From: an uncultured Pseudomonadales bacterium
GTDB taxonomy: Bacteria; Pseudomonadota; Gammaproteobacteria; Pseudomonadales; Azotimanducaceae
Length of the DNA stretch: 64,000 bases
NCBI GenBank assembly: GCA_938036875.1
Contig: CALHVX010000025.1
Span: 1 to 64,000, forward strand
Direction: 5' to 3'
This document shows, piece by piece, positions 1 through 64,000 of the stretch. The notes below the pieces were generated by a model. That model worked only from the letters and a program-made list of their open reading frames with translations, was not told the origin of the DNA and searched no databases. Both the position numbers and the translations under genes were made by a program. How positions within the stretch are numbered: the first letter of the stretch is position 1; the number at the start of each line of letters is the position of its first letter.

Positions 1-22
1 TCCTGGCCGACCCTCCAAACCC

Positions 23-697
23 GTGCTGGCGGCACGTTTCGCCAGCGCTGAATTTCGAGCCGGCATGCAGCGCCTGGCACGGCGCCTGGGTTTACAACAA
101 CTGCATGACGCCGTGCCTAAAGATTGGCAAATTCCAGACAGTGCATTTGCAGTCCAAACAATAGAGGTGGCCAACCGGCTGTGCCCAGCGTTTATGGTAC
201 GACACTGTTTTAGGGCTTATTGTTTTGGCGCCATACTTGCTGCACGCAACAAGCTAACCCTAAACAGAGAGACATTCTTTGTCGCCGCGATGCTGCATGA
301 TCTGGGGTTGTGCGACAAACACGCCCAAGATACTGGCTCCTTCGAATGGGTTGGTGCGAAGCTGGCGCACAGCATCTGTCTAGAAGCCGAGCAAAGCGAG
401 ATCACGGCCGCAACTGTTCACAACGCCATTGCATTGCATACCTCCTTAGGCCTTGCGCATAAGTACCAACCAGAGATTGCGTTGCTTCACTTTGGCACCG
501 GCATGGATTTGTTTGGTATGCGCCTGGATGAGATACCCACAGACACCTTAGCAACGGTACTTGAAGCCTACCCTCGGGGTGAGTTCAAAACCGAGTTCTC
601 ACCCTGCCTTGAGCATCAAGCGAAGATAAAGCCTGACAGCCAAATCGCCGGCGCTGTTGGCATCGGAATACTTGATCGCATCAAGCAGCAACTTTGA
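23..697 (+). CDS. HD-domain phosphohydrolase-like protein (cyanamide-hydratase-like HD family)
   Basis: 224-aa ORF with HD motif context 'FFVAAMLHDLGL' and later 'IALHTSLGL'; GTG start near the window edge, so the N-terminus is uncertain. Confidence 0.65.
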   Translation: MLAARFASAEFRAGMQRLARRLGLQQLHDAVPKDWQIPDSAFAVQTIEVANRLCPAFMVRHCFRAYCFGAILAARNKLTLNRETFFVAAMLHDLGLCDKHAQDTGSFEWVGAKLAHSICLEAEQSEITAATVHNAIALHTSLGLAHKYQPEIALLHFGTGMDLFGMRLDEIPTDTLATVLEAYPRGEFKTEFSPCLEHQAKIKPDSQIAGAVGIGILDRIKQQL

Positions 698-714
698 GAG
701 AAATTGCGGCGGGT

Positions 715-1212
715 TTACTCAGCATTACCACCAAACAAACCTGACCGACCCGCCTCCAACGACAGCAAAAACTCTTTGGTGTCCAACCCACCCCCAAAGC
801 CGGTGAGCTTGCCATTGGAACCGATCACCCGGTGACAAGGCACCACTATAGGCAAGGGGTTACGACCGTTTGCGCCGCCAACAGCGCGCACCGCCTTAAC
901 GTTGCCCACCTGCTCAGCAATGTCTCGGTAGCTGCAGGTTGCGCCGTAAGGAATGGTGAGCAACGCTTGCCAAACCGCAAGTTGGAATGGCGTCCCTTGG
1001 GGCGCCAGCGGTAGATCAAACTCACGACGTTCACCCGCAAAGTACTCGGTGAGCTGCCGCTTGGCTTGCACAAAAGGTTCCGCATCTTCAATCCAATCCG
1101 GCTCCGCTTGCATCGCCTTGGGGCCGTTGGGAAACCCAATAAACTGCAATGCATCTTTTGTACCCGCCAATAAGACACTCCCAATGGGACTCTCTAAATA
1201 GCTATACAACAT
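715..1212 (-). CDS. ogt: Methylated-DNA--protein-cysteine methyltransferase
   Basis: Active-site motif 'PIVVPCHRVIGSNGKLTGFGGG'; start trimmed to internal Met (METMLYSYLESPIGS -> MLYSYLESPIGS) to avoid overlap with the upstream gene. Confidence 0.9.
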   Translation of the reverse strand: MLYSYLESPIGSVLLAGTKDALQFIGFPNGPKAMQAEPDWIEDAEPFVQAKRQLTEYFAGERREFDLPLAPQGTPFQLAVWQALLTIPYGATCSYRDIAEQVGNVKAVRAVGGANGRNPLPIVVPCHRVIGSNGKLTGFGGGLDTKEFLLSLEAGRSGLFGGNAE

Positions 1213-1243
1213 TGTCTCTACTCCGGTTGTTGTGCTTTCAATA

Positions 1244-2698
1244 TTAATCTTTGGATAGGGTCGATTGCGCAGTGGCGGCATGCCACAAATACATTAGCGC
1301 GTAGCTTCGCCAAGGTCGCCAAGACTCCGACTGCTTGCGTACCTGGGCTGGCGTTGCGCCCAACATTTTTAGCACCACCCAATCACTGTCTGGAAAAGCA
1401 TCCGGGTCGCGGGCAACACGCAGACTTACATAGCTTGCAGTCCATGGCCCAATACCGCGGATGCTGCACATGGCTTCAGTTAGCTGCGCACTGCCACGCG
1501 TGTCATCTAGCTGCATCTCGCCAGCGGCCACTTGTCTTGCCAACTCGCTGATCGCACGCCCGCGCTGCCCGGGCATACCTAGCTCAGCAACTTCTGCCTG
1601 CGCCAACCGCGCAGGCGAGGGAAATTCACCACCCCCGTAACGCTCAACCATTGCCGCCGCCAATACCGTGGCACGCGCTACGCTGACTTGCTGCCCTAGC
1701 AACGCGCGCACCGCGGTTTCAAAGCCATCCCAAGCGCCCGGCACCCGCAAGCCGCGCGCATCCCCCATAAAATTGCTGAGGCTTGCTTGGCCGGCTAAAT
1801 GATCATCAATGACTTGGGAATCCGCATCCAAGTCGAACATGCGTCGCACCACCGGCAACACTTGGCTCAACGGGTATTCAGGCACGTCAGGCAATTCCAA
1901 CACCAACGCGTCTTGCTGCCAAGCCACCTGCAACCAGTCACCTTGTGCGTTAAGCCTGCGTCGGTAGCACCGCCCTTCCACCACTTCCACACCAGCCAGC
2001 GTGCGCTTGCGAAGAAAATCGAAGACCCAACCCACGTTGTAAGGTTCACGCAAGGGCAGCCGCAGCCGCACCACATCCCCCACCGCACGCCCCACTTTTT
2101 GCTTGCGCAGCTCCGATGGCGCCCGCTGGTAGGCTTTGCGCATCTGGTTGTTAAAACTGCGCAAGCTGCCAAAGCCTGCATGCATAGCAATGGCCGTCAT
2201 CGGCAACTGAGTTTCGTTCAGCAGACGCTTCGCCAGGTGCACTCGCCGTGTACGCGCCAAACTTAATGGGCTTGTGCCCAAATGTTGCGCAAACAGGCGC
2301 CCCAGATGTCGCTCGCTGAGATCAACCTCCAAAGCCAAATCGGCAACGCTATGCTCGTCTAGATACCCAGAATCGACAAAACGCAGTGCACGTGTGAGTG
2401 GCGCATTGGCCAGCGTCCATTCTGGCGTGCGCGGTGCCAACTCCGGTCGACACCGCAAACAAGGGCGAAAGCCCGCATCCTGAGCCGCCGCTGGCGAGGC
2501 GAAGTAACGCACGTTATCCGCTTTTGCTGGCGGCGCAGGGCACACCGGGCGGCAGTAAATGCCCGTGGTCACAACACCGGTAATAAAACGACCGTCAAAC
2601 CGCACATCTCGGCTGCGGCGCGCCTGTTCACACTGCGCTGGACTTAACGGCATCACCTGAGAATTAGCCTGCTCCATCGAAGAATTAGCATCACCCAC
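1244..2698 (-). CDS. Ada-type metal-binding/AraC regulator fused to AlkA 3-methyladenine DNA glycosylase
   Basis: N-terminal Ada Cys motif 'GIYCRPVCPAPPAKADNVRYFASPAAAQDAGFRPCLRCRPE', AraC HTH, then AlkA HhH-GPD region 'IRGIGPWTASYVSLRVARDPDAFPDSDWVVLK'. Confidence 0.9.
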   Translation of the reverse strand: MGDANSSMEQANSQVMPLSPAQCEQARRSRDVRFDGRFITGVVTTGIYCRPVCPAPPAKADNVRYFASPAAAQDAGFRPCLRCRPELAPRTPEWTLANAPLTRALRFVDSGYLDEHSVADLALEVDLSERHLGRLFAQHLGTSPLSLARTRRVHLAKRLLNETQLPMTAIAMHAGFGSLRSFNNQMRKAYQRAPSELRKQKVGRAVGDVVRLRLPLREPYNVGWVFDFLRKRTLAGVEVVEGRCYRRRLNAQGDWLQVAWQQDALVLELPDVPEYPLSQVLPVVRRMFDLDADSQVIDDHLAGQASLSNFMGDARGLRVPGAWDGFETAVRALLGQQVSVARATVLAAAMVERYGGGEFPSPARLAQAEVAELGMPGQRGRAISELARQVAAGEMQLDDTRGSAQLTEAMCSIRGIGPWTASYVSLRVARDPDAFPDSDWVVLKMLGATPAQVRKQSESWRPWRSYALMYLWHAATAQSTLSKD

Positions 2699-2836
2699 CT
2701 ATCCAATAGCCACTATAATTGGCCGATCGGCAGAAGGCTCGCCAGAATCGGACATACTACTCTGACTCCCGACCAACAGATCCAAGCCCTGTTAGCGGCT
2801 AATGCAGGCGGCTCAACGGCTGCTGCCACCGCCCAA

Positions 2837-3952
2837 GTGACCTGGTTTGACCCCGAGTTAGGCAGCGACCAGCACTGCACAGTGCAATATCAGCGCAGCA
2901 AGCTGGGTGTAACGGCCCAATGCAACGGTCTTGTGGTACCGCTACAACAACCCGTGATGCTAGGCCAAGTTGCCATCCCCAAGCCTTGGGGCCAGGAAAT
3001 CTGGTACACGGGCATGGAGCAGCGTGGCCAAAGCCAAGTGCTGGTCCCGGGCGGCCGCCTGCCTTTAAGCCAATACCTGGCGCTAGCACCCAAAATGCTC
3101 TGCAATGGTCTAACGCCGGTTCTGCTAAAAATTCTCGACCCAAACCCTGCCAGCCATCTGGGGGATCTTTACTTTGAGTTGCATGAGCTTAAGCAAGAGG
3201 TCTATGTGGTTACCCAGGTAGATGCCCAAGCATGGCCGTCCGGCATCGGGGCTATTCGCTTGGGTATCAACCCAGAGGTACGCGCCAAGTATCAAGACGA
3301 CGCGGCATTGCGACGTGACTACCTCAAGGCTGTGCAAGCTTACGAAGCCGTGAGACGCCAGCTCGACTCAGCGCTTACGGACACAGCGATTGATGAACAG
3401 CAACAAGAGCAGAAGCTGCGCGAGCAAATGGAGAGCTTTATTGCACTGCAACCGCTCCAAGTGGGTGATGTAGTGACGGTGGATCCTTGGTACCCACACG
3501 CACTGCAACACGGCGTACGAGTGGTTGAGCTGCAAACCCCCACTTACGAAAGGCTCATCATCTCGTTTGCCCAAAAGGTACTCACCCAGGATCACTGGGA
3601 CAGCGCCCAAGCCATCGAGGCCATGTCGCTAGACACACCACCAGCACAGCAGCCAAGCAAGTCGGGCGAACCTAGGCTCATCGCGAACTACTCGGATTTT
3701 AGAGCTTGGCAAGTACCACTAGAGCCCGGCCAACGTTTAGAGCTACCAAGCACAACGCCTTACGCGGTAGCAATCAGCATTACTGGCACCACCAGCATCG
3801 GCGAGCTCAATCTCGAAGCAGAGCAAGCGGCCTTTATCCCCGGTAGCGCTCTACCCACGCATTTACACAACCAAAGCACCAGCAATGCACAGGTGGTGCT
3901 GGGCGGGCCTAGCAACATGACGTTAGCTACAGGGTTAGCCGCTAATGGATAA
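2837..3952 (+). CDS. Type I phosphomannose isomerase-like cupin protein
   Basis: 'AIPKPWGQEIWYTG' and cupin-like C-terminal half; the reading frame is open upstream of the called GTG, so the start is uncertain. Confidence 0.55.
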   Translation: MTWFDPELGSDQHCTVQYQRSKLGVTAQCNGLVVPLQQPVMLGQVAIPKPWGQEIWYTGMEQRGQSQVLVPGGRLPLSQYLALAPKMLCNGLTPVLLKILDPNPASHLGDLYFELHELKQEVYVVTQVDAQAWPSGIGAIRLGINPEVRAKYQDDAALRRDYLKAVQAYEAVRRQLDSALTDTAIDEQQQEQKLREQMESFIALQPLQVGDVVTVDPWYPHALQHGVRVVELQTPTYERLIISFAQKVLTQDHWDSAQAIEAMSLDTPPAQQPSKSGEPRLIANYSDFRAWQVPLEPGQRLELPSTTPYAVAISITGTTSIGELNLEAEQAAFIPGSALPTHLHNQSTSNAQVVLGGPSNMTLATGLAANG

Positions 3953-5039
3953 ACCCACCACCTTGCGTCGTTGGTTGCTCCCAAGCCTAGTGTTTGCGCT
4001 GGTCTACGGGTTGTTCTTTGTCTACCCACCCTTACGCCTTGGCTTTACGCTTAACCCAAGCTGGCAACCTACCACTATGGCATTGCTAGCCATTATGACC
4101 GGCCCCGCACTGTCACGGCTTAGCTATGAACGCTTCCCTAACAGCTTCACACGCTGGTGTTCGGCCATTGGCTTCACTTGGGCTGGCATTTGCTTCATTG
4201 GTTTGCTGTTACTGCTGCCGTTCGAAATCATTAGTCTGTTTGGTTTCGATGCGTTAAATCAAACCACCGCCTGCTATCTACTTGGGGCGCTCGCCGCGCT
4301 AGGCTTTCTAGGCTTGGTTAACGCACAGCAAACGGATGTGTGTGAAGTGTCTATCACCGTACCGGCAGATGCCCCAGCCAGCGCCAAAGGGTTACAGTTT
4401 GCACAGATAAGCGACGTGCACATCGGCTCGCGCAGTCCAGCCTTCTTAAAACGAGTGGTGCGCAAAACAAACGCACTCAAGGTAGACCGCGTGTTCATTA
4501 CCGGCGACCTAGTCGACTTCGCACATATCCAACAGCAGCAACTTGAGCCACTGGCTGAGCTAGATGCTCCGGTGGATTTTTGTATTGGCAACCACGAACG
4601 TTACGTAGACCTAGAAGCCATCTGTGATCGGCTAACCGCGCTAGGTATCAACGTGCTGCGTAACCGCTCAGAAAACTTCACTATCAACACAGCGCCGGTG
4701 CAAATCCTTGGTATAGATGACGCTGACAGACGTGACCAAGTGGGTTTAGAGATCGCTAAGCTTCATGCAGAACCCGAGCACTACCGAATCTTGCTCTACC
4801 ATCGCCCAGACGATGCGGAGGCCGCTGCCAGCTGGGGCGCGCACCTCATGCTCTGCGGACATACCCACAACGGCCAGATTGTGCCATTTAACTTTTTGGT
4901 GCGCCGCGTGTTCCCGCGCATACGCGGCAGTTACCCCATCGAGCAAATGACGCTCTATGTCAGCACCGGTACCGGCACCTGGGGTCCTGTGCTGCGTTTA
5001 GGCTCACGCGGCGAGATTACCCACCTGCGCTTGGTTTAG
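3945..5039 (+). CDS. Membrane-anchored metallophosphoesterase
   Basis: Hydrophobic N-terminus; 'QISDVHIG...ITGDLVD...GNHERY...LCGHTHNGQI' calcineurin-like motifs. Confidence 0.9.
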   Translation: MDKPTTLRRWLLPSLVFALVYGLFFVYPPLRLGFTLNPSWQPTTMALLAIMTGPALSRLSYERFPNSFTRWCSAIGFTWAGICFIGLLLLLPFEIISLFGFDALNQTTACYLLGALAALGFLGLVNAQQTDVCEVSITVPADAPASAKGLQFAQISDVHIGSRSPAFLKRVVRKTNALKVDRVFITGDLVDFAHIQQQQLEPLAELDAPVDFCIGNHERYVDLEAICDRLTALGINVLRNRSENFTINTAPVQILGIDDADRRDQVGLEIAKLHAEPEHYRILLYHRPDDAEAAASWGAHLMLCGHTHNGQIVPFNFLVRRVFPRIRGSYPIEQMTLYVSTGTGTWGPVLRLGSRGEITHLRLV

Positions 5040-5080
5040 CTTAGACTCTAGCTTGGCATAGACAGCAAGCGGCAACCGAC

Positions 5081-5788
5081 ATGAGCGAAGCAACCAGTTT
5101 TGGCGGCGACTACGAAAACGACCTGATCATCGAGCAAATTGAGATCGGGCCTATGCAAAATTTCACCTATATCGTGGGCTGCAAATCTACCCGCGAAGTA
5201 GTGGTCGTTGACCCCGCATGGGACATCGAGCAACTGGTGGGGCATATAAACGAGCGCGACTACAAACTGACCGGCGCGTTGGTCACCCACTACCATCCAG
5301 ATCATATTGGCGGCTCCTACGGCGGCAACCAAATTCCTGGCCTTGCAGAGCTGATGGCGCTGAACCCAGTGCGGGTCTATGCGCACAAAGAAGAGGCGGC
5401 CGGAGTCCTCAAAGTAACCGGCATCGAAAAGTCCGATCTAGCCGAAGTCAGTTCCGGCGAAAAGCTAAAAGTGGGTGACGTTGAGGTGGAGTTCTTGCAC
5501 ACCCCAGGCCATACACCCGGCAGCCACTGCTTCCGCATCAAGAAAACCTTGGTGTCTGGGGACACGTTGTTCATCAACGGCTGCGGTCGCTGCGACCTAC
5601 CGGGCTCCAGCAGCGAAGACATGTACCACAGCATGCAAAAGCTCAACGGGCTACCAGACGATACCTTGCTGCTACCCGGCCACAACTATGCCCACGTCCC
5701 CAACGCCACCATGGGTGAGACCAAGAAGACAAACGTACACCTACGAGTTGATTCCATGAAAACCTGGAAAATGTTTATGGGGGACTAA
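5081..5788 (+). CDS. MBL-fold metallo-hydrolase (glyoxalase II-like)
   Basis: 'THYHPDHIGG', 'HTPGHTPGSHCF', 'GDTLFINGCGRCDLPG', 'LLPGHNY'. Confidence 0.9.
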   Translation: MSEATSFGGDYENDLIIEQIEIGPMQNFTYIVGCKSTREVVVVDPAWDIEQLVGHINERDYKLTGALVTHYHPDHIGGSYGGNQIPGLAELMALNPVRVYAHKEEAAGVLKVTGIEKSDLAEVSSGEKLKVGDVEVEFLHTPGHTPGSHCFRIKKTLVSGDTLFINGCGRCDLPGSSSEDMYHSMQKLNGLPDDTLLLPGHNYAHVPNATMGETKKTNVHLRVDSMKTWKMFMGD

Positions 5789-5833
5789 AGCTTCCTGTCG
5801 ACAAAATCGACCAACAGCCCCGCGCGGGCATCA

Positions 5834-6355
5834 CTACTCACAACCCGGCAATTGCCCGACCCGCAACAAGGCAACGGTATCTTCATCACAACGGGTGGCC
5901 GCGCGAAACTCAGCGGTACGACCAAACATAGGCACACCCACGTAACCACGCATCTTCAAGATGCCGTTTTTGCCTAAACGCATGTTCGACGAGTACGTTT
6001 TACCAGACTCAGGATCGTAGATTTCGCCTTCCCACTTCTTGCCATCAAAGACATAGTCGCTAAGCAAATCCATGCCGATCAACGGACGCTTCTGGAGCTC
6101 GGGGTCTGGGTTCAGATCATCACGGCGCGGTGCACCTACCGGCCCATTCGGCTCGCCTTCAACATAAACCGCCTCGCTTGGATCTAGTACTAATACGCGC
6201 GCCTCTAGACCACCATCATCGGTGCGCGCAATCTTGAGCAAAGAGCCTCCCGTGTTCCAAAGCCCAACAACATCATCTCCCGCTTCTGCAGCCCCAGCGC
6301 TAGCAAAGAGATTTAGCATCACAACCATCAAAGCACTCTGAACAACTACTTTCAT
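5834..6355 (-). CDS. DUF2147-type secreted protein
   Basis: Signal peptide; 'VVGLWNT...', 'PLIGMDLLSDYVFDGKKWEGEIYDPESGKTYSSNMRL' typical of the family. Confidence 0.75.
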   Translation of the reverse strand: MKVVVQSALMVVMLNLFASAGAAEAGDDVVGLWNTGGSLLKIARTDDGGLEARVLVLDPSEAVYVEGEPNGPVGAPRRDDLNPDPELQKRPLIGMDLLSDYVFDGKKWEGEIYDPESGKTYSSNMRLGKNGILKMRGYVGVPMFGRTAEFRAATRCDEDTVALLRVGQLPGCE

Positions 6356-6433
6356 ACGTCTACTCCTAAAATATTTCGATTTTGAACATGAACGACAACA
6401 AGACCATGCTCACATCATGTAACGCTCTAACCG

Positions 6434-6922
6434 TCATTCTTTGGGTGGCAGCAAGGCATCAACCTTGATATGCAACTGCTGAATGGCTAGCTCGGTTTTT
6501 AAATTGACCTCAAAGGCATTAGATTGCGAGATACGGTCTTTTTCCGATTGCCTATTTTGCGACATCATAATAATTGGTGCCTGAATAGAAGCTAAAGATG
6601 ACAGCGCCAAGTTGAGCAAAATATAGGGGTAGGGATCAAACTCATCACCAATCCGGCTAAGCACCACGGAGTTCAATACCATCCAAGTTAGCAAGAAAGC
6701 AAAAAATGAGAAGATAAATGGCCACGAACCAACAACAAGCGCCAAACGATCTGCCAAGTTCTGCCAGAAGGTCGTTCGTTCCGCAAAAACCTCGTTGACG
6801 TTCTCTGATACCGTTTCGCCGGACGCAATAGCATCAATGACATTTTGCTGCTTTTGCCCCAATTCATCGTAAGGCCGACCCAACAGAGCTCGCGCCAGAT
6901 TGGTGAGGTATTTTGTTGCCAT
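6434..6922 (-). CDS. DUF1003-type membrane protein
   Basis: 'FWQNLADRLALVVGSWPFIFSFFAFLLTWMVLN...DPYPYILLNLALSSLASIQAPIIMMSQNRQSEKDR'. Confidence 0.85.
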   Translation of the reverse strand: MATKYLTNLARALLGRPYDELGQKQQNVIDAIASGETVSENVNEVFAERTTFWQNLADRLALVVGSWPFIFSFFAFLLTWMVLNSVVLSRIGDEFDPYPYILLNLALSSLASIQAPIIMMSQNRQSEKDRISQSNAFEVNLKTELAIQQLHIKVDALLPPKE

Positions 6923-6961
6923 AATAAGTAGACTCCAGCCACAAATAGTTGAAAAAACTCA

Positions 6962-7567
6962 ATGGATTTTGCCACAGTAAGCAAGGCCGTCGCGACATGG
7001 TTGGACGGGTATGGTGTACAACTTCTTATCACTGCAGTTGTCATCGTCCTGTACTTCTTGCTGGACCGTTTTAGCAAACCAAAATTAGAAGAAGGCGCCG
7101 ATCAAAGCCGTTTAAACGAAGAAGCCGCTAGCGATGCGATCCGGGCAGCACGACTAATCACCGGATTTGTCGGCGTATTGGTACTTGGCATGGTTTGGGG
7201 GGTCGATTTCCATGCGGTGTTGCTATTCGCCGGCACTACACTCACTCTTTTGGGGGTTGCACTGTTTGCGCAGTGGTCCATCCTCAGCAACATCACCGCC
7301 TATTTCATTCTCTTTCTGCAACCATCTTTTCGTCGCGGGAACTTCATAAGAGTGATCGACGTTGACAACTACATTGAAGGCTATATCTCCGACATTACTC
7401 TCTTCAACACCAAGTTAATCACCGAAAACCGAGAGATCATTGTTTATCCAAACAACCTATTGTTGGGTCGGGCCGCACTAATCAATCCGCGCGATCGACT
7501 CGACGGCATTGGCAAACTACAACAACGGTCTGTCACTCCCAACGTTGATTCCCAACCGAAAAACTAG
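6962..7567 (+). CDS. Small mechanosensitive ion channel family protein (MscS-like)
   Basis: TM segments followed by 'FAQWSILSNITAYFILFLQPSFRRGNFIRVIDVDNYIEGYISDITLFNTKL'. Confidence 0.8.
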   Translation: MDFATVSKAVATWLDGYGVQLLITAVVIVLYFLLDRFSKPKLEEGADQSRLNEEAASDAIRAARLITGFVGVLVLGMVWGVDFHAVLLFAGTTLTLLGVALFAQWSILSNITAYFILFLQPSFRRGNFIRVIDVDNYIEGYISDITLFNTKLITENREIIVYPNNLLLGRAALINPRDRLDGIGKLQQRSVTPNVDSQPKN

Positions 7568-7577
7568 AGGAGCAATC

Positions 7578-8456
7578 ATGGATACCGGCAGCTTTACCGG
7601 CTTTGACTTAACCTTACGTGAACCAGGCATCGCTTGGTTTCAGTTCAACTCACCGGAACGCCTCAACGGCATGACCGGGGGCATCAAGCGCGACCTAGTT
7701 GAAGCGGTTACCCAAGCACAGATGGACAACCAGGTGCGCATCTTAGTGTTCACCGGCAGCGGCCGTGCGTTTTGCGCCGGCGATGACCTTAAGGCTTACA
7801 CCAATGCGCAACTACCGGGCGATGCACTGGTTCCCCCGATCCCTCCAGGACACGACAACGCATTAGGCACCTACAACGGCTTGCGCACCATCTCCCAGCG
7901 CCTGAACAGCACCATTCGCAGCATCGACAAGCTCACCATTGCGGCGATCAACGGCGTAGCGATCCAAACCGGTTTCTCTTTGGCATTAGCCTGCGACTTT
8001 CGTATCGCCGCACAGAACGCACGCATGGGCAGCGCGACTTTAAGGTTCGGATTGTTACCCGACGAAGGTGGTCAACATCTGCTGGTGCAGCATTTGGGCG
8101 TGGCAAAAACCTTAGAGTTTTTGATGAAGAAACGCATTGTCAGCGCCGACGAAGCGCTTGAGCTTGGGCTGGTCACTGAAGTGGTGCCCGCAGAGGCATT
8201 AGAGCAATCTGCGTTGGACTTCGCCACCGAATTGGCCAACGGCCCCCAAGTGTCCATGCGCCTTTTGAAGCGGTCCATCTACAACGCTGCGGAGCTGGGT
8301 TGGGATCAAGCACTAGACGAGATTGCGGCTAAAACGGCAATTGCCGACCACCACCCGGATGCAAAAGAGGGTGTACGCGCATTCCACGACAAACGGGATG
8401 CCAACTTCAACGCTTGGCTTGAGCCAAGCTCAGGCAAACGGTCAAACAAAATCTAG
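7578..8456 (+). CDS. Enoyl-CoA hydratase/isomerase family protein
   Basis: Crotonase fold motifs 'GRAFCAGDDLKAY', 'AAINGVAIQTGFSLALACDFRIA'; start placed at ATG 7578 behind AGAGGAG RBS. Confidence 0.88.
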   Translation: MDTGSFTGFDLTLREPGIAWFQFNSPERLNGMTGGIKRDLVEAVTQAQMDNQVRILVFTGSGRAFCAGDDLKAYTNAQLPGDALVPPIPPGHDNALGTYNGLRTISQRLNSTIRSIDKLTIAAINGVAIQTGFSLALACDFRIAAQNARMGSATLRFGLLPDEGGQHLLVQHLGVAKTLEFLMKKRIVSADEALELGLVTEVVPAEALEQSALDFATELANGPQVSMRLLKRSIYNAAELGWDQALDEIAAKTAIADHHPDAKEGVRAFHDKRDANFNAWLEPSSGKRSNKI

Positions 8457-8466
8457 GCGTAAAAAA

Positions 8467-8493
8467 GGGCACCTTGCTGAAACCAGGGTGCCC
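8467..8493 (-). terminator. Putative rho-independent hairpin (minus-strand read)
   Basis: GGGCACC...GGGTGCCC with A6 at 8461-8466 (T6 on minus strand), downstream of mdh. Confidence 0.5.
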
Positions 8494-8681
8494 GAATGAG
8501 GAGTTATCAGTTGCAACTGCTGCCAGTGAAGGCAACATCCATGTCGCGAGGCGGTCCTTCACCCTATTAATGCCGTGACCGACCGGTATGTCTCACCCAG
8601 ATAAAAAAAATAATTCTCTACCTGGCCATTTCAGAGATTTCGCCTCCGCTACCTAAGCAACAGAGGACCATCGAGGATTAC

Positions 8682-9665
8682 CTAGCCTGGTAGCAGGTGA
8701 GCTACCGCATCACGCTCTTCAATCAGCTCCTGCTCGGTTGCCTTCATCTTGGCACGGCTGAAGTCGTTGATATCACGCCCTTGCACAATCTCCCACTTGC
8801 CGTTGCCAGCGCGGACCGGGAAAGAGTAAATCAGGCCTTCAGCGATACCGTAGCTGCCATCAGAGTAAACACCCATGCTGACCACTTCATCGCCACCTAG
8901 CGCCCAATCGCGCATATGGTCGATGGCCGCATTCGCAGCAGAGGCGGCACTTGAGGCACCACGTGCTTCAATAATGGCCGCACCACGCTGCTGCACTGCC
9001 GGGATGAAATCCTTTTCGTACCAAGACTGATCGACAAGATCCAAGGCGGGCTTACCAGCAACGCTAGCCTCATGAAGGTCGGGATACTGAGTAGCAGAGT
9101 GGTTACCCCAAATGCAGAGGCCTGATACGTCGGTGACGTGCTTACCAGTTTTGGCCGCCAGCTGAGCTTCAGCGCGGTTATGATCCAAGCGGGTCATCGC
9201 GGTGAATTGGCGAGGATCAATGTCGGGTGCGTTGCGTTGCGCAATCAAAGAGTTGGTGTTTGCTGGGTTACCCACAACCAACACCTTCACATCACGGCTG
9301 GCACTGTCGTTGATCGCTTTGCCTTGAACGGAGAAAATGGCTGCATTGGCTTCGAGCAGATCTTTCCGCTCCATGCCCTTGCTGCGTGGGCGAGAACCCA
9401 CCAGCAACGCATAATCGGTGTCTTTAAAGCCTTCGTTAGCATCAGAGGTGGCAACAAAACCTTGTACCAGCGGAAACGCACAATCTTCAATTTCCATAAT
9501 GACCCCCTGCAGGGCACCCAACGCTGGCGGGATTTCGAGGAGTTGCAGAATAACGGGCTGGTCTTTACCCAACATTTCGCCCGAGGCGATGCGAAACAGC
9601 AATGCGTAGCCGATTTGGCCGGCAGCGCCGGTAACGGTGACTCGAACCGGATCTTTCATGAGCAA
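8682..9665 (-). CDS. mdh: Malate dehydrogenase
   Basis: '[25 protein letters not shown]', 'MTRLDHNRA', '[12 protein letters not shown]'. Confidence 0.95.
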
Positions 9666-9840
9666 CTCTCTTCAAGTAATTGAGCCGCGTATTGTAGGAA
9701 ATGTAGAGCCTAAGCGCACCTAACCTGTTCTCGTATGCTGCCGCTATTTGCTCTAAGGCGTTATGCTAGTGAAAAACCAGCCTATGACACATTTTTGACA
9801 CCCATAAGCAGCATCCAGCATCCATCAGGGCGGCCAACCT

Positions 9841-10347
9841 ATGGCAACACTATTGTTAATTGAGGGGCCAGTTGGCGCCGGCAAATCCACCTACGCAGCC
9901 AAGCTGTGCTTCGAACGCCATGCAGTGCACCTGAATCTGGACGAGTGGATGGTGACCCTATTCTCCCAAGATCGGCCTGAGCAAGACTTCATGACTTGGT
10001 ACAACGAACGCAAGGAGCGCTGTATCGAGCAAATTTGGTTGGTGGCCATGAGCTTGCTGGATGCCGAGGTCGATGCGGTGCTGGAGCTTGGGCTGGTGCA
10101 ACCGGCCGCGCGAGAAGCCTTTTACCAGCGGGTTGCGGCCATTGATTGCGAGTTGCAGGTCATTGTCTTAGAGGCAGACAAAGCCACCCGTCATCAACGG
10201 GTGCAGGTGCGCAACGAGGACAACAGCCCAGACAGCACAAGACGCATGGTGGTTTCCGATGAGATATTTGAGCTCGCCAACGGCGCCTGGATACCACCAG
10301 ATGAGCGCGAGCGGGACCAGCAGAACATCGAGTTTGTGCAGTCCTAG
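9841..10347 (+). CDS. AAA-type ATP-binding kinase
   Basis: Walker A 'IEGPVGAGKSTYAAKL' at N-terminus, small kinase-like protein. Confidence 0.75.
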   Translation: MATLLLIEGPVGAGKSTYAAKLCFERHAVHLNLDEWMVTLFSQDRPEQDFMTWYNERKERCIEQIWLVAMSLLDAEVDAVLELGLVQPAAREAFYQRVAAIDCELQVIVLEADKATRHQRVQVRNEDNSPDSTRRMVVSDEIFELANGAWIPPDERERDQQNIEFVQS

Positions 10348-10805
10348 CGCTCGTATTTTAGCTCTTGATACCAACCCTGCCCTGCTGCTGCCTGTAAAAC
10401 CTGGGCAAGCCAAGGGACCGCGGGCTGAGGCAGCGCAGACGCTGGTACCCAGCACAACAAATCGGCGGATTCAGGCTCAGCTAAGTGTGCACCGCCCTGC
10501 CACTGGCTTGAGGTAAACACAAAGTTGTAGCCCACATGGTGTCCAGACTGATATGGCAGCACCACCAACGGCTGGGGATCATGAACTTGCACACCAATCT
10601 CTTCGTGCAGCTCTCGTGTCACCGCCGCGATCGGTAACTCACCCGGCTCCGCATGGCCACCTGGCAAACTAAAGTAACCGTCCATAAATCCGGTATTTGC
10701 CCGCCGCAGCAGCAGCATCTCAACCGCATCCGCCTCAGGCTGGGAGCGTTGCAGCAGCAGATGCACAACCACGGGGAAACTTGCTCGGTTTTCTGCGATG
10801 CTCAT
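10344..10805 (-). CDS. NUDIX hydrolase
   Basis: Nudix box 'GGHAEPGELPIAAVTRELHEEIGV'. Confidence 0.9.
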   Translation of the reverse strand: MSIAENRASFPVVVHLLLQRSQPEADAVEMLLLRRANTGFMDGYFSLPGGHAEPGELPIAAVTRELHEEIGVQVHDPQPLVVLPYQSGHHVGYNFVFTSSQWQGGAHLAEPESADLLCWVPASALPQPAVPWLAQVLQAAAGQGWYQELKYER

Positions 10806-10951
10806 GACTCCTAAAGTTTTGCCCCCAAAGGCATACTAAAAAACCCAGTAGCAGGACCTAATGCAGGAGACTATTACAGGGGACTAATACAGGGGACTAT
10901 CACCAAATTCTAACTGGCAAGCACCACCTTCAACGATGGGCAAAGAACGTC

Positions 10952-11800
10952 ATGACCGAACCAACGTCGGATGCCGCTACAACCAGCAGGCTAGAGTCTA
11001 ACGCCAAAACCAACAGCGCAGCGCAATTGGCTAGAAGAGTAGAAGAAGCATCGCTGAACGCATGGCCTGCACTACAGCAACAGTTTTACGACGGCTGGGT
11101 GCTGCGCTTCGCCAAAGGCTTTACCAAACGCGCCAATTCCATCTCACCGCTGTACCCCACGCTCCCCGGAAACCCCATGCCCATCGAAGAACGCGTGCGC
11201 TACTGCGAAAATCTCTATGCACGTGAGCAGTTGCAAACCATTTTCCGGCTAACCAGCATCTCGCCCTACCCTGAGCTAGACAATTTCCTCACCAAGCGGG
11301 GATACACCTTGTCGGATCCAGCGGTTGTTCAACTCAGAGATTTCAGCTCGACACCACCAGCGCCCGAGCGCTTTACGCGAAACCCAAACCCGACTCGCTT
11401 TGAGACCGTGGGCATTGAAGCTTGGCTGGATATCTACACCAAGCTTGCGCAGGTCCCCAGTAGCGCGAAAGTACTGCATGGAGCCATTCTAAGGGGCATA
11501 CAGGCGCTTTGTGGGTTTGGCGTACTCTTTGCTGGAAGCGGCCCTAGAGAGCGACCTGTGGCCTGTGGCTTGGCGGTATCCGAAGCCAATTTTGTCGGTT
11601 TGTTTGACATAATAACGGACCCAAATGAGCGCCAGCAGGGCTACGGCCGACTCTTGGTTGAGCAACTGCTCCGCTGGGGAGCAACGGCGGGCGCATCCAA
11701 AGCCTACCTCCAGATGATCGAAGCCAATAAGCCAGGGGCGGCGCTGTACAAGAGCCTAGATTTCCAGCCAATTTACCGTTGTTGGTTCCGAGCCGCCTAA
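10952..11800 (+). CDS. GNAT-family N-acetyltransferase
   Basis: 'DIITDPNERQQGYGRLLVEQLLRWGATAGASKAYLQMIEANKPGAALYKSLDF'. Confidence 0.85.
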   Translation: MTEPTSDAATTSRLESNAKTNSAAQLARRVEEASLNAWPALQQQFYDGWVLRFAKGFTKRANSISPLYPTLPGNPMPIEERVRYCENLYAREQLQTIFRLTSISPYPELDNFLTKRGYTLSDPAVVQLRDFSSTPPAPERFTRNPNPTRFETVGIEAWLDIYTKLAQVPSSAKVLHGAILRGIQALCGFGVLFAGSGPRERPVACGLAVSEANFVGLFDIITDPNERQQGYGRLLVEQLLRWGATAGASKAYLQMIEANKPGAALYKSLDFQPIYRCWFRAA

Positions 11801-12120
11801 TCTGGCCCAAACCGGGTCGAGGTCAGGTAAATCGCTATCTAAGCAGCTGGGAAATACCACCCAAAAGGGCCACAAACTTGATTCAAGCGGGCTTTTTTGA
11901 GATGTTGCGTCCCCGCTCGTGAATAGGCCCAGCAACTGGCCTTTTTATCGCTTGTGGCAAAATAATAATAATTATAATAAATCAATAACTTAGCGAGCTC
12001 GCAAGGGTCGGTGCAACCGATCGAGTCAGTACTCCCCCTAACGCCTAGGACAGACGTTGGGGCATACGCTTGCGCGGCATTAATACCCAGCAGGGTTTAG
12101 TCCAACGGAACAACATTTGC

Positions 12121-15100
12121 ATGAACGAACACAACGACCAACAAGTGCCCCAATCCCTCAGCCTCGGCGGGACCCAACCACAGGTTAACTCCAGCGTTCA
12201 ACCGTCGTCACAAGCGCCGTTGAAGCGGATCGGCCTACCAGCACGCCAAGGTTTGTACGACCCTCGGGAAGAGCACGATAGCTGTGGCGTTGGTTTCGTT
12301 TGCGACATCAAAGGCCGCGCCAGCCGCAGCATTTTGGATGAAGCAGAGCAAATGAACTGCTGCATGATCCATCGGGGTGGCGTTGGCTACGAAAAAAATA
12401 CGGGCGATGGCGCCGGCATCTTGACCGGGCTGCCCGATGCGCTGTTACGCCGCGAAGCCAAACGGCTATGGCAAGAAGACCTGCCGGCTACTGGTGCTTA
12501 CGGCGTGGGCAACGTGTTCCTACCCCAAGACCAAGCTTCTCGGGAGCTGTGCAAACAAAAAGTAGAAGAAGGTATCAAGGCCAGTGGACAACGCTTGATC
12601 GGCTGGCGCGCCTTACCCATCGACCCAGACGGCGCTGATATCGGCAAAGCCGCACGCGAAGCCATGCCCGTCATGGAGCAGCTGTTTATCGCGGCAACCG
12701 ATGGCCTAACCGGTGATGACTTCGAACGTAAGCTGTACCTAATACGAAAGTACGCCACTAACCAACTACGCAGCAACGAAGCGGTAGAGCAACGCAACCT
12801 ATTCTACGTTTGCACCTTGTCCAGCAAAGTCATCGTCTACAAGGGTATGTTGACGCCAGAGCAGGTCTTCCCTTTCTACCCTGACTTGCGCGATGCCGAG
12901 TACAGTAGCCACCTCGCCATGGTGCATTCACGATTCAGCACCAACACTTTCCCCTCGTGGGATCGTGCACAACCAAACCGCTTCATGAGCCACAACGGTG
13001 AGATCAACACGCTGCTGGGCAACGTCAACAACATGAACGCCCGCGAAGGTGCGGCCTCCAGCAAGCTGTTTGGAGACGATCTCAAAAAGCTGTTCCCTAT
13101 TGTGAACATCGAGACCTCCGACTCCGGTAGCTTTGATAATGTGCTTGAGTTCCTACTCATGAACGGCCGCAAGCTGCACGAAGCGGTAATGATGATGATT
13201 CCGGAAGCCTGGCAACAACACAAAACCATGTCGGCAGAAAAGCGCGCCTTCTATGAGTACAACTCGTGCTTGATGGAACCTTGGGATGGTCCAGCTTCTA
13301 TTGCCTTCACCGACGGTAACTACATCGGCGCCGTGCTCGACCGCAACGGCTTACGCCCTAGCCGCTACTACATTACCAACGATGACAAATGCATCATGGC
13401 CTCAGAAGTAGGCGTGGTGAAACTAGATCCAGCAACCATCGTTGAGAAAGGTCGCCTAAAGCCCGGGCGCATGTTCTTAATAGACTTTGAAGCCGGGCGT
13501 ATGATCCCAGATGCTGAGCTGAAGTCTGAGTTCGCCAACGCAAACCCGTACGCGGATTGGCTGGCTGCGCAACGCTTAGCTTTATCTGAAGTACCTATTG
13601 TGATCGGCCAAGGCCTAGAGCAAGAGACCTTGATCCCGCGCATGCAAGCCTTTGGTTACACCCAAGAAACCTTGCAGTTTATGTTGCTGCCATTGGTTAG
13701 CGAGCTACGAGACCCGCTGGGCAGCATGGGCAACGACTCAGCGCTTGCCGTCATGAGTGAAAAGCCGCGCATGATCTACGACTATTTTAAGCAACGCTTT
13801 GCGCAGGTGACCAACCCGGCGATCGACTCCATCCGCGAAGAAGTCATTATGGCGCTGGAATGCTATATCGGCCCAGAGTCTAACCTGCTGGAAACAACGC
13901 CAGAACATGCACATCGGCTGCATCTGCCCCACCCAATTTTGTCGAATGACGAGTTGGCCGGCCTAAAGAATATGAACTACCGCGGCTGGCGTAGCCAAAC
14001 TATCGACATCACCCATGCTGCCGATAGCGGCGAGCAAGGTTTACGCGACGGGCTTGCACGCATTTGCCAAGAAGCGGACCAAGCCATCAAGGACGGCTAC
14101 AGCTTGGTGATCCTGTCGGATCGCAACATGGACGCTAAGCGGATTGCGATCAGCTCCTTGCTCGCCGTAGGGGCGGTACACCACCACCTAATTGCCGGTC
14201 ATACCCGCACCCGCATTGGCATAGTGCTAGAAAGTGGTGAAGCACGCGAAGTGCACCATCACTGCCTACTTACCGGCTTTGGTGTTGACGCCATCAACCC
14301 ATACCTAGCCTTTGAAGCGCTGTGGGACGCACGTAGCAACGGCTACCTCGATGGTGCTGAGCATATTAAATCTGACGAAGACATCATCGCCGCTTACCGC
14401 AAGGCGGTCGCTAAAGGCATGATGAAGGTGATGGCCAAGATGGGCATCTCCACATTGCAATCGTACAAAGGGGCCCAGATCTTCGAAGCCATTGGTCTCG
14501 CGGAAGACGTCATTAGCCTAGCGTTCAAAGGCACCGCTAGTCGTGTTCAAGGCGCTAGCTTGAAAGTGCTGGCAGAAGAAATGCAACGCCGGCACGACAT
14601 CGCCTACCCCGCTCAGGAGCTGGTTAATGTCGTCGAGCTGGGCAACCCGGGTGATTTCCACTGGCGTCGCAATGGCGACACCCACATGTGGGATCCTGAG
14701 TCCGTGGGCAACTTGCAAGTGGCCGTGCGCACAAACTCCGAAGATACCTACTGGACTTTCTCCAAGCACACCAACGAAGAAAGCACTCGTAACGCTACTT
14801 TGCGCGGCTTGTTGGGTTTCAACAAAGACGTGAACGGCGGCCCCATCGATATTGATGAGGTGGAGCCTGCGGCAGAAATCGTAAAACGCTTTGCGACCGG
14901 TGCTATGAGCTTTGGCTCCATAAGTGCTGAAGCACACGAGTCATTGGCAATTGCGATGAACCGCCTAGGCGGCAAATCGAACACCGGTGAAGGCGGCGAA
15001 GACGCGAAACGCTTTATCCCCATGGCCAACGGTGACTCCAAGCGCTCCGCAATCAAGCAGGTAGCCAGCGGTCGCTTTGGTGTCACTATCAACTACCTAA

Positions 15101-16773
15101 GCAACGCGGATGAACTGCAAATCAAGATCATCCAAGGTGCTAAGCCCGGTGAAGGTGGCGAGCTACCAGGCACTAAGGTCGATGACTACATCGCAAGCCT
15201 TAGACACTCCACACCAGGCGTAGGCTTGATTAGCCCACCGCCACACCACGACATCTATTCTATTGAAGATATGTCGCAGCTGATTCACGACTTAAAGAAC
15301 GCCAACCCTAAAGCTCGAATCAGCGTCAAGCTGGGCGCCGAGATCGGTGTTGGCACAGTAGCAGCGGGTGTAACCAAAGCACGCGCTGACCACATCGTGG
15401 TAGCTGGAGACACCGGTGGTACTGGTGCATCACCCTTAACCTCCATTAAGCACGCTGGTGTGCCCTGGGAGCTCGGCATTGCTGAGACCCACCAAACGCT
15501 GGTCATGAACAACTTACGCTCACGCGTTGTACTGCAAACAGACGGCCAGCTTAAAACCGGTCGCGACGTTGCCATAGCCGCGTTGCTGGGTGCAGAAGAG
15601 TTTGGTTTTGCAACGGCACCCCTCATCGCGCTGGGTTGCATCATGATGCGCAAGTGTCATCTCAACACCTGCCCTGTTGGCATAGCGACCCAAGACCCAG
15701 AACTACGTAAGAAGTTCAAGGGCGAACCTGAGCACGTGGTGAACTACTTCTTCATGGTGGTGAAAGAGCTGCGCATGATCATGGCAGAGCTGGGCTTTAA
15801 AACCATCAACGAGATGGTAGGCCGAGTTGACGCACTGAACACCAGCGAGGCAATCACGCACTGGAAGTCTGACGGCGTAGACTTGAGCACCATCCTGACG
15901 CCAGCAGCACGACCTGACGGTTTCTTGGGTAGCTACAACGTTGACACCCAAGACCACGAGCTTGAGCGCGCGCTGGATAACCAGATGATGAAGCTAGCGG
16001 ATCCCGCGATTCAAAATGGCGAGCGTGTATATCAAGAGCTACCCATTGTGAATACCAACCGCGTGGTTGGCGCTATGCTCTCCAACAAGATCATCCGCGA
16101 GGTGGGTCCACAGATGCTCCCGGACGATCAAATTCACTTTAAGTTTGACGGCAGCGCCGGGCAAAGCTTCGGTTGCTGGCTTGCCAAAGGCGTGACCCTA
16201 GAAGTCGAAGGCGATGCCAACGACTTTGTTGGCAAAGGGCTGTCTGGCGGACGCGTCATTGTGTACCCACCCAAGGTCAGCACTTTTGTTGCTGAAGAAA
16301 ACATATTGGTGGGTAACGTTGTCCTCTACGGTGCCACCAGCGGTGAGGCGTACTTCCGCGGCATTGCTGCCGAACGTTTCTGCGTTCGCAACTCTGGGGC
16401 ACGCACAGTCGTTGAAGGCGTGGGTGACCACGGCTGTGAATACATGACCGGTGGTCGTGTTGTGATCTTGGGTGAGACTGGACGCAACTTTGCAGCTGGC
16501 ATGAGCGGTGGCATTGCGTACGTCTGGAACCCGAACAACAGCTTCAGCGTCAACTGCAACCCAGAGATGGTTAACCTGGAGACTATGCAGGCGGATGAAG
16601 ACATCAAAGAGTTACGTGAAATGATCGAAAGTCATGTGCGGTACACCGACTCAGCGGTAGGCAAACGGCTCCTAGAAAATTGGGAAGCCAGCCTGCAGCA
16701 GTTTGTGAAGGTAATGCCTACCGACTACAAGCGCGTGCTCGAAGCAAACAAGACCGCCGTAAGCGCGGGTTAG
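12121..16773 (+). CDS. gltB: Glutamate synthase large subunit
   Basis: 'DSCGVGFV' Ntn glutaminase N-terminus, FMN/3Fe-4S region 'CHLNTCPVGIATQDPELR', GXGXG C-terminal domain; start taken at ATG 12121. Confidence 0.95.
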   Translation: MNEHNDQQVPQSLSLGGTQPQVNSSVQPSSQAPLKRIGLPARQGLYDPREEHDSCGVGFVCDIKGRASRSILDEAEQMNCCMIHRGGVGYEKNTGDGAGILTGLPDALLRREAKRLWQEDLPATGAYGVGNVFLPQDQASRELCKQKVEEGIKASGQRLIGWRALPIDPDGADIGKAAREAMPVMEQLFIAATDGLTGDDFERKLYLIRKYATNQLRSNEAVEQRNLFYVCTLSSKVIVYKGMLTPEQVFPFYPDLRDAEYSSHLAMVHSRFSTNTFPSWDRAQPNRFMSHNGEINTLLGNVNNMNAREGAASSKLFGDDLKKLFPIVNIETSDSGSFDNVLEFLLMNGRKLHEAVMMMIPEAWQQHKTMSAEKRAFYEYNSCLMEPWDGPASIAFTDGNYIGAVLDRNGLRPSRYYITNDDKCIMASEVGVVKLDPATIVEKGRLKPGRMFLIDFEAGRMIPDAELKSEFANANPYADWLAAQRLALSEVPIVIGQGLEQETLIPRMQAFGYTQETLQFMLLPLVSELRDPLGSMGNDSALAVMSEKPRMIYDYFKQRFAQVTNPAIDSIREEVIMALECYIGPESNLLETTPEHAHRLHLPHPILSNDELAGLKNMNYRGWRSQTIDITHAADSGEQGLRDGLARICQEADQAIKDGYSLVILSDRNMDAKRIAISSLLAVGAVHHHLIAGHTRTRIGIVLESGEAREVHHHCLLTGFGVDAINPYLAFEALWDARSNGYLDGAEHIKSDEDIIAAYRKAVAKGMMKVMAKMGISTLQSYKGAQIFEAIGLAEDVISLAFKGTASRVQGASLKVLAEEMQRRHDIAYPAQELVNVVELGNPGDFHWRRNGDTHMWDPESVGNLQVAVRTNSEDTYWTFSKHTNEESTRNATLRGLLGFNKDVNGGPIDIDEVEPAAEIVKRFATGAMSFGSISAEAHESLAIAMNRLGGKSNTGEGGEDAKRFIPMANGDSKRSAIKQVASGRFGVTINYLSNADELQIKIIQGAKPGEGGELPGTKVDDYIASLRHSTPGVGLISPPPHHDIYSIEDMSQLIHDLKNANPKARISVKLGAEIGVGTVAAGVTKARADHIVVAGDTGGTGASPLTSIKHAGVPWELGIAETHQTLVMNNLRSRVVLQTDGQLKTGRDVAIAALLGAEEFGFATAPLIALGCIMMRKCHLNTCPVGIATQDPELRKKFKGEPEHVVNYFFMVVKELRMIMAELGFKTINEMVGRVDALNTSEAITHWKSDGVDLSTILTPAARPDGFLGSYNVDTQDHELERALDNQMMKLADPAIQNGERVYQELPIVNTNRVVGAMLSNKIIREVGPQMLPDDQIHFKFDGSAGQSFGCWLAKGVTLEVEGDANDFVGKGLSGGRVIVYPPKVSTFVAEENILVGNVVLYGATSGEAYFRGIAAERFCVRNSGARTVVEGVGDHGCEYMTGGRVVILGETGRNFAAGMSGGIAYVWNPNNSFSVNCNPEMVNLETMQADEDIKELREMIESHVRYTDSAVGKRLLENWEASLQQFVKVMPTDYKRVLEANKTAVSAG

Positions 16774-16819
16774 AGACTACGGCCGCAACTATGGGGCCAC
16801 TTAGCAAGGTTTAGATAAG

Positions 16820-18283
16820 ATGGGAAAACCCACAGGGTTCATGGAGTTTCAACGCGAGACAGCGCCGTACCGCGACGCTGCCAAACGACAGCTAGACTTC
16901 AAAGAGATATACACCAACCACGATGAAGAGCGGCTTACCACCCAAGGCGCACGCTGCATGGATTGTGGCGTGCCGTTTTGCCAAAGTGACAACGGCTGCC
17001 CCATTCACAACCTCATCCCCGAGTGGAATGACCTAGTGTATCGCGGCCATTGGCGTGAGGCGCTAGATCGCCTGCACAAAACCAACAACTTCCCAGAGTT
17101 TACCGGGCGTGTCTGCCCGGCTCCTTGTGAAGGCTCCTGCGTTCTCGGCATCACGGATCCCGCGGTTACCATCAAAAACATCGAGATGGCCATCATTGAC
17201 CGTGGCTTTGCTGAAGGTTGGGTAGTGCCTCAGCCACCGGCGATACGCACGGGCAAAACCGTCGCCGTCATCGGTTCTGGGCCCGCCGGGCTTTCTGCTG
17301 CAGCTCAACTCAACAAAGCCGGCCATAGCGTTACCGTTTACGAGCGTGCTGACCGCATTGGCGGCCTGTTGATGTACGGCATCCCCAACATGAAGCTAGA
17401 TAAGGCTGTTGTGGTAGAACGACGCGTGCAGCTACTACGTGACGAAGGCATCACCTTCATCACCGGCACTGCGGTTGCAGACGGTAACGATGGCAGCCAA
17501 GACGTACGTCAATTGGCCAAAGACTTTGATGCGGTGCTGCTTTGCACGGGTGCTACCTCACCACGAGACCTACCCATTGATGGTCGTGAGCTTAATGGTG
17601 TGCACTTTGCCATGGAGTTCTTGACCGCCAACACACGCAGCTTCTTGGATAGCGAGCACTCAGACGGCAACTACATCTCGGCTAAAGACAAGCACGTGAT
17701 TGTCATCGGCGGCGGCGACACCGGCACGGACTGTATTGGCACCTCACTACGCCACGGCTGCAAAAGCCTGGTGAACTTTGAGCTGTTCCCACAGCCCCCT
17801 GCCGAGCGCGCTGACAACAACCCTTGGCCAACTTGGCCACGCATCCATCGCGTGGACTACGGCCACGAAGAAGCAGCTCAGAAGTATGGCAACGACCCTC
17901 GGGTCTACGGCATCTCTAGCGCCGAATTTGTGAGCGATGGCAACGGCAACCTCAAAGCGATACGTACGGTTGATGTTGAGATGAAGAACGGTCGCATCGA
18001 GAACATTCCTGGCAGCGAGCGTGAATGGCCTTGTGATCTAGCGTTCTTGGCCTTGGGCTTCTTAGGCCCAGAGCACGGCGCGTCTGACCCGCTACAGGTG
18101 GCGTACGACGAGCGTTCCAACTATCAAGCCGAGTACGGAGTTTACAAGACCAACGTGAGCAACGTTTACGCTGCTGGTGATTGCCGTCGTGGGCAGTCGT
18201 TGGTTGTTCGGGCGATTAACGAGGGGCGTGAAGCAGCTCGTGAGTTGGATCGGGAACTCATGGGGGTTACTCAGCTGCCTTAG
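16820..18283 (+). CDS. gltD: Glutamate synthase small subunit
   Basis: '[29 protein letters not shown]', FAD motif '[14 protein letters not shown]'. Confidence 0.95.
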
Positions 18284-18311
18284 TGGGTTTGCTTTGGTAG
18301 GCTTTGGGCAC

Positions 18312-18414
18312 GGGAGCGGGACAAAGTGTTTTGCTCCACAGGGCCATGGGGTTGAGGGAAGCATTGGAGGAGATTCCAATGCTTAAGTTGCGCAAAACAA
18401 TTTCTCCCGCTCCC
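18312..18414 (+). repeat. Palindromic element copy A1 (arms 18312-18334 / 18392-18414, core 18335-18391)
   Basis: GGGAGCGGGACAAAGTGTTTTGC vs reverse complement of GCAAAACAATTTCTCCCGCTCCC: 21/23 identical; core TCCACAGGGCCATGGGGTTGA...GATTCCAATGCTTAAGTTGC. Confidence 0.92.
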
Positions 18415-18552
18415 GCGCTCAAGGGTAACGATGAAATCCAACGAAGGTGCTTCACTTCTCGCTGGGCGCAAGCCCACCATCAATCTGAAATTCTAGGCTC
18501 ACCGCACACAGCAACCCCAGCTGTTATTCGCTTTGATCTAAGCTAGTAGCAT

Positions 18553-18664
18553 TTCTCGGTTCGGTGGGTTTTGGTTTTGCGCAACTTAAGCGTAGGAATC
18601 GCCCAAAATCTGCCTTCAACCCCATGGCCCTGTGGAGCAAAACCAAAACCCACCGGACCGAGAA
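18553..18664 (-). repeat. Palindromic element copy B1 (arms 18553-18580 / 18637-18664)
   Basis: TTCTCGGTTCGGTGGGTTTTGGTTTTGC vs reverse complement of right arm: 27/28, the exception being a T.G wobble; core is the reverse complement of the A-type core. Confidence 0.92.
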
Positions 18665-18688
18665 AGCCAACCAACCTAAACCAAAAAA

Positions 18689-20101
18689 CTAGCGAGCCCC
18701 AACCCATCCAGAGTGAAACCCATAAGGCACCCTAAACGGCATAACAATCGTAGCCACGGGCCCAGCGGCAACATCCTGCGCATCAATAATCACGCACTCA
18801 CTCTGATCAGCACCTTCATCGTGAACAAAGGTGATTAAGTAGCCATCATCTTCGGCACTAGCCCCAACGCGAGGCGCAAACACAGCCTCGCCGCCGTATC
18901 TGCTATCACCGTAGTAGTAGGTAGTCTCACTTGCCGATTGGCTGTCGTACTTCATGACGCCGTCAAAGGTGAAGGGGCGCTTTGGATTAAACACCGCGCC
19001 GTACACAAAACGGGTTTGATGACAGGCATAGTCATCGTTAACTCGAGTGAAATCACAATGCAGTTTGCTTAATGGACCTTCCGTGATTGCACCCGTTTTC
19101 AGGTTGATGCGCCACTGGTAAAGCTGCCCGTGTGTATCCGCCAATTTATCTTCGGGGATACTACCCACACCAACAATATCTGCTGTTTTTGACCGTGACG
19201 CTTGTAGCACTATCTCATCACCCTCTTCCCAAGCATTGGCGGTATGCACCACTACGCCCGGCTTCACTTCGAACCAACGTACGTCAGCATCGGTACCAAA
19301 ACGCGGCATCACGCCAATGCGTGCACCATGAGACTCTTCGTAGTCCAACGCGGGACCCCCAGATATTGCACGCTCAAAATCTAGCGTAATCGGAAAATCT
19401 AAAAACAGCGTGTGCTTTTCACTTACCGCAAAATCGTGCATAAACACTGGTTTTTCTATGGTTATCGGCGTTGAGTGGATCAACTCACCGTCTTTATTGA
19501 TCACCGAGTAACTCACAAAAGGCGTCTGAAATGCATAACCAAAAGTCATCATCTCACCAGTTTTTTGGTCAACTTTGGGATGCGCGGTAAACGGATGCCT
19601 TAACTTTCCATCAAAATCCGTTGCCCCTTCGGTCTCCAACCCAGGCAAGCGGATCACTGTTGGTTGCGACGGTTCGTGCAAGGCATAAAGCGTGTTGTTG
19701 TGAAACGCAAAGGCGGTATTCGCCAAATTTTTGTTGCTTGGAGCACCTTCAGGTACCCGAGACGGCGTGGGGTCCAGCATCGAGTTCATCCCTTTATAGA
19801 CCCAATCGCCACGCTCTTGCTCTAGCTTGTAGCCATCAGTTTGCACAAAGCGATTGCGATAGCGCGCCGACCCATCCGTAAACTCAATGGCGTGGATCAT
19901 GCCGTCACCATCAAAGGTGTGGTACGCCTCTTCGCTGAAGATGTGCACTGGGTTAGGACCGATCCGCAAAAAGTTACCCGCTAGGTCCTGCGGGATATTG
20001 CCTTGAACTTCCATGTTTTCAGCATCACGCTCTTCGGCGATTGGGCTGAAATTGCCGTTCAGGAAAAAGTTGTCTGTACTGCTGATTTTTGCTTCGGCCA
20101 T
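18689..20101 (-). CDS. Carotenoid oxygenase (RPE65/CCD family)
   Basis: Conserved His contexts 'FTAHPKVD', 'FMHDFAVSEKH', 'VVHTANAWEEGDEIV', C-terminal 'VPYGFHSGWV'; 'GNFLRIGPNP' N-terminal motif. Confidence 0.92.
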   Translation of the reverse strand: MAEAKISSTDNFFLNGNFSPIAEERDAENMEVQGNIPQDLAGNFLRIGPNPVHIFSEEAYHTFDGDGMIHAIEFTDGSARYRNRFVQTDGYKLEQERGDWVYKGMNSMLDPTPSRVPEGAPSNKNLANTAFAFHNNTLYALHEPSQPTVIRLPGLETEGATDFDGKLRHPFTAHPKVDQKTGEMMTFGYAFQTPFVSYSVINKDGELIHSTPITIEKPVFMHDFAVSEKHTLFLDFPITLDFERAISGGPALDYEESHGARIGVMPRFGTDADVRWFEVKPGVVVHTANAWEEGDEIVLQASRSKTADIVGVGSIPEDKLADTHGQLYQWRINLKTGAITEGPLSKLHCDFTRVNDDYACHQTRFVYGAVFNPKRPFTFDGVMKYDSQSASETTYYYGDSRYGGEAVFAPRVGASAEDDGYLITFVHDEGADQSECVIIDAQDVAAGPVATIVMPFRVPYGFHSGWVGAR

Positions 20102-20189
20102 GGTAATGCTCCGGGGCTTGTAGAAATGACGAAAACTGTAGCTTGCTACAAGTTGCTTGGGATGTGGAGTTTATTTTCTCGGGCATCAC

Positions 20190-20291
20190 GGGCGCGGGAC
20201 AAATTGTTTTGCTCCACAGGGCCATGAGAGTGACGGCGACACGGAGGCGATTCCCATGCTTAAGTTGCGCAAAACAATTTCTCCCGCACCC
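20190..20291 (+). repeat. Palindromic element copy A2 (arms 20190-20212 / 20269-20291)
   Basis: GGGCGCGGGACAAATTGTTTTGC / GCAAAACAATTTCTCCCGCACCC, 21/23 complementary; same core. Confidence 0.92.
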
Positions 20292-20372
20292 GCTCTACGC
20301 TAGCAATAGATCAACAGCTCAGCGAGCTTAGCGAATGCGGATAGCCACGGCGGTGCTGCCTGGAAATGCAGG

Positions 20373-20486
20373 TCTAGCAGTGTCGGTGGGTTTGGTTTTG
20401 CGCAACTTAAGCGCTGGAATCGCACAAAATCCGCTTTCAACCCCATGGCCCTGTGGAGCAAAACCAAACCCATCGGCGCTGATAGA
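20373..20486 (-). repeat. Palindromic element copy B2 (arms 20373-20401 / 20458-20486)
   Basis: TCTAGCAGTGTCGGTGGGTTTGGTTTTGC / GCAAAACCAAACCCATCGGCGCTGATAGA, 25/29 strict, 28/29 allowing G.T pairs. Confidence 0.92.
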
Positions 20487-20545
20487 CCGGGAACCCGAGA
20501 ACCTACACGCACGCGCTATCCAATTCAGGTGCAGCGCAGGCGCAG

Positions 20546-20643
20546 CTGCGGAACAAATTGTTTTACTCCACAGGGCCATGAGGGTGAAAGTGGCATGGAG
20601 GCGATTCCAACGCTTAAGTTGCGCAAAACAATTTCTCCCGCAC
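20546..20643 (+). repeat. Palindromic element copy A3 (arms 20546-20566 / 20623-20643)
   Basis: CTGCGGAACAAATTGTTTTAC / GCAAAACAATTTCTCCCGCAC, 17/21 complementary; same core. Confidence 0.9.
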
Positions 20644-20726
20644 CCGCTCTACGCTAGCAATAGATCAACAGCTCAGCGAGCTTAGCGAATGCGGATAGCC
20701 ACGGCGATGCCGCCTGAGAATGCAGG

Positions 20727-20840
20727 TCTAGCAGTGCCGGTGGGTTTGGTTTTGCGCAACTTAAGCATTGGAATCGCACAAAATCCGCTTTCAACCCCGT
20801 GGCCCTGTGGAGCAAAACCAAACCCATCGGCGCTGATAGA
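20727..20840 (-). repeat. Palindromic element copy B3 (arms 20727-20755 / 20812-20840)
   Basis: TCTAGCAGTGCCGGTGGGTTTGGTTTTGC / GCAAAACCAAACCCATCGGCGCTGATAGA, 26/29 strict; same core. Confidence 0.92.
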
Positions 20841-20871
20841 CCGGGAACCCCAGAACGAACACACCCAAGAA

Positions 20872-22503
20872 CTAACCCGCAGGCGGCGTCCGAATTGTCG
20901 TCTGAATCTGCCCCACAGTCCGAATCCAAGGCTCTTTAACATCCATAGCCTTAGGCAGCTGAACGCTAGCGGCACTGGCGGCCGCTTTGGATGGATACAA
21001 CCCATAAACCACCACGTGAAAGCGTTTGCCTGCACGCCGGAAGGTGTAGGTTGCAAACTTTTCTGGGTCGGCTTGGCGCCCTATATAGCGAGCAACACTT
21101 TCTGCGCTGGACAAGGTAAAGAGTTGCAACGTGAAGCTGTTAGCATCCTGCTGCAGCAGCCAACGCTCGCCTCGCTCACTTGCTCCACCCGTTGTTGAGG
21201 CTAGGGGCTGGGCTTTTTCTCGATCCAGTTTTTGCTGTTCAGCAAGCTGAGCCGCGGCCGCGGCTTTCTTTTTCTCTGCGGCGACTTTGTCCGCGAGCAG
21301 CTGTGCTTCACGTGCCTTGCGTTCTTTAGCCACGCGCTGCGCTTCAATTGCTGCCGCTTTTTCAGCCGCTGCCACCTTCGCGGCAGCTAGCCGTTCCGCT
21401 TCTTGCTTGAGCTTGGCTGCAGCAGCCGCCTTCTCGCGAGCAATCTCCTGTGCACTTTTCAGCGCGGGGCGTGACACCTTCGCTTGATTGTTGTCCTGGG
21501 GATCCGGTAGAGGCGTTGTATTGGGGCGATCTGTCGGCGCTTGAGCCTCAGTGGCAGGCAGCATTGTGTCTTGCGCGCTGCGCGCAACTAAATCGCCGGT
21601 TACCGGCTGTGCCATTGTCTCTGCTGCCGCAAGCTCTTCTGCGTCTACCACCGGCGTTGGCGTATCGTCTCCACCGCTAACCAGCAAATACAACAGGCCA
21701 AAGACCACCACCAACATACCGATCAACATGCGGTGTGTTAACGGAAAGCTAGATTCTTCTTCCTCTACTTCACCGCTGCTTAACCGGGCCAACTCTTGCC
21801 CAGCAAGCTCATCAATACGGCCAGGCAAACCGCTGGAAACCTTGGCAATAGTTTCTACCTGAGCATCGGTAAAAGGTACGCGCCCCCGATAGTTGGCTTG
21901 TTCAAATCGCCACTCTAAGTAACCGCGAACGTCCGCCTGACCAAACCCAATGAGTTGGGTTTCATGACACGCGATATCTAAACTGGCGCCGATCTCTTCA
22001 ACCATGCGTGACACGGTGGGCTCAGCAAACATGACAATTCGAACTTTGCAATCTAACGACAGGCGCAACAAGGTATCAATTGCACGACTGTCTAGACGAT
22101 GCGTGTCGTCTACCAAGATGACACACAAACGCTCTTGTTGCTGTTGCTCTTCAACAAAAGTGCGAATCAGTTCATCCAAGACATCTGCTTTAGCATCGCG
22201 CGCTGCGGCAACACCAAACCCTTGAGCTGCGGCTGCTAGAACATCACGGCGCGACGTAGAAACCTCACCATGGATCTTTGCAGCCAATGCTTTTGGCTCC
22301 ATGCCGCTAGCTAGGTGATCGAACAAGGTGGTTTTACCACTCCCGGCAACACCGGTAACCAGTAAAGATCGACGCGACCATTGGCTTAGGTGGGACAATT
22401 GATCAAGCAGACGCTTGCGCTGACCGCCCGGGTAGAAAGCATCGCCAGTTAGGACAAATGGGTTGTGAGACAACCCCAAGAAAGCTAGTTCGCTGTTGGT
22501 CAC
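20872..22503 (-). CDS. damX: DamX-like protein: AAA ATPase domain + TM + coiled-coil linker + C-terminal SPOR domain
   Basis: 'LLVTGVAGSGKTTLFDHLA', 'VILVDDTHRLD', Ala/Lys-rich linker, C-terminal 'FTLQLFTLSSAESVARYI...FHVVVYGLYPSKAAASAA'; next to aroB. Confidence 0.85.
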   Translation of the reverse strand: MTNSELAFLGLSHNPFVLTGDAFYPGGQRKRLLDQLSHLSQWSRRSLLVTGVAGSGKTTLFDHLASGMEPKALAAKIHGEVSTSRRDVLAAAAQGFGVAAARDAKADVLDELIRTFVEEQQQQERLCVILVDDTHRLDSRAIDTLLRLSLDCKVRIVMFAEPTVSRMVEEIGASLDIACHETQLIGFGQADVRGYLEWRFEQANYRGRVPFTDAQVETIAKVSSGLPGRIDELAGQELARLSSGEVEEEESSFPLTHRMLIGMLVVVFGLLYLLVSGGDDTPTPVVDAEELAAAETMAQPVTGDLVARSAQDTMLPATEAQAPTDRPNTTPLPDPQDNNQAKVSRPALKSAQEIAREKAAAAAKLKQEAERLAAAKVAAAEKAAAIEAQRVAKERKAREAQLLADKVAAEKKKAAAAAQLAEQQKLDREKAQPLASTTGGASERGERWLLQQDANSFTLQLFTLSSAESVARYIGRQADPEKFATYTFRRAGKRFHVVVYGLYPSKAAASAASVQLPKAMDVKEPWIRTVGQIQTTIRTPPAG

Positions 22504-23615
22504 TTAGATAATACCGCCTGCGCAATGGCCGAACGTAGTTGCATTGAGGTCACCGCGTCATCTACTTGTACACTGCCGATGGAGTCCGCCACAATAAATC
22601 TTTGCCTGCCATCCAGCACCTTTTTATCCATACCCATGGCATCCAGCACAGCATCCTCGGAGAGATCCGCAGGGAATGCAACCGGCAAGCCAACCGCCTT
22701 TAGCAAATCGATTAATCGCTCTACAACATCTGGCGTAACACGCCCCTGCACGGCAGACAATTGTGCAGCGGCAACCATGCCCAACGCAACGGCTTCCCCA
22801 TGCAAATAGCGGGTGTAGCCGGTTAACATCTCCACCGCATGCCCAAAGGTGTGTCCGTAATTCAAGATTGCGCGCCGCCCTTGCTCACGCTCGTCTTCGG
22901 CAACAACGGCGGCTTTGACCTCAACCGACCGCTTTACCGCATGGATCAGAGCTTGGGGGTCACGTTCCGCCAGAGCGGCAGAATTTGCTTCACACCAGGC
23001 AAAAAAGTCTGGGTCTTCAATAACGCCATATTTGATCACCTCAGCAAGCCCAGCGGTATATTCCCGCAACGGCAGGGTATTGAGCACATCAATATCGGCT
23101 AACACCGCACTAGGCTGGTAGAAAGCACCAACCATGTTCTTTCCTGCTGGATGATTGATGGCAGTTTTGCCGCCAACTGAAGAATCTACTTGCGCAAGTA
23201 AGGTAGTTGGAATTTGCACAAACCCCACCCCGCGCTGAAAGGTTGCCGCAACAAAGCCCGTGAGATCACCGACCACTCCACCACCCAAGGCAACAAGCGT
23301 GGTACTCCGGTTGTGCCGACGCTGCATCAGGAAATCCAGAATGGCCTGATAGTTAGCAAAAGACTTGTGCTGTTCGCCGTCAGGTAGTTGGTCGTATACG
23401 TCAACCTTCTGGTTCGCAAAGCAGCCCCGCACGGACTCGAGATAGCAACCGCCCTCAAGCGAGGCAATGGTTGTGTTGGTGATGATGGCAACTTGGTCAC
23501 CCACCAGCGCTGGCAACATCAAATCACCGCGCCCGAGCAGGTCTTGGCCTATATGTACCGGATAGCTGCGGTCGCCCAAACTGACGTTAACGCTGGTCGT
23601 TTTTGTTTGGTTCAA
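22500..23615 (-). CDS. aroB: 3-dehydroquinate synthase
   Basis: 'LGGGVVGDLTGFVAATFQRGV', 'QIPTTLLAQVDSSVGGKTAINHPAGKNMVGAFYQP', 'LNYGHTFGHAVE'. Confidence 0.96.
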   Translation of the reverse strand: MNQTKTTSVNVSLGDRSYPVHIGQDLLGRGDLMLPALVGDQVAIITNTTIASLEGGCYLESVRGCFANQKVDVYDQLPDGEQHKSFANYQAILDFLMQRRHNRSTTLVALGGGVVGDLTGFVAATFQRGVGFVQIPTTLLAQVDSSVGGKTAINHPAGKNMVGAFYQPSAVLADIDVLNTLPLREYTAGLAEVIKYGVIEDPDFFAWCEANSAALAERDPQALIHAVKRSVEVKAAVVAEDEREQGRRAILNYGHTFGHAVEMLTGYTRYLHGEAVALGMVAAAQLSAVQGRVTPDVVERLIDLLKAVGLPVAFPADLSEDAVLDAMGMDKKVLDGRQRFIVADSIGSVQVDDAVTSMQLRSAIAQAVLSK

Positions 23616-24238
23616 CCTAAAATCCCATCGTTGCGCAACTGCTGCTCTATATGCCGCGCTAGAACTTTTGGACTAGAGCTATCCGTGGTGAAGCGGTAGT
23701 CGGCAATCTCTGTATACAGCGGACCGCGTTCGCACTGCAGGCGCTGCAGGGTTTCTCGCATACTGGGCTCGGATGCCTCTGTCGCCGGCAGCGACTTCTT
23801 AACCCCATCTGTGGCACTACCTTTGTGATTGCCTCTGTGACCACCTTTGGGACCGCCTTTAGGATTGAGCAAAGGCCGATTCTTATCCTTGCGAGTTCGT
23901 GCCACCAGATGTTCCAGCGAGCTGTCCAAGTGCACAACCACGCCGTTGGCGGCTAACATTTGCCGATTTTCCACCCGCAACACCGCCCCGCCACCGGTAG
24001 CTAACACTAGGCCACTCGATTGGCTCAGCTCGGCGATAACCGACTGCTCTCGGTCACGAAACCCAGCCTCGCCCTCAACATCAAAGATCCAGGGAATATC
24101 AGCGCCCGCCCGTTCTTCGATCACGTGGTCCGAATCAACAAAGTGCCAATGAATTGCATCAGCCAGGAGTCGGCCGATGGTGGTTTTGCCAACCGCCATT
24201 AGACCTACCAGAAATATGTTCTGCGCAGCCATGAACAA
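23612..24238 (-). CDS. aroK: Shikimate kinase with a repeat insertion in the lid region
   Basis: 'IFLVGLMAVGKTTIGRLLA', 'DSDHVIEERAGADIPWIFDVEGEAGFRDRE', 'LATGGGAVLR', then 'DKNRPLLNPKGGPKGGHRGNHKGS...'. Confidence 0.93.
   Translation of the reverse strand: MFMAAQNIFLVGLMAVGKTTIGRLLADAIHWHFVDSDHVIEERAGADIPWIFDVEGEAGFRDREQSVIAELSQSSGLVLATGGGAVLRVENRQMLAANGVVVHLDSSLEHLVARTRKDKNRPLLNPKGGPKGGHRGNHKGSATDGVKKSLPATEASEPSMRETLQRLQCERGPLYTEIADYRFTTDSSSPKVLARHIEQQLRNDGILG
23820..23867 (-). repeat. In-frame 12-bp tandem repeat (about 4 units) inside aroK
   Basis: CCTTTGTGATTG / CCTCTGTGACCA / CCTTTGGGACCG / CCTTTAGGATTG. Confidence 0.85.
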
Positions 24239-24325
24239 CGCCGAATGACAACAAGACCTTAGTGTAATGCCTGCTCGCTGGCTTGCCTATGGTAAAGCCA
24301 GGTCTGCCAAGGAAAAAAACCAAGC

Positions 24326-24351
24326 AAAAAAAAGGCGACCCTTAGGTCGCC
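24326..24351 (-). terminator. Rho-independent terminator after pilQ
   Basis: GGCGACC-CTTA-GGTCGCC hairpin (24334-24351) flanked by A8 (T-run on minus strand). Confidence 0.85.
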
Positions 24352-24380
24352 TTCGTCAAGCCGATTCGTACTTAGGAGGC

Positions 24381-26585
24381 TTAACGGTCGGTGATGGAAT
24401 CCTTGAGGATTCTAGGCGTAACAAAGATCAATAGTTCGGTCTTGTCATCGCGCTCAGAATCACGTCGGAACAATCGGCCTACATAAGGTAGGTCACCAAA
24501 GAACGGCGTCTTGACCGTTGAAATGGTTTTATCTGTCTGGAAGATACCGCCCAATACGATGGTCTGGCCGTTATCCACTAGTACTTCCGTCTCAACTTCG
24601 TTGGTGTTGATTGCCGGGGCGCCACCAACCGTGAGCTGAGCAACCGTATCTTGCTTCACGTTCAGGTCCATGATGATCCGGTTATCTGGTGTAATCTGAG
24701 GTGTAACCTCAAGCTTCAACACCGCGTCCTTAAAGGACGTAGAGGTTGCACCACTGCTGGTTGCCTCTTGATAAGGAATCTCAACACCCGACTCGATCAT
24801 AGCGGTCGACTTGTCTGCGGTGATGACCTTTGGTCGCGCCACAACTTCGGCATGGCCATCGGTCTGTAGAGCAGAAAGCTCCAAGTCCAAGATATAGCTA
24901 CTTGCCGTGATACCAACACCAAAGCTACTAACGCCTTGGCCCGTCACGCCTAGATCTACAACGTTAGCCGTAGTATCGGTAATGGTGAAGCCCGTTGGGT
25001 CTGGATTAAAGGGGCCAGTCGCATCTTCATTGGCTTCGGCGAAGCCGTTTTGCAGCTCGGTTAGGGTCTCAGAGGAACCACCATACTTAAGCAGCTGTGC
25101 GCCGTTGTCTTTCAATGCACCGCCACCCCACTTCACACCCAACTGCTTGGAGTAGTTGGCGTTAGCAGCAACAATGCGCGACTCGATCAGTACTTGCGGA
25201 ACCGGTACATCCAGCCGTGAGATAACTCGACGGAAGTCTTCTAGACGGTCAGCGGTATCGGTCAAAATGATTGAGTTGGTACGCTCATCAACAATCACAC
25301 TACCGCGATCAGAGACAACTGACCCACCGCTAGAGGTCGAAGCGGAAAATAGATCGTAAAGCTCCGTGGCACTAGCGTAGCTCACTTGAATGAACTCAGT
25401 ACGCAAAGGCGCTAGCTCAGAGATTTGCTTTTGGTTTTCAAGCTCGAGTTTTTCGCGAGCCGCAATTTCAGACGCTGGCGCTACTAAGAGCACGTTACCG
25501 GCTTGACGCTTATCCAAACCTTTGGTCTTTAAGATCAGCTCTAACGCTTGATCCCAAGGCACGTTCTTCAAGCGCAGAGTAATGCGACCAGCGACCGTAT
25601 CACTAGCCACCAAGTTCAAGTCAGTGAAGTCTGCGATTAACTGAAGAACCGAGCGCACCTCAATGTCTTGGAAGTTCAACGATAACTTTTCGCCCGTATA
25701 CTTGAAGATATCGCTACGAGCCGCAATCTCGTCTTCGGTTACCGGGCTCACATCAATCGACATGGTGCCGTCGGTCTGGTACGCGAGGTAGTCGTAGTCA
25801 CCGTTGGCGGCAATGTTAAGAACCGTGTGGTTGCCTTCTTGGACAGCATCAACCACTTCCACCGGCGTTGCAAAGTCGGTGACATCAAGACGTCGACGCA
25901 TGGCTTCTGGCAGTGCGGTGTTGCGAATTTCTACTCGGATATTGCCCGCTGCACTTGTGACGTCAACTGGCGCTTTAGGGTCAGACAAGGTAAGAAGCAC
26001 ACGCCCTTCACCGTTTGGCCCGCGACGAAAATCTACGTTAGACAAAGTTGATTCAGAGTAACTTGCAGCGCTGCTGGTGTTATTGCTAACCGCATTGTTT
26101 ACCGACGAACTCGAAGAGTCTGACGCTGTGCTAGCGACTACCCCTGAGTTGTTGTTCGCGCCAACTAGCAAGACCAAGGTATTCCCATCGATGCTGGTGT
26201 CGTAGGCCACTAGTTGCGTCAAGTTAACGATAGCGCGGGTTCTGTCCGCGGTGCTAACAATAGAGACGCGACGCGCATTACCTATACCTAAAGGATGATG
26301 CTTTTTGCTCAGAGCACTAACAACACCCGGCATGTCGAGCACAATCCGCGCCGGCTGCTCAATGGTGTAACCACGTGGATCTGTAGGCGCCCCGTCAAAC
26401 TCAAACCGAATTTCGGTCTTGTCGCCTGGAAGAGAGGCAAACGAGATGTCGCGAATTGTGGCTGACCAAGCGGGCGTTGCTAAGGCTACAAGCAGTGCTG
26501 TAGTTAACCAACGCAACCTAAGGCTTAAGCCCCGTCTACAAAATGTACCAAACGCCCGAGTGAGCCGCTTTTGCATGTTATTCAT
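24381..26585 (-). CDS. pilQ: Type IV pilus secretin PilQ
   Basis: AMIN domain, 'LSLNFQDIEVRSVLQLIADFTDLNLVASDTVAGRITLRLKNVPWDQALELIL', secretin C-terminal. Confidence 0.95.
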   Translation of the reverse strand: MNNMQKRLTRAFGTFCRRGLSLRLRWLTTALLVALATPAWSATIRDISFASLPGDKTEIRFEFDGAPTDPRGYTIEQPARIVLDMPGVVSALSKKHHPLGIGNARRVSIVSTADRTRAIVNLTQLVAYDTSIDGNTLVLLVGANNNSGVVASTASDSSSSSVNNAVSNNTSSAASYSESTLSNVDFRRGPNGEGRVLLTLSDPKAPVDVTSAAGNIRVEIRNTALPEAMRRRLDVTDFATPVEVVDAVQEGNHTVLNIAANGDYDYLAYQTDGTMSIDVSPVTEDEIAARSDIFKYTGEKLSLNFQDIEVRSVLQLIADFTDLNLVASDTVAGRITLRLKNVPWDQALELILKTKGLDKRQAGNVLLVAPASEIAAREKLELENQKQISELAPLRTEFIQVSYASATELYDLFSASTSSGGSVVSDRGSVIVDERTNSIILTDTADRLEDFRRVISRLDVPVPQVLIESRIVAANANYSKQLGVKWGGGALKDNGAQLLKYGGSSETLTELQNGFAEANEDATGPFNPDPTGFTITDTTANVVDLGVTGQGVSSFGVGITASSYILDLELSALQTDGHAEVVARPKVITADKSTAMIESGVEIPYQEATSSGATSTSFKDAVLKLEVTPQITPDNRIIMDLNVKQDTVAQLTVGGAPAINTNEVETEVLVDNGQTIVLGGIFQTDKTISTVKTPFFGDLPYVGRLFRRDSERDDKTELLIFVTPRILKDSITDR

Positions 26586-26588
26586 CCT

Positions 26589-27119
26589 TTACTCCACACT
26601 CTTCAGCGATACAGTGCGTTCACGTTGAACCCAGCCGCCGGTACCATCTGAGACAATTTCAACCAGTTCTATCGCTACATCGTTCAGACTTCGGACATTG
26701 CCGTGGTCAGTTCCCATGTAGTCTCCTTTACGGACGCGATGCACAACTCCGTCCACATCACGCACCAAAGCGAAAACAGAGCCATTTTGTGACAGCGTAC
26801 CTACCATTGCCAATTGTGCAATGGGGAACTGCTCTAAATTTTGCTTAACCCGATTAAAATCAGGCTCCACTTGGGGGCCGCCGGCTGTTTTAGCAACTCG
26901 ACGAACCACAACTGGTGGCTCAAACGGACTGCGCATGACGCTTGCTTGGTAAGCAAAGGGAGCAACCGTTTTGATTGTAGGTAGCGGTGGAATTCGGCTC
27001 TTCGGGCGCGACTTCACCTCATCCATGTAGCTTTTTAGATCGCTAAAGTCACCATCAGCGCAACCACCAAGCAGTGTGGCCGCCAACAGGCTAAGCAGAA
27101 GTACGGTTAACTGGCGCAT
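26589..27119 (-). CDS. pilP: Type IV pilus lipoprotein PilP
   Basis: Lipobox 'LLGGCADGD', 'LVRDVDGVVHRVRKGDYMGTDHGNV', synteny. Confidence 0.93.
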   Translation of the reverse strand: MRQLTVLLLSLLAATLLGGCADGDFSDLKSYMDEVKSRPKSRIPPLPTIKTVAPFAYQASVMRSPFEPPVVVRRVAKTAGGPQVEPDFNRVKQNLEQFPIAQLAMVGTLSQNGSVFALVRDVDGVVHRVRKGDYMGTDHGNVRSLNDVAIELVEIVSDGTGGWVQRERTVSLKSVE

Positions 27120-27730
27120 TAGCCCTCCGTCTCCAAGTATCGATAGGTCTTGGCTTCAATACTCATTTTCAGGTTATTCACCGAGTTTTCCGGCTTAATA
27201 ATAAAATCGTGCAGCGTCACAATACGCGACAAGCTAGCAACACCACTCACAAAGGAACCAAGCTTGTGGTAGTCGCCTTCAACCACAATGCGGATAGGCA
27301 GCTCTATGTAGAACTCGGTTGACCGCTCGGGCTCAAGTTCAATGCTTTCAATCGTTAGCTCATTGTCCAGCGCTGTACGAGTGATGTCCTCCAACAGACC
27401 GGGGACCTCAGTATCACTGGGCAGTTGACGAAGCAACGCGCCAAAAGTTGCCGTCATCTCTTCTTTTTGCTGACGGTAAGCGTCGAGATTGGTCGCCTGC
27501 GCACTTTTGTCTTCAAAGTCCCGGCGCAAATCTTGCTCAGTCGCCTGCACAGCGGTCAGCGTCTTCTGCTTTGCTGTTAAATAGAAGTAGTAACCGCCGC
27601 CAATGACCAACGCCGCAAGCAGCACCATAATGATGATCTTAACGACTTTCGGCCAGGAGCCAATGTTGTTGGCATCCAGATCGCTGAAATCAAAGTTCTG
27701 CAGCTGTTCGAGAGTATCTTGCATAGCCAT
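27119..27730 (-). CDS. pilO: Type IV pilus assembly protein PilO
   Basis: Single TM, 'LPSDTEVPGLLEDITRTAL', synteny. Confidence 0.92.
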   Translation of the reverse strand: MAMQDTLEQLQNFDFSDLDANNIGSWPKVVKIIIMVLLAALVIGGGYYFYLTAKQKTLTAVQATEQDLRRDFEDKSAQATNLDAYRQQKEEMTATFGALLRQLPSDTEVPGLLEDITRTALDNELTIESIELEPERSTEFYIELPIRIVVEGDYHKLGSFVSGVASLSRIVTLHDFIIKPENSVNNLKMSIEAKTYRYLETEG

Positions 27731-27733
27731 GCG

Positions 27734-28293
27734 TTACTCCTCCGTCGCTGTGGCGGTGGGATTCACCTGGTTAAAGGTCAAGTCAAACCGGCTCGCTTGG
27801 GAGTTGGGCGACGCTTCTTTAATGCTCTTGAGGTTCGGATTTTGGAACCAACCAGAAGTATCCAAGTTACGCATCAGAGATGAAATCCTATTGTTGGACT
27901 CAGCTGTACCAGAAACCGCAAGATCCGCACCGGACATAGACAGCTCTTCGTAGTACACACCTTTAGACATTGTGCGGACCAACTCATCGAACACTCGCAC
28001 GATGACCGGACGGTTACCCTGCAAATCCTGGATCACCCGCATCCGCGAGAGCAGCTCTTCGCGCTCACGACGCAAGGTGCTTATCTCTTTGATTTTTTCG
28101 TCTAGCTGAGCAATTTCTGTGGTTAGCACCTTGTTACGAGCGGTCTGCTGCTCGATTGCACCGTCTAATTGCCACCCCCAAGCAAAAACCGCCAAGCCAG
28201 CACCAAGCAACACTAAGGCCAAATTGACCAAAAATTCTTGCTTACGCTTCTCGCGTTCCCATTCACGCCAGGGTAATAAGTTAATACGAGCCA

Positions 28294-28294
<1 letters not shown>
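27734..28294 (-). CDS. pilN: Type IV pilus assembly protein PilN
   Basis: 'MARINLLPWREWEREKRKQEF', synteny. Confidence 0.94.
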
Positions 28295-29385
<1,091 letters not shown>

Positions 29386-29850
29386 CTACCGTTCGCCGGG
29401 TGCGTCTATCTGCCGCACGCTCTCGCGCTGTCTATTTGCTACACCTGCAACAGCAAGCTTAGCAACAAACAACGAGCCGACTTCTTTACCAGGAAATTTG
29501 CAACTTACTTGATGACGTCCAGAAATTTTGTCATCAACCATCTGCAGTCTTAGCTATTTCGCCCGGTTTCCCTTCTTCTTTCGCACGCTGCGTCTTACCA
29601 AAGCCTGCGACATCATTCTTCGAGAACTAAAAACCACTTCAACTCCCGACACTTACGTACAACAGTTCGCGTAAACTCCACGAAACTTTGCGGCGCGACA
29701 TTAACTCACCTGATAGTTAAGAGCAAATGTCCAGAAGCATGCTTAAATTGTCGACTACATCACTCGACTTACAACACCATTTGGCATTTGCAGTGTTAAT
29801 CTATGCACCGCATTTGCGTTCATATAGAGCCTAACAATTCACAACATCCG

Positions 29851-32484
29851 ATGACAGCGACTACTAGATATCATCTTGCAACTATTATGTGGCTCGCGTT
29901 AGCGGCTGTATGTGGTGTGGTTCTCACTCTTGCCGGTATTTATCTCTACCTAAGCCCGCAGCTTCCACCAGCCGAAAACTACCGCGAGGTCCGTTTAGAA
30001 ACACCGCTTCGCGTGTACAGCAACGATGGTGCGTTGCTTGCTGAGTTTGGCGAGCGGCGCTCTATACCATTGCGTTTTGAAGAGATCCCAAAAGACTTCA
30101 TCAACGCGTTGCTAGACACCGAGGACAAACGTTTCTACGAACACAGCGGCATCGACTACATATCGCTGGCTAACGACTCCGTTCAGTTGCTGATGAACCG
30201 CGGCGAGATAAAATCAGGCGCCAGCACAATCACAATGCAACTGTCGCGCAACATCTCGTTTTCGTTAGAGCAAACGTTCATCCGTAAGTTTAAAGAGATG
30301 TTGCTAGCCTTAAAGATTGAGCAAGCGCTGACCAAAGACGAGATTTTGGCGCTCTATATCAATGCTGTGCCATACGGCAAACGCGCCTACGGCGCGCAAG
30401 CGGCCGCTTACACCTATTACGGCAAGCCCTTAACCGAGTTGTCACTTGCACAACTCGCTATGTTGGCGGGCATACCTCAAGCACCCAGCGCAGGCAATCC
30501 GGTCAACGGCCCAGAACGCGCGCTCCGGCGCCGCAACCTAGTCCTTACGCGGATGCTTGAGCAAGGTTCCATTACGCCAGCTCAACACGCCCAGGCAACG
30601 GCCGAACCAATGGCAGCACGAGTGCACGAACGCGAACTCGATGTGCCAGCGCCCTACGTTGCCGAATGGGTGCGCAGACAACTCATTGGCCGCTATCCCG
30701 ATCTCTACACGGCAGGCTACGAGGTTCACACAACCATCAAGTCCAACTTGCAGAAAAGCGCAACCAAATCCCTGCGCAAAGGCCTGATGGCATACGATGA
30801 GAAGCACGGGTACCGCGGGCCTGAAGCAAACCTGCGCGACACAGAAACCAACACAACGCCTCCCGACAGCACAGACACCGCTAGCAACGCGTTGATAGAG
30901 CTCGCCACCACAACGCTTGCCAAGACCAAAGTGGTTGGCGAGTTACAACCCGCCGTTGTGCTGGCCGTAGATGCCACGCAAGCCATTGCGCTGCTAGCGT
31001 CGGGTGAGCAAATCAGCTTGCCCATGGCCGCTATGGAATGGGCCAGACCATATGAGTCGGTCAACGTCAGAGGCCCTGCACCCACGGAACCCAGCGCCGT
31101 GGTTACGGTTGGCGATCTGATTCGGGTTATGCCCGGCACCTTAGCCCAAGAGATACGCAGCCCCAAAGAGCCGGAGGAAGGCGTTGAGCCAACCGACCCG
31201 CTGCCTTGGGTTTTGACCCAAGTGCCAGAAGTTCAAGGCGCTTTAGTCTCGTTAGACCCCAATACCGGCGCGGTGGTTGCTCTGGAAGGCGGGTTCGACT
31301 TTGGGCTAAGCCAATTCAACCATGCACTGCAAGCCGCTCGCCAACCCGGGTCTAGCTTCAAACCTTTTGTCTACTCAGCAGCGCTAGCAAACAACGTGAC
31401 GCCGGCTAGCATTTTTATGGACGCACCCCTGGTGTTTGAAGACGATGCTTTAGAAACCCAGTACCGACCGGACAACGACAACAAACGCTACAACGGCCCA
31501 ACTCGCCTGCGCGAGGCTTTGTATCGGTCGATCAACCTTGTCTCCATTCGGGTAATGCTAAAAATTGGTGCACGCGCCGTGCTCAACCACATCAAAGACT
31601 TTGGGTTTGATACTCGCAACTTCCCAAAGAGCACCCAACTCGCCATCGGCGGTGGCAAAATGGCGGTGACCCCACTACAAAATGCAAGCGCCTACGCCGT
31701 GTTTGCTAACGGTGGCTATCGGGTCGAGCCTTACATTGTCGACCGTGTTATCGACAGCAGAGGCAAGCTGCTGCAGTCGGCAACCCCAATGCGCATTTGC
31801 TCTGAATGTGAAGCACCAAAGCAAGAGCTAGAGCTAGGAGACGATGACGCCGACGGGCAATTGAGCCATTGTCCTGGCCAAACATCAGAAGAAGCCGCTG
31901 AACCCGATACAAACAAGAGCGCCAACGACGAGGTCCCAAGCACCGAAATTTTCACCGCCACAACAGAGCAGCAACCACAATTCGTTTGCGCTAATCGTGT
32001 ACTAGATGCACGCAACGCCTACATCACCAACACGATGCTACGCGACGTTGTGCAACGCGGCACCGGGCGACGCGCTCGAGTACTGGAGCGTGCGGATCTT
32101 GGTGGCAAGACGGGAACCACCAACGACGCAGCTGACACTTGGTTCAACGGGTTCTCTCAAGACTTGGTTAGCACTGTCTGGGTTGGCTTTAGCAACTTTG
32201 ATCCACTCGGCGCTCGCGCATACGGCAGCAACACGCCACTGCCTATCTGGGTTGACTACATGCGGACCGCACTAGCAGAGCAAGAAGCACGACCTCTTGC
32301 GCAACCACCAGGTGTCGTTGTTGTTAAGATCGATCCAGAAACTGGTGAAGCAGCCACACCAGGCCAACCCGGCACTATCTTTGAATACTTCTACGCCGAG
32401 AACGCGCCAAAAGTTCAAACGCAAAACGCCAGCCAACCTCGCAACGAGTCAGGTACTGACTTTAAGCCGATTGATATTTTTTAG
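29851..32484 (+). CDS. mrcA: Penicillin-binding protein 1A
   Basis: GT51 'DTEDKRFYEHSGID...GASTITMQLSRNI', transpeptidase 'ARQPGSSFKPFVY', 'GKTGTTNDAADTWFNGF'; start uncertain (ORF opens at 29803). Confidence 0.93.
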   Translation: MTATTRYHLATIMWLALAAVCGVVLTLAGIYLYLSPQLPPAENYREVRLETPLRVYSNDGALLAEFGERRSIPLRFEEIPKDFINALLDTEDKRFYEHSGIDYISLANDSVQLLMNRGEIKSGASTITMQLSRNISFSLEQTFIRKFKEMLLALKIEQALTKDEILALYINAVPYGKRAYGAQAAAYTYYGKPLTELSLAQLAMLAGIPQAPSAGNPVNGPERALRRRNLVLTRMLEQGSITPAQHAQATAEPMAARVHERELDVPAPYVAEWVRRQLIGRYPDLYTAGYEVHTTIKSNLQKSATKSLRKGLMAYDEKHGYRGPEANLRDTETNTTPPDSTDTASNALIELATTTLAKTKVVGELQPAVVLAVDATQAIALLASGEQISLPMAAMEWARPYESVNVRGPAPTEPSAVVTVGDLIRVMPGTLAQEIRSPKEPEEGVEPTDPLPWVLTQVPEVQGALVSLDPNTGAVVALEGGFDFGLSQFNHALQAARQPGSSFKPFVYSAALANNVTPASIFMDAPLVFEDDALETQYRPDNDNKRYNGPTRLREALYRSINLVSIRVMLKIGARAVLNHIKDFGFDTRNFPKSTQLAIGGGKMAVTPLQNASAYAVFANGGYRVEPYIVDRVIDSRGKLLQSATPMRICSECEAPKQELELGDDDADGQLSHCPGQTSEEAAEPDTNKSANDEVPSTEIFTATTEQQPQFVCANRVLDARNAYITNTMLRDVVQRGTGRRARVLERADLGGKTGTTNDAADTWFNGFSQDLVSTVWVGFSNFDPLGARAYGSNTPLPIWVDYMRTALAEQEARPLAQPPGVVVVKIDPETGEAATPGQPGTIFEYFYAENAPKVQTQNASQPRNESGTDFKPIDIF

Positions 32485-32501
32485 ATCCGAAGCTAACCGA
32501 A

Positions 32502-33986
32502 CTACTGGATGAGCTTGATGCGGTCGCCCGCGCGAGGCTCACCGTTTGGATGGTGCCCATTGAGCAACCTTAAGATTCCTTCACCATCACCTTGGATGGA
32601 CGCTTTGGCAGCCAAGCTTCGATAAGTATCACCAGGCTTGGCGGTAATCACCTTAATGCTCTGATGGTTGGCCACCCGTAAATCTGCCGGCGTCATGGTG
32701 CGCAACGACTGCAAGGTTTGGTCAAAGCCTGTTTTAAACTGCTCCAAATCGCCGTTTGCACCTACCTCACCTTGAAACACATAGACGCTAGTATCTTTGT
32801 AGACCACCGCAATCTTTCGAAGCTGGGTGCCACCGGCTGCCACTTTGATCTCCCCAACAAAAGCCTTAGAGCCGTTTACCTCGATGGCCGTGCCATTGAT
32901 GACATCGTCACGACGCAGGGTCTTTTTTATGTACTCTTCTGGCGACTGCTCTTCTGTTGGCGGATTCTGCCGCTGCAGCGTGATGCGCGCATCGGTGGTT
33001 CGACTCATCACTTCGGCGGCGCTGTTGTTTACGCTCCAGTCTTTAGGAAAGGTCACCACTACCCGCAAGCTGCCGTTGTAGTACACGCCATCTTTGACCA
33101 AACCGGTTGCCGCTTCATCTCCGTACACCAAACCATCCATCAACGCCCAAAAATCTCCGGCCGGCTCCGCTAGCAGATCGGGCATTAGGTGCAGCGATTG
33201 TTGCACCAGCTCGTGCAAGCGTTTGTCGTTCTTTGGGTGGGTGGTTGATAAACCATGGTAAACGGTTGGCCGCGCGCTCACCGACTTTTGATACAGCTCG
33301 TTATCTTTGAGGGTTTGGATCGCCTCGATCATAGCGTGCGGGTTGTAGCCGGCACGGGTCAAAAAGTTTGCGCTGTACTCATCAGATTCCAGCTCATTGG
33401 CTCGGCCGTAACCTGCTTGCACGGTGCCGGCTAAGGTATTGGTTAAATCCCAGATGGCCGTTGTGCCGGTTGCCAGTGCACCTAGCCAGCCGCCGATCTC
33501 TGAAAGAAACCCGTTACGCCTGCGCTTGGAGCTGTGTTTTCCAATCACGTGACCAATCTCGTGTCCGATGACGGCGGCCAACTCATCTTCTGAGCGCATC
33601 AGGCCGATCAAGCCTCGGTTAACAAAAATAAATTCATCACCGTAAGTAAACGCATTCACCGCCGGGTTATCTGTCACCACAAAGGTGTAGTTGCGCCCAG
33701 CGTGGCTGCTCTGCGCAACCAAACGCTCACCAATGGCGGTGACATAGTCTTGCCAAGCATCATCGCTGTAGATGAGCTCTTTTTCGCGCATCTCTTGATA
33801 CACCTTAGCGCCAGGGCCTGCCCAAGCTGGTCCACTCAAACTGCCAACAATGAGCAGCACACCCAGCAGGTTCAAGCCGGTCCACACCGAGCGCTTTTGA
33901 GCCAGCCGACCACCACCAGACGATGCCAACCCGGTGCTCAACCTTCGATGATAAGTTTCGGTTCTGCGCAAACTAGCCTCAAACAA
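32502..33986 (-). CDS. M48-family metalloprotease with C-terminal LysM-like segment
   Basis: 'AAVIGHEIGHVIGKH', 'ELESDEYSANFLTRAGYNP', C-terminal 'TAKPGDTYRSLAAKA...GDRIKLIQ'. Confidence 0.88.
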   Translation of the reverse strand: MFEASLRRTETYHRRLSTGLASSGGGRLAQKRSVWTGLNLLGVLLIVGSLSGPAWAGPGAKVYQEMREKELIYSDDAWQDYVTAIGERLVAQSSHAGRNYTFVVTDNPAVNAFTYGDEFIFVNRGLIGLMRSEDELAAVIGHEIGHVIGKHSSKRRRNGFLSEIGGWLGALATGTTAIWDLTNTLAGTVQAGYGRANELESDEYSANFLTRAGYNPHAMIEAIQTLKDNELYQKSVSARPTVYHGLSTTHPKNDKRLHELVQQSLHLMPDLLAEPAGDFWALMDGLVYGDEAATGLVKDGVYYNGSLRVVVTFPKDWSVNNSAAEVMSRTTDARITLQRQNPPTEEQSPEEYIKKTLRRDDVINGTAIEVNGSKAFVGEIKVAAGGTQLRKIAVVYKDTSVYVFQGEVGANGDLEQFKTGFDQTLQSLRTMTPADLRVANHQSIKVITAKPGDTYRSLAAKASIQGDGEGILRLLNGHHPNGEPRAGDRIKLIQ

Positions 33987-34108
33987 ATTTCACTCTTCTA
34001 TAGACCCCAGAATATGCCTGGGTTCCGCTGAATTTGCGATGAACAAAGGGTCACACCGGCCCTAGCAACCACGTAGAATGGGCGTTTTCAGGGTCTGGGG
34101 AGACCAAC

Positions 34109-36094
34109 ATGCGCCATTCACTATCCATTGCAGCCCTTGCTGCAATAGGCACCTTGCTAGTAGTCACTGGCTGTTCAGAGCCCAATAAACCAGCTACCTC
34201 CACACCAAGCGCTGCCGCTGGCGGCGTGCCTACCGAGGCACAAAGCCGCGACCGCTGCAGCAACTTTACCGCCACCCGCCAGCCTTTGTTCGGCGACCTG
34301 CACGTCCATACCAGCTTATCTTTTGATGCAGCGGCGAATAGCACTGGCGCCACACCAGCAGACGCCCAGCGTTACGCCCAAGGTGAAGCAATCCCCTTCT
34401 TCCCTATCAACGACGCCGGTAAACCCATAGGCACCGCCCAAATTGATCGACCGTTGGACTTCTTGGCCGTTACCGATCACGGCGAGTTCCTAGGGGAAAG
34501 GGCTCTATGCCGCACCCCGGGCTCGCCGGTGTATGACGGCACCTTTTGCACCAACTTTAGAGCCGACCAACGCCAAGGCATGATGATGCTGGGCACTGTG
34601 ATCACCACCGAGACCCCCAAGCGCATCGCGGCGGTCTGCGGTGAGGACGGCAGCAACTGCCCTGAGTTTGCAAAAGGCCCATGGCAAGAGGTTCAAGATG
34701 CAGCCAACACCGCAAACACCCCCTGCGAATTCACCAGCTTTGTCGCCTACGAGTACACGGGCACACCGGGAACCTCCAACTACCATCGCAACGTGATTTT
34801 TCGCGATGAAAACGTACCTGGCGCACCGGTTAGCTATGTTGAAGCCCCGATCGACAGCAAACTCTGGGCAGGCCTGGAAGCGGTTTGTCTGGAGGCCGAC
34901 GGCTGTGACTACCTGACCATCCCCCATAACACCAACCTGGCAAACGGCCGTATGGCCCCCTATCGCAAGCTGCCGGACACCACCGCCGCTAAACAAGCCT
35001 ATGCAGCCGCCCGCTTACGCCGCGAGCCGATCATGGAGATATTCCAACACAAAGGCAGCTCAGAGTGTGTCAACGGTCTGAGCAGCATCTTTGGTGCACC
35101 GGACGAACTCTGCGACATCGAAGCCGTGCGGCGCATGGGCGAAGAGAAAACCTACGCCACGCGGACCTTGAAAGACGGCGAGCTGGAGCTAGGCCAAGCC
35201 TCTGAGATCACCTCCGAATGTAAGCCCAACGAAGTGGGCGCCAACGGCATGTTAGGTGCAGGCTGCATCCACCCTACGGACTTCCAACGTTCCGCCTTGT
35301 TAGTTGGGCTGGTTGAGGAGCAAAAAATCGGCCTAAACCCCATTAAACTCGGCGTGATCGGATCAACCGATACCCACACCGCAACGGCGGGCGGCGTTAC
35401 CGAATCCACTTGGGGCGGCGCGGTCACCGGCGAAGCCAACCCAGCAGAGCGTTTGCAGCCCGGCTTGCTAACCTCAGGCATCGACGGCAACCCCGGTGGC
35501 TTGGCCGGCATTTGGGCCACCGAAAACACGCGCAACGCTGTGTTTGACGCCATGCTTCGCCGGGAAGTGTTTGGCACCTCCGGTCCACGCATTGTGCCTC
35601 GCTTGTTTGCTGCCTGGGACTTGGCTCCAGATCTGTGTGATAACACTGACCGCGACCAAATTGCAGATGCCGCTGGGGTCCCCATGGGGGGCGATCTAAC
35701 GGCGCCAGCCGCCAAAGCAGAAGGCCAAAGCGGACCTTCTTTTCTGGCCCACGCTAGCAAAGACCCTGCAGGTCGGGATCTCACCGAGCTTCATCTAATC
35801 AAAGGTTGGATCGGTGCAAACGGTGAGATGACCACCAAGGTCATTGAGTTGGCCAACGCGGCCACGGGTGCAAACGCACTATGTGCGGTGTACACCGATC
35901 CAGAGTTTGATCCAAAGCTATCGGCTTACTACTACCTCAGAGCGGTTGAGGGTGAATCGCCGCGCTGGCATACCTTTGACTGCAAGCAGCTACCCGAAGA
36001 GGTTCAGCCAGAAGTTTGCCGGTCAGAGCAATACCCAAAGATGATTCGTGAGATGGCTTGGACATCACCCATTTGGTACGAGCGCATCCAATAG
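34109..36094 (+). CDS. DUF3604-type secreted lipoprotein
   Basis: Lipobox 'LLVVTGCSEP', 'PLFGDLHVHTSLSFDA', 'LGVIGSTDTHTATAGGVTE', 'ASKDPAGRDLTELHLIKGWI'. Confidence 0.8.
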   Translation: MRHSLSIAALAAIGTLLVVTGCSEPNKPATSTPSAAAGGVPTEAQSRDRCSNFTATRQPLFGDLHVHTSLSFDAAANSTGATPADAQRYAQGEAIPFFPINDAGKPIGTAQIDRPLDFLAVTDHGEFLGERALCRTPGSPVYDGTFCTNFRADQRQGMMMLGTVITTETPKRIAAVCGEDGSNCPEFAKGPWQEVQDAANTANTPCEFTSFVAYEYTGTPGTSNYHRNVIFRDENVPGAPVSYVEAPIDSKLWAGLEAVCLEADGCDYLTIPHNTNLANGRMAPYRKLPDTTAAKQAYAAARLRREPIMEIFQHKGSSECVNGLSSIFGAPDELCDIEAVRRMGEEKTYATRTLKDGELELGQASEITSECKPNEVGANGMLGAGCIHPTDFQRSALLVGLVEEQKIGLNPIKLGVIGSTDTHTATAGGVTESTWGGAVTGEANPAERLQPGLLTSGIDGNPGGLAGIWATENTRNAVFDAMLRREVFGTSGPRIVPRLFAAWDLAPDLCDNTDRDQIADAAGVPMGGDLTAPAAKAEGQSGPSFLAHASKDPAGRDLTELHLIKGWIGANGEMTTKVIELANAATGANALCAVYTDPEFDPKLSAYYYLRAVEGESPRWHTFDCKQLPEEVQPEVCRSEQYPKMIREMAWTSPIWYERIQ

Positions 36095-36127
36095 CAACAG
36101 CCTTGCACCAAGTAAAAAGCCACCCAC

Positions 36128-36159
36128 AAAAAAGCCCCGCCATCTGGCAGGGCTTTTTT
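36128..36159. terminator. Bidirectional rho-independent terminator
   Basis: AAAAAAGCCCCGCCATCTGGCAGGGCTTTTTT between convergent genes. Confidence 0.88.
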
Positions 36160-36181
36160 GATCCAGCGAGGACGTGCCTTG

Positions 36182-36424
36182 TTAGCTTTCGGCTGGTGCG
36201 TCTTCCGCTTTGGCAGTTGTCGAGCGGCTGGTGAAACGCTTACGGAAGCGTTCAACTCGGCCACCAGAATCTAGAATCTTCTGTTTACCCGTATAAAACG
36301 GATGGCAAGCCGAGCACACATCCAAGTGAATATCTTCACAGAGGGTGGAGCGTGTCTCGATAACATTACCGCAGCTACAGGTCGCTTTGATCTCGCTGTA
36401 CTGGGGATGGATTTCCGGTTTCAT
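36182..36424 (-). CDS. rpmE: 50S ribosomal protein L31
   Basis: '[27 protein letters not shown]...[27 protein letters not shown]' (Cys-containing type). Confidence 0.95.
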
Positions 36425-36547
36425 AGTTACTGACTCCTCAAGGGGCGCGAAGTCTACCAGAAGCTAGATATGGAGCAAGTATCCGCACAAGATTCACCCC
36501 ACAGATTCGCTCTACTGGGCCCTAGCTTGGAGTAATATCTGCGCCCC

Positions 36548-38812
36548 ATGCCCAAAAATGACCTAATCAGTGCCCTAACCAGCCCCCTGGCTGAGGAGGG
36601 TACAGCCGAGCAGCCCAGCAGAACCCTAGTCCGGGTCGCTTTGCCCGTGCCTGTGCATACCTTGTTTGACTATTTTGTCCCCTCTGATCAGGTTCAGCCC
36701 GAGCTAGGCAGCCGGGTCAGCGTGCCCTTTGGGCCCCGCAAGCTGATTGGGGTCTGCGTTGCTCTCAACCCTAGCGACGCCCACCAAAAGCCACGCGCAA
36801 TCCACAAGGTCCTAGACAGCAGCGCTTTGGTTGATGCCAACCTACGCGGCATGGCCCAGTGGTTGTCCGATTATTACCATCACCCGCTGGGAGAGGTTTA
36901 CGCAACACTGCTACCGGGTGCCGCGCGCAAGGGCAGCCCAACCACCGCGCCCACCCAGCCGGCTTGGCAAGCCGATACAGCGCCGCAAGACCTAGCCCGA
37001 GCGCCAAAGCAACTGGCGCTCTATGAGTTTATTCGTCAAGCGAGTGCACCCGTTACCCGAGATACGCTAATCGCTAATGGCTTCAGCAGCGCCCTACTCA
37101 ATACCTTGACCAAACGCGGTGGTCTGACCAAAGTCGAAGTGCCCAAGAGCCCACCCGGGCAGCCAGCAGCGCCGGATACTTTGGAAACCCCGCTTAAGCT
37201 GAACAGCGAGCAAAACGCGGCGCTAACGGCTCTTCGAGCGAATACCGGCTATCGAACCATTTTGCTGGATGGCGTAACTGGTAGCGGAAAAACTGAGGTG
37301 TACCTGCAGTTCATCGCGGACATCATTGCCGGGGGCCAACAGGCGCTGGTCTTAGTGCCTGAGATTGCCCTCACCCCACAAACGGTGGGCCGCTTTCAGC
37401 GCCGCTTTGGCAATGCGGCAGCGCTGCATTCCCAGCTCGGTGACAATGAACGTTGGCAAATTTGGCTCGGCTGCCGGGACGGCAGCATTCCGGTTGTTAT
37501 TGGGACCCGCTCAGCGGCGCTAACCCCCTTTGCCAACCTCGGGCTCATTGTGGTGGACGAAGAGCACGACGGTTCGTTTAAGCAAACGGATGGCTTGCGC
37601 TACTCAGCCCGAGATTTATCGGTTAAACGAGCGCACGATTTAGGGATACCTTTGCTGCTGGGCAGCGCTACCCCAGCGTTGGAGTCCTTATATAACGCTA
37701 AGCAAGGTCGCTACCAACACCTGCATCTGACCGAAAGAGCGGGCGGCGCAGCCTTACCTACCTACCGCGTGCTCGACATTCGCGGGCAGCAGGCCAAAGA
37801 CGGTATCAGCGAGCCATTGAAGCGGGTTATTCGCCAACACCTGGATGCAGGCAACCAAGCCTTGCTCTTCATCAATCGGCGCGGTTACTCACCCAGCCTG
37901 CTGTGCAACAGTTGCGGGGTGGCCTGCACTTGTGCGGATTGCGACCTCCCCATGACCTATCACCGCAAAACCGCACACCGCAACGCAGAGCATCTAGCCT
38001 GCCACCACTGTTCACGCCAACAAGGCATCCCCGAACAGTGCACCAGCTGCGGGCTTGCCGCGCTGCAGCCCGTGGGCGTTGGCACCCAACGTACAGAGCA
38101 AGGGGTAGCCGAGGCTTTTCCTGATGTCCCCATCTACCGCATCGATCGAGATACGGTGCGCAGCGCTAGAGCGTTAGAAGCCCAATTTGCCGCCATTCGA
38201 GGGGGGCAACCGGCCTTGCTCGTCGGCACCCAAATGCTCGCCAAAGGCCATCACTTTCCAGATGTCACCTTGGTTGGTGTGCTCAACGCTGATGCGGGCT
38301 TTGCGTCTGCAGACTTTCGTGCGCCTGAGCGGACCGCAGCGCTAATAGTCCAGGTTGCTGGGCGCGCGGGTCGCGAAGAGAAAAAAGGTGAGGTTTGGAT
38401 TCAAACCATGCAACCCGAAAGCCCCATGCTGCAAGCTCTGGTTACCGAAGGTTACTCCGGCTTCGCAGCCCGGGAGCTGGCGCAACGCAGCGCTGCAGGG
38501 TTACCGCCGGCCGCCTACATGACGCTAGTCAGGGCGGAAAGCGAAGACGCCAACATTGCTGGACAGTTTTTGACCCAGCTTGCTGCCCAGCTCACCCAGC
38601 AAGCGGCTCAAGCAGAGCTGACCCAAGTGCAAATTATGGGACCGGTACCGGCACCTATACCGCGGGTTAGTGGACGCATACGCCTCCAGCTACTCATCCT
38701 GAGCGACGAACGCCGCAGCTTGCATCGCCTCTTAACCGGTTTGCGCGACGCACCCAAGACGCCAAGCAACCTGCGCTGGTCTGTTGATGTCGATCCCTAT
38801 GATGCCTTTTAG
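36548..38812 (+). CDS. priA: Primosomal protein N' (replication restart helicase)
   Basis: 'LLDGVTGSGKTEVYLQ', 'VDEEHDGSFKQ', Cys-rich zinc region 'CNSCGVACTCADCDLPMTYH...CHHC...CTSCG'. Confidence 0.96.
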   Translation: MPKNDLISALTSPLAEEGTAEQPSRTLVRVALPVPVHTLFDYFVPSDQVQPELGSRVSVPFGPRKLIGVCVALNPSDAHQKPRAIHKVLDSSALVDANLRGMAQWLSDYYHHPLGEVYATLLPGAARKGSPTTAPTQPAWQADTAPQDLARAPKQLALYEFIRQASAPVTRDTLIANGFSSALLNTLTKRGGLTKVEVPKSPPGQPAAPDTLETPLKLNSEQNAALTALRANTGYRTILLDGVTGSGKTEVYLQFIADIIAGGQQALVLVPEIALTPQTVGRFQRRFGNAAALHSQLGDNERWQIWLGCRDGSIPVVIGTRSAALTPFANLGLIVVDEEHDGSFKQTDGLRYSARDLSVKRAHDLGIPLLLGSATPALESLYNAKQGRYQHLHLTERAGGAALPTYRVLDIRGQQAKDGISEPLKRVIRQHLDAGNQALLFINRRGYSPSLLCNSCGVACTCADCDLPMTYHRKTAHRNAEHLACHHCSRQQGIPEQCTSCGLAALQPVGVGTQRTEQGVAEAFPDVPIYRIDRDTVRSARALEAQFAAIRGGQPALLVGTQMLAKGHHFPDVTLVGVLNADAGFASADFRAPERTAALIVQVAGRAGREEKKGEVWIQTMQPESPMLQALVTEGYSGFAARELAQRSAAGLPPAAYMTLVRAESEDANIAGQFLTQLAAQLTQQAAQAELTQVQIMGPVPAPIPRVSGRIRLQLLILSDERRSLHRLLTGLRDAPKTPSNLRWSVDVDPYDAF

Positions 38813-38847
38813 ATGCGTTCTACAGACAGCTTCCCTATGATGCGCGC

Positions 38848-39441
38848 ATGCGAAAAGACTTTGCCAACAGCAGTGCCCGTAAACAGCCCGCCCGCAAAGG
38901 GGCAGCTAAGAAAGGCCGCAAAAAGCAGGCGCCAAGCCGTTGGTTTCACGCACCAAGCTTTAGCGGTGGCATGATTTTGGGGGCACTGCTGGTCTTGGGT
39001 GGTGCGTACCTGCCCGAGCTACTGCCTTATGTGCTGCCAAAGGATACTCAAGGTAGCGTTGCCAGCAACAATCCAGCAAGCACTCCGGAACCCCAGGTCA
39101 CCTTCGAATTTGATGACATGTTGCGCAATGACGAGGTTGATGCAGATGGCAGCCTGTACGTCGATCCAAGCGTGGCGGCGCAGGCAAAGGCAAATCCAGA
39201 TGAGTATCTTTTGCAGGCTGCCTCATTCCGAGAAGGGGATGATGCCGATACGCTGCGAGCAAGCCTGCTGCTAGACAACATGCCAGCCGCCACCGACATA
39301 GTGTCATTGGCTTCTGGTCGCTGGTATCGAGTGACCGTTGGGCCTTTCGCCTCACGCACTCAAGCACAACGTGCGGTTACCGAGCTACGCGAGCGCAACT
39401 TATCCCCCATGTGGATCAAGCGCAAAGTTGACCCCAACTAA
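38848..39441 (+). CDS. SPOR-domain membrane protein (FtsN-like)
   Basis: Basic N-terminus, one TM, C-terminal 'YLLQAASFREGDDADTLRASLLLDNMPA...WYRVTVGPFASRTQAQRA'. Confidence 0.85.
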   Translation: MRKDFANSSARKQPARKGAAKKGRKKQAPSRWFHAPSFSGGMILGALLVLGGAYLPELLPYVLPKDTQGSVASNNPASTPEPQVTFEFDDMLRNDEVDADGSLYVDPSVAAQAKANPDEYLLQAASFREGDDADTLRASLLLDNMPAATDIVSLASGRWYRVTVGPFASRTQAQRAVTELRERNLSPMWIKRKVDPN

Positions 39442-39469
39442 ACGGATACACCAAACGGAACCCTAGGCA

Positions 39470-40018
39470 ATGCCCATAGAACCCTTACATGGCACCACCG
39501 TTATCTCGGTACGGCGCCACAACCGTGTTGCCATCGGTGGCGACGGCCAGCTAACCCAAGGCAACAGCATCTTAAAAGGCAACGGTCGCAAGGTACGCTG
39601 GTTGCACGACAACAAAGTGCTTGCTGGCTTTGCTGGCGGCACCGCAGACGCCTTCACCTTGTTTGAACGCTTTGAGGCCTCGCTAGAAAAATACCAAGGG
39701 CAGCTCACCCGCGCGGCGGTGGAGCTTGCTAAAGATTGGCGCTCTGACCGCGCCTTGCGCCAACTAGAAGCCCTGCTATTGGTGGCTGATGAAACCACCA
39801 CCCTGCTTATCTCAGGTACTGGGGATGTCATTGAGCCCGACGGCGGCATATTGGCCATCGGTTCGGGCGGACCCTTTGCCCAAGCGGCGGCCCGGGCGCT
39901 ATTGGAAAACACCGAGCTTGAAGCCCAAGAGATTGTGGCCAAAGCGCTACAGATAGCAGCGGACACCTGCATCTATACTAACGAACACCACACAATAGAG
40001 GTGCTAGACGCGACATGA
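39470..40018 (+). CDS. hslV: ATP-dependent protease subunit HslV
   Basis: 'GTTVISVRR...[24 protein letters not shown]...[18 protein letters not shown]'. Confidence 0.96.
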
Positions 40019-41364
40019 GCGTTATGACCCCGCGCGAAATCGTGCATGAACTCGATAAACACATCATCGGCCAAGACTCGGCAAAGCGAGCCGTGGCTAT
40101 TGCCCTACGTAATCGCTGGCGTCGTATGCAGCTAGATGCTGAACTCCGCGAAGAAATTTCGCCGAAGAATATTTTGATGATCGGTCCCACCGGCGTGGGT
40201 AAAACCGAAATTGCGCGGCGCTTGGCAAAGCTTGCCCACGCTCCCTTCATTAAAGTTGAAGCCACCAAGTTCACCGAGGTGGGCTACGTTGGGCGGGATG
40301 TGGAATCTATTATCCGGGACTTGGTTGAAGCGGCCGTCAACATGCTGCGCGAAACCAAGGTAACCGCACTGCAACACCAAGCGGATGACAAAGCTGAGGA
40401 ACGCATCCTCGATGCATTGCTCCCGAGTCCACGCAGCCAAGGTTCCCGAGAAGCAGGCTTTAGCAGCGACGATGCAGCTGAACCTGACAACGCCACGCGC
40501 CAGCTGTTTCGTAAGAAGCTGCGTGAAGGTGAGCTAGACGACAAAGAGATTGATATAGAGGTTACCAATCCTTCCCTTGGGGTGGAGATCATGGCGCCTC
40601 CCGGCATGGAGGAGATGACCAACCAATTGCAGAGCATGTTCAGCAACTTAAATCCAAGCTCCGCCAAATCCTCCCGTCTCAAAGTAAAAGACGCCCTCAA
40701 GCGCGTGCGCGACGAAGAGGCGGCCAAGCTCATCAATGAGGAAGAGCTCAAAACAGAAGCGGTGCAGGCGGTAGAAGAAACCGGCATCGTCTTTATCGAC
40801 GAGCTCGACAAAGTTGCCAAGCGTGGCGAAACCAGCGGCACGGATGTGTCTCGCGAAGGCGTGCAACGCGACCTGCTGCCCTTGATTGAAGGCTGCACGG
40901 TGACCACTAAGTACGGCACTATCCGCACAGATCACATTTTGTTTATCGCCAGCGGTGCATTCCACCTAGCCAAGCCGTCGGACCTGATCCCAGAGCTCCA
41001 AGGGCGCCTGCCTATTCGAGTGGAGCTGGCAGCCTTGTCGCCCAACGACTTTGCACGCATCTTGGTGGAGCCCGACCACAGCTTAACCAGTCAATACCGA
41101 GCCCTGCTGGCTACTGAAGAGGTGAGCTTAAGCTTTACCGATGACGGTATCGAAGCGCTGGCCGAGCTTGCTTGGCAGGTCAACGAGCGCACCGAAAATA
41201 TTGGTGCTCGGCGTTTGCATACGGTGCTCGAACGGCTGCTCGAGGAGCTAAGCTTCGATGCCAGCGAAAACAGCGGCAGCGCTGTCAGCATCGATGCTAA
41301 GTACGTAAACGAGCAACTGGCTACCCTGGTTGCTGACCAGGATTTGTCCCAGTACATTTTGTAG
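40015..41364 (+). CDS. hslU: ATP-dependent protease ATPase subunit HslU
   Basis: '[34 protein letters not shown]', '[20 protein letters not shown]'. Confidence 0.97.
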
Positions 41365-41403
41365 CCGTCGTTGTCATCCCACACTAGGCGATAAAGAGAA
41401 GCC

Positions 41404-41793
41404 ATGACCGCAGCCGTCCCCAGCGCCATCACCTATCACGCCCAGCGTCGTATGTTGAGCGTGACCTTTGACAGCACCACCTTTGAGATACCCGCAGAGC
41501 TATTGCGTGTGTTCTCGCCATCGGCCGAGGTTCGTGGTCATGGTGCGGGCGAGCGTACGCTCCAAATGGGCAAGAAATACGTGAAGGTCACGCGCATCGA
41601 CCCGATAGGCAACTATGCAGTGCGCCTAGTGTTCGACGATGGCCACGACACCGGTATCTACGCCTGGGAGTATCTATTGGATCTTGGGCAACACCAGCAA
41701 AACTACTGGGACGAATACGACGCTGAGATGAAAGCGGCTAACGCCTCCCGGCTCCCCACAATTGCAGTAGGCCAGTGGACGCCAGGGGAGTAA
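41404..41793 (+). CDS. DUF971-type protein
   Basis: 'LRVFSPSAEVRGHGAGE...VKVTRIDPIGNYAVRLVFDDGHDTGIYAWEYL'. Confidence 0.9.
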   Translation: MTAAVPSAITYHAQRRMLSVTFDSTTFEIPAELLRVFSPSAEVRGHGAGERTLQMGKKYVKVTRIDPIGNYAVRLVFDDGHDTGIYAWEYLLDLGQHQQNYWDEYDAEMKAANASRLPTIAVGQWTPGE

Positions 41794-41839
41794 GCTAGCC
41801 CCTATCCGCTTCACAGCATCACTATGTCTATGCCCAAAT

Positions 41840-42574
41840 ATGTCAAAAGTTAACTTCGGCCACCGCCAAGTTTCACCAGAAGAGAAGACCGAACTGGTTG
41901 GCGGTGTCTTCAGCTCCATCGCCGAGCGCTACGACATCATGAACGACCTAATGTCCTTGGGCAGCCATCGATTGTTCAAACGCATGACCGTGGAGCTGTC
42001 CGAATTACGCCCTGGGGATAAGGTTTTGGACCTTGCGGGTGGTACCGGTGATATCAGCGCGCTGCTGGCACCAAAGGTTGCACCCAATGGTGTTGTCGTG
42101 CTGGCCGACCTGACCGCCGATATGATGCTGGTAGGCCGTGACCGGTTGCTGAACCAAGGGCTGACCGAGGTTGAGTTCTGCCAAGCGCGAGGCGAGCAGC
42201 TACCCTTTGCAGACGCTAGCTTTGACTGTGTCACCATCGGTTTTGGCCTGCGCAACTTCACCGACAAAGATGGTGCGCTGCGCGACATCCTACGCATCCT
42301 CAAACCTGGCGGCGTCTTGTTGGTCCTAGAGTTCTCCAAACCGACCAACCCCTTGGTCGAAACTGGCTACAAAGCGTTTCAGGCGCTGTGGCCCGTCATG
42401 GGCTCAGCACTGGTGGGCGACTCAAAGTCCTACCAGTATCTTATTGAGTCGATCCGCGAACATCCGGAGCAAAAGGTGCTGAAGCTAATGCTGGCAGATG
42501 CCGGTTTTACCGACACCGAGTATCACGATCTGCTGGGGGGTATTGCTGCTATCCATCGGGGCAAAAAGCCCTAA
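41840..42574 (+). CDS. ubiE: Ubiquinone/menaquinone methyltransferase UbiE
   Basis: 'VFSSIAERYDIMNDLMSLGSHRLFKR', 'VLDLAGGTGDIS'. Confidence 0.95.
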   Translation: MSKVNFGHRQVSPEEKTELVGGVFSSIAERYDIMNDLMSLGSHRLFKRMTVELSELRPGDKVLDLAGGTGDISALLAPKVAPNGVVVLADLTADMMLVGRDRLLNQGLTEVEFCQARGEQLPFADASFDCVTIGFGLRNFTDKDGALRDILRILKPGGVLLVLEFSKPTNPLVETGYKAFQALWPVMGSALVGDSKSYQYLIESIREHPEQKVLKLMLADAGFTDTEYHDLLGGIAAIHRGKKP

Positions 42575-42578
42575 ACCC

Positions 42579-43202
42579 GTGGCAGACCTACTTACAAGCC
42601 ATATCCTTGACCGGGTTGCCGCATTTGCACTAGCCGCTGACCCAGACACCAAGCTGGCCATACGTGAGCTTGACGGCAAACGTCTGCGGATTCATTGCAC
42701 CCTGCCACCCGTGGATATCACGCTCGTCTTTGCCGATGGTGAGATGCACATCGAACCACAAGCAAGCGAAAGTGATGCGCTACCTACGCCGGCACACGCT
42801 TTGCTACGCGGCACCGGGCTTGATCTGCTTAAGCTGTTGAGCGGTGGCGACTTAGGCAACTTGCAGGTAGAGGGAGACATTCGGGTGCTGCAAACTTTTG
42901 CAGAGATCGCCAAAGGCTATCGACCCGCGCCACCCAACCTAGGCGCTGGCAACGGAGACGGCAGCAATCGCTTAGCCAACAACCCACTAGAAAGTTTGTT
43001 TAATCAAACCTTGGGAGCTGCTGCTGAAGGGTTCAACCTACTGCGCTCCGCCGCTGGTGCCACCAAGCGACAGGCGCAAGAAGATTTGCAGCAACACTTC
43101 ACCAATCAAGATGATCTGGAAGGTTTTCTTGGCGAGCTCCATTCGCTACGCCTGCGTGTGGATCGTCTCAGCGCCCGCCTTGATCAACACCAGAAAACCT
43201 AG
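42579..43202 (+). CDS. ubiJ: Ubiquinone biosynthesis accessory factor (SCP2 domain)
   Basis: Position between ubiE and ubiB; SCP2-like N-terminus; start taken as GTG 42579 just after ubiE. Confidence 0.85.
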   Translation: MADLLTSHILDRVAAFALAADPDTKLAIRELDGKRLRIHCTLPPVDITLVFADGEMHIEPQASESDALPTPAHALLRGTGLDLLKLLSGGDLGNLQVEGDIRVLQTFAEIAKGYRPAPPNLGAGNGDGSNRLANNPLESLFNQTLGAAAEGFNLLRSAAGATKRQAQEDLQQHFTNQDDLEGFLGELHSLRLRVDRLSARLDQHQKT

Positions 43203-44872
43203 TGGACGGCAGTTCTAACACCCAAAGCAATAGGTCCCAAAGCAAACCTTGGGCTCGCGCGCTAACCATTGGCAAAACCTTTGTGCGCTACCGTCTACAC
43301 GAATTGCTTCCCGACAATCTACCGCTCACTTGGCGCATGCTACTAGCACCCTTAAAACTCCTGCCTGCCCATCCCGCCAGCCAGGGCCAACGTCTGTGCA
43401 GCGCTTGCGAAGAGCTAGGCCCGGTTTTTGTTAAGTTTGGCCAGATGCTGAGCACAAGGCGTGACCTACTACCGCTGCAACTAGCAGACGACCTGCGCGT
43501 GCTGCAGGACCAAGTCACCCCGTTTCCATCCGACCAAGCCCAAGCACTCATCGAACGCGCCCTGGGTGGTCCGGTCAGCGACTTTTTTAGCGAGTTTGAT
43601 GCCAAACCACTAGCCTCAGCATCGGTAGCACAAGTGCATCCGGCCCGTTTGCTTAGCGGCGAGGCTGTGGTGATCAAAATCATTCGGCCGGACATAGAGC
43701 CATCCATCCGTTCGGACATCGCGGTGATGTACGCATTGGCTAGGCAAGTGCAGGGTTTATCTGATGAGTTAAAACGCTTGCACCCGGTGGCTGTTGTAGC
43801 CGACTACGAACGCACCATCATGGATGAGCTAAATCTTGAGCATGAGGCGGCTAACACGGTACAACTGCGACACAACTTTGCAGAATCTGAGCTGCTTTAC
43901 GTACCCCAGATCCACCCAGAGTTGTGCCGCCCTAACTTGATGGTCATGGAGCGCATTGGCGGCATTCCCATTGGCAATATCGCCGAGCTACACACTCAAA
44001 AGATCAACCTACCTTTGCTGGCTGAGCGTGGTGTCGAAACCTTCTTCACCCAAGTGTTTGAACACAACTTCTTTCATGCAGACATGCATCCAGGCAATAT
44101 TTTCGTAGATGCCAGCAACCCCGACAACCCAAGCTACATCGCCATCGATTGCGCCATCATCGGCTCGCTCACAGAAAAGGATCAGGACTACCTAGCCCGC
44201 AACCTGCTCGCCTTTTTCAATCGAGACTACGCCGCGGTAGCGCGCCTACATTTGGATTCTGGCTGGATACCCGCAGATACAGACGCCGCCGCTTTCGAAG
44301 CGGTGATCCGCCGGGTCTGTGACCCAATCTTCGCCAAGCCGCTGAGCGAGATATCTTTCGGTGAGTTTTTGGTTGAGCTGTTTCAAACCGCCGCAGAATT
44401 TAAGATGGAAGTGCAGCCGCAATTGGTCTTGCTGCAGAAGACCTTGCTCTACATTGAAGGATTAGGCCGCCAGCTATATCCCCAGCTCGACCTTTGGGAA
44501 ACCGGCAAACCCTTTATCGAACGCTGGATGGAACAACGCTTGAGCCCAGCCACCGCCATGAACAAGCTCATTGCTGCAGCCCCACAGATTGCTGAGCAAC
44601 TGCCGATTTTGCCCGAGGTATTGGCTAGCGCCCCCGCCCGGCTCAATCGATTTGAGCACCGGCTTGCAGAGCAACAGACTCAGCTCAACGCGCTGCAAAG
44701 CCAGCAGCGCTCGTCTACCACCAAATTTGCTCGAATCGGCGGTATTACGCTAGTGGTGTTAGGCTCGGTCTTGTTGCTGCGCGCCACTGGCCTGAATTCA
44801 GACAGCCCAATGGCCTGGGCGGGCGTCATCAGCACCGGTTTGGGCGCCATGTTTCTCGCGCGCTTCCTCTAA
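43202..44872 (+). CDS. ubiB: Ubiquinone biosynthesis regulatory protein kinase UbiB
   Basis: 'GPVFVKFGQMLSTRRDLLP', 'ASVAQVHPARL', 'FFHADMHPGNIFV', GTG start. Confidence 0.95.
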   Translation: MDGSSNTQSNRSQSKPWARALTIGKTFVRYRLHELLPDNLPLTWRMLLAPLKLLPAHPASQGQRLCSACEELGPVFVKFGQMLSTRRDLLPLQLADDLRVLQDQVTPFPSDQAQALIERALGGPVSDFFSEFDAKPLASASVAQVHPARLLSGEAVVIKIIRPDIEPSIRSDIAVMYALARQVQGLSDELKRLHPVAVVADYERTIMDELNLEHEAANTVQLRHNFAESELLYVPQIHPELCRPNLMVMERIGGIPIGNIAELHTQKINLPLLAERGVETFFTQVFEHNFFHADMHPGNIFVDASNPDNPSYIAIDCAIIGSLTEKDQDYLARNLLAFFNRDYAAVARLHLDSGWIPADTDAAAFEAVIRRVCDPIFAKPLSEISFGEFLVELFQTAAEFKMEVQPQLVLLQKTLLYIEGLGRQLYPQLDLWETGKPFIERWMEQRLSPATAMNKLIAAAPQIAEQLPILPEVLASAPARLNRFEHRLAEQQTQLNALQSQQRSSTTKFARIGGITLVVLGSVLLLRATGLNSDSPMAWAGVISTGLGAMFLARFL

Positions 44873-44908
44873 CCCTTTTAACATTGTCTTAGGTAGGATT
44901 TGCAGGTC

Positions 44909-45250
44909 ATGAACACAGAAATTTTGGCACAATTGACCGAAGTGCTTCGCGAGCGCCAGGGTGCTGACCCCAAGGATTCATACGTTGCCTCGCTCTACGC
45001 CAAAGGCCTGAACAAAATATTGGAAAAGGTCGGCGAAGAAGCCAGCGAGGTTATCATCGCGGCAAAAGATCATGACACCGAGCAAAGTCCAGCCAAACGG
45101 CAAGATCTTGCGGGCGAGGTGGCTGATCTGTGGTTTCACACCTTGGTGCTGCTGGTCCAACAAGACATAGCGCCAGACGAAGTGCTAAACACCTTAAGCG
45201 AGCGATTTGGCCTCTCAGGCCACGCTGAAAAGGCCCAGCGGACCAAGTAA
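44909..45250 (+). CDS. hisE: Phosphoribosyl-ATP diphosphatase
   Basis: '[32 protein letters not shown]...[16 protein letters not shown]'. Confidence 0.93.
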
Positions 45251-45360
45251 GTCAGCTATATTGCCGGTTGGGGTGGTAAACCCCAGCTTATAAATTGATC
45301 TATGGCTCACTGTGAGCCTGGCAGGCCACGTATACTGGCAGCCTACTACGGAGTAACCCT

Positions 45361-45597
45361 ATGTTTGGTCTTTCCATTTGGGAACTGTTAATTGTCCTTG
45401 CCATTGTGCTGCTGCTGTTTGGACCTAAGCGGCTTAAAACCTTGGGCTCTGACCTAGGCAACGCAATCAAAGGCTTTCGTACCGCAGTCAAAGAAGAAGA
45501 CAAGCCAGAACCACCGCTTGATCCCAACGTCATCGACAACGAACAGGCACAGCGCGCGAACGCCGAGGCCAAGCAGAACTCGAACGCTTCGTCGTAG
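45361..45597 (+). CDS. tatA: Sec-independent translocase TatA
   Basis: '[37 protein letters not shown]'. Confidence 0.94.
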
Positions 45598-45606
45598 CAC
45601 CCGTTC

Positions 45607-45963
45607 ATGTTTGATATCGGCTTTCCCGAACTGCTGGTGGTCAGCATCGTGGCCCTACTCATCCTAGGACCCGAACGGCTGCCAGAAGCACTACGCACTA
45701 TGGGCTTGTGGATGGGTCGCTTACGCCGCAGCTTTACCTCGATAAAAACTGAACTAGAAAAAGAGCTAGGCATGGACGACATACGCCGGCAGCTGCACAA
45801 CGAGTCGGTGATGGAAGAAATGCAACGCATCGAGGCTGAGGTGAAGAACAGTTTGGATACGGATGCTGCAACCAACACAGACACAACAACCCCTAGCGAC
45901 AAGCCGCCGACCCCAACAGAACAACCAGCAGATGTGACGGACGACCGTGTCAACAACGCCTGA
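45607..45963 (+). CDS. tatB: Sec-independent translocase TatB
   Basis: '[41 protein letters not shown]'. Confidence 0.94.
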
Positions 45964-46801
45964 TTCCAAAGAGAGTTCTAACAACAGCTCTGGTGAAGGT
46001 TCTGAGACAAAGGCCAGCAACCAACTTGGCAGCGACAGCCAGCACGATGCCCAGATCGATGCCAACGAGCAACCGTTTCTAGAACATCTGCTAGAACTGC
46101 GGCAGCGAATTTTGCACGCGCTGCTGGCGGTATTGGTGCTGTTTTTTCCGATCTACTATTTTGCCAACGACCTATATTCCTTTGTCGCCGAGCCGCTAAT
46201 GCGGCACCTGCCGGCTGGCGCAACCATGATTGCCATTGACGTCGCATCAGGGTTTTTCACCCCGCTAAAACTTGCCCTATTCCTAGCGGTGATTTTGGGT
46301 ATGCCGTTTATCCTGCACCAAGCTTGGTCTTTTATTGCGCCAGGCTTGTACCTGAAAGAGAAACGCTTGGCGCTGCCCTTGCTGGTCTCTAGCATCGGTT
46401 TGTTTTACCTGGGTATGGCGTTTGCTTACTACGCCGTGTTTCCGTTGGCGTTCGGCTTCTTTGCCAGCGTTGCACCAGACGGTGTAACCATGATGACCGA
46501 TATCCGCCTGTATCTAAACTTCGTACTAAAGATGTTTTTTGCATTTGGCTTTGCGTTCGAAATTCCGGTTGCCACGGTATTGCTGGCTATGACCGGTTTT
46601 GCTAGCGCTGATGGCATGGCAGCAAAACGTCCATACGTGATTGTGGGCTGCACCGTCGCCGGCATGTTGCTCACACCACCGGATGTGATTTCTCAGCTAA
46701 TGCTGGCTATCCCAACCTGGCTACTGTTTGAGGTCGGTGTGGTGTTTGCGAGGGTTGTTGAGAAGCGACGTGAAGCGCAGGAGCTGAAAGAGGATGGCTA
46801 A
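45947..46801 (+). CDS. tatC: Sec-independent translocase TatC
   Basis: '[19 protein letters not shown]' and six-TM pattern. Confidence 0.95.
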
Positions 46802-46808
46802 GGCGGGC

Positions 46809-47249
46809 TTAAGCATCTAGAACAAAAGTGACCGGACCGTCGTTCACCAAAGCCACCTGCATGTCCGCGCCGAAGACCCCTTGCTGAACCCGTGAATAGC
46901 TTAGGCGCATGCTGGCCACAAACTCATCAAACAATTGCTCTGCTAAGGCCGGGGGTGCCGCGGTAGAAAAACCAGGCCGTTTACCTTTGCGGGTATCTGC
47001 TGCAAGGGTGAACTGCGAGACAACAAGCACCTCACCTGCCACATCCAGCACAGAGCAATTCATGGGCTTTTCAGTGTCAGCAAAGATACGCAACCCAAGG
47101 GTCTTATCCACCAACTTGGCCACCTGCACGCTCGTGTCCTTAGGCTCGACCCCAACAAACACCAGCAACCCCGCACCAATTTCGGCAACTTTAAGTTGCT
47201 CAACGGTGACCGAGGCTTCGGTCACCCGCTGCAGCAGAACACGCATCAA
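46809..47249 (-). CDS. dtd: D-aminoacyl-tRNA deacylase
   Basis: '[16 protein letters not shown]', '[26 protein letters not shown]'. Confidence 0.95.
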
Positions 47250-49070
47250 CTAGCCCGCGCGGGAGTTAACCGAGCGCTTGCGATCCACTTCTTTGAGCAA
47301 GGCTTTGCGAATGCGGATCGACTTAGGCGTGATCTCAACCAGCTCATCGTCTTCGATAAACTCAAGCGCTTGCTCAAGGGTTAGGATCATGGGTGATGCC
47401 AAGATGATGGCTTCGTCGGTACCGGAAGCGCGCACGTTGGTGAGCTTTTTCTCTTTTAGTGGGTTAACCGTTAGGTCGTTATCTCGCTGGTGCAAGCCAA
47501 CAACCATGCCTTCATACACTTCGGTGCCTGGCTTGACCATCATACGGCCACGGTTTTGCAGGTTGAACAACGCAAAGCCCACCACTTTACCTTCAGCAAT
47601 AGAAATCATAACGCCGTTCTTGCGGCTGCCGATCTCACCGGTAGTCTTGGGGCTATAACCTGCGCTAGCGTATGTCAGGATGCCGGTGCCCGAGGTCATA
47701 GACAAAAACTCAGGACGGAAACCCATAATACCGCGTGTGGGAATACGATAGATCAAACGCACGCGACCTTGGCCGTCTGGCTCCATCTCTTGGAGATCAC
47801 CGCGGCGCTCACCAAAAGCTTCCATTACTTTGCCTTGGTGGCCAGCCTCAATATCCAGCGTGACCATCTCAAATGGTTCGTGCAACACGCCATCAATTTC
47901 TTTGTCGATCACGCGAGGACGCGACACGGCCATCTCGTAGCCTTCACGACGCATGGTTTCAATAAGAATAGATAGGTGCAGCTCACCACGACCACTGACC
48001 TCAAAACGATCTGGATCAGGCGTATCCGCAATCGACAGCGCAACGTTATGTGAGGTTTCACGAATCAAACGCTCGCGAATCTGGCGGCTCGTTAGGTAGT
48101 CGCCTTCTTTGCCGGCAAACGGTGAGTTGTTTACACAAAAGCTCATGGTGAGTGTGGGTTCATCCACGGTCAGCGGCACCATAGGCTCGATATGATCCGG
48201 CGCGCACAGAGTATCCGAGATGCTCACGCCATCAACACCGGTTACCACAACGATGTCACCCGCTTGGGCGGTTTCTTGTTCAACACGCTCTAAACCTTGG
48301 TAACCCAACACGGTTAAAATGCGTGTCTTGCGTTCTTTGCCTTCGCGGTCCACAGCAACAATCGGCATATTGCGTTTGATCATGCCGCGTGTAATTCGGC
48401 CAATGCCCATAACGCCAACATAGCTGGAGTAATCCAGGGCACTGATTTGCATCTTCAGCGGCCCTTCAAGGTCAACCGTGGGCGGTGGCACTTTGTCCAC
48501 AATGAGATCAAGCAGCGGTGTCATGTCAGGCTGCAGCTCATCTGGCTCAACGCCGGCAACGCCATTGATGGCGGAGGCGTAGATCACTGGGAAGTCGAGC
48601 TGCTCATCGGTAGCACCAAGGCTGTCGAACAGATCAAAGACTTTATCAATGGCGCCATAAGGGTCTGCACCGCTGCGGTCGACCTTGTTCACAACAACCA
48701 GTGGGCTTAGACCAGCGGCAAAAGCTTTTTGGGTCACAAAACGGGTCTGCGGCATTGGGCCTTCAGCAGCATCCACCAGCAGCAACACCGAATCCACCAT
48801 AGACAAGATTCGCTCGACCTCACCACCGAAATCCGCGTGTCCGGGGGTATCTACGATGTTAATGCGTGTACCCTGGTACTCGATGGCGGTGTTTTTCGCC
48901 AAGATGGTGATTCCACGTTCACGTTCCAGCTCATTGCTGTCCATGACTCGTTCTTGACCACCAGCGGCCACGGTTCCTGTCTGTTGCAGCAGGCAATCCA
49001 CTAGTGTGGTTTTACCATGGTCAACGTGAGCGATGATGGCGATGTTGCGTAACTTCAGCGGACTTTCCAC
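47250..49070 (-). CDS. typA: Ribosome-associated GTPase TypA/BipA
   Basis: '[24 protein letters not shown]', '[15 protein letters not shown]', start taken as GTG 49070. Confidence 0.96.
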
Positions 49071-49106
49071 TAGACTACCCGGGCAGATTAAAAAAGGTGC
49101 GAGAGT

Positions 49107-50168
49107 ATGGAGCAACAGCGCAAGGCTGTCGCGCTAATTTCAGGCGGTTTAGACAGTATGTTAGCCGCAAAAACGGTGATGGAGCAGGGTATCCACGTGG
49201 AGGGCCTGAATTTTTTCACCGGTTTTTGCGTGGAAGGCCATACTCAGGCTATTCGTGAACGAAGAGGTCCAAACGCGGAAAAGCCTAAGCGGAACAATGC
49301 CTTGTGGGTCGCTGAGCAGCTAGGCATAAAGCTGCACATTGTGGATGTGATCGAAGAATACAAAGAGGTCATGCTAAACCCGCGCCACGGCTACGGTCAG
49401 CACCTCAACCCCTGCTTGGATTGTAAAGTCTTTATGGTCCGCAAAGCCCAAGCCTGGGGCTTTATGGAGCAGCATGGCTTCGATTTTGTGATCACCGGTG
49501 AGGTCATGGGCCAGCGCCCTAAGAGCCAAACCAAGCAAACCATGCCCTTAATCGCTCGGGAGTCTGGGGTTGAGGACCGCTTGCTGCGACCGCTCAGCGC
49601 CAAAGTATTGACGGAAACTTTGCCCGAACGCGAAGGCTGGGTGGACCGCGAGCGCTTGCACGGCTTTCACGGACGCAACCGCAAACCGCAAATCGAGCTG
49701 GCAAAAAAGTTTGGCTTTACCGAATGGGCACAGCCTTCGGGCGGTTGCTGCTTTTTAACCAACGAGCACTACAGCGATAAATTGAAAGACCTGTGGCAGG
49801 CTCAAGGCAAACGCGACTACGAGCTCGACGACATCATGTTGCTAAAGGTCGGGCGTCACTTGCGGCCTGCCCCCCACTTTAAGCTCATCATTGGCCGAGA
49901 AGAGGGCGAAAACCAGTATTTAGAAGGCTATCGGCATCAATTTATCTGTCTGCGCCCGGTTAGTCACCGTGGGCCTTTGTGCATTATCGACGGCGATAAT
50001 CTCTCAGCAGAGGATTTTGCTCAAGCCGGCCGCATTCTTGGCCGCTACTCTCAAGCGGCAGACGATGAAGCCTTTGCGTTTGAGCTCACCAAGCCTGGCG
50101 GCCAAGGCGAGGTGATCCACACCACCGCATTACCTGGTCCACAAATTAAGCCGGGATGGCATGTCTAA
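49107..50168 (+). CDS. PP-loop ATPase related to tRNA thiouridylases (ThiI/MnmA-like, no THUMP or rhodanese domain evident)
   Basis: 'ALISGGLDSMLAAKTVMEQGI' PP-loop, 'NPCLDCKVFM', 'GEVMGQRPKSQ', 'QPSGGCCFLTNE'. Confidence 0.85.
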   Translation: MEQQRKAVALISGGLDSMLAAKTVMEQGIHVEGLNFFTGFCVEGHTQAIRERRGPNAEKPKRNNALWVAEQLGIKLHIVDVIEEYKEVMLNPRHGYGQHLNPCLDCKVFMVRKAQAWGFMEQHGFDFVITGEVMGQRPKSQTKQTMPLIARESGVEDRLLRPLSAKVLTETLPEREGWVDRERLHGFHGRNRKPQIELAKKFGFTEWAQPSGGCCFLTNEHYSDKLKDLWQAQGKRDYELDDIMLLKVGRHLRPAPHFKLIIGREEGENQYLEGYRHQFICLRPVSHRGPLCIIDGDNLSAEDFAQAGRILGRYSQAADDEAFAFELTKPGGQGEVIHTTALPGPQIKPGWHV

Positions 50169-50439
50169 ACTTGAAACCTTAGATACCTCAGGGTTACTGT
50201 GCCCGCTGCCGGTGATACGCACTCAAGACTTCATCAAAAAAAGAAGGTCCCAAGGCCTGCAAGCTGGCGCGCGGCTGCTGATAGTCGCAACCGACCCCGG
50301 CGCCCTTCACGACATTCCCGCTTGGTGCCGCATACACGGCCATAGGGTTGTCAGTGCCGGGTTTGCGCAAATCAAACCGGGGGGTAATCCAAAAGCGGCG
50401 CAAGATATCCATGTGTTGATTGAGATTGGTAGCGACTAA
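50161..50439 (+). CDS. TusA-like sulfur-carrier protein
   Basis: 'LDTSGLLCPLPVIRTQDFIKK' (CPxP motif); start overlaps the end of the upstream PP-loop gene. Confidence 0.88.
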   Translation: MSKLETLDTSGLLCPLPVIRTQDFIKKRRSQGLQAGARLLIVATDPGALHDIPAWCRIHGHRVVSAGFAQIKPGGNPKAAQDIHVLIEIGSD

Positions 50440-50515
50440 CACTGTCAGCCTTGCTCAGGGTATTCTTAGACTTGCACTACTTTGGGACTGCATATCTAGT
50501 GGTCGGGCCCGTTTC

Positions 50516-50530
50516 GCACAGCTTTGGTGC
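50516..50530. promoter_or_regulatory. Candidate NtrC binding site
   Basis: GCAC-AGCTTTG-GTGC, palindromic spacing matching the GCAC-N7-GTGC NtrC core, about 80-95 bp upstream of the sigma54 motif. Confidence 0.6.
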
Positions 50531-50610
50531 AAATTCGGCTCTCATTGCTGAGGCTGAATCTGCACAAATTCAGCACCGGAATAGATCGGCGGCTTTGGAA
50601 CAACTTGAGC

Positions 50611-50626
50611 TGGCCCTAGCATTGCT
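50611..50626 (+). promoter_or_regulatory. Candidate sigma54 (-24/-12) promoter of glnA
   Basis: TGGCCC-TAGCA-TTGCT with GG-N10-GC spacing, ~105 bp upstream of glnA. Confidence 0.75.
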
Positions 50627-50730
50627 CTGCATTGGTAGGAATTAGAACAATCAACACAGAGAACTTGTCTCAATCCCATTAACTGAATGACTTCTCAGAT
50701 CAAATCGATTCGCGAAAGTTAGGAGAAACC

Positions 50731-52143
50731 ATGTCTGAAAACACCCTGAAACTCATCAAAGACTGCGACGCAAAGTGGGTAGACCTGCGTTTCACAGATC
50801 CTCGAGGCAAAGAGCAGCACACCACAGTGCCCGCAGCAAACATTGATGCCGAAACCTTAACCGACGGCTTTATGTTTGACGGCTCATCTATTGCGGGTTG
50901 GAAGACCATCAACGAGTCCGACATGATCCTGATGCCTGACGACGACACCCCCGTTATGGACCCCTTCCGTGACGAGCCAACACTAATCTTACGTTGCGAC
51001 GTCATCGAACCTTCTACGATGGAACCTTACGATCGCGATCCCCGCTCCACCGCCAAGCGCGCTGAAGCTTATCTCGGTTCTACCGGCATTGGTGACACGG
51101 CGTACTTCGGACCGGAGAACGAGTTCTTCGTCTTTGACGACGTGCGCTGGAAAGTAGATATGAGCGGCGCTTCTTACGCGATCAGCGCAGAAGAAGCCTC
51201 TTGGGAATCCAACACCGAGTTTGATGGCGGCAACTTGGGCCACCGCCCTGGTGTCAAAGGCGGCTACTTCCCCGTTCCACCCGTTGATAGCTCCGCTGAC
51301 TTGCGGTCAGCCATGTGCTCCGCTATGGAAGCCATGGGCTTAAGCATTGAAGTGCATCACCACGAAGTGGCAACGGCAGGTCAAAACGAGATTGGCGCTA
51401 AGTTCAACACTATGGTGAAGAAGGCGGACGAGGTGCAAATTTACAAGTATTGCGTCCACAACGTTGCACACGCTTACGGCAAAACGGCGACCTTCATGCC
51501 TAAGCCCTTAGTTGGTGACAACGGCAACGGTATGCACGTACACCAGTCCATCGCTAAAGGCGGCACCAACGTGTTCCACGGCGACCAATACGCGGGCATG
51601 TCTGAAATGGCGTTGCACTACATTGGCGGCATCATTAAGCACGCACGTGCGATCAACGCGTTTGGCAACGCCAGCACCAATAGCTACAAGCGTTTGGTTC
51701 CTGGTTACGAAGCGCCAGTTATGTTGGCTTACTCAGCACGTAACCGCTCTGCGTCAATTCGTATCCCACACATCCAAGGCGGCAACCCTCGCGCCTATCG
51801 TGTTGAGGTGCGTTTTCCAGACAGCACGGGCAACCCTTACCTAACCTTCGCAGCCATGTTGATGGCTGGCCTTGATGGCATCCAAAATCAAATTCACCCT
51901 GGTGATTCGTTTGATAAGGATTTGTACGACCTGCCTCCAGAAGAGCTTGCGGGTGTACCTACGGTTGCCTCGTCATTAGGCCAAGCGCTGGATGCACTGG
52001 ATGCAGACCGTGACTTCCTGAAGGCTGGTGGCGTGTTTACCGATAGCCAAATTGATGGCTACATTGAGCTTAAGCGTGAAGAAGTTGCCTTGCTGGACTC
52101 AACCACCCATCCGGTGGAATTCCAGATGTACTACAGCCTATAA
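50731..52143 (+). CDS. glnA: Type I glutamine synthetase
   Basis: '[24 protein letters not shown]', '[11 protein letters not shown]', '[30 protein letters not shown]'. Confidence 0.97.
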
Positions 52144-52212
52144 GGCATCGCCCTGCCTTTTGGGAGACCGAGAGGCTATAGCAATTTAGCTGACAGACTG
52201 CTGACAAAAATT

Positions 52213-52263
52213 GGCTCCAATTTGCCACCCAGCCGGTGGATTCACAAATTGGGGCTTTTTTTT
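52213..52263 (+). terminator. Rho-independent terminator after glnA
   Basis: GCTCCAATTTG...CAAATTGGGGC followed by T8. Confidence 0.88.
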
Positions 52264-52319
52264 GCATTTTTGGTGTCCAACAAGTTGCTACCATTAAGCT
52301 TCGAGCTCGGAGGTCGATT

Positions 52320-52943
52320 ATGCAGTGCTTAAAACAGCAGAATATTAGGTCTATATCCAAGGAGTTAACTCTCATTGGGTTAGTGTTCACTATGCTTCTA
52401 GCGCCGGCGCTAAGTCATGCCAAAATCTACAAAACCGTCGATGAGGATGGCAACGTATCCTACAGCGATACACCTCCAGCAGATGTTGAGGTCCGCGCCG
52501 AAAGTACCATAGAGCTGGAAATCAACAACACCTACAACGCCGAAGAGTCCACGCCAACGCCATTGCCAACCAATAAGGCAGGCAAAGGCAGCCAACCTGG
52601 CGACATTGTGAGCACAGACGACTCAGGAGAACCCGCCAAGCCAAAGGCCGTCTACCAAACCATTGCCATCACGGCGCCCGCGGCGGACGCAAACCTGCGT
52701 AGCAACAGCGGTAATGTAACCCTAAGCATCAGCTTGCAACCTGGCCTAGTGCCAGGAGACCAAGTGCGATTTTTTCTGGACGGCAAGCCGGTGGGGACTG
52801 TAGCAGGCACTAGCTTGTCGCTAACCAACATCGACCGTGGAACCCACACTTTGGCCGCCGTTGTGCTGGATGGCGCCGGCAAACCGCGCATTAGCAGCAA
52901 CACCAGCAGCTTTTCAATCCAACGGTTTGCACCAAAACGCTAA
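52320..52943 (+). CDS. DUF4124-type periplasmic protein
   Basis: Signal peptide then 'AKIYKTVDEDGNVSYSDTPPADVEV'. Confidence 0.82.
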   Translation: MQCLKQQNIRSISKELTLIGLVFTMLLAPALSHAKIYKTVDEDGNVSYSDTPPADVEVRAESTIELEINNTYNAEESTPTPLPTNKAGKGSQPGDIVSTDDSGEPAKPKAVYQTIAITAPAADANLRSNSGNVTLSISLQPGLVPGDQVRFFLDGKPVGTVAGTSLSLTNIDRGTHTLAAVVLDGAGKPRISSNTSSFSIQRFAPKR

Positions 52944-53161
52944 CGCGCGTGATCTAAATTGCAGGCTGGTGTGTTGATCAAGGGGTTATAAGCCCTGATG
53001 GCACACTTCCTGCAAGCACTTCCTGTAAATGCAGAGCCAAGCCCCCTGCCAAGCTCGTGTTAAGCCCTAGCAACACGAGTAAAAGCCTTATCATCCGCTA
53101 ACCAACAGATAAGCGCACCAAAACAGTGCATAATGGGCACTAACGAACACGAGCAACCAAA

Positions 53162-54427
53162 TTGGCCGGTCGACGCACCAAATCAACACAAACCAAGTCC
53201 GGCAGTGGTGGCACCCCGCCGAAAGAAAGCCTGCGGACATTGCGGCTGGTACTCGACCACCAAGAAACCGCCGTCATCCTGGTTTCCAGCGGTTTTCACA
53301 TTGAGTACCTAAATGCTGCCGCCCAGGCGTTGCTTAACACCAGCACCCAATTTGCTCAGCAGACCCACGTTACCGAGCTCTTCACAGATCCCGCTATGCC
53401 CCTAGTCCAGTGGGAACAGTCCCTCCAGGACGAAGTACCGCTAGCCAATCGAAGCGCTAGCCTCATCTTGAAAGACGGTAGCTCGCTTCTGGCCGACTAC
53501 CGAATTACCCCAATTCTTGACCTAGACGCTGCGCTCATCGAGCTACACGAAATGAATCGGTTGATGCGCATCGGGCGCGATGACCAATCCATGAACGCAC
53601 AAGAGACCAGCCGCCAGCTGGTGCGCGGCTTAGCCCATGAAGTTAAAAACCCCCTAGGTGGAATTCGCGGTGCGGCACAGTTATTGCAGAAAGAACTAGA
53701 TAAACAGGAACTCGATAAAGAGGAACTAGATAAACAGGAACCAGACAAACAGGAACTAAATAAAAAAGAACCCAACAAGCCCCAAGCACACCAAAACCCA
53801 GGCAACGAAACATTGAATACTGCACCAACATCCAAGCGGTTCAGCTCGAATCCGCTCAGCGAATACACTGAAGTCATTATCAGCGAAGCAGATCGCCTGG
53901 GGAACTTGGTGGATCGTATGCTTGGGCCAAACCAAGCTTTGCAGCTAGTGCCGACCAATATTCACAAGGTCCTGTTGCACGTTAGCAGCTTGATCACCGC
54001 CGAGACCAAAGGTGAGTTACCCCTAGAGCTACGCAACGACTTTGACCCCAGCTTGCCGGACCTAGCGGCTGACTACGACTCGTTAGTTCAAGCGTTGCTC
54101 AACATCATGCGTAACGCGGTGCAAGCATTAGCCAAAACCGACAAACCAACCATACAGCTACGCACTCGCAGCGTCCGTCAATTCACCATAGGTACTGTCC
54201 GGCACCGCTTGGTGCTGCGGGTAGACATAGAAGATAACGGCCCCGGCATACCACCGGACATTTACGATCGCATCTTCTATCCAATGATTAGCGGTCGGCC
54301 AGAAGGCACCGGCTTAGGGCTGGCGATCACGCAAACCATCATCGGCCAACATAAGGGCCTGCTTGAAGTCGAGAGCCGACCCGGTCAAACCTGCTTCTCG
54401 GTATACCTACCAATGGATATTCAATGA
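53162..54427 (+). CDS. glnL: Nitrogen regulation sensor histidine kinase NtrB (TTG start)
   Basis: 'LAHEVKNPLGGIRGAAQLL' H-box, 'EYTEVIISEADRLGNLVDRMLGPNQ', 'GLGLAITQTIIGQHKG'. Confidence 0.94.
   Translation: MAGRRTKSTQTKSGSGGTPPKESLRTLRLVLDHQETAVILVSSGFHIEYLNAAAQALLNTSTQFAQQTHVTELFTDPAMPLVQWEQSLQDEVPLANRSASLILKDGSSLLADYRITPILDLDAALIELHEMNRLMRIGRDDQSMNAQETSRQLVRGLAHEVKNPLGGIRGAAQLLQKELDKQELDKEELDKQEPDKQELNKKEPNKPQAHQNPGNETLNTAPTSKRFSSNPLSEYTEVIISEADRLGNLVDRMLGPNQALQLVPTNIHKVLLHVSSLITAETKGELPLELRNDFDPSLPDLAADYDSLVQALLNIMRNAVQALAKTDKPTIQLRTRSVRQFTIGTVRHRLVLRVDIEDNGPGIPPDIYDRIFYPMISGRPEGTGLGLAITQTIIGQHKGLLEVESRPGQTCFSVYLPMDIQ
53693..53782 (+). repeat. In-frame 15-bp tandem repeat inside ntrB (6 units, decaying to the 3' side)
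   Basis: GAACTAGATAAACAG / GAACTCGATAAAGAG / GAACTAGATAAACAG / GAACCAGACAAACAG / GAACTAAATAAAAAA / GAACCCAACAAGCCC encoding (E-L-D-K-Q/E)n. Confidence 0.95.
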
Positions 54428-55845
54428 ACAAACGCGTTTGGGTTATCGACGATGACCGATCAATTCGCTGGGTGCTGGAGCGGGCCATGGCTCAAGCCGA
54501 CATCCAAATTGCAGCCTTTGATAGTGCCGATAGCGCTCTCCATCACCTGCAAGAAGAACGACCGCTTGCCGTGATCTCTGACGTGCGCATGCCCGGCATG
54601 TCAGGGCTAGAGTTTTTAGACCAGGTGCACCAAGCCTACCCAGGCCTGCCCGTAATCATCATGACCGCCCATTCGGATTTGGATAGCGCCGTTAACGCCT
54701 ACCAAAGTGGCGCCTTTGAGTACCTCCCCAAACCCTTCGATGTGGATGATGCGATTGCCATGGTGGAACGCGCCATGAATCATTCAAAGCAACATGCCAA
54801 AGAGCATTCGGATCAGCAGGTTCAAGCTCCGGAAGTAAACGCCGTACCTACACCCGAGATCATCGGCCAAGCGGCCGCCATGCAAGAGGTATTTCGAGCA
54901 ATCGGTCGACTCGCTAACTCTAACGTAACGGTTTTGATCAGCGGTGCCTCTGGCTCCGGCAAAGAGCTGGTTGCACATGCGCTGCACCGACACAGCCCAC
55001 GTGCAGATGCTGAATTTGTGGCTCTCAACATGGCAGCAATTCCTCGTGAGCTGGTGGAGTCCGAGTTATTCGGGCATGAACGCGGCGCGTTTACGGGCGC
55101 CAATGCACGCCGGGAAGGGCGTTTTGAGCAAGCCAACGGTGGCACCCTATTTCTTGATGAGATCGGGGACATGCCAGCAGACACACAAACGCGTTTGCTG
55201 CGCGTGCTGGCCGACGGTGAGTTCTATCGCGTTGGTGGGCATGCCTCGGTAAAAGTGGATGTGCGCATCATTGCAGCCACCCACCAGAACTTAGAGCAAC
55301 GTGTTCAAGAAGGTCAATTTCGCGAAGATTTGTTCCATCGGCTTAACGTGATACGTGTGCACGTACCTGCTCTAGCAGAACGTCGCGGTGACGTGCCACT
55401 GCTGGCTGAACATTTCTTAGCTTCAGCCGCTCGAGAGCTTGGCGGCGAAACCAAAATTCTCCGCCCAGAAACCAAAGAATATCTAGCCAACCTGCCTTGG
55501 CCTGGCAACGTACGGCAGCTAGAAAACACTTGTCGCTGGCTTACGGTGATGGCCTCGGGTCGTGAGGTTCACATCAATGATCTACCACCCGAACTGGGCC
55601 CAGATGCGGAGCACAAAGCGCAACCCATCTCTGCGGAATGGTCAGAGCAGTTGCTACATTGGGCGCGCAGCAGTTTGGAAAATGGGGACAAAGAAACCTT
55701 GCTGGCGGTAGCCCAACCACAGTTCGAACGTGCGCTGATCGAAGCGGCGCTAGAACACACCGCCGGACGTAAACAGGAAGCAGCCCAAGTGCTGGGCTGG
55801 GGACGCAACACGCTCACACGTAAACTGCAAGAGCTGGGGCTTTAG
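54424..55845 (+). CDS. glnG: Nitrogen regulation response regulator NtrC
   Basis: Receiver 'VWVIDDDRSIRWVLERA', sigma54 AAA+ 'GASGSGKELVAHALH', 'ELFGHERGAFTGA', C-terminal HTH. Confidence 0.96.
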   Translation: MNKRVWVIDDDRSIRWVLERAMAQADIQIAAFDSADSALHHLQEERPLAVISDVRMPGMSGLEFLDQVHQAYPGLPVIIMTAHSDLDSAVNAYQSGAFEYLPKPFDVDDAIAMVERAMNHSKQHAKEHSDQQVQAPEVNAVPTPEIIGQAAAMQEVFRAIGRLANSNVTVLISGASGSGKELVAHALHRHSPRADAEFVALNMAAIPRELVESELFGHERGAFTGANARREGRFEQANGGTLFLDEIGDMPADTQTRLLRVLADGEFYRVGGHASVKVDVRIIAATHQNLEQRVQEGQFREDLFHRLNVIRVHVPALAERRGDVPLLAEHFLASAARELGGETKILRPETKEYLANLPWPGNVRQLENTCRWLTVMASGREVHINDLPPELGPDAEHKAQPISAEWSEQLLHWARSSLENGDKETLLAVAQPQFERALIEAALEHTAGRKQEAAQVLGWGRNTLTRKLQELGL

Positions 55846-55887
55846 ACCAACAGGCTACCTTTTGGCATCCTGTTGGGTATTAGTACA

Positions 55888-56439
55888 CTAAAGCGTTGCT
55901 GTGCTCTGGGTGATTTGACCCGTTGTCGAGTTGTAGGTCAGCAACGGAATGACATCATTAGACGCGTTGCCTTGGGCCGTATAGTAGTAAGCGCAGTTTG
56001 AGGTAGCGACCACAACCGCCGTGTAGTCCGTTGTACTGCCCACAACCGCAGCTGCATTAGCAACAGCACTGATCGATGGCCCACCCGCTTGCAGTACGCC
56101 ACCAAAAACATCCGCACAATCGACTGAGCTGGTAACCGTATTGCTAGTCCGTACGGTCAAGCCGTAAGGGTAACCCGTGGTGTTAACCCTAAGGTTGTTA
56201 AACTCGGGAATTGGGGTATCGGGATTATCCTGGCCTTGAGCCACCCACTGCGCGTGATACAGCGATACACCCGTTTGCAAGCCACCCAGAACACCGCGAA
56301 CGGCTGCTGCATGAGCTTCGTCATCAACATCCATAAAGCGTGGTAAAGCCGTAGCCGCCAAAATACCTAGCAAGATAATAACGACAATTAGTTCGACGAT
56401 AGTAAAACCAGATTGTTTTACTTTGGAAATTCTAGCCAT
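55888..56439 (-). CDS. MSHA-type prepilin
   Basis: Prepilin motif 'KQSGFTIVELIVVIILLGILAATALPRFMDV'. Confidence 0.9.
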   Translation of the reverse strand: MARISKVKQSGFTIVELIVVIILLGILAATALPRFMDVDDEAHAAAVRGVLGGLQTGVSLYHAQWVAQGQDNPDTPIPEFNNLRVNTTGYPYGLTVRTSNTVTSSVDCADVFGGVLQAGGPSISAVANAAAVVGSTTDYTAVVVATSNCAYYYTAQGNASNDVIPLLTYNSTTGQITQSTATL

Positions 56440-56516
56440 GCTGACTCCTGCACCTAAAAAGTTCTATTCCTACTAAGAGTAGTCAGGATTTCGAACTTTG
56501 CGCCGCTGGTTAGAAG

Positions 56517-57737
56517 TTACTTTAGTGCAACGGAAGATAAGTCCCATAAAGGGAGGAACACGCCCAAAGCCATAACGAGAACCATGCCCGCTATACCAAT
56601 AATGAGTATCGGTTCAATCGCTTCGGTGAGTGTCTTCAGGTCGTAGTCCACTTCTTCTTCATAGAAAGTAGCAGCCTGTTCCATGAGCTCATCCATGTTA
56701 CCGGTCTCTTCACCTACCGAGATCATTTGCAACACAACCGGGCTAAACATCTTGGTTTCGCTAGCGGTTTGATACACACCCGAGCCCCGCTCTATGCCTT
56801 CGCGCATTTGCGCTACCTTTTGCGCCTGGTACTCATTGCCTATCGCCCTGGAAATAACCGACAAGCCCTGAGTAATAGGTAAACCAGATTTACTAACCAT
56901 GGCAAAGGTTTGGCAAAACCTAGCCAAGTTAATACGATTGAATATGTCACCCAGCAAGGGTAGTTTTAGCTTCACTCGGTCCCAGTTGTAGCGGCCGGCT
57001 GGGGTAGAAACATAGTGGCGCATTCCAAACACCGAGCAAACGCCAATCACTAACAACATTGGCCAAAAGTTCACGAAGAAGTCAGACACCGCCATAATCG
57101 CTTTGGTCTGCCAGGGCAGCTCCGCTTTGAACTTGGCAAACACCCCAGCAAAAGCTGGGATAACAAAGATATTCAGAACCAGCACCCCACCCGCCATGGC
57201 CACAACAACAAATGACGGGTAACGAGTAGCCGCCTTTACCCGGCGCCGGGTCTCTCGCTCGGTCTCCAAGTAGCCAGCAATTTGTCGAAAGGCAATATCA
57301 AGTCGACCGGTGTTCTCACCAACGTGGATGACACTAGCAAACAACTCGGAAAACACTTTAGGGTAGCGGCGCATACTGGTGGCAACATCGGTACCCGACT
57401 CCAGCTGGGATGCCATGTCTTTAAGCACCTCAGCAAAACGTTCGTTTTTTTGCGACTCGGACAGACCACGTATTGCTCGCACCACCGAGATACCGGCCTT
57501 GGTTAAGCTGGCCATCTGATGACTAAAGATAATGAGTTCATCCAGCTTTACCTTGCGGTTGAGCTTGCCGGTTGTGGGGGCTAAAACCTTAGCAGCGTCT
57601 GCTTCTGGCTTGACCAGCAGCGGAACCAAACCTGTGGCAGCAAGCTCTTTGGCTAGCTCACCGGCGGTGGACGCTTCACGCACACCGGTTGATAACACAC
57701 CCTGAGAATCTTTAGCGCTAAAGGCAAATTTTGGCAT
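56517..57737 (-). CDS. mshG: MSHA pilus inner-membrane platform protein (GspF/PilC family)
   Basis: 'FSAKDSQGVLSTGVREA', T2SF domains; downstream of mshE-like gene. Confidence 0.9.
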   Translation of the reverse strand: MPKFAFSAKDSQGVLSTGVREASTAGELAKELAATGLVPLLVKPEADAAKVLAPTTGKLNRKVKLDELIIFSHQMASLTKAGISVVRAIRGLSESQKNERFAEVLKDMASQLESGTDVATSMRRYPKVFSELFASVIHVGENTGRLDIAFRQIAGYLETERETRRRVKAATRYPSFVVVAMAGGVLVLNIFVIPAFAGVFAKFKAELPWQTKAIMAVSDFFVNFWPMLLVIGVCSVFGMRHYVSTPAGRYNWDRVKLKLPLLGDIFNRINLARFCQTFAMVSKSGLPITQGLSVISRAIGNEYQAQKVAQMREGIERGSGVYQTASETKMFSPVVLQMISVGEETGNMDELMEQAATFYEEEVDYDLKTLTEAIEPILIIGIAGMVLVMALGVFLPLWDLSSVALK

Positions 57738-59551
57738 CAGTGCTGTGCCGGACTCAGCTCAAAGCCACTGTCGTTATCAAGCTGCTCAAGCTTGTCCGAT
57801 AAGCTAGTGCTTAGCGGTGCATCCTCTTCCATACGCTCTTTCAGCTCGTCCACTTGCCCTGATAGCGCCATCACCTCGCTAATAGAGGTATCGCCACTCA
57901 GCGCAAACTCCAACGCGTTCAGCACCAAGGGTTTGTATCCGGGCTGCTCTTTCGCCAGCTCCGAGAACTGCAAAGCGTCTTCAGCACGCAGCGCGTTGGC
58001 CAGCGCTTCGCTGATTTCCAGCAACTCAAAAACGCCAATACGGCCAAAGAAGCCGGTCTTATGACAACGGTTGCAGCCGCGACCTTGTTTGAACTCCAAT
58101 TCATGCGCACGCTGCTCGCCAACCAGCGCATCCAACCAGGCAAACTGCTGATCATCTAGCACCGCAGGCTCAGCGCAACGTTCGCAAACGCGTCGAATAA
58201 GTCGTTGCGCAACCACACCACGTACGGCGGATGCAGCAAGGTAGCCCTCAACACCAATATCAAGCAGCCGAATAGCACTAGAGACCGCATCGTTGGTGTG
58301 CAAGGTAGACAACACCAAGTGGCCCGTCATGGATGCACGCAGGGCAATCTCAGCCGTCTCGCGGTCTCGTATCTCACCTAGCAACAAGATATCAGGGTCT
58401 TGGCGTAGGGTTGCACGCAAGACCCGCGCAAAATCCAAACCAATTTTTGCCATGACCTGAACTTGGTTGATTCTATCTAGCTCATATTCCACCGGATCTT
58501 CCACGGTGATAATTTTCTTTTCTGGGCTATTCAGCTCGTTTAGCGCGCCATACAAGGTGGTGGTCTTACCACTACCAGTAGGGCCGGTCACAAGCACCAA
58601 GCCGTTAGGCCGAGTGATGAGGTAACGAAACCGCGCCAACATTTCAGGGGGCATACCCGCACTTTCTAAACTGTTGGCTGCACCGCTGTGATCAGCCAAA
58701 CGCATTACCACCGACTCGCCGTGCTGCACCGGCATAGTCGACAAACGCACATCAATATCTTTACCCTTTAGGCTCATATCAAAGCGACCATCTTGGGGCA
58801 GCCGCTTTTCCGATATGTCTAGGCCGGCCATCAACTTCAACCGCGACACCAAAGCTGGGGCAATACGTGACTCGCCAATATTTTGCTCTTGCAACACACC
58901 ATCAACACGCTGACGAATACGTAAGGTATTAGCACCCGGCTCAATGTGCACGTCAGAGGCTCGCATTTGCACCGCGTCCTCCATAATGGATTGCAGCAGT
59001 CGGGCCACCGGCGTGTTGGTGTCTTCTTCGGAAGAGCCGTAACGGTCGAGCGAAAATTGTTCTGTATTGAGTTCACCCTCAAGCTCATTGGCAAAGCTGA
59101 CTATGTCATCTGTACGGCGGTAGGCCATATCGATAAGCGAGATCAACTCACTTTCGCGTACCACAGCAATACCAATTGGTTGATCCAGTTGGCGGGACAA
59201 CTCGTCGTAAGCAAAGATGTCCATAGGATCAACCATACCCACAACATACTCACCGTTCTTTTCTTCTAGCACCAACGCTCGATAACGGCGAGCATATGTT
59301 TCTGGCAGCTTGCCAACAACGGTTGCATCAATGCTGAAATCTTTTAGGTCGTAAAACGGAATATCAAACTGCTTAGAGAGAAACTCTAAGAAGGTGTCTT
59401 CAGCGATGTACTTTCGATCAATCAAAATTCGACCCAACTTTAGGCCAGATTTTTTCTGCTCTTGCAGACATTCCATCAACTGCTCTTCGGTGATTTCACC
59501 GTTAGCAACCAACAGATCACCGATACGTACTTTTTGCTTACCTGGAATCAT
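57737..59551 (-). CDS. mshE: MSHA pilus extension ATPase
   Basis: MshEN-like repeats at N-terminus, 'LVTGPTGSGKTTTLYGAL', 'LLGEIRDRETAEIALRASMTGHLVLSTLHTNDA', tetra-Cys 'CERC...CNRC'. Confidence 0.93.
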   Translation of the reverse strand: MIPGKQKVRIGDLLVANGEITEEQLMECLQEQKKSGLKLGRILIDRKYIAEDTFLEFLSKQFDIPFYDLKDFSIDATVVGKLPETYARRYRALVLEEKNGEYVVGMVDPMDIFAYDELSRQLDQPIGIAVVRESELISLIDMAYRRTDDIVSFANELEGELNTEQFSLDRYGSSEEDTNTPVARLLQSIMEDAVQMRASDVHIEPGANTLRIRQRVDGVLQEQNIGESRIAPALVSRLKLMAGLDISEKRLPQDGRFDMSLKGKDIDVRLSTMPVQHGESVVMRLADHSGAANSLESAGMPPEMLARFRYLITRPNGLVLVTGPTGSGKTTTLYGALNELNSPEKKIITVEDPVEYELDRINQVQVMAKIGLDFARVLRATLRQDPDILLLGEIRDRETAEIALRASMTGHLVLSTLHTNDAVSSAIRLLDIGVEGYLAASAVRGVVAQRLIRRVCERCAEPAVLDDQQFAWLDALVGEQRAHELEFKQGRGCNRCHKTGFFGRIGVFELLEISEALANALRAEDALQFSELAKEQPGYKPLVLNALEFALSGDTSISEVMALSGQVDELKERMEEDAPLSTSLSDKLEQLDNDSGFELSPAQH

Positions 59552-59561
59552 GCTCTAACGC

Positions 59562-60416
59562 TCAACCCGCCAGATCCAAACGGCCATCGCTACCCGCAGG
59601 GGACGGCGACAGCTCGCTGGCTTTATCTGTTTTTGTTGACCGCGCTGCCAATAGTCGTTGTGACTGCATCAGCCCTTGCTGCCAACGTTGTGCATCTGGC
59701 TGCAACTGGGTTAAGTGCTGATAAATAACCTCAGCCTCATCCGGTTGCTTCGGCAGGCTTGCCAAGGCAAGCAGACCTAAAAACTCAATGTCTGTTCTTC
59801 CTTGCGCAATCTTGCCACGCAAACGCTTGTATGCGAGGTTCGAGCGTCCCGCTAGCAAATCTGCACGGGCACTATCTTTGCTGGCCCGCAAGGCATCAAC
59901 ACGCATAGCAGCGGTACGCTGGACTACCGCAGGCAAACGTACAAACTTAGCCGCCGTCTTAGCGCTAACAACCCTTGTAGCAGCTGGCTCAACATCAACC
60001 CGCGCAACCGCTACGTTCGCAACCGCCTTGTGTTGCAATGGTTTCGGTTGCTCTTCTACCGAACGGATAACCTTTGCAGCCGATGGCTTTGTCTCTTTGT
60101 GCTGCTCATAGTTCGCAAGCTGCGCAGCAAGCTGTGCGGCAAACGCCTTAGGGTCTAACAAGCTGGGGATTGGGGCTGGGGTTTGCGCCGCCAGCGCTGC
60201 CAGCAATCGATCGTTACGCTGTTGTGCGCGCAACCATTGATCGGATTCTAAAGATACCGCCGTAGCTAGACTGTCTTCGTTCGGCAACAGCGCATTAGCC
60301 TGGTACTGGTAACCAAAAAATAGCACCAGCGCTCCCCAAACCAACATCACCAAAGGAACTTGCACCGTACCGGCCACGTACCGGTATGCAGTAGCTTGTA
60401 GTTGTTGAACATTCAT
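59562..60416 (-). CDS. mshN: MshN-like pilus protein with C-terminal TPR-like region
   Basis: One TM then TPR-like C-terminus; position between mshL and mshE. Confidence 0.65.
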   Translation of the reverse strand: MNVQQLQATAYRYVAGTVQVPLVMLVWGALVLFFGYQYQANALLPNEDSLATAVSLESDQWLRAQQRNDRLLAALAAQTPAPIPSLLDPKAFAAQLAAQLANYEQHKETKPSAAKVIRSVEEQPKPLQHKAVANVAVARVDVEPAATRVVSAKTAAKFVRLPAVVQRTAAMRVDALRASKDSARADLLAGRSNLAYKRLRGKIAQGRTDIEFLGLLALASLPKQPDEAEVIYQHLTQLQPDAQRWQQGLMQSQRLLAARSTKTDKASELSPSPAGSDGRLDLAG

Positions 60417-60431
60417 CGTCTGCTCCTCTAC

Positions 60432-62117
60432 CTAACCAGGCCCAAGTAGTTGATCTTTAAGGTTCTGCACGCGGTCAGCGCTACCGCGTAAGTAATTTGC
60501 TTGGGTTTGGGCACCGACCACAATCGGTCGTAGCAATATCACCAGCTCACTCTTGGTGGCTGATTGCACTTTTTGCTTAAACAAGTGCCCTATTCCAGGC
60601 AGCCTGCCTAGGCCTGGAACACGCGCGTTGTCATCTTTGCTGGAGTTCTGCATCAGGCCACCAATGACCACAATCTGACCGCTGAGTGCGCGCACAATGC
60701 TGTCTGATTCTCGAATGGTGCTAGCGGCAAGTGGCACTGCATCACCACTAATCACTTTAAGCTGCTCTTCAACCTCGCTGACCGTTGGGTGCACGTGCAG
60801 CACAACCTGGCCCTCTTTAGAAATCTGCGGGGTCACGTCTAGAGCGATACCAGAAAAGAACGGCGTTAGCTCAGGCGAGTTCACCGTATTGATAGCGCTC
60901 CCGGCGCTGATCGTATCGGTTGAGATATCTGTGACAAAAAACTCATCGGATCCAACTTTGATCACGGCTTTTTGGTTGTTCACCGTGGCGATACGAGGGC
61001 TAGACAAAACCTGCACAACGCCCTGAGTTTTCAACAGCGAGATGGCTGCGTCAAAATCGCCAAACGCGCTCGACAAAGTAAAACCGCTACCGGTAGGGTT
61101 AAAAAAGGTGGAGTTTTTTCCAAAAACGAACTCACCAGCGGCGCTGTGCTCGCTACCCGGGTTCACGCCATCGCCATCAAAAGTACCACCAGAAGCATCA
61201 CCAAAGGTGTGCCAATCGATGCCAGATTGAAAACCTTCGCGCAGCGTGACCTCAAGAATTTTCGCCTCTAAAATCACCTGTCGATCTAAATTGGACTGAA
61301 CCAACTCCAAGTAACTGCGCACCGATGCCAACACATCCGGAACCGCACGCACCATCACAATTCCCACTTGGGGTGTGACAACCACTTGGGCTTCGGGATC
61401 TACGGTAACCATGGCCGTCAAGGTGAACTCAAGCTCCTGCCAGAAATTTGCTTCCGCATCCGTATTCACCATGGTGCCCACAACACCAGTGCCGTTACCG
61501 CCGCCTTGAGCGTTTTGGTTGCCAGCTTGGTTGTTGACATTGTTCGTGTTGTTGGCACCGCCACCGGAATCGGACACCTTGCCAGCACTCACTTGCATTT
61601 CAGAGTGACCGGTACGGGTGACGTTCAAATAGTCGATCTGAAATATTTCACTACGATGGGAATCTGGGTAAATCTGATACACGGTCCCTTTCAGCACGCT
61701 ATCTAATCCATAAACGTCGCGCATCACGCCCATCACTTCAGCAATGGTCACATTGCTGAGCTCTAAAGAAACTTTTCCGGCAACCCCAGGGTGCAACACC
61801 ACGGAGTAGCCTGTATCTGCAACCAAACCGCGATAGAACTGCGCAATGGCGACTTTATCTACGCTTAGGTCAAATCGTTGGCTGGCCGCATCCTGCTGTG
61901 GATTCGGCATAAGGCTTGTTACCAGATCTTGAGGTAGCGCCGTTTTCTGTTCTGTCAAAGCACGATTGCTTGCCGCATCGGCTCGCAGCTCGGCTAACAC
62001 TTGATCACTGCTAGCCAAGTCTTCAACCGGTTTCGGTCCAACAGCCGCGCAACCTGACAGCAATAAAGCTAATACCAAGCTGATTAATATTCGATGCTTA
62101 AACACAACGGAAATCAT
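60432..62117 (-). CDS. mshL: MSHA secretin
   Basis: Lipobox 'LLLSGCAAVG', secretin region 'VVQVLSSPRIATVNNQKAVIKVGSDEFFVTDIS...VIGGLMQNSS'. Confidence 0.93.
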   Translation of the reverse strand: MISVVFKHRILISLVLALLLSGCAAVGPKPVEDLASSDQVLAELRADAASNRALTEQKTALPQDLVTSLMPNPQQDAASQRFDLSVDKVAIAQFYRGLVADTGYSVVLHPGVAGKVSLELSNVTIAEVMGVMRDVYGLDSVLKGTVYQIYPDSHRSEIFQIDYLNVTRTGHSEMQVSAGKVSDSGGGANNTNNVNNQAGNQNAQGGGNGTGVVGTMVNTDAEANFWQELEFTLTAMVTVDPEAQVVVTPQVGIVMVRAVPDVLASVRSYLELVQSNLDRQVILEAKILEVTLREGFQSGIDWHTFGDASGGTFDGDGVNPGSEHSAAGEFVFGKNSTFFNPTGSGFTLSSAFGDFDAAISLLKTQGVVQVLSSPRIATVNNQKAVIKVGSDEFFVTDISTDTISAGSAINTVNSPELTPFFSGIALDVTPQISKEGQVVLHVHPTVSEVEEQLKVISGDAVPLAASTIRESDSIVRALSGQIVVIGGLMQNSSKDDNARVPGLGRLPGIGHLFKQKVQSATKSELVILLRPIVVGAQTQANYLRGSADRVQNLKDQLLGPG

Positions 62118-62539
62118 CGGTAGTCCTTTCCTATATTTGATTTAGGTAGCCGCAGTACTAGCGACCGAGCATGATTTTTGCCCTGCAACTGAACCTCGTC
62201 TTTACCCACACGAACTAGCGTCATGCCAGCCACTTGCCCACCTTCTCGAACTAACTTGTTATTGATGACCGCCAGGCGGCGTTCATCGCTAAGCAAAATT
62301 GAGCTTAGAACCGGTTTTTTAGGTTTGCTCTTCATTTCGGCACCAGCACTTGGCGCCTTAAGTTTCGGCGCACCCGGCGGTTGCGTTGGATCTCGCCGTT
62401 GTGCTGCTAGGGGTATCACCACCGCAACCGGCTGCGCCAAGCTTGGTGCTGTAGATGCGATGGCTACTCGACCAACCGTCAGCCCAACAGCAAAACCAAG
62501 AATTAAAACGCTAGCCCCACCCACTGATCGCTTAGACAC
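62114..62539 (-). CDS. mshK: MshK-like protein
   Basis: 'RRDPTQPPGAPK...LSSILLSDERRLAVINNKLVREGGQVAGMTLVRVGKDEVQLQ'; synteny. Confidence 0.82.
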   Translation of the reverse strand: MSKRSVGGASVLILGFAVGLTVGRVAIASTAPSLAQPVAVVIPLAAQRRDPTQPPGAPKLKAPSAGAEMKSKPKKPVLSSILLSDERRLAVINNKLVREGGQVAGMTLVRVGKDEVQLQGKNHARSLVLRLPKSNIGKDYR

Positions 62540-63263
62540 CCAACCACTCCTTACGCCGACTCAAGGTATCCACTTGTATTCTGACCCGAGCTGTCGGATG
62601 CGCTTTCACCTGGTAATCAAAGCTGCGCCAATTCAACCGCCAACTACTGTTTTCCAGCGTGGTGAGGTAGGCCAACACATCAAAATAACTGCCTTCAAAC
62701 TCCAGCTCGATAGGGTGTCGATAAACGCTTGGCTCGGCAGGGGCGGCAAGGTCTGGGTCGGTCGAAACCGTTGTCTCTAGAGCGCCTTGGGGCCCTGAAG
62801 AATTTAGGTGAAGGCGCGATGCCGCCAGAGGCTCCGTTGGCAGGCGAGTCACACGCTTGAACGCTAGCCCTTGATGTTGCCGCATAAGATCTGCAAGTAA
62901 CTCGGGCATTTTGCTCGGCTCAACAAATCTTTCTATCGAGTGACGTAGCTCAAGGTCGAGCTGAGTTAAGTCAGCCTGCAACTGATCCCGCTGTTGGCTC
63001 AACGCCATGTCCGGGTCTTGCAGGTCGCCGCCCTTAAGCAGTTGCTGCTCCTGAATTGCCGCAGTTAGTTGTGCCTGACTATTGGTGATACCTATTTGAG
63101 CACGGCTGCGTTCTTTATCTAGGTAATCTTGCAAGGCATAGGTCCACAGCATCCAAACTAAGGATATTAGGGTCACGCCCACCAATAAGCGTTCGCGCCA
63201 TACAAGCGCATCAAACTTAGCGCGACCTTCGTTAAAGGTCCCTGTTAAATCAAAACCACTCAT
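62532..63263 (-). CDS. mshJ: MshJ-like (PilO-like) protein
   Basis: One TM; coiled-coil and PilO-like topology; synteny. Confidence 0.8.
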   Translation of the reverse strand: MSGFDLTGTFNEGRAKFDALVWRERLLVGVTLISLVWMLWTYALQDYLDKERSRAQIGITNSQAQLTAAIQEQQLLKGGDLQDPDMALSQQRDQLQADLTQLDLELRHSIERFVEPSKMPELLADLMRQHQGLAFKRVTRLPTEPLAASRLHLNSSGPQGALETTVSTDPDLAAPAEPSVYRHPIELEFEGSYFDVLAYLTTLENSSWRLNWRSFDYQVKAHPTARVRIQVDTLSRRKEWLGV

Positions 63264-63901
63264 GCGCCACCTGCCTTGCTCAGCAAAGCAGAGGGCTTGG
63301 ATTGGTCAGCGAGATGGTCTTTAGGCACCGGACCTACAATCTCGAAGCGCACGTTGCCATCTTTAGCTTCGGTCAACTCAAACCGGTCAAAGGTCTGCCC
63401 AGCAAAACCCGTGCCTCGGGCAATACGTTGCAAAAATTCGGGCACCTTAGAGGCAGAGTAGGCATAGCCGCGCAACGCCACGTCTGCATCTCCCTGCCCA
63501 AAGGCTAAGCCGTCAAGCCAGAGGCCATCCACTTGGACCAACGACAATTCCGCTAGGTAGTGAGTAAAACCTTGAGAGGTTTCTAGCTCAGCCAAAATGG
63601 TGCTCAGCTGCTGCTCTTCACGTTTGCGCTGCAGCAAGAAGGCAACGTTCTGAGCCAGTGTTGGGTTTGGCTGCCGCTGCGCCATCTCGCGTAGCTTGGC
63701 ATTTGCCTCGGTTAGCACCCTGACTTCAGCAGCAACCGACGCCATCTGGCGCTGATCTTTGTACAGGCCGTAACCTTGCCAGGCTGACCAAAGCAGCAGC
63801 AGGCCAGCAAATGCACCACAAGCACCCAGCACTTGGGTCGAGGTCACCGTAGCGCGAGGCGGGATTAAACCCGCACTAAGTAGGTTTATCTGTTGTTCCA
63901 T
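63260..63901 (-). CDS. PilN-like MSHA protein (MshI2-type)
   Basis: 'MEQQINLLSAGLIPPR' PilN-type start, one TM; synteny. Confidence 0.78.
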   Translation of the reverse strand: MEQQINLLSAGLIPPRATVTSTQVLGACGAFAGLLLLWSAWQGYGLYKDQRQMASVAAEVRVLTEANAKLREMAQRQPNPTLAQNVAFLLQRKREEQQLSTILAELETSQGFTHYLAELSLVQVDGLWLDGLAFGQGDADVALRGYAYSASKVPEFLQRIARGTGFAGQTFDRFELTEAKDGNVRFEIVGPVPKDHLADQSKPSALLSKAGGA

Positions 63902-64000
63902 TAGGCCGCTTGCCTCATCGGTGGATTCCTCAGTCCGCGCAACAAGCCACCAATCGCCGGCAAGCCAGCAGACACGGCATTCGCTTGGGCCACGGTTAGA
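63901..64000 (-). CDS. C-terminal fragment of PilM/MshI-like protein, truncated by the window edge
   Basis: Translates as ...LTVAQANAVSAGLPAIGGLLRGLRNPPMRQAA* and overlaps the next start (TAATG). Confidence 0.6.
   Translation of the reverse strand, partial: LTVAQANAVSAGLPAIGGLLRGLRNPPMRQAA

Follow-up and report, generated by a model that had tools for sequence, protein, structure and literature searches.

Hairpin copies at the locus and in the genome

The window analysed here is a 64,000-nt stretch of DNA from an uncultured Pseudomonadales bacterium. Between 18304 and 20842 it carries six copies of a hairpin element in three head-to-head (inverted) pairs, A1-B1, A2-B2 and A3-B3. The first pair is placed where gltD and a carotenoid-oxygenase-like gene converge, between their 3' ends; the other two occupy the interval from the start of the latter gene to the end of a damX-like gene. 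All six copies named in a preliminary description of this DNA are present, and their cores were re-found in a search of the genome with E-values of 1e-14 to 8e-18. The features, with cores located by sequence given in brackets, are as follows.

18304-18422, + strand: copy A1 (core 18328-18398); arms 18304-18334 and 18392-18422 flank the tip; starts about 20 bp past the gltD stop codon
18423-18551, no strand: A1-B1 spacer, not related to the A2-B2 spacer and without a sigma-70 promoter-like site
18552-18665, - strand: copy B1 (core 18574-18643), head-to-head with A1 and some 24 bp short of the carotenoid-oxygenase-like stop (18689); bears a paired T/A indel
20189-20292, + strand: copy A2 (core 20206-20275)
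20371-20488, - strand: copy B2 (core 20395-20464), inverted partner of A2
20547-20642, + strand: copy A3 (core 20560-20629); its left arm differs from that of A2 except in the innermost part
20725-20842, - strand: copy B3 (core 20749-20818), head-to-head with A3 and some 30 bp short of the damX-like stop (20872)
20194-20493 and 20548-20847 (span 20194-20847), no strand: duplicated pair units, 94% identical over 300 nt, the DNA between them unrelated
Contig C22, 72-141 (+ strand) and 270-339 (- strand): the Ca-Cb pair, at the contig end, beside a cyclase-like gene

Since two A-B units that are 94% identical are separated by unrelated DNA, the pair must have been copied as a unit, and it is the A-B pair that was duplicated in this genome. 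About 42 bp of unrelated DNA (20506-20547) parts the two units, so that this was not a clean tandem duplication. A1-B1 appears to be an earlier copy of this pair, with a spacer of unrelated DNA; more generally, the spacers of different pairs bear no relation to one another, the tips being inverted around 95-175 bp.

The complete assembly (4.74 Mb, 190 contigs) contains exactly eight copies, the six of the window together with Ca and Cb, whose tips are nearly the same sequence; all eight stand as inverted pairs, at two loci. Mapped onto genes, as had been proposed, the copies lie directly after the gltD, carotenoid-oxygenase-like, damX-like and cyclase-like genes. A sequence scan revealed no promoter-like site near the copies and no terminator-like hairpin-plus-T-run at any copy.

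A fixed tip on a covarying stem

Each copy consists of a 56-nt tip above a conserved 7-bp foot (GTTTTGC/GCAAAAC), below which the stem continues for about 24 bp, making about 118 nt overall; the stems of the window copies measure about 24-31 bp per side and are very stable. The paired differences between A and B stems reported in the preliminary description, and the paired T/A indel of B1, are visible in the sequence. When the eight copies were aligned, changes on both sides were found at 16 of the 37 hairpin pairs, a number reached by none of 500 shuffles, and 90.9% of paired cells were in fact able to pair, against a shuffled mean of 78.0%. The covariation score of 0.330 compares with 0.111 for shuffled alignments and at most 0.084 when the partner was slid; sliding the partner by 1-3 columns brought pairing down to 34-49%. 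None of five pairing and covariation measures was equalled in 500 shuffles. The covariation check that had been called for supports the view that the hairpin is maintained with its tip fixed and the sequence of its stem free. The earlier picture of a conserved core within a changing stem holds for the tip and for the paired variation of the stem, and has to be amended in that the inner core covaries too, Cb having G-C where the others have A-T (columns 27/77).

The six hairpins of the window had been treated as separate cases. A1, A2 and A3 have their inner arms in common, as do B1, B2 and B3; because one A-B pair, present three times, makes up all the copies of the window, there are, with the pair on C22, four independent stem types (A, B, Ca and Cb) and not six independent hairpins.

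Wobble pairs carry information about the strand that folds. Read on the minus strand, the 31-bp arms contain 19 G-U against 4 A-C pairs (p=0.0026), a ratio that reverses on the other strand; with one of each duplicate pair kept, a hand count gives 14:3 (about p=0.013). This bias favours one strand as the folded molecule, with moderate weight for the window copies, since it disappears (14:13) when the arms are extended without the 31-bp limit.

Searches for relatives of the tip

The window copies have no Rfam family at the gathering threshold, and a match to TwoAYGGAY is absent from 18284-20870 up to E=10. Weak matches to microRNA families in Rfam were set aside as reflecting the long stem only, and matches of the R2 model to the window copies were rejected as homology, being owed to stem pairing and present on both strands. 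A strict pattern of the tip was found in none of 85,462 GTDB species and in no viral contigs, and nothing in plasmids and phages matched the element. The genome scan that had been proposed yielded the two further copies on C22, but none in the 206 other genomes of the same family (by blast or covariance search) or in 391 other genomes of the order (by covariance search); this absence of homologues has limits, because close relatives are missing (the nearest aroB relatives are about 60% identical), the patterns and filters were strict, and the searches covered genomes, plasmids, phages and viral contigs.

The same layout with other tips in other bacteria

A palindrome search was used to look for large palindromes in the loci around aroB in relatives. 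It brought up a pair in Pseudomonas (L056) with matching tips on unrelated stems, which also lies directly after gltD; the position of both pairs beside gltD may be a coincidence, because all the loci compared were taken around aroB. A fixed tip of 51-56 nt on a locus-specific stem of about 30 bp, often in inverted pairs, was found to recur with a different tip sequence. In the Pseudomonadaceae, such elements occur in 19 of 299 genomes, and their stems extend 23-26 bp past a 5-bp foot (arms of 28-31 bp) and differ by locus; at orthologous loci across related species they show paired substitutions with pairing kept. Covariation was seen at 33 of 46 pairs in this set, whose wobbles favour one strand by 40:6 (p=3e-7), and the favoured strand has two hairpins whose loops read ANGGA, a motif of the CsrA/RsmA type.

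With a model of the Pseudomonadaceae set, the class was detected in the window's own family, where 19 of 207 genomes (in 12 of 37 genera) carry it and wobbles again favour one strand (46:25, p=0.017), and in 48 of 369 genomes across Gammaproteobacteria, a survey in which at most ten candidates per genome were scored and copy counts are therefore to be read as "at least". Two or more ANGGA sites are present in 48 of 50 class tips. TwoAYGGAY-like hairpins with locus-specific, near-perfect stems of about 30 bp are common in Gammaproteobacteria: those at L141-L170 (Pseudomonadaceae), L171-L200 (own family), and L281-L300 and L314-L318 (genomes G968, G952 and G1117) are TwoAYGGAY-like with two ANGGA loops. 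No close copies of the ANGGA-class tips were found in plasmids and phages. Neither a profile HMM nor local alignment against shuffles detected homology between the window tip and the ANGGA-class tips on either strand.

Two further observations concern individual loci. In one Pseudomonas copy (L131, about 1440-1560; G207:C1:471854) the right half seems to have given way to an inverted copy of the left half, and the orthologue of this copy in G307 (L152) is intact. In UBA7803, a further giant hairpin occurs twice in direct orientation (L019:962-1083 and 1221-1342); its arms measure 35 bp, and its 52-nt tip is different again in sequence.

Stems that are unrelated, stems that are shared and tips that invert

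To compare stems within genomes, arm identity was set against a shuffled baseline (mean 0.44, 95% point 0.58). Copies in G968 have tips that are 96% identical on arms with an identity of 0.56, and their stems pair at 119 of 120 positions by Watson-Crick pairing. In G952 the tips are 97% identical and arm identity is 0.53, the stems being less well paired and one copy poorly so. In G1117 the tips are 85% identical, arm identity is 0.48 and 263 of 270 pairs are Watson-Crick, with arms that exceed 30 bp. Four other genomes (G946, G1083, G1165 and G1168) have one 30-31 bp stem common to all copies of each genome. In G946, G1083 and G1168 (L301-L313, L329-L335) the flanks of some copies occur in reversed order relative to the tip, which implies that the tip has inverted inside its palindrome.

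Near-identical tips thus sit on unrelated, almost perfectly paired stems in the sampled genomes, and for this reason slow compensatory drift cannot by itself account for the pattern. The paired substitutions of the preliminary description are real, but they come from few independent stems, and the term understates the change, since in related families of elements whole stems are unrelated. Of the two causes it had offered, selection or a copying mechanism, the maintenance of structure is borne out, and slow selection alone is insufficient. Empty palindromes of similar size were found neither in 1.16 Mb of the window's own genome nor in 400 kb of G008. The gltD-hemE regions of Halopseudomonas relatives, compared for empty sites, are too diverged; H. 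pelagia retains a remnant of a left arm.

Interpretation

We put at about even the chances that the window family adds a new type of tip to the TwoAYGGAY-like or REP-dimer-in-palindrome hairpins, and that pairing is kept jointly by structure and by hairpin-templated copying. The functional molecule would be one strand folded into a hairpin, most likely RNA, and would read GCGCAACUUAAGC...UGUGGAGC, on the minus strand of the window for A copies and on the plus strand for B copies. The tip would be the putative binding site of a partner, for which CsrA/RsmA is plausible in the ANGGA class, and the stem a stalk of free sequence whose pairing is probably kept since only pairing would count for function. 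In addition, DNA synthesis across long palindromes may use one arm as the template for the other (template switching), such that both arms change together; tip inversion and double changes in one step would be the expected products of this process. Several points go against this reading: the wobble bias also fits a hairpin of single-stranded DNA and in the window copies depends on the 31-bp limit, template switching has no inherent length and alone leaves arms of about 30 bp unexplained, the window tip shows no homology to the TwoAYGGAY-like class, and the lack of a promoter-like site near the copies speaks against an RNA hairpin.

A different account, which we regard as rather unlikely, is that the tip is mobile and its insertion makes an inverted target duplication of about 30 bp, so that every copy starts out inside a perfect palindrome of its own. 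This fits G968 and G952 best, where near-identical tips lie on arms near chance identity and, in G968, pair perfectly, and it would suit both the narrow arm length in the Pseudomonadaceae and the absence of empty palindromes from the DNA surveyed. Against it, the shared arms of G946, G1083, G1165 and G1168 show that arms can travel with the element, the arms of G1117 extend past 30 bp, and a transposition product of this kind did not turn up in the literature searched; we know of no described element that produces an inverted target duplication of roughly fixed length. A wider version, that Gammaproteobacteria at large harbour a mobile hairpin whose arrival inversely copies about 30 bp of adjacent DNA and of which the window family is one tip type, is likewise rather unlikely. 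It is unlikely, too, that we are dealing with an ordinary structured RNA, either a small RNA or a 3'-UTR hairpin, that is kept by purifying selection and whose stems diverge by slow compensatory substitution only: the location of the copies just after genes, the strand-biased wobbles, the paired substitutions between species at orthologous Pseudomonadaceae loci and the inner arms common to the A and to the B copies all agree with such an RNA, but the unrelated-looking yet paired arms of G968 and G952 have changed too fast for stepwise compensation, and neither a promoter nor a terminator signal stands out.

The position of A1-B1 between two converging genes, and the great stability of the stems, would suit bidirectional transcription terminators or stabilisers of mRNA 3' ends; the missing T-runs, the location of the A2-B3 cluster between the start of one gene and the end of another, and a conserved 56-nt tip for which termination has no need make this very unlikely. 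Mobilisation as REP/BIME or REPIN elements by a RAYT transposase, a link raised in the preliminary description, is highly improbable: the inverted pairs downstream of genes are like REP dimers and the genome has a single Y1/RAYT gene (C121:4211-4540), but there are eight copies only, none of them on C121, no GTAG or CGTC tag is consistent, and the units are of about 118 nt instead of 20-40, longer than REP units as had been noted. That contig instead carries a different family of palindromes, GGGGTCAGAGCC, with the reverse pattern of conserved arms and variable loops. The idea of recombination sites, either attC-like integron sites or inverted repeats bounding an invertible segment, draws on tips that are inverted repeats of each other and on the almost identical tips of Ca and Cb, and is extremely improbable given spacers that are unrelated between pairs and lack a promoter, and stem ends at which, as the preliminary description had observed, RYYYAAC/GTTRRRY boxes are absent.

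Repeat elements usually have conserved ends and a variable middle. Here the opposite applies, the middle being conserved and the ends free provided that the arms pair. With the layout present under other tips in about one in eight of the sampled gammaproteobacterial genomes, it becomes testable how a new near-perfect palindrome originates at each site, and the answer would touch on the origins of RNA hairpins, on template switching in bacteria and on the titration of CsrA-type regulators by dispersed repeats.

Comparison with known systems

The statement that the element belongs to no named family was right for the tip, while its architecture resembles that of TwoAYGGAY and of REP dimers in palindromes. 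In the separate GGGGTCAGAGCCAAGTGCCAGAG family of palindromes in the same genome, arms are conserved and loops variable; it occurs on the contig of the only Y1/RAYT gene (C121; L125:6213-6287 and 8123-8217) and on C13 (L121:11854), C31 (L213:3189), C48 (L230:18947) and C25 (L108:16000), and is similar to the terminal repeats (GGGGWSAS) reported for TIRYT transposases. Inspection of the stem ends revealed no core sites of integron attC.

REPINs mobilised by RAYT (PMC3116915) are likewise inverted pairs of palindromic units with a short spacer and no gene of their own, but REP units are short with conserved stems, whereas in the window family it is the tip that is fixed and the stem that is free. 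Hairpin template switching (Monttinen and Loytynoja 2022; PMC8794818) is described as a mutation process in RNA genes, where it changes both sides of a pair in one step, lengthens stems by insertion and inverts loops. These are changes of the kind seen here, where the process would act on a repeat family with stems of about 30 bp.

Parts of the arrangement are already described in two systems: the poorly conserved external stem of TwoAYGGAY, and REP dimers inside palindromes, reported in 2013. The latter include CGTC-1 dimers of H. neapolitanus inside 41-bp palindromes and GTAG-15 dimers of A. variabilis inside long palindromes (Di Nocera et al. 2013; PMC3733652). Like the window copies these are intergenic and form inverted pairs, but their palindromes have a consensus sequence, whereas those of the window family, which numbers eight copies, are locus-specific; among its eight tips CGTC occurs only in A2 and GTAG only in B1, neither is conserved, and tagged palindromes of 20-40 bp are not seen. 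TwoAYGGAY (Rfam RF01731, clan CL00106), proposed to be a CsrA-binding RNA (PMC4333381), shares with the window copies a long, poorly conserved external stem (about 30 pairs) under a conserved, structured tip. Elements of the ANGGA class approach it more closely, one own-family relative (L181:1493-1622, - strand) scoring 52.9 bits where the gathering score is 43, and a member of a Pseudomonas pair 33.6. The window copies differ from TwoAYGGAY in having no match at gathering and no detectable tip homology; across all eight tips, ANGGA sites number 0 on the minus strand and 0-1 on the plus strand, short of its two loops. Because the tips show no homology to the TwoAYGGAY-like class on either strand, the common layout could be convergent. 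A palindrome that differs from copy to copy, near 30 bp and near-perfect, was not found described in the literature searched, and the window family represents this layout with a new type of tip, belonging to neither the TwoAYGGAY nor the REP-dimer family.
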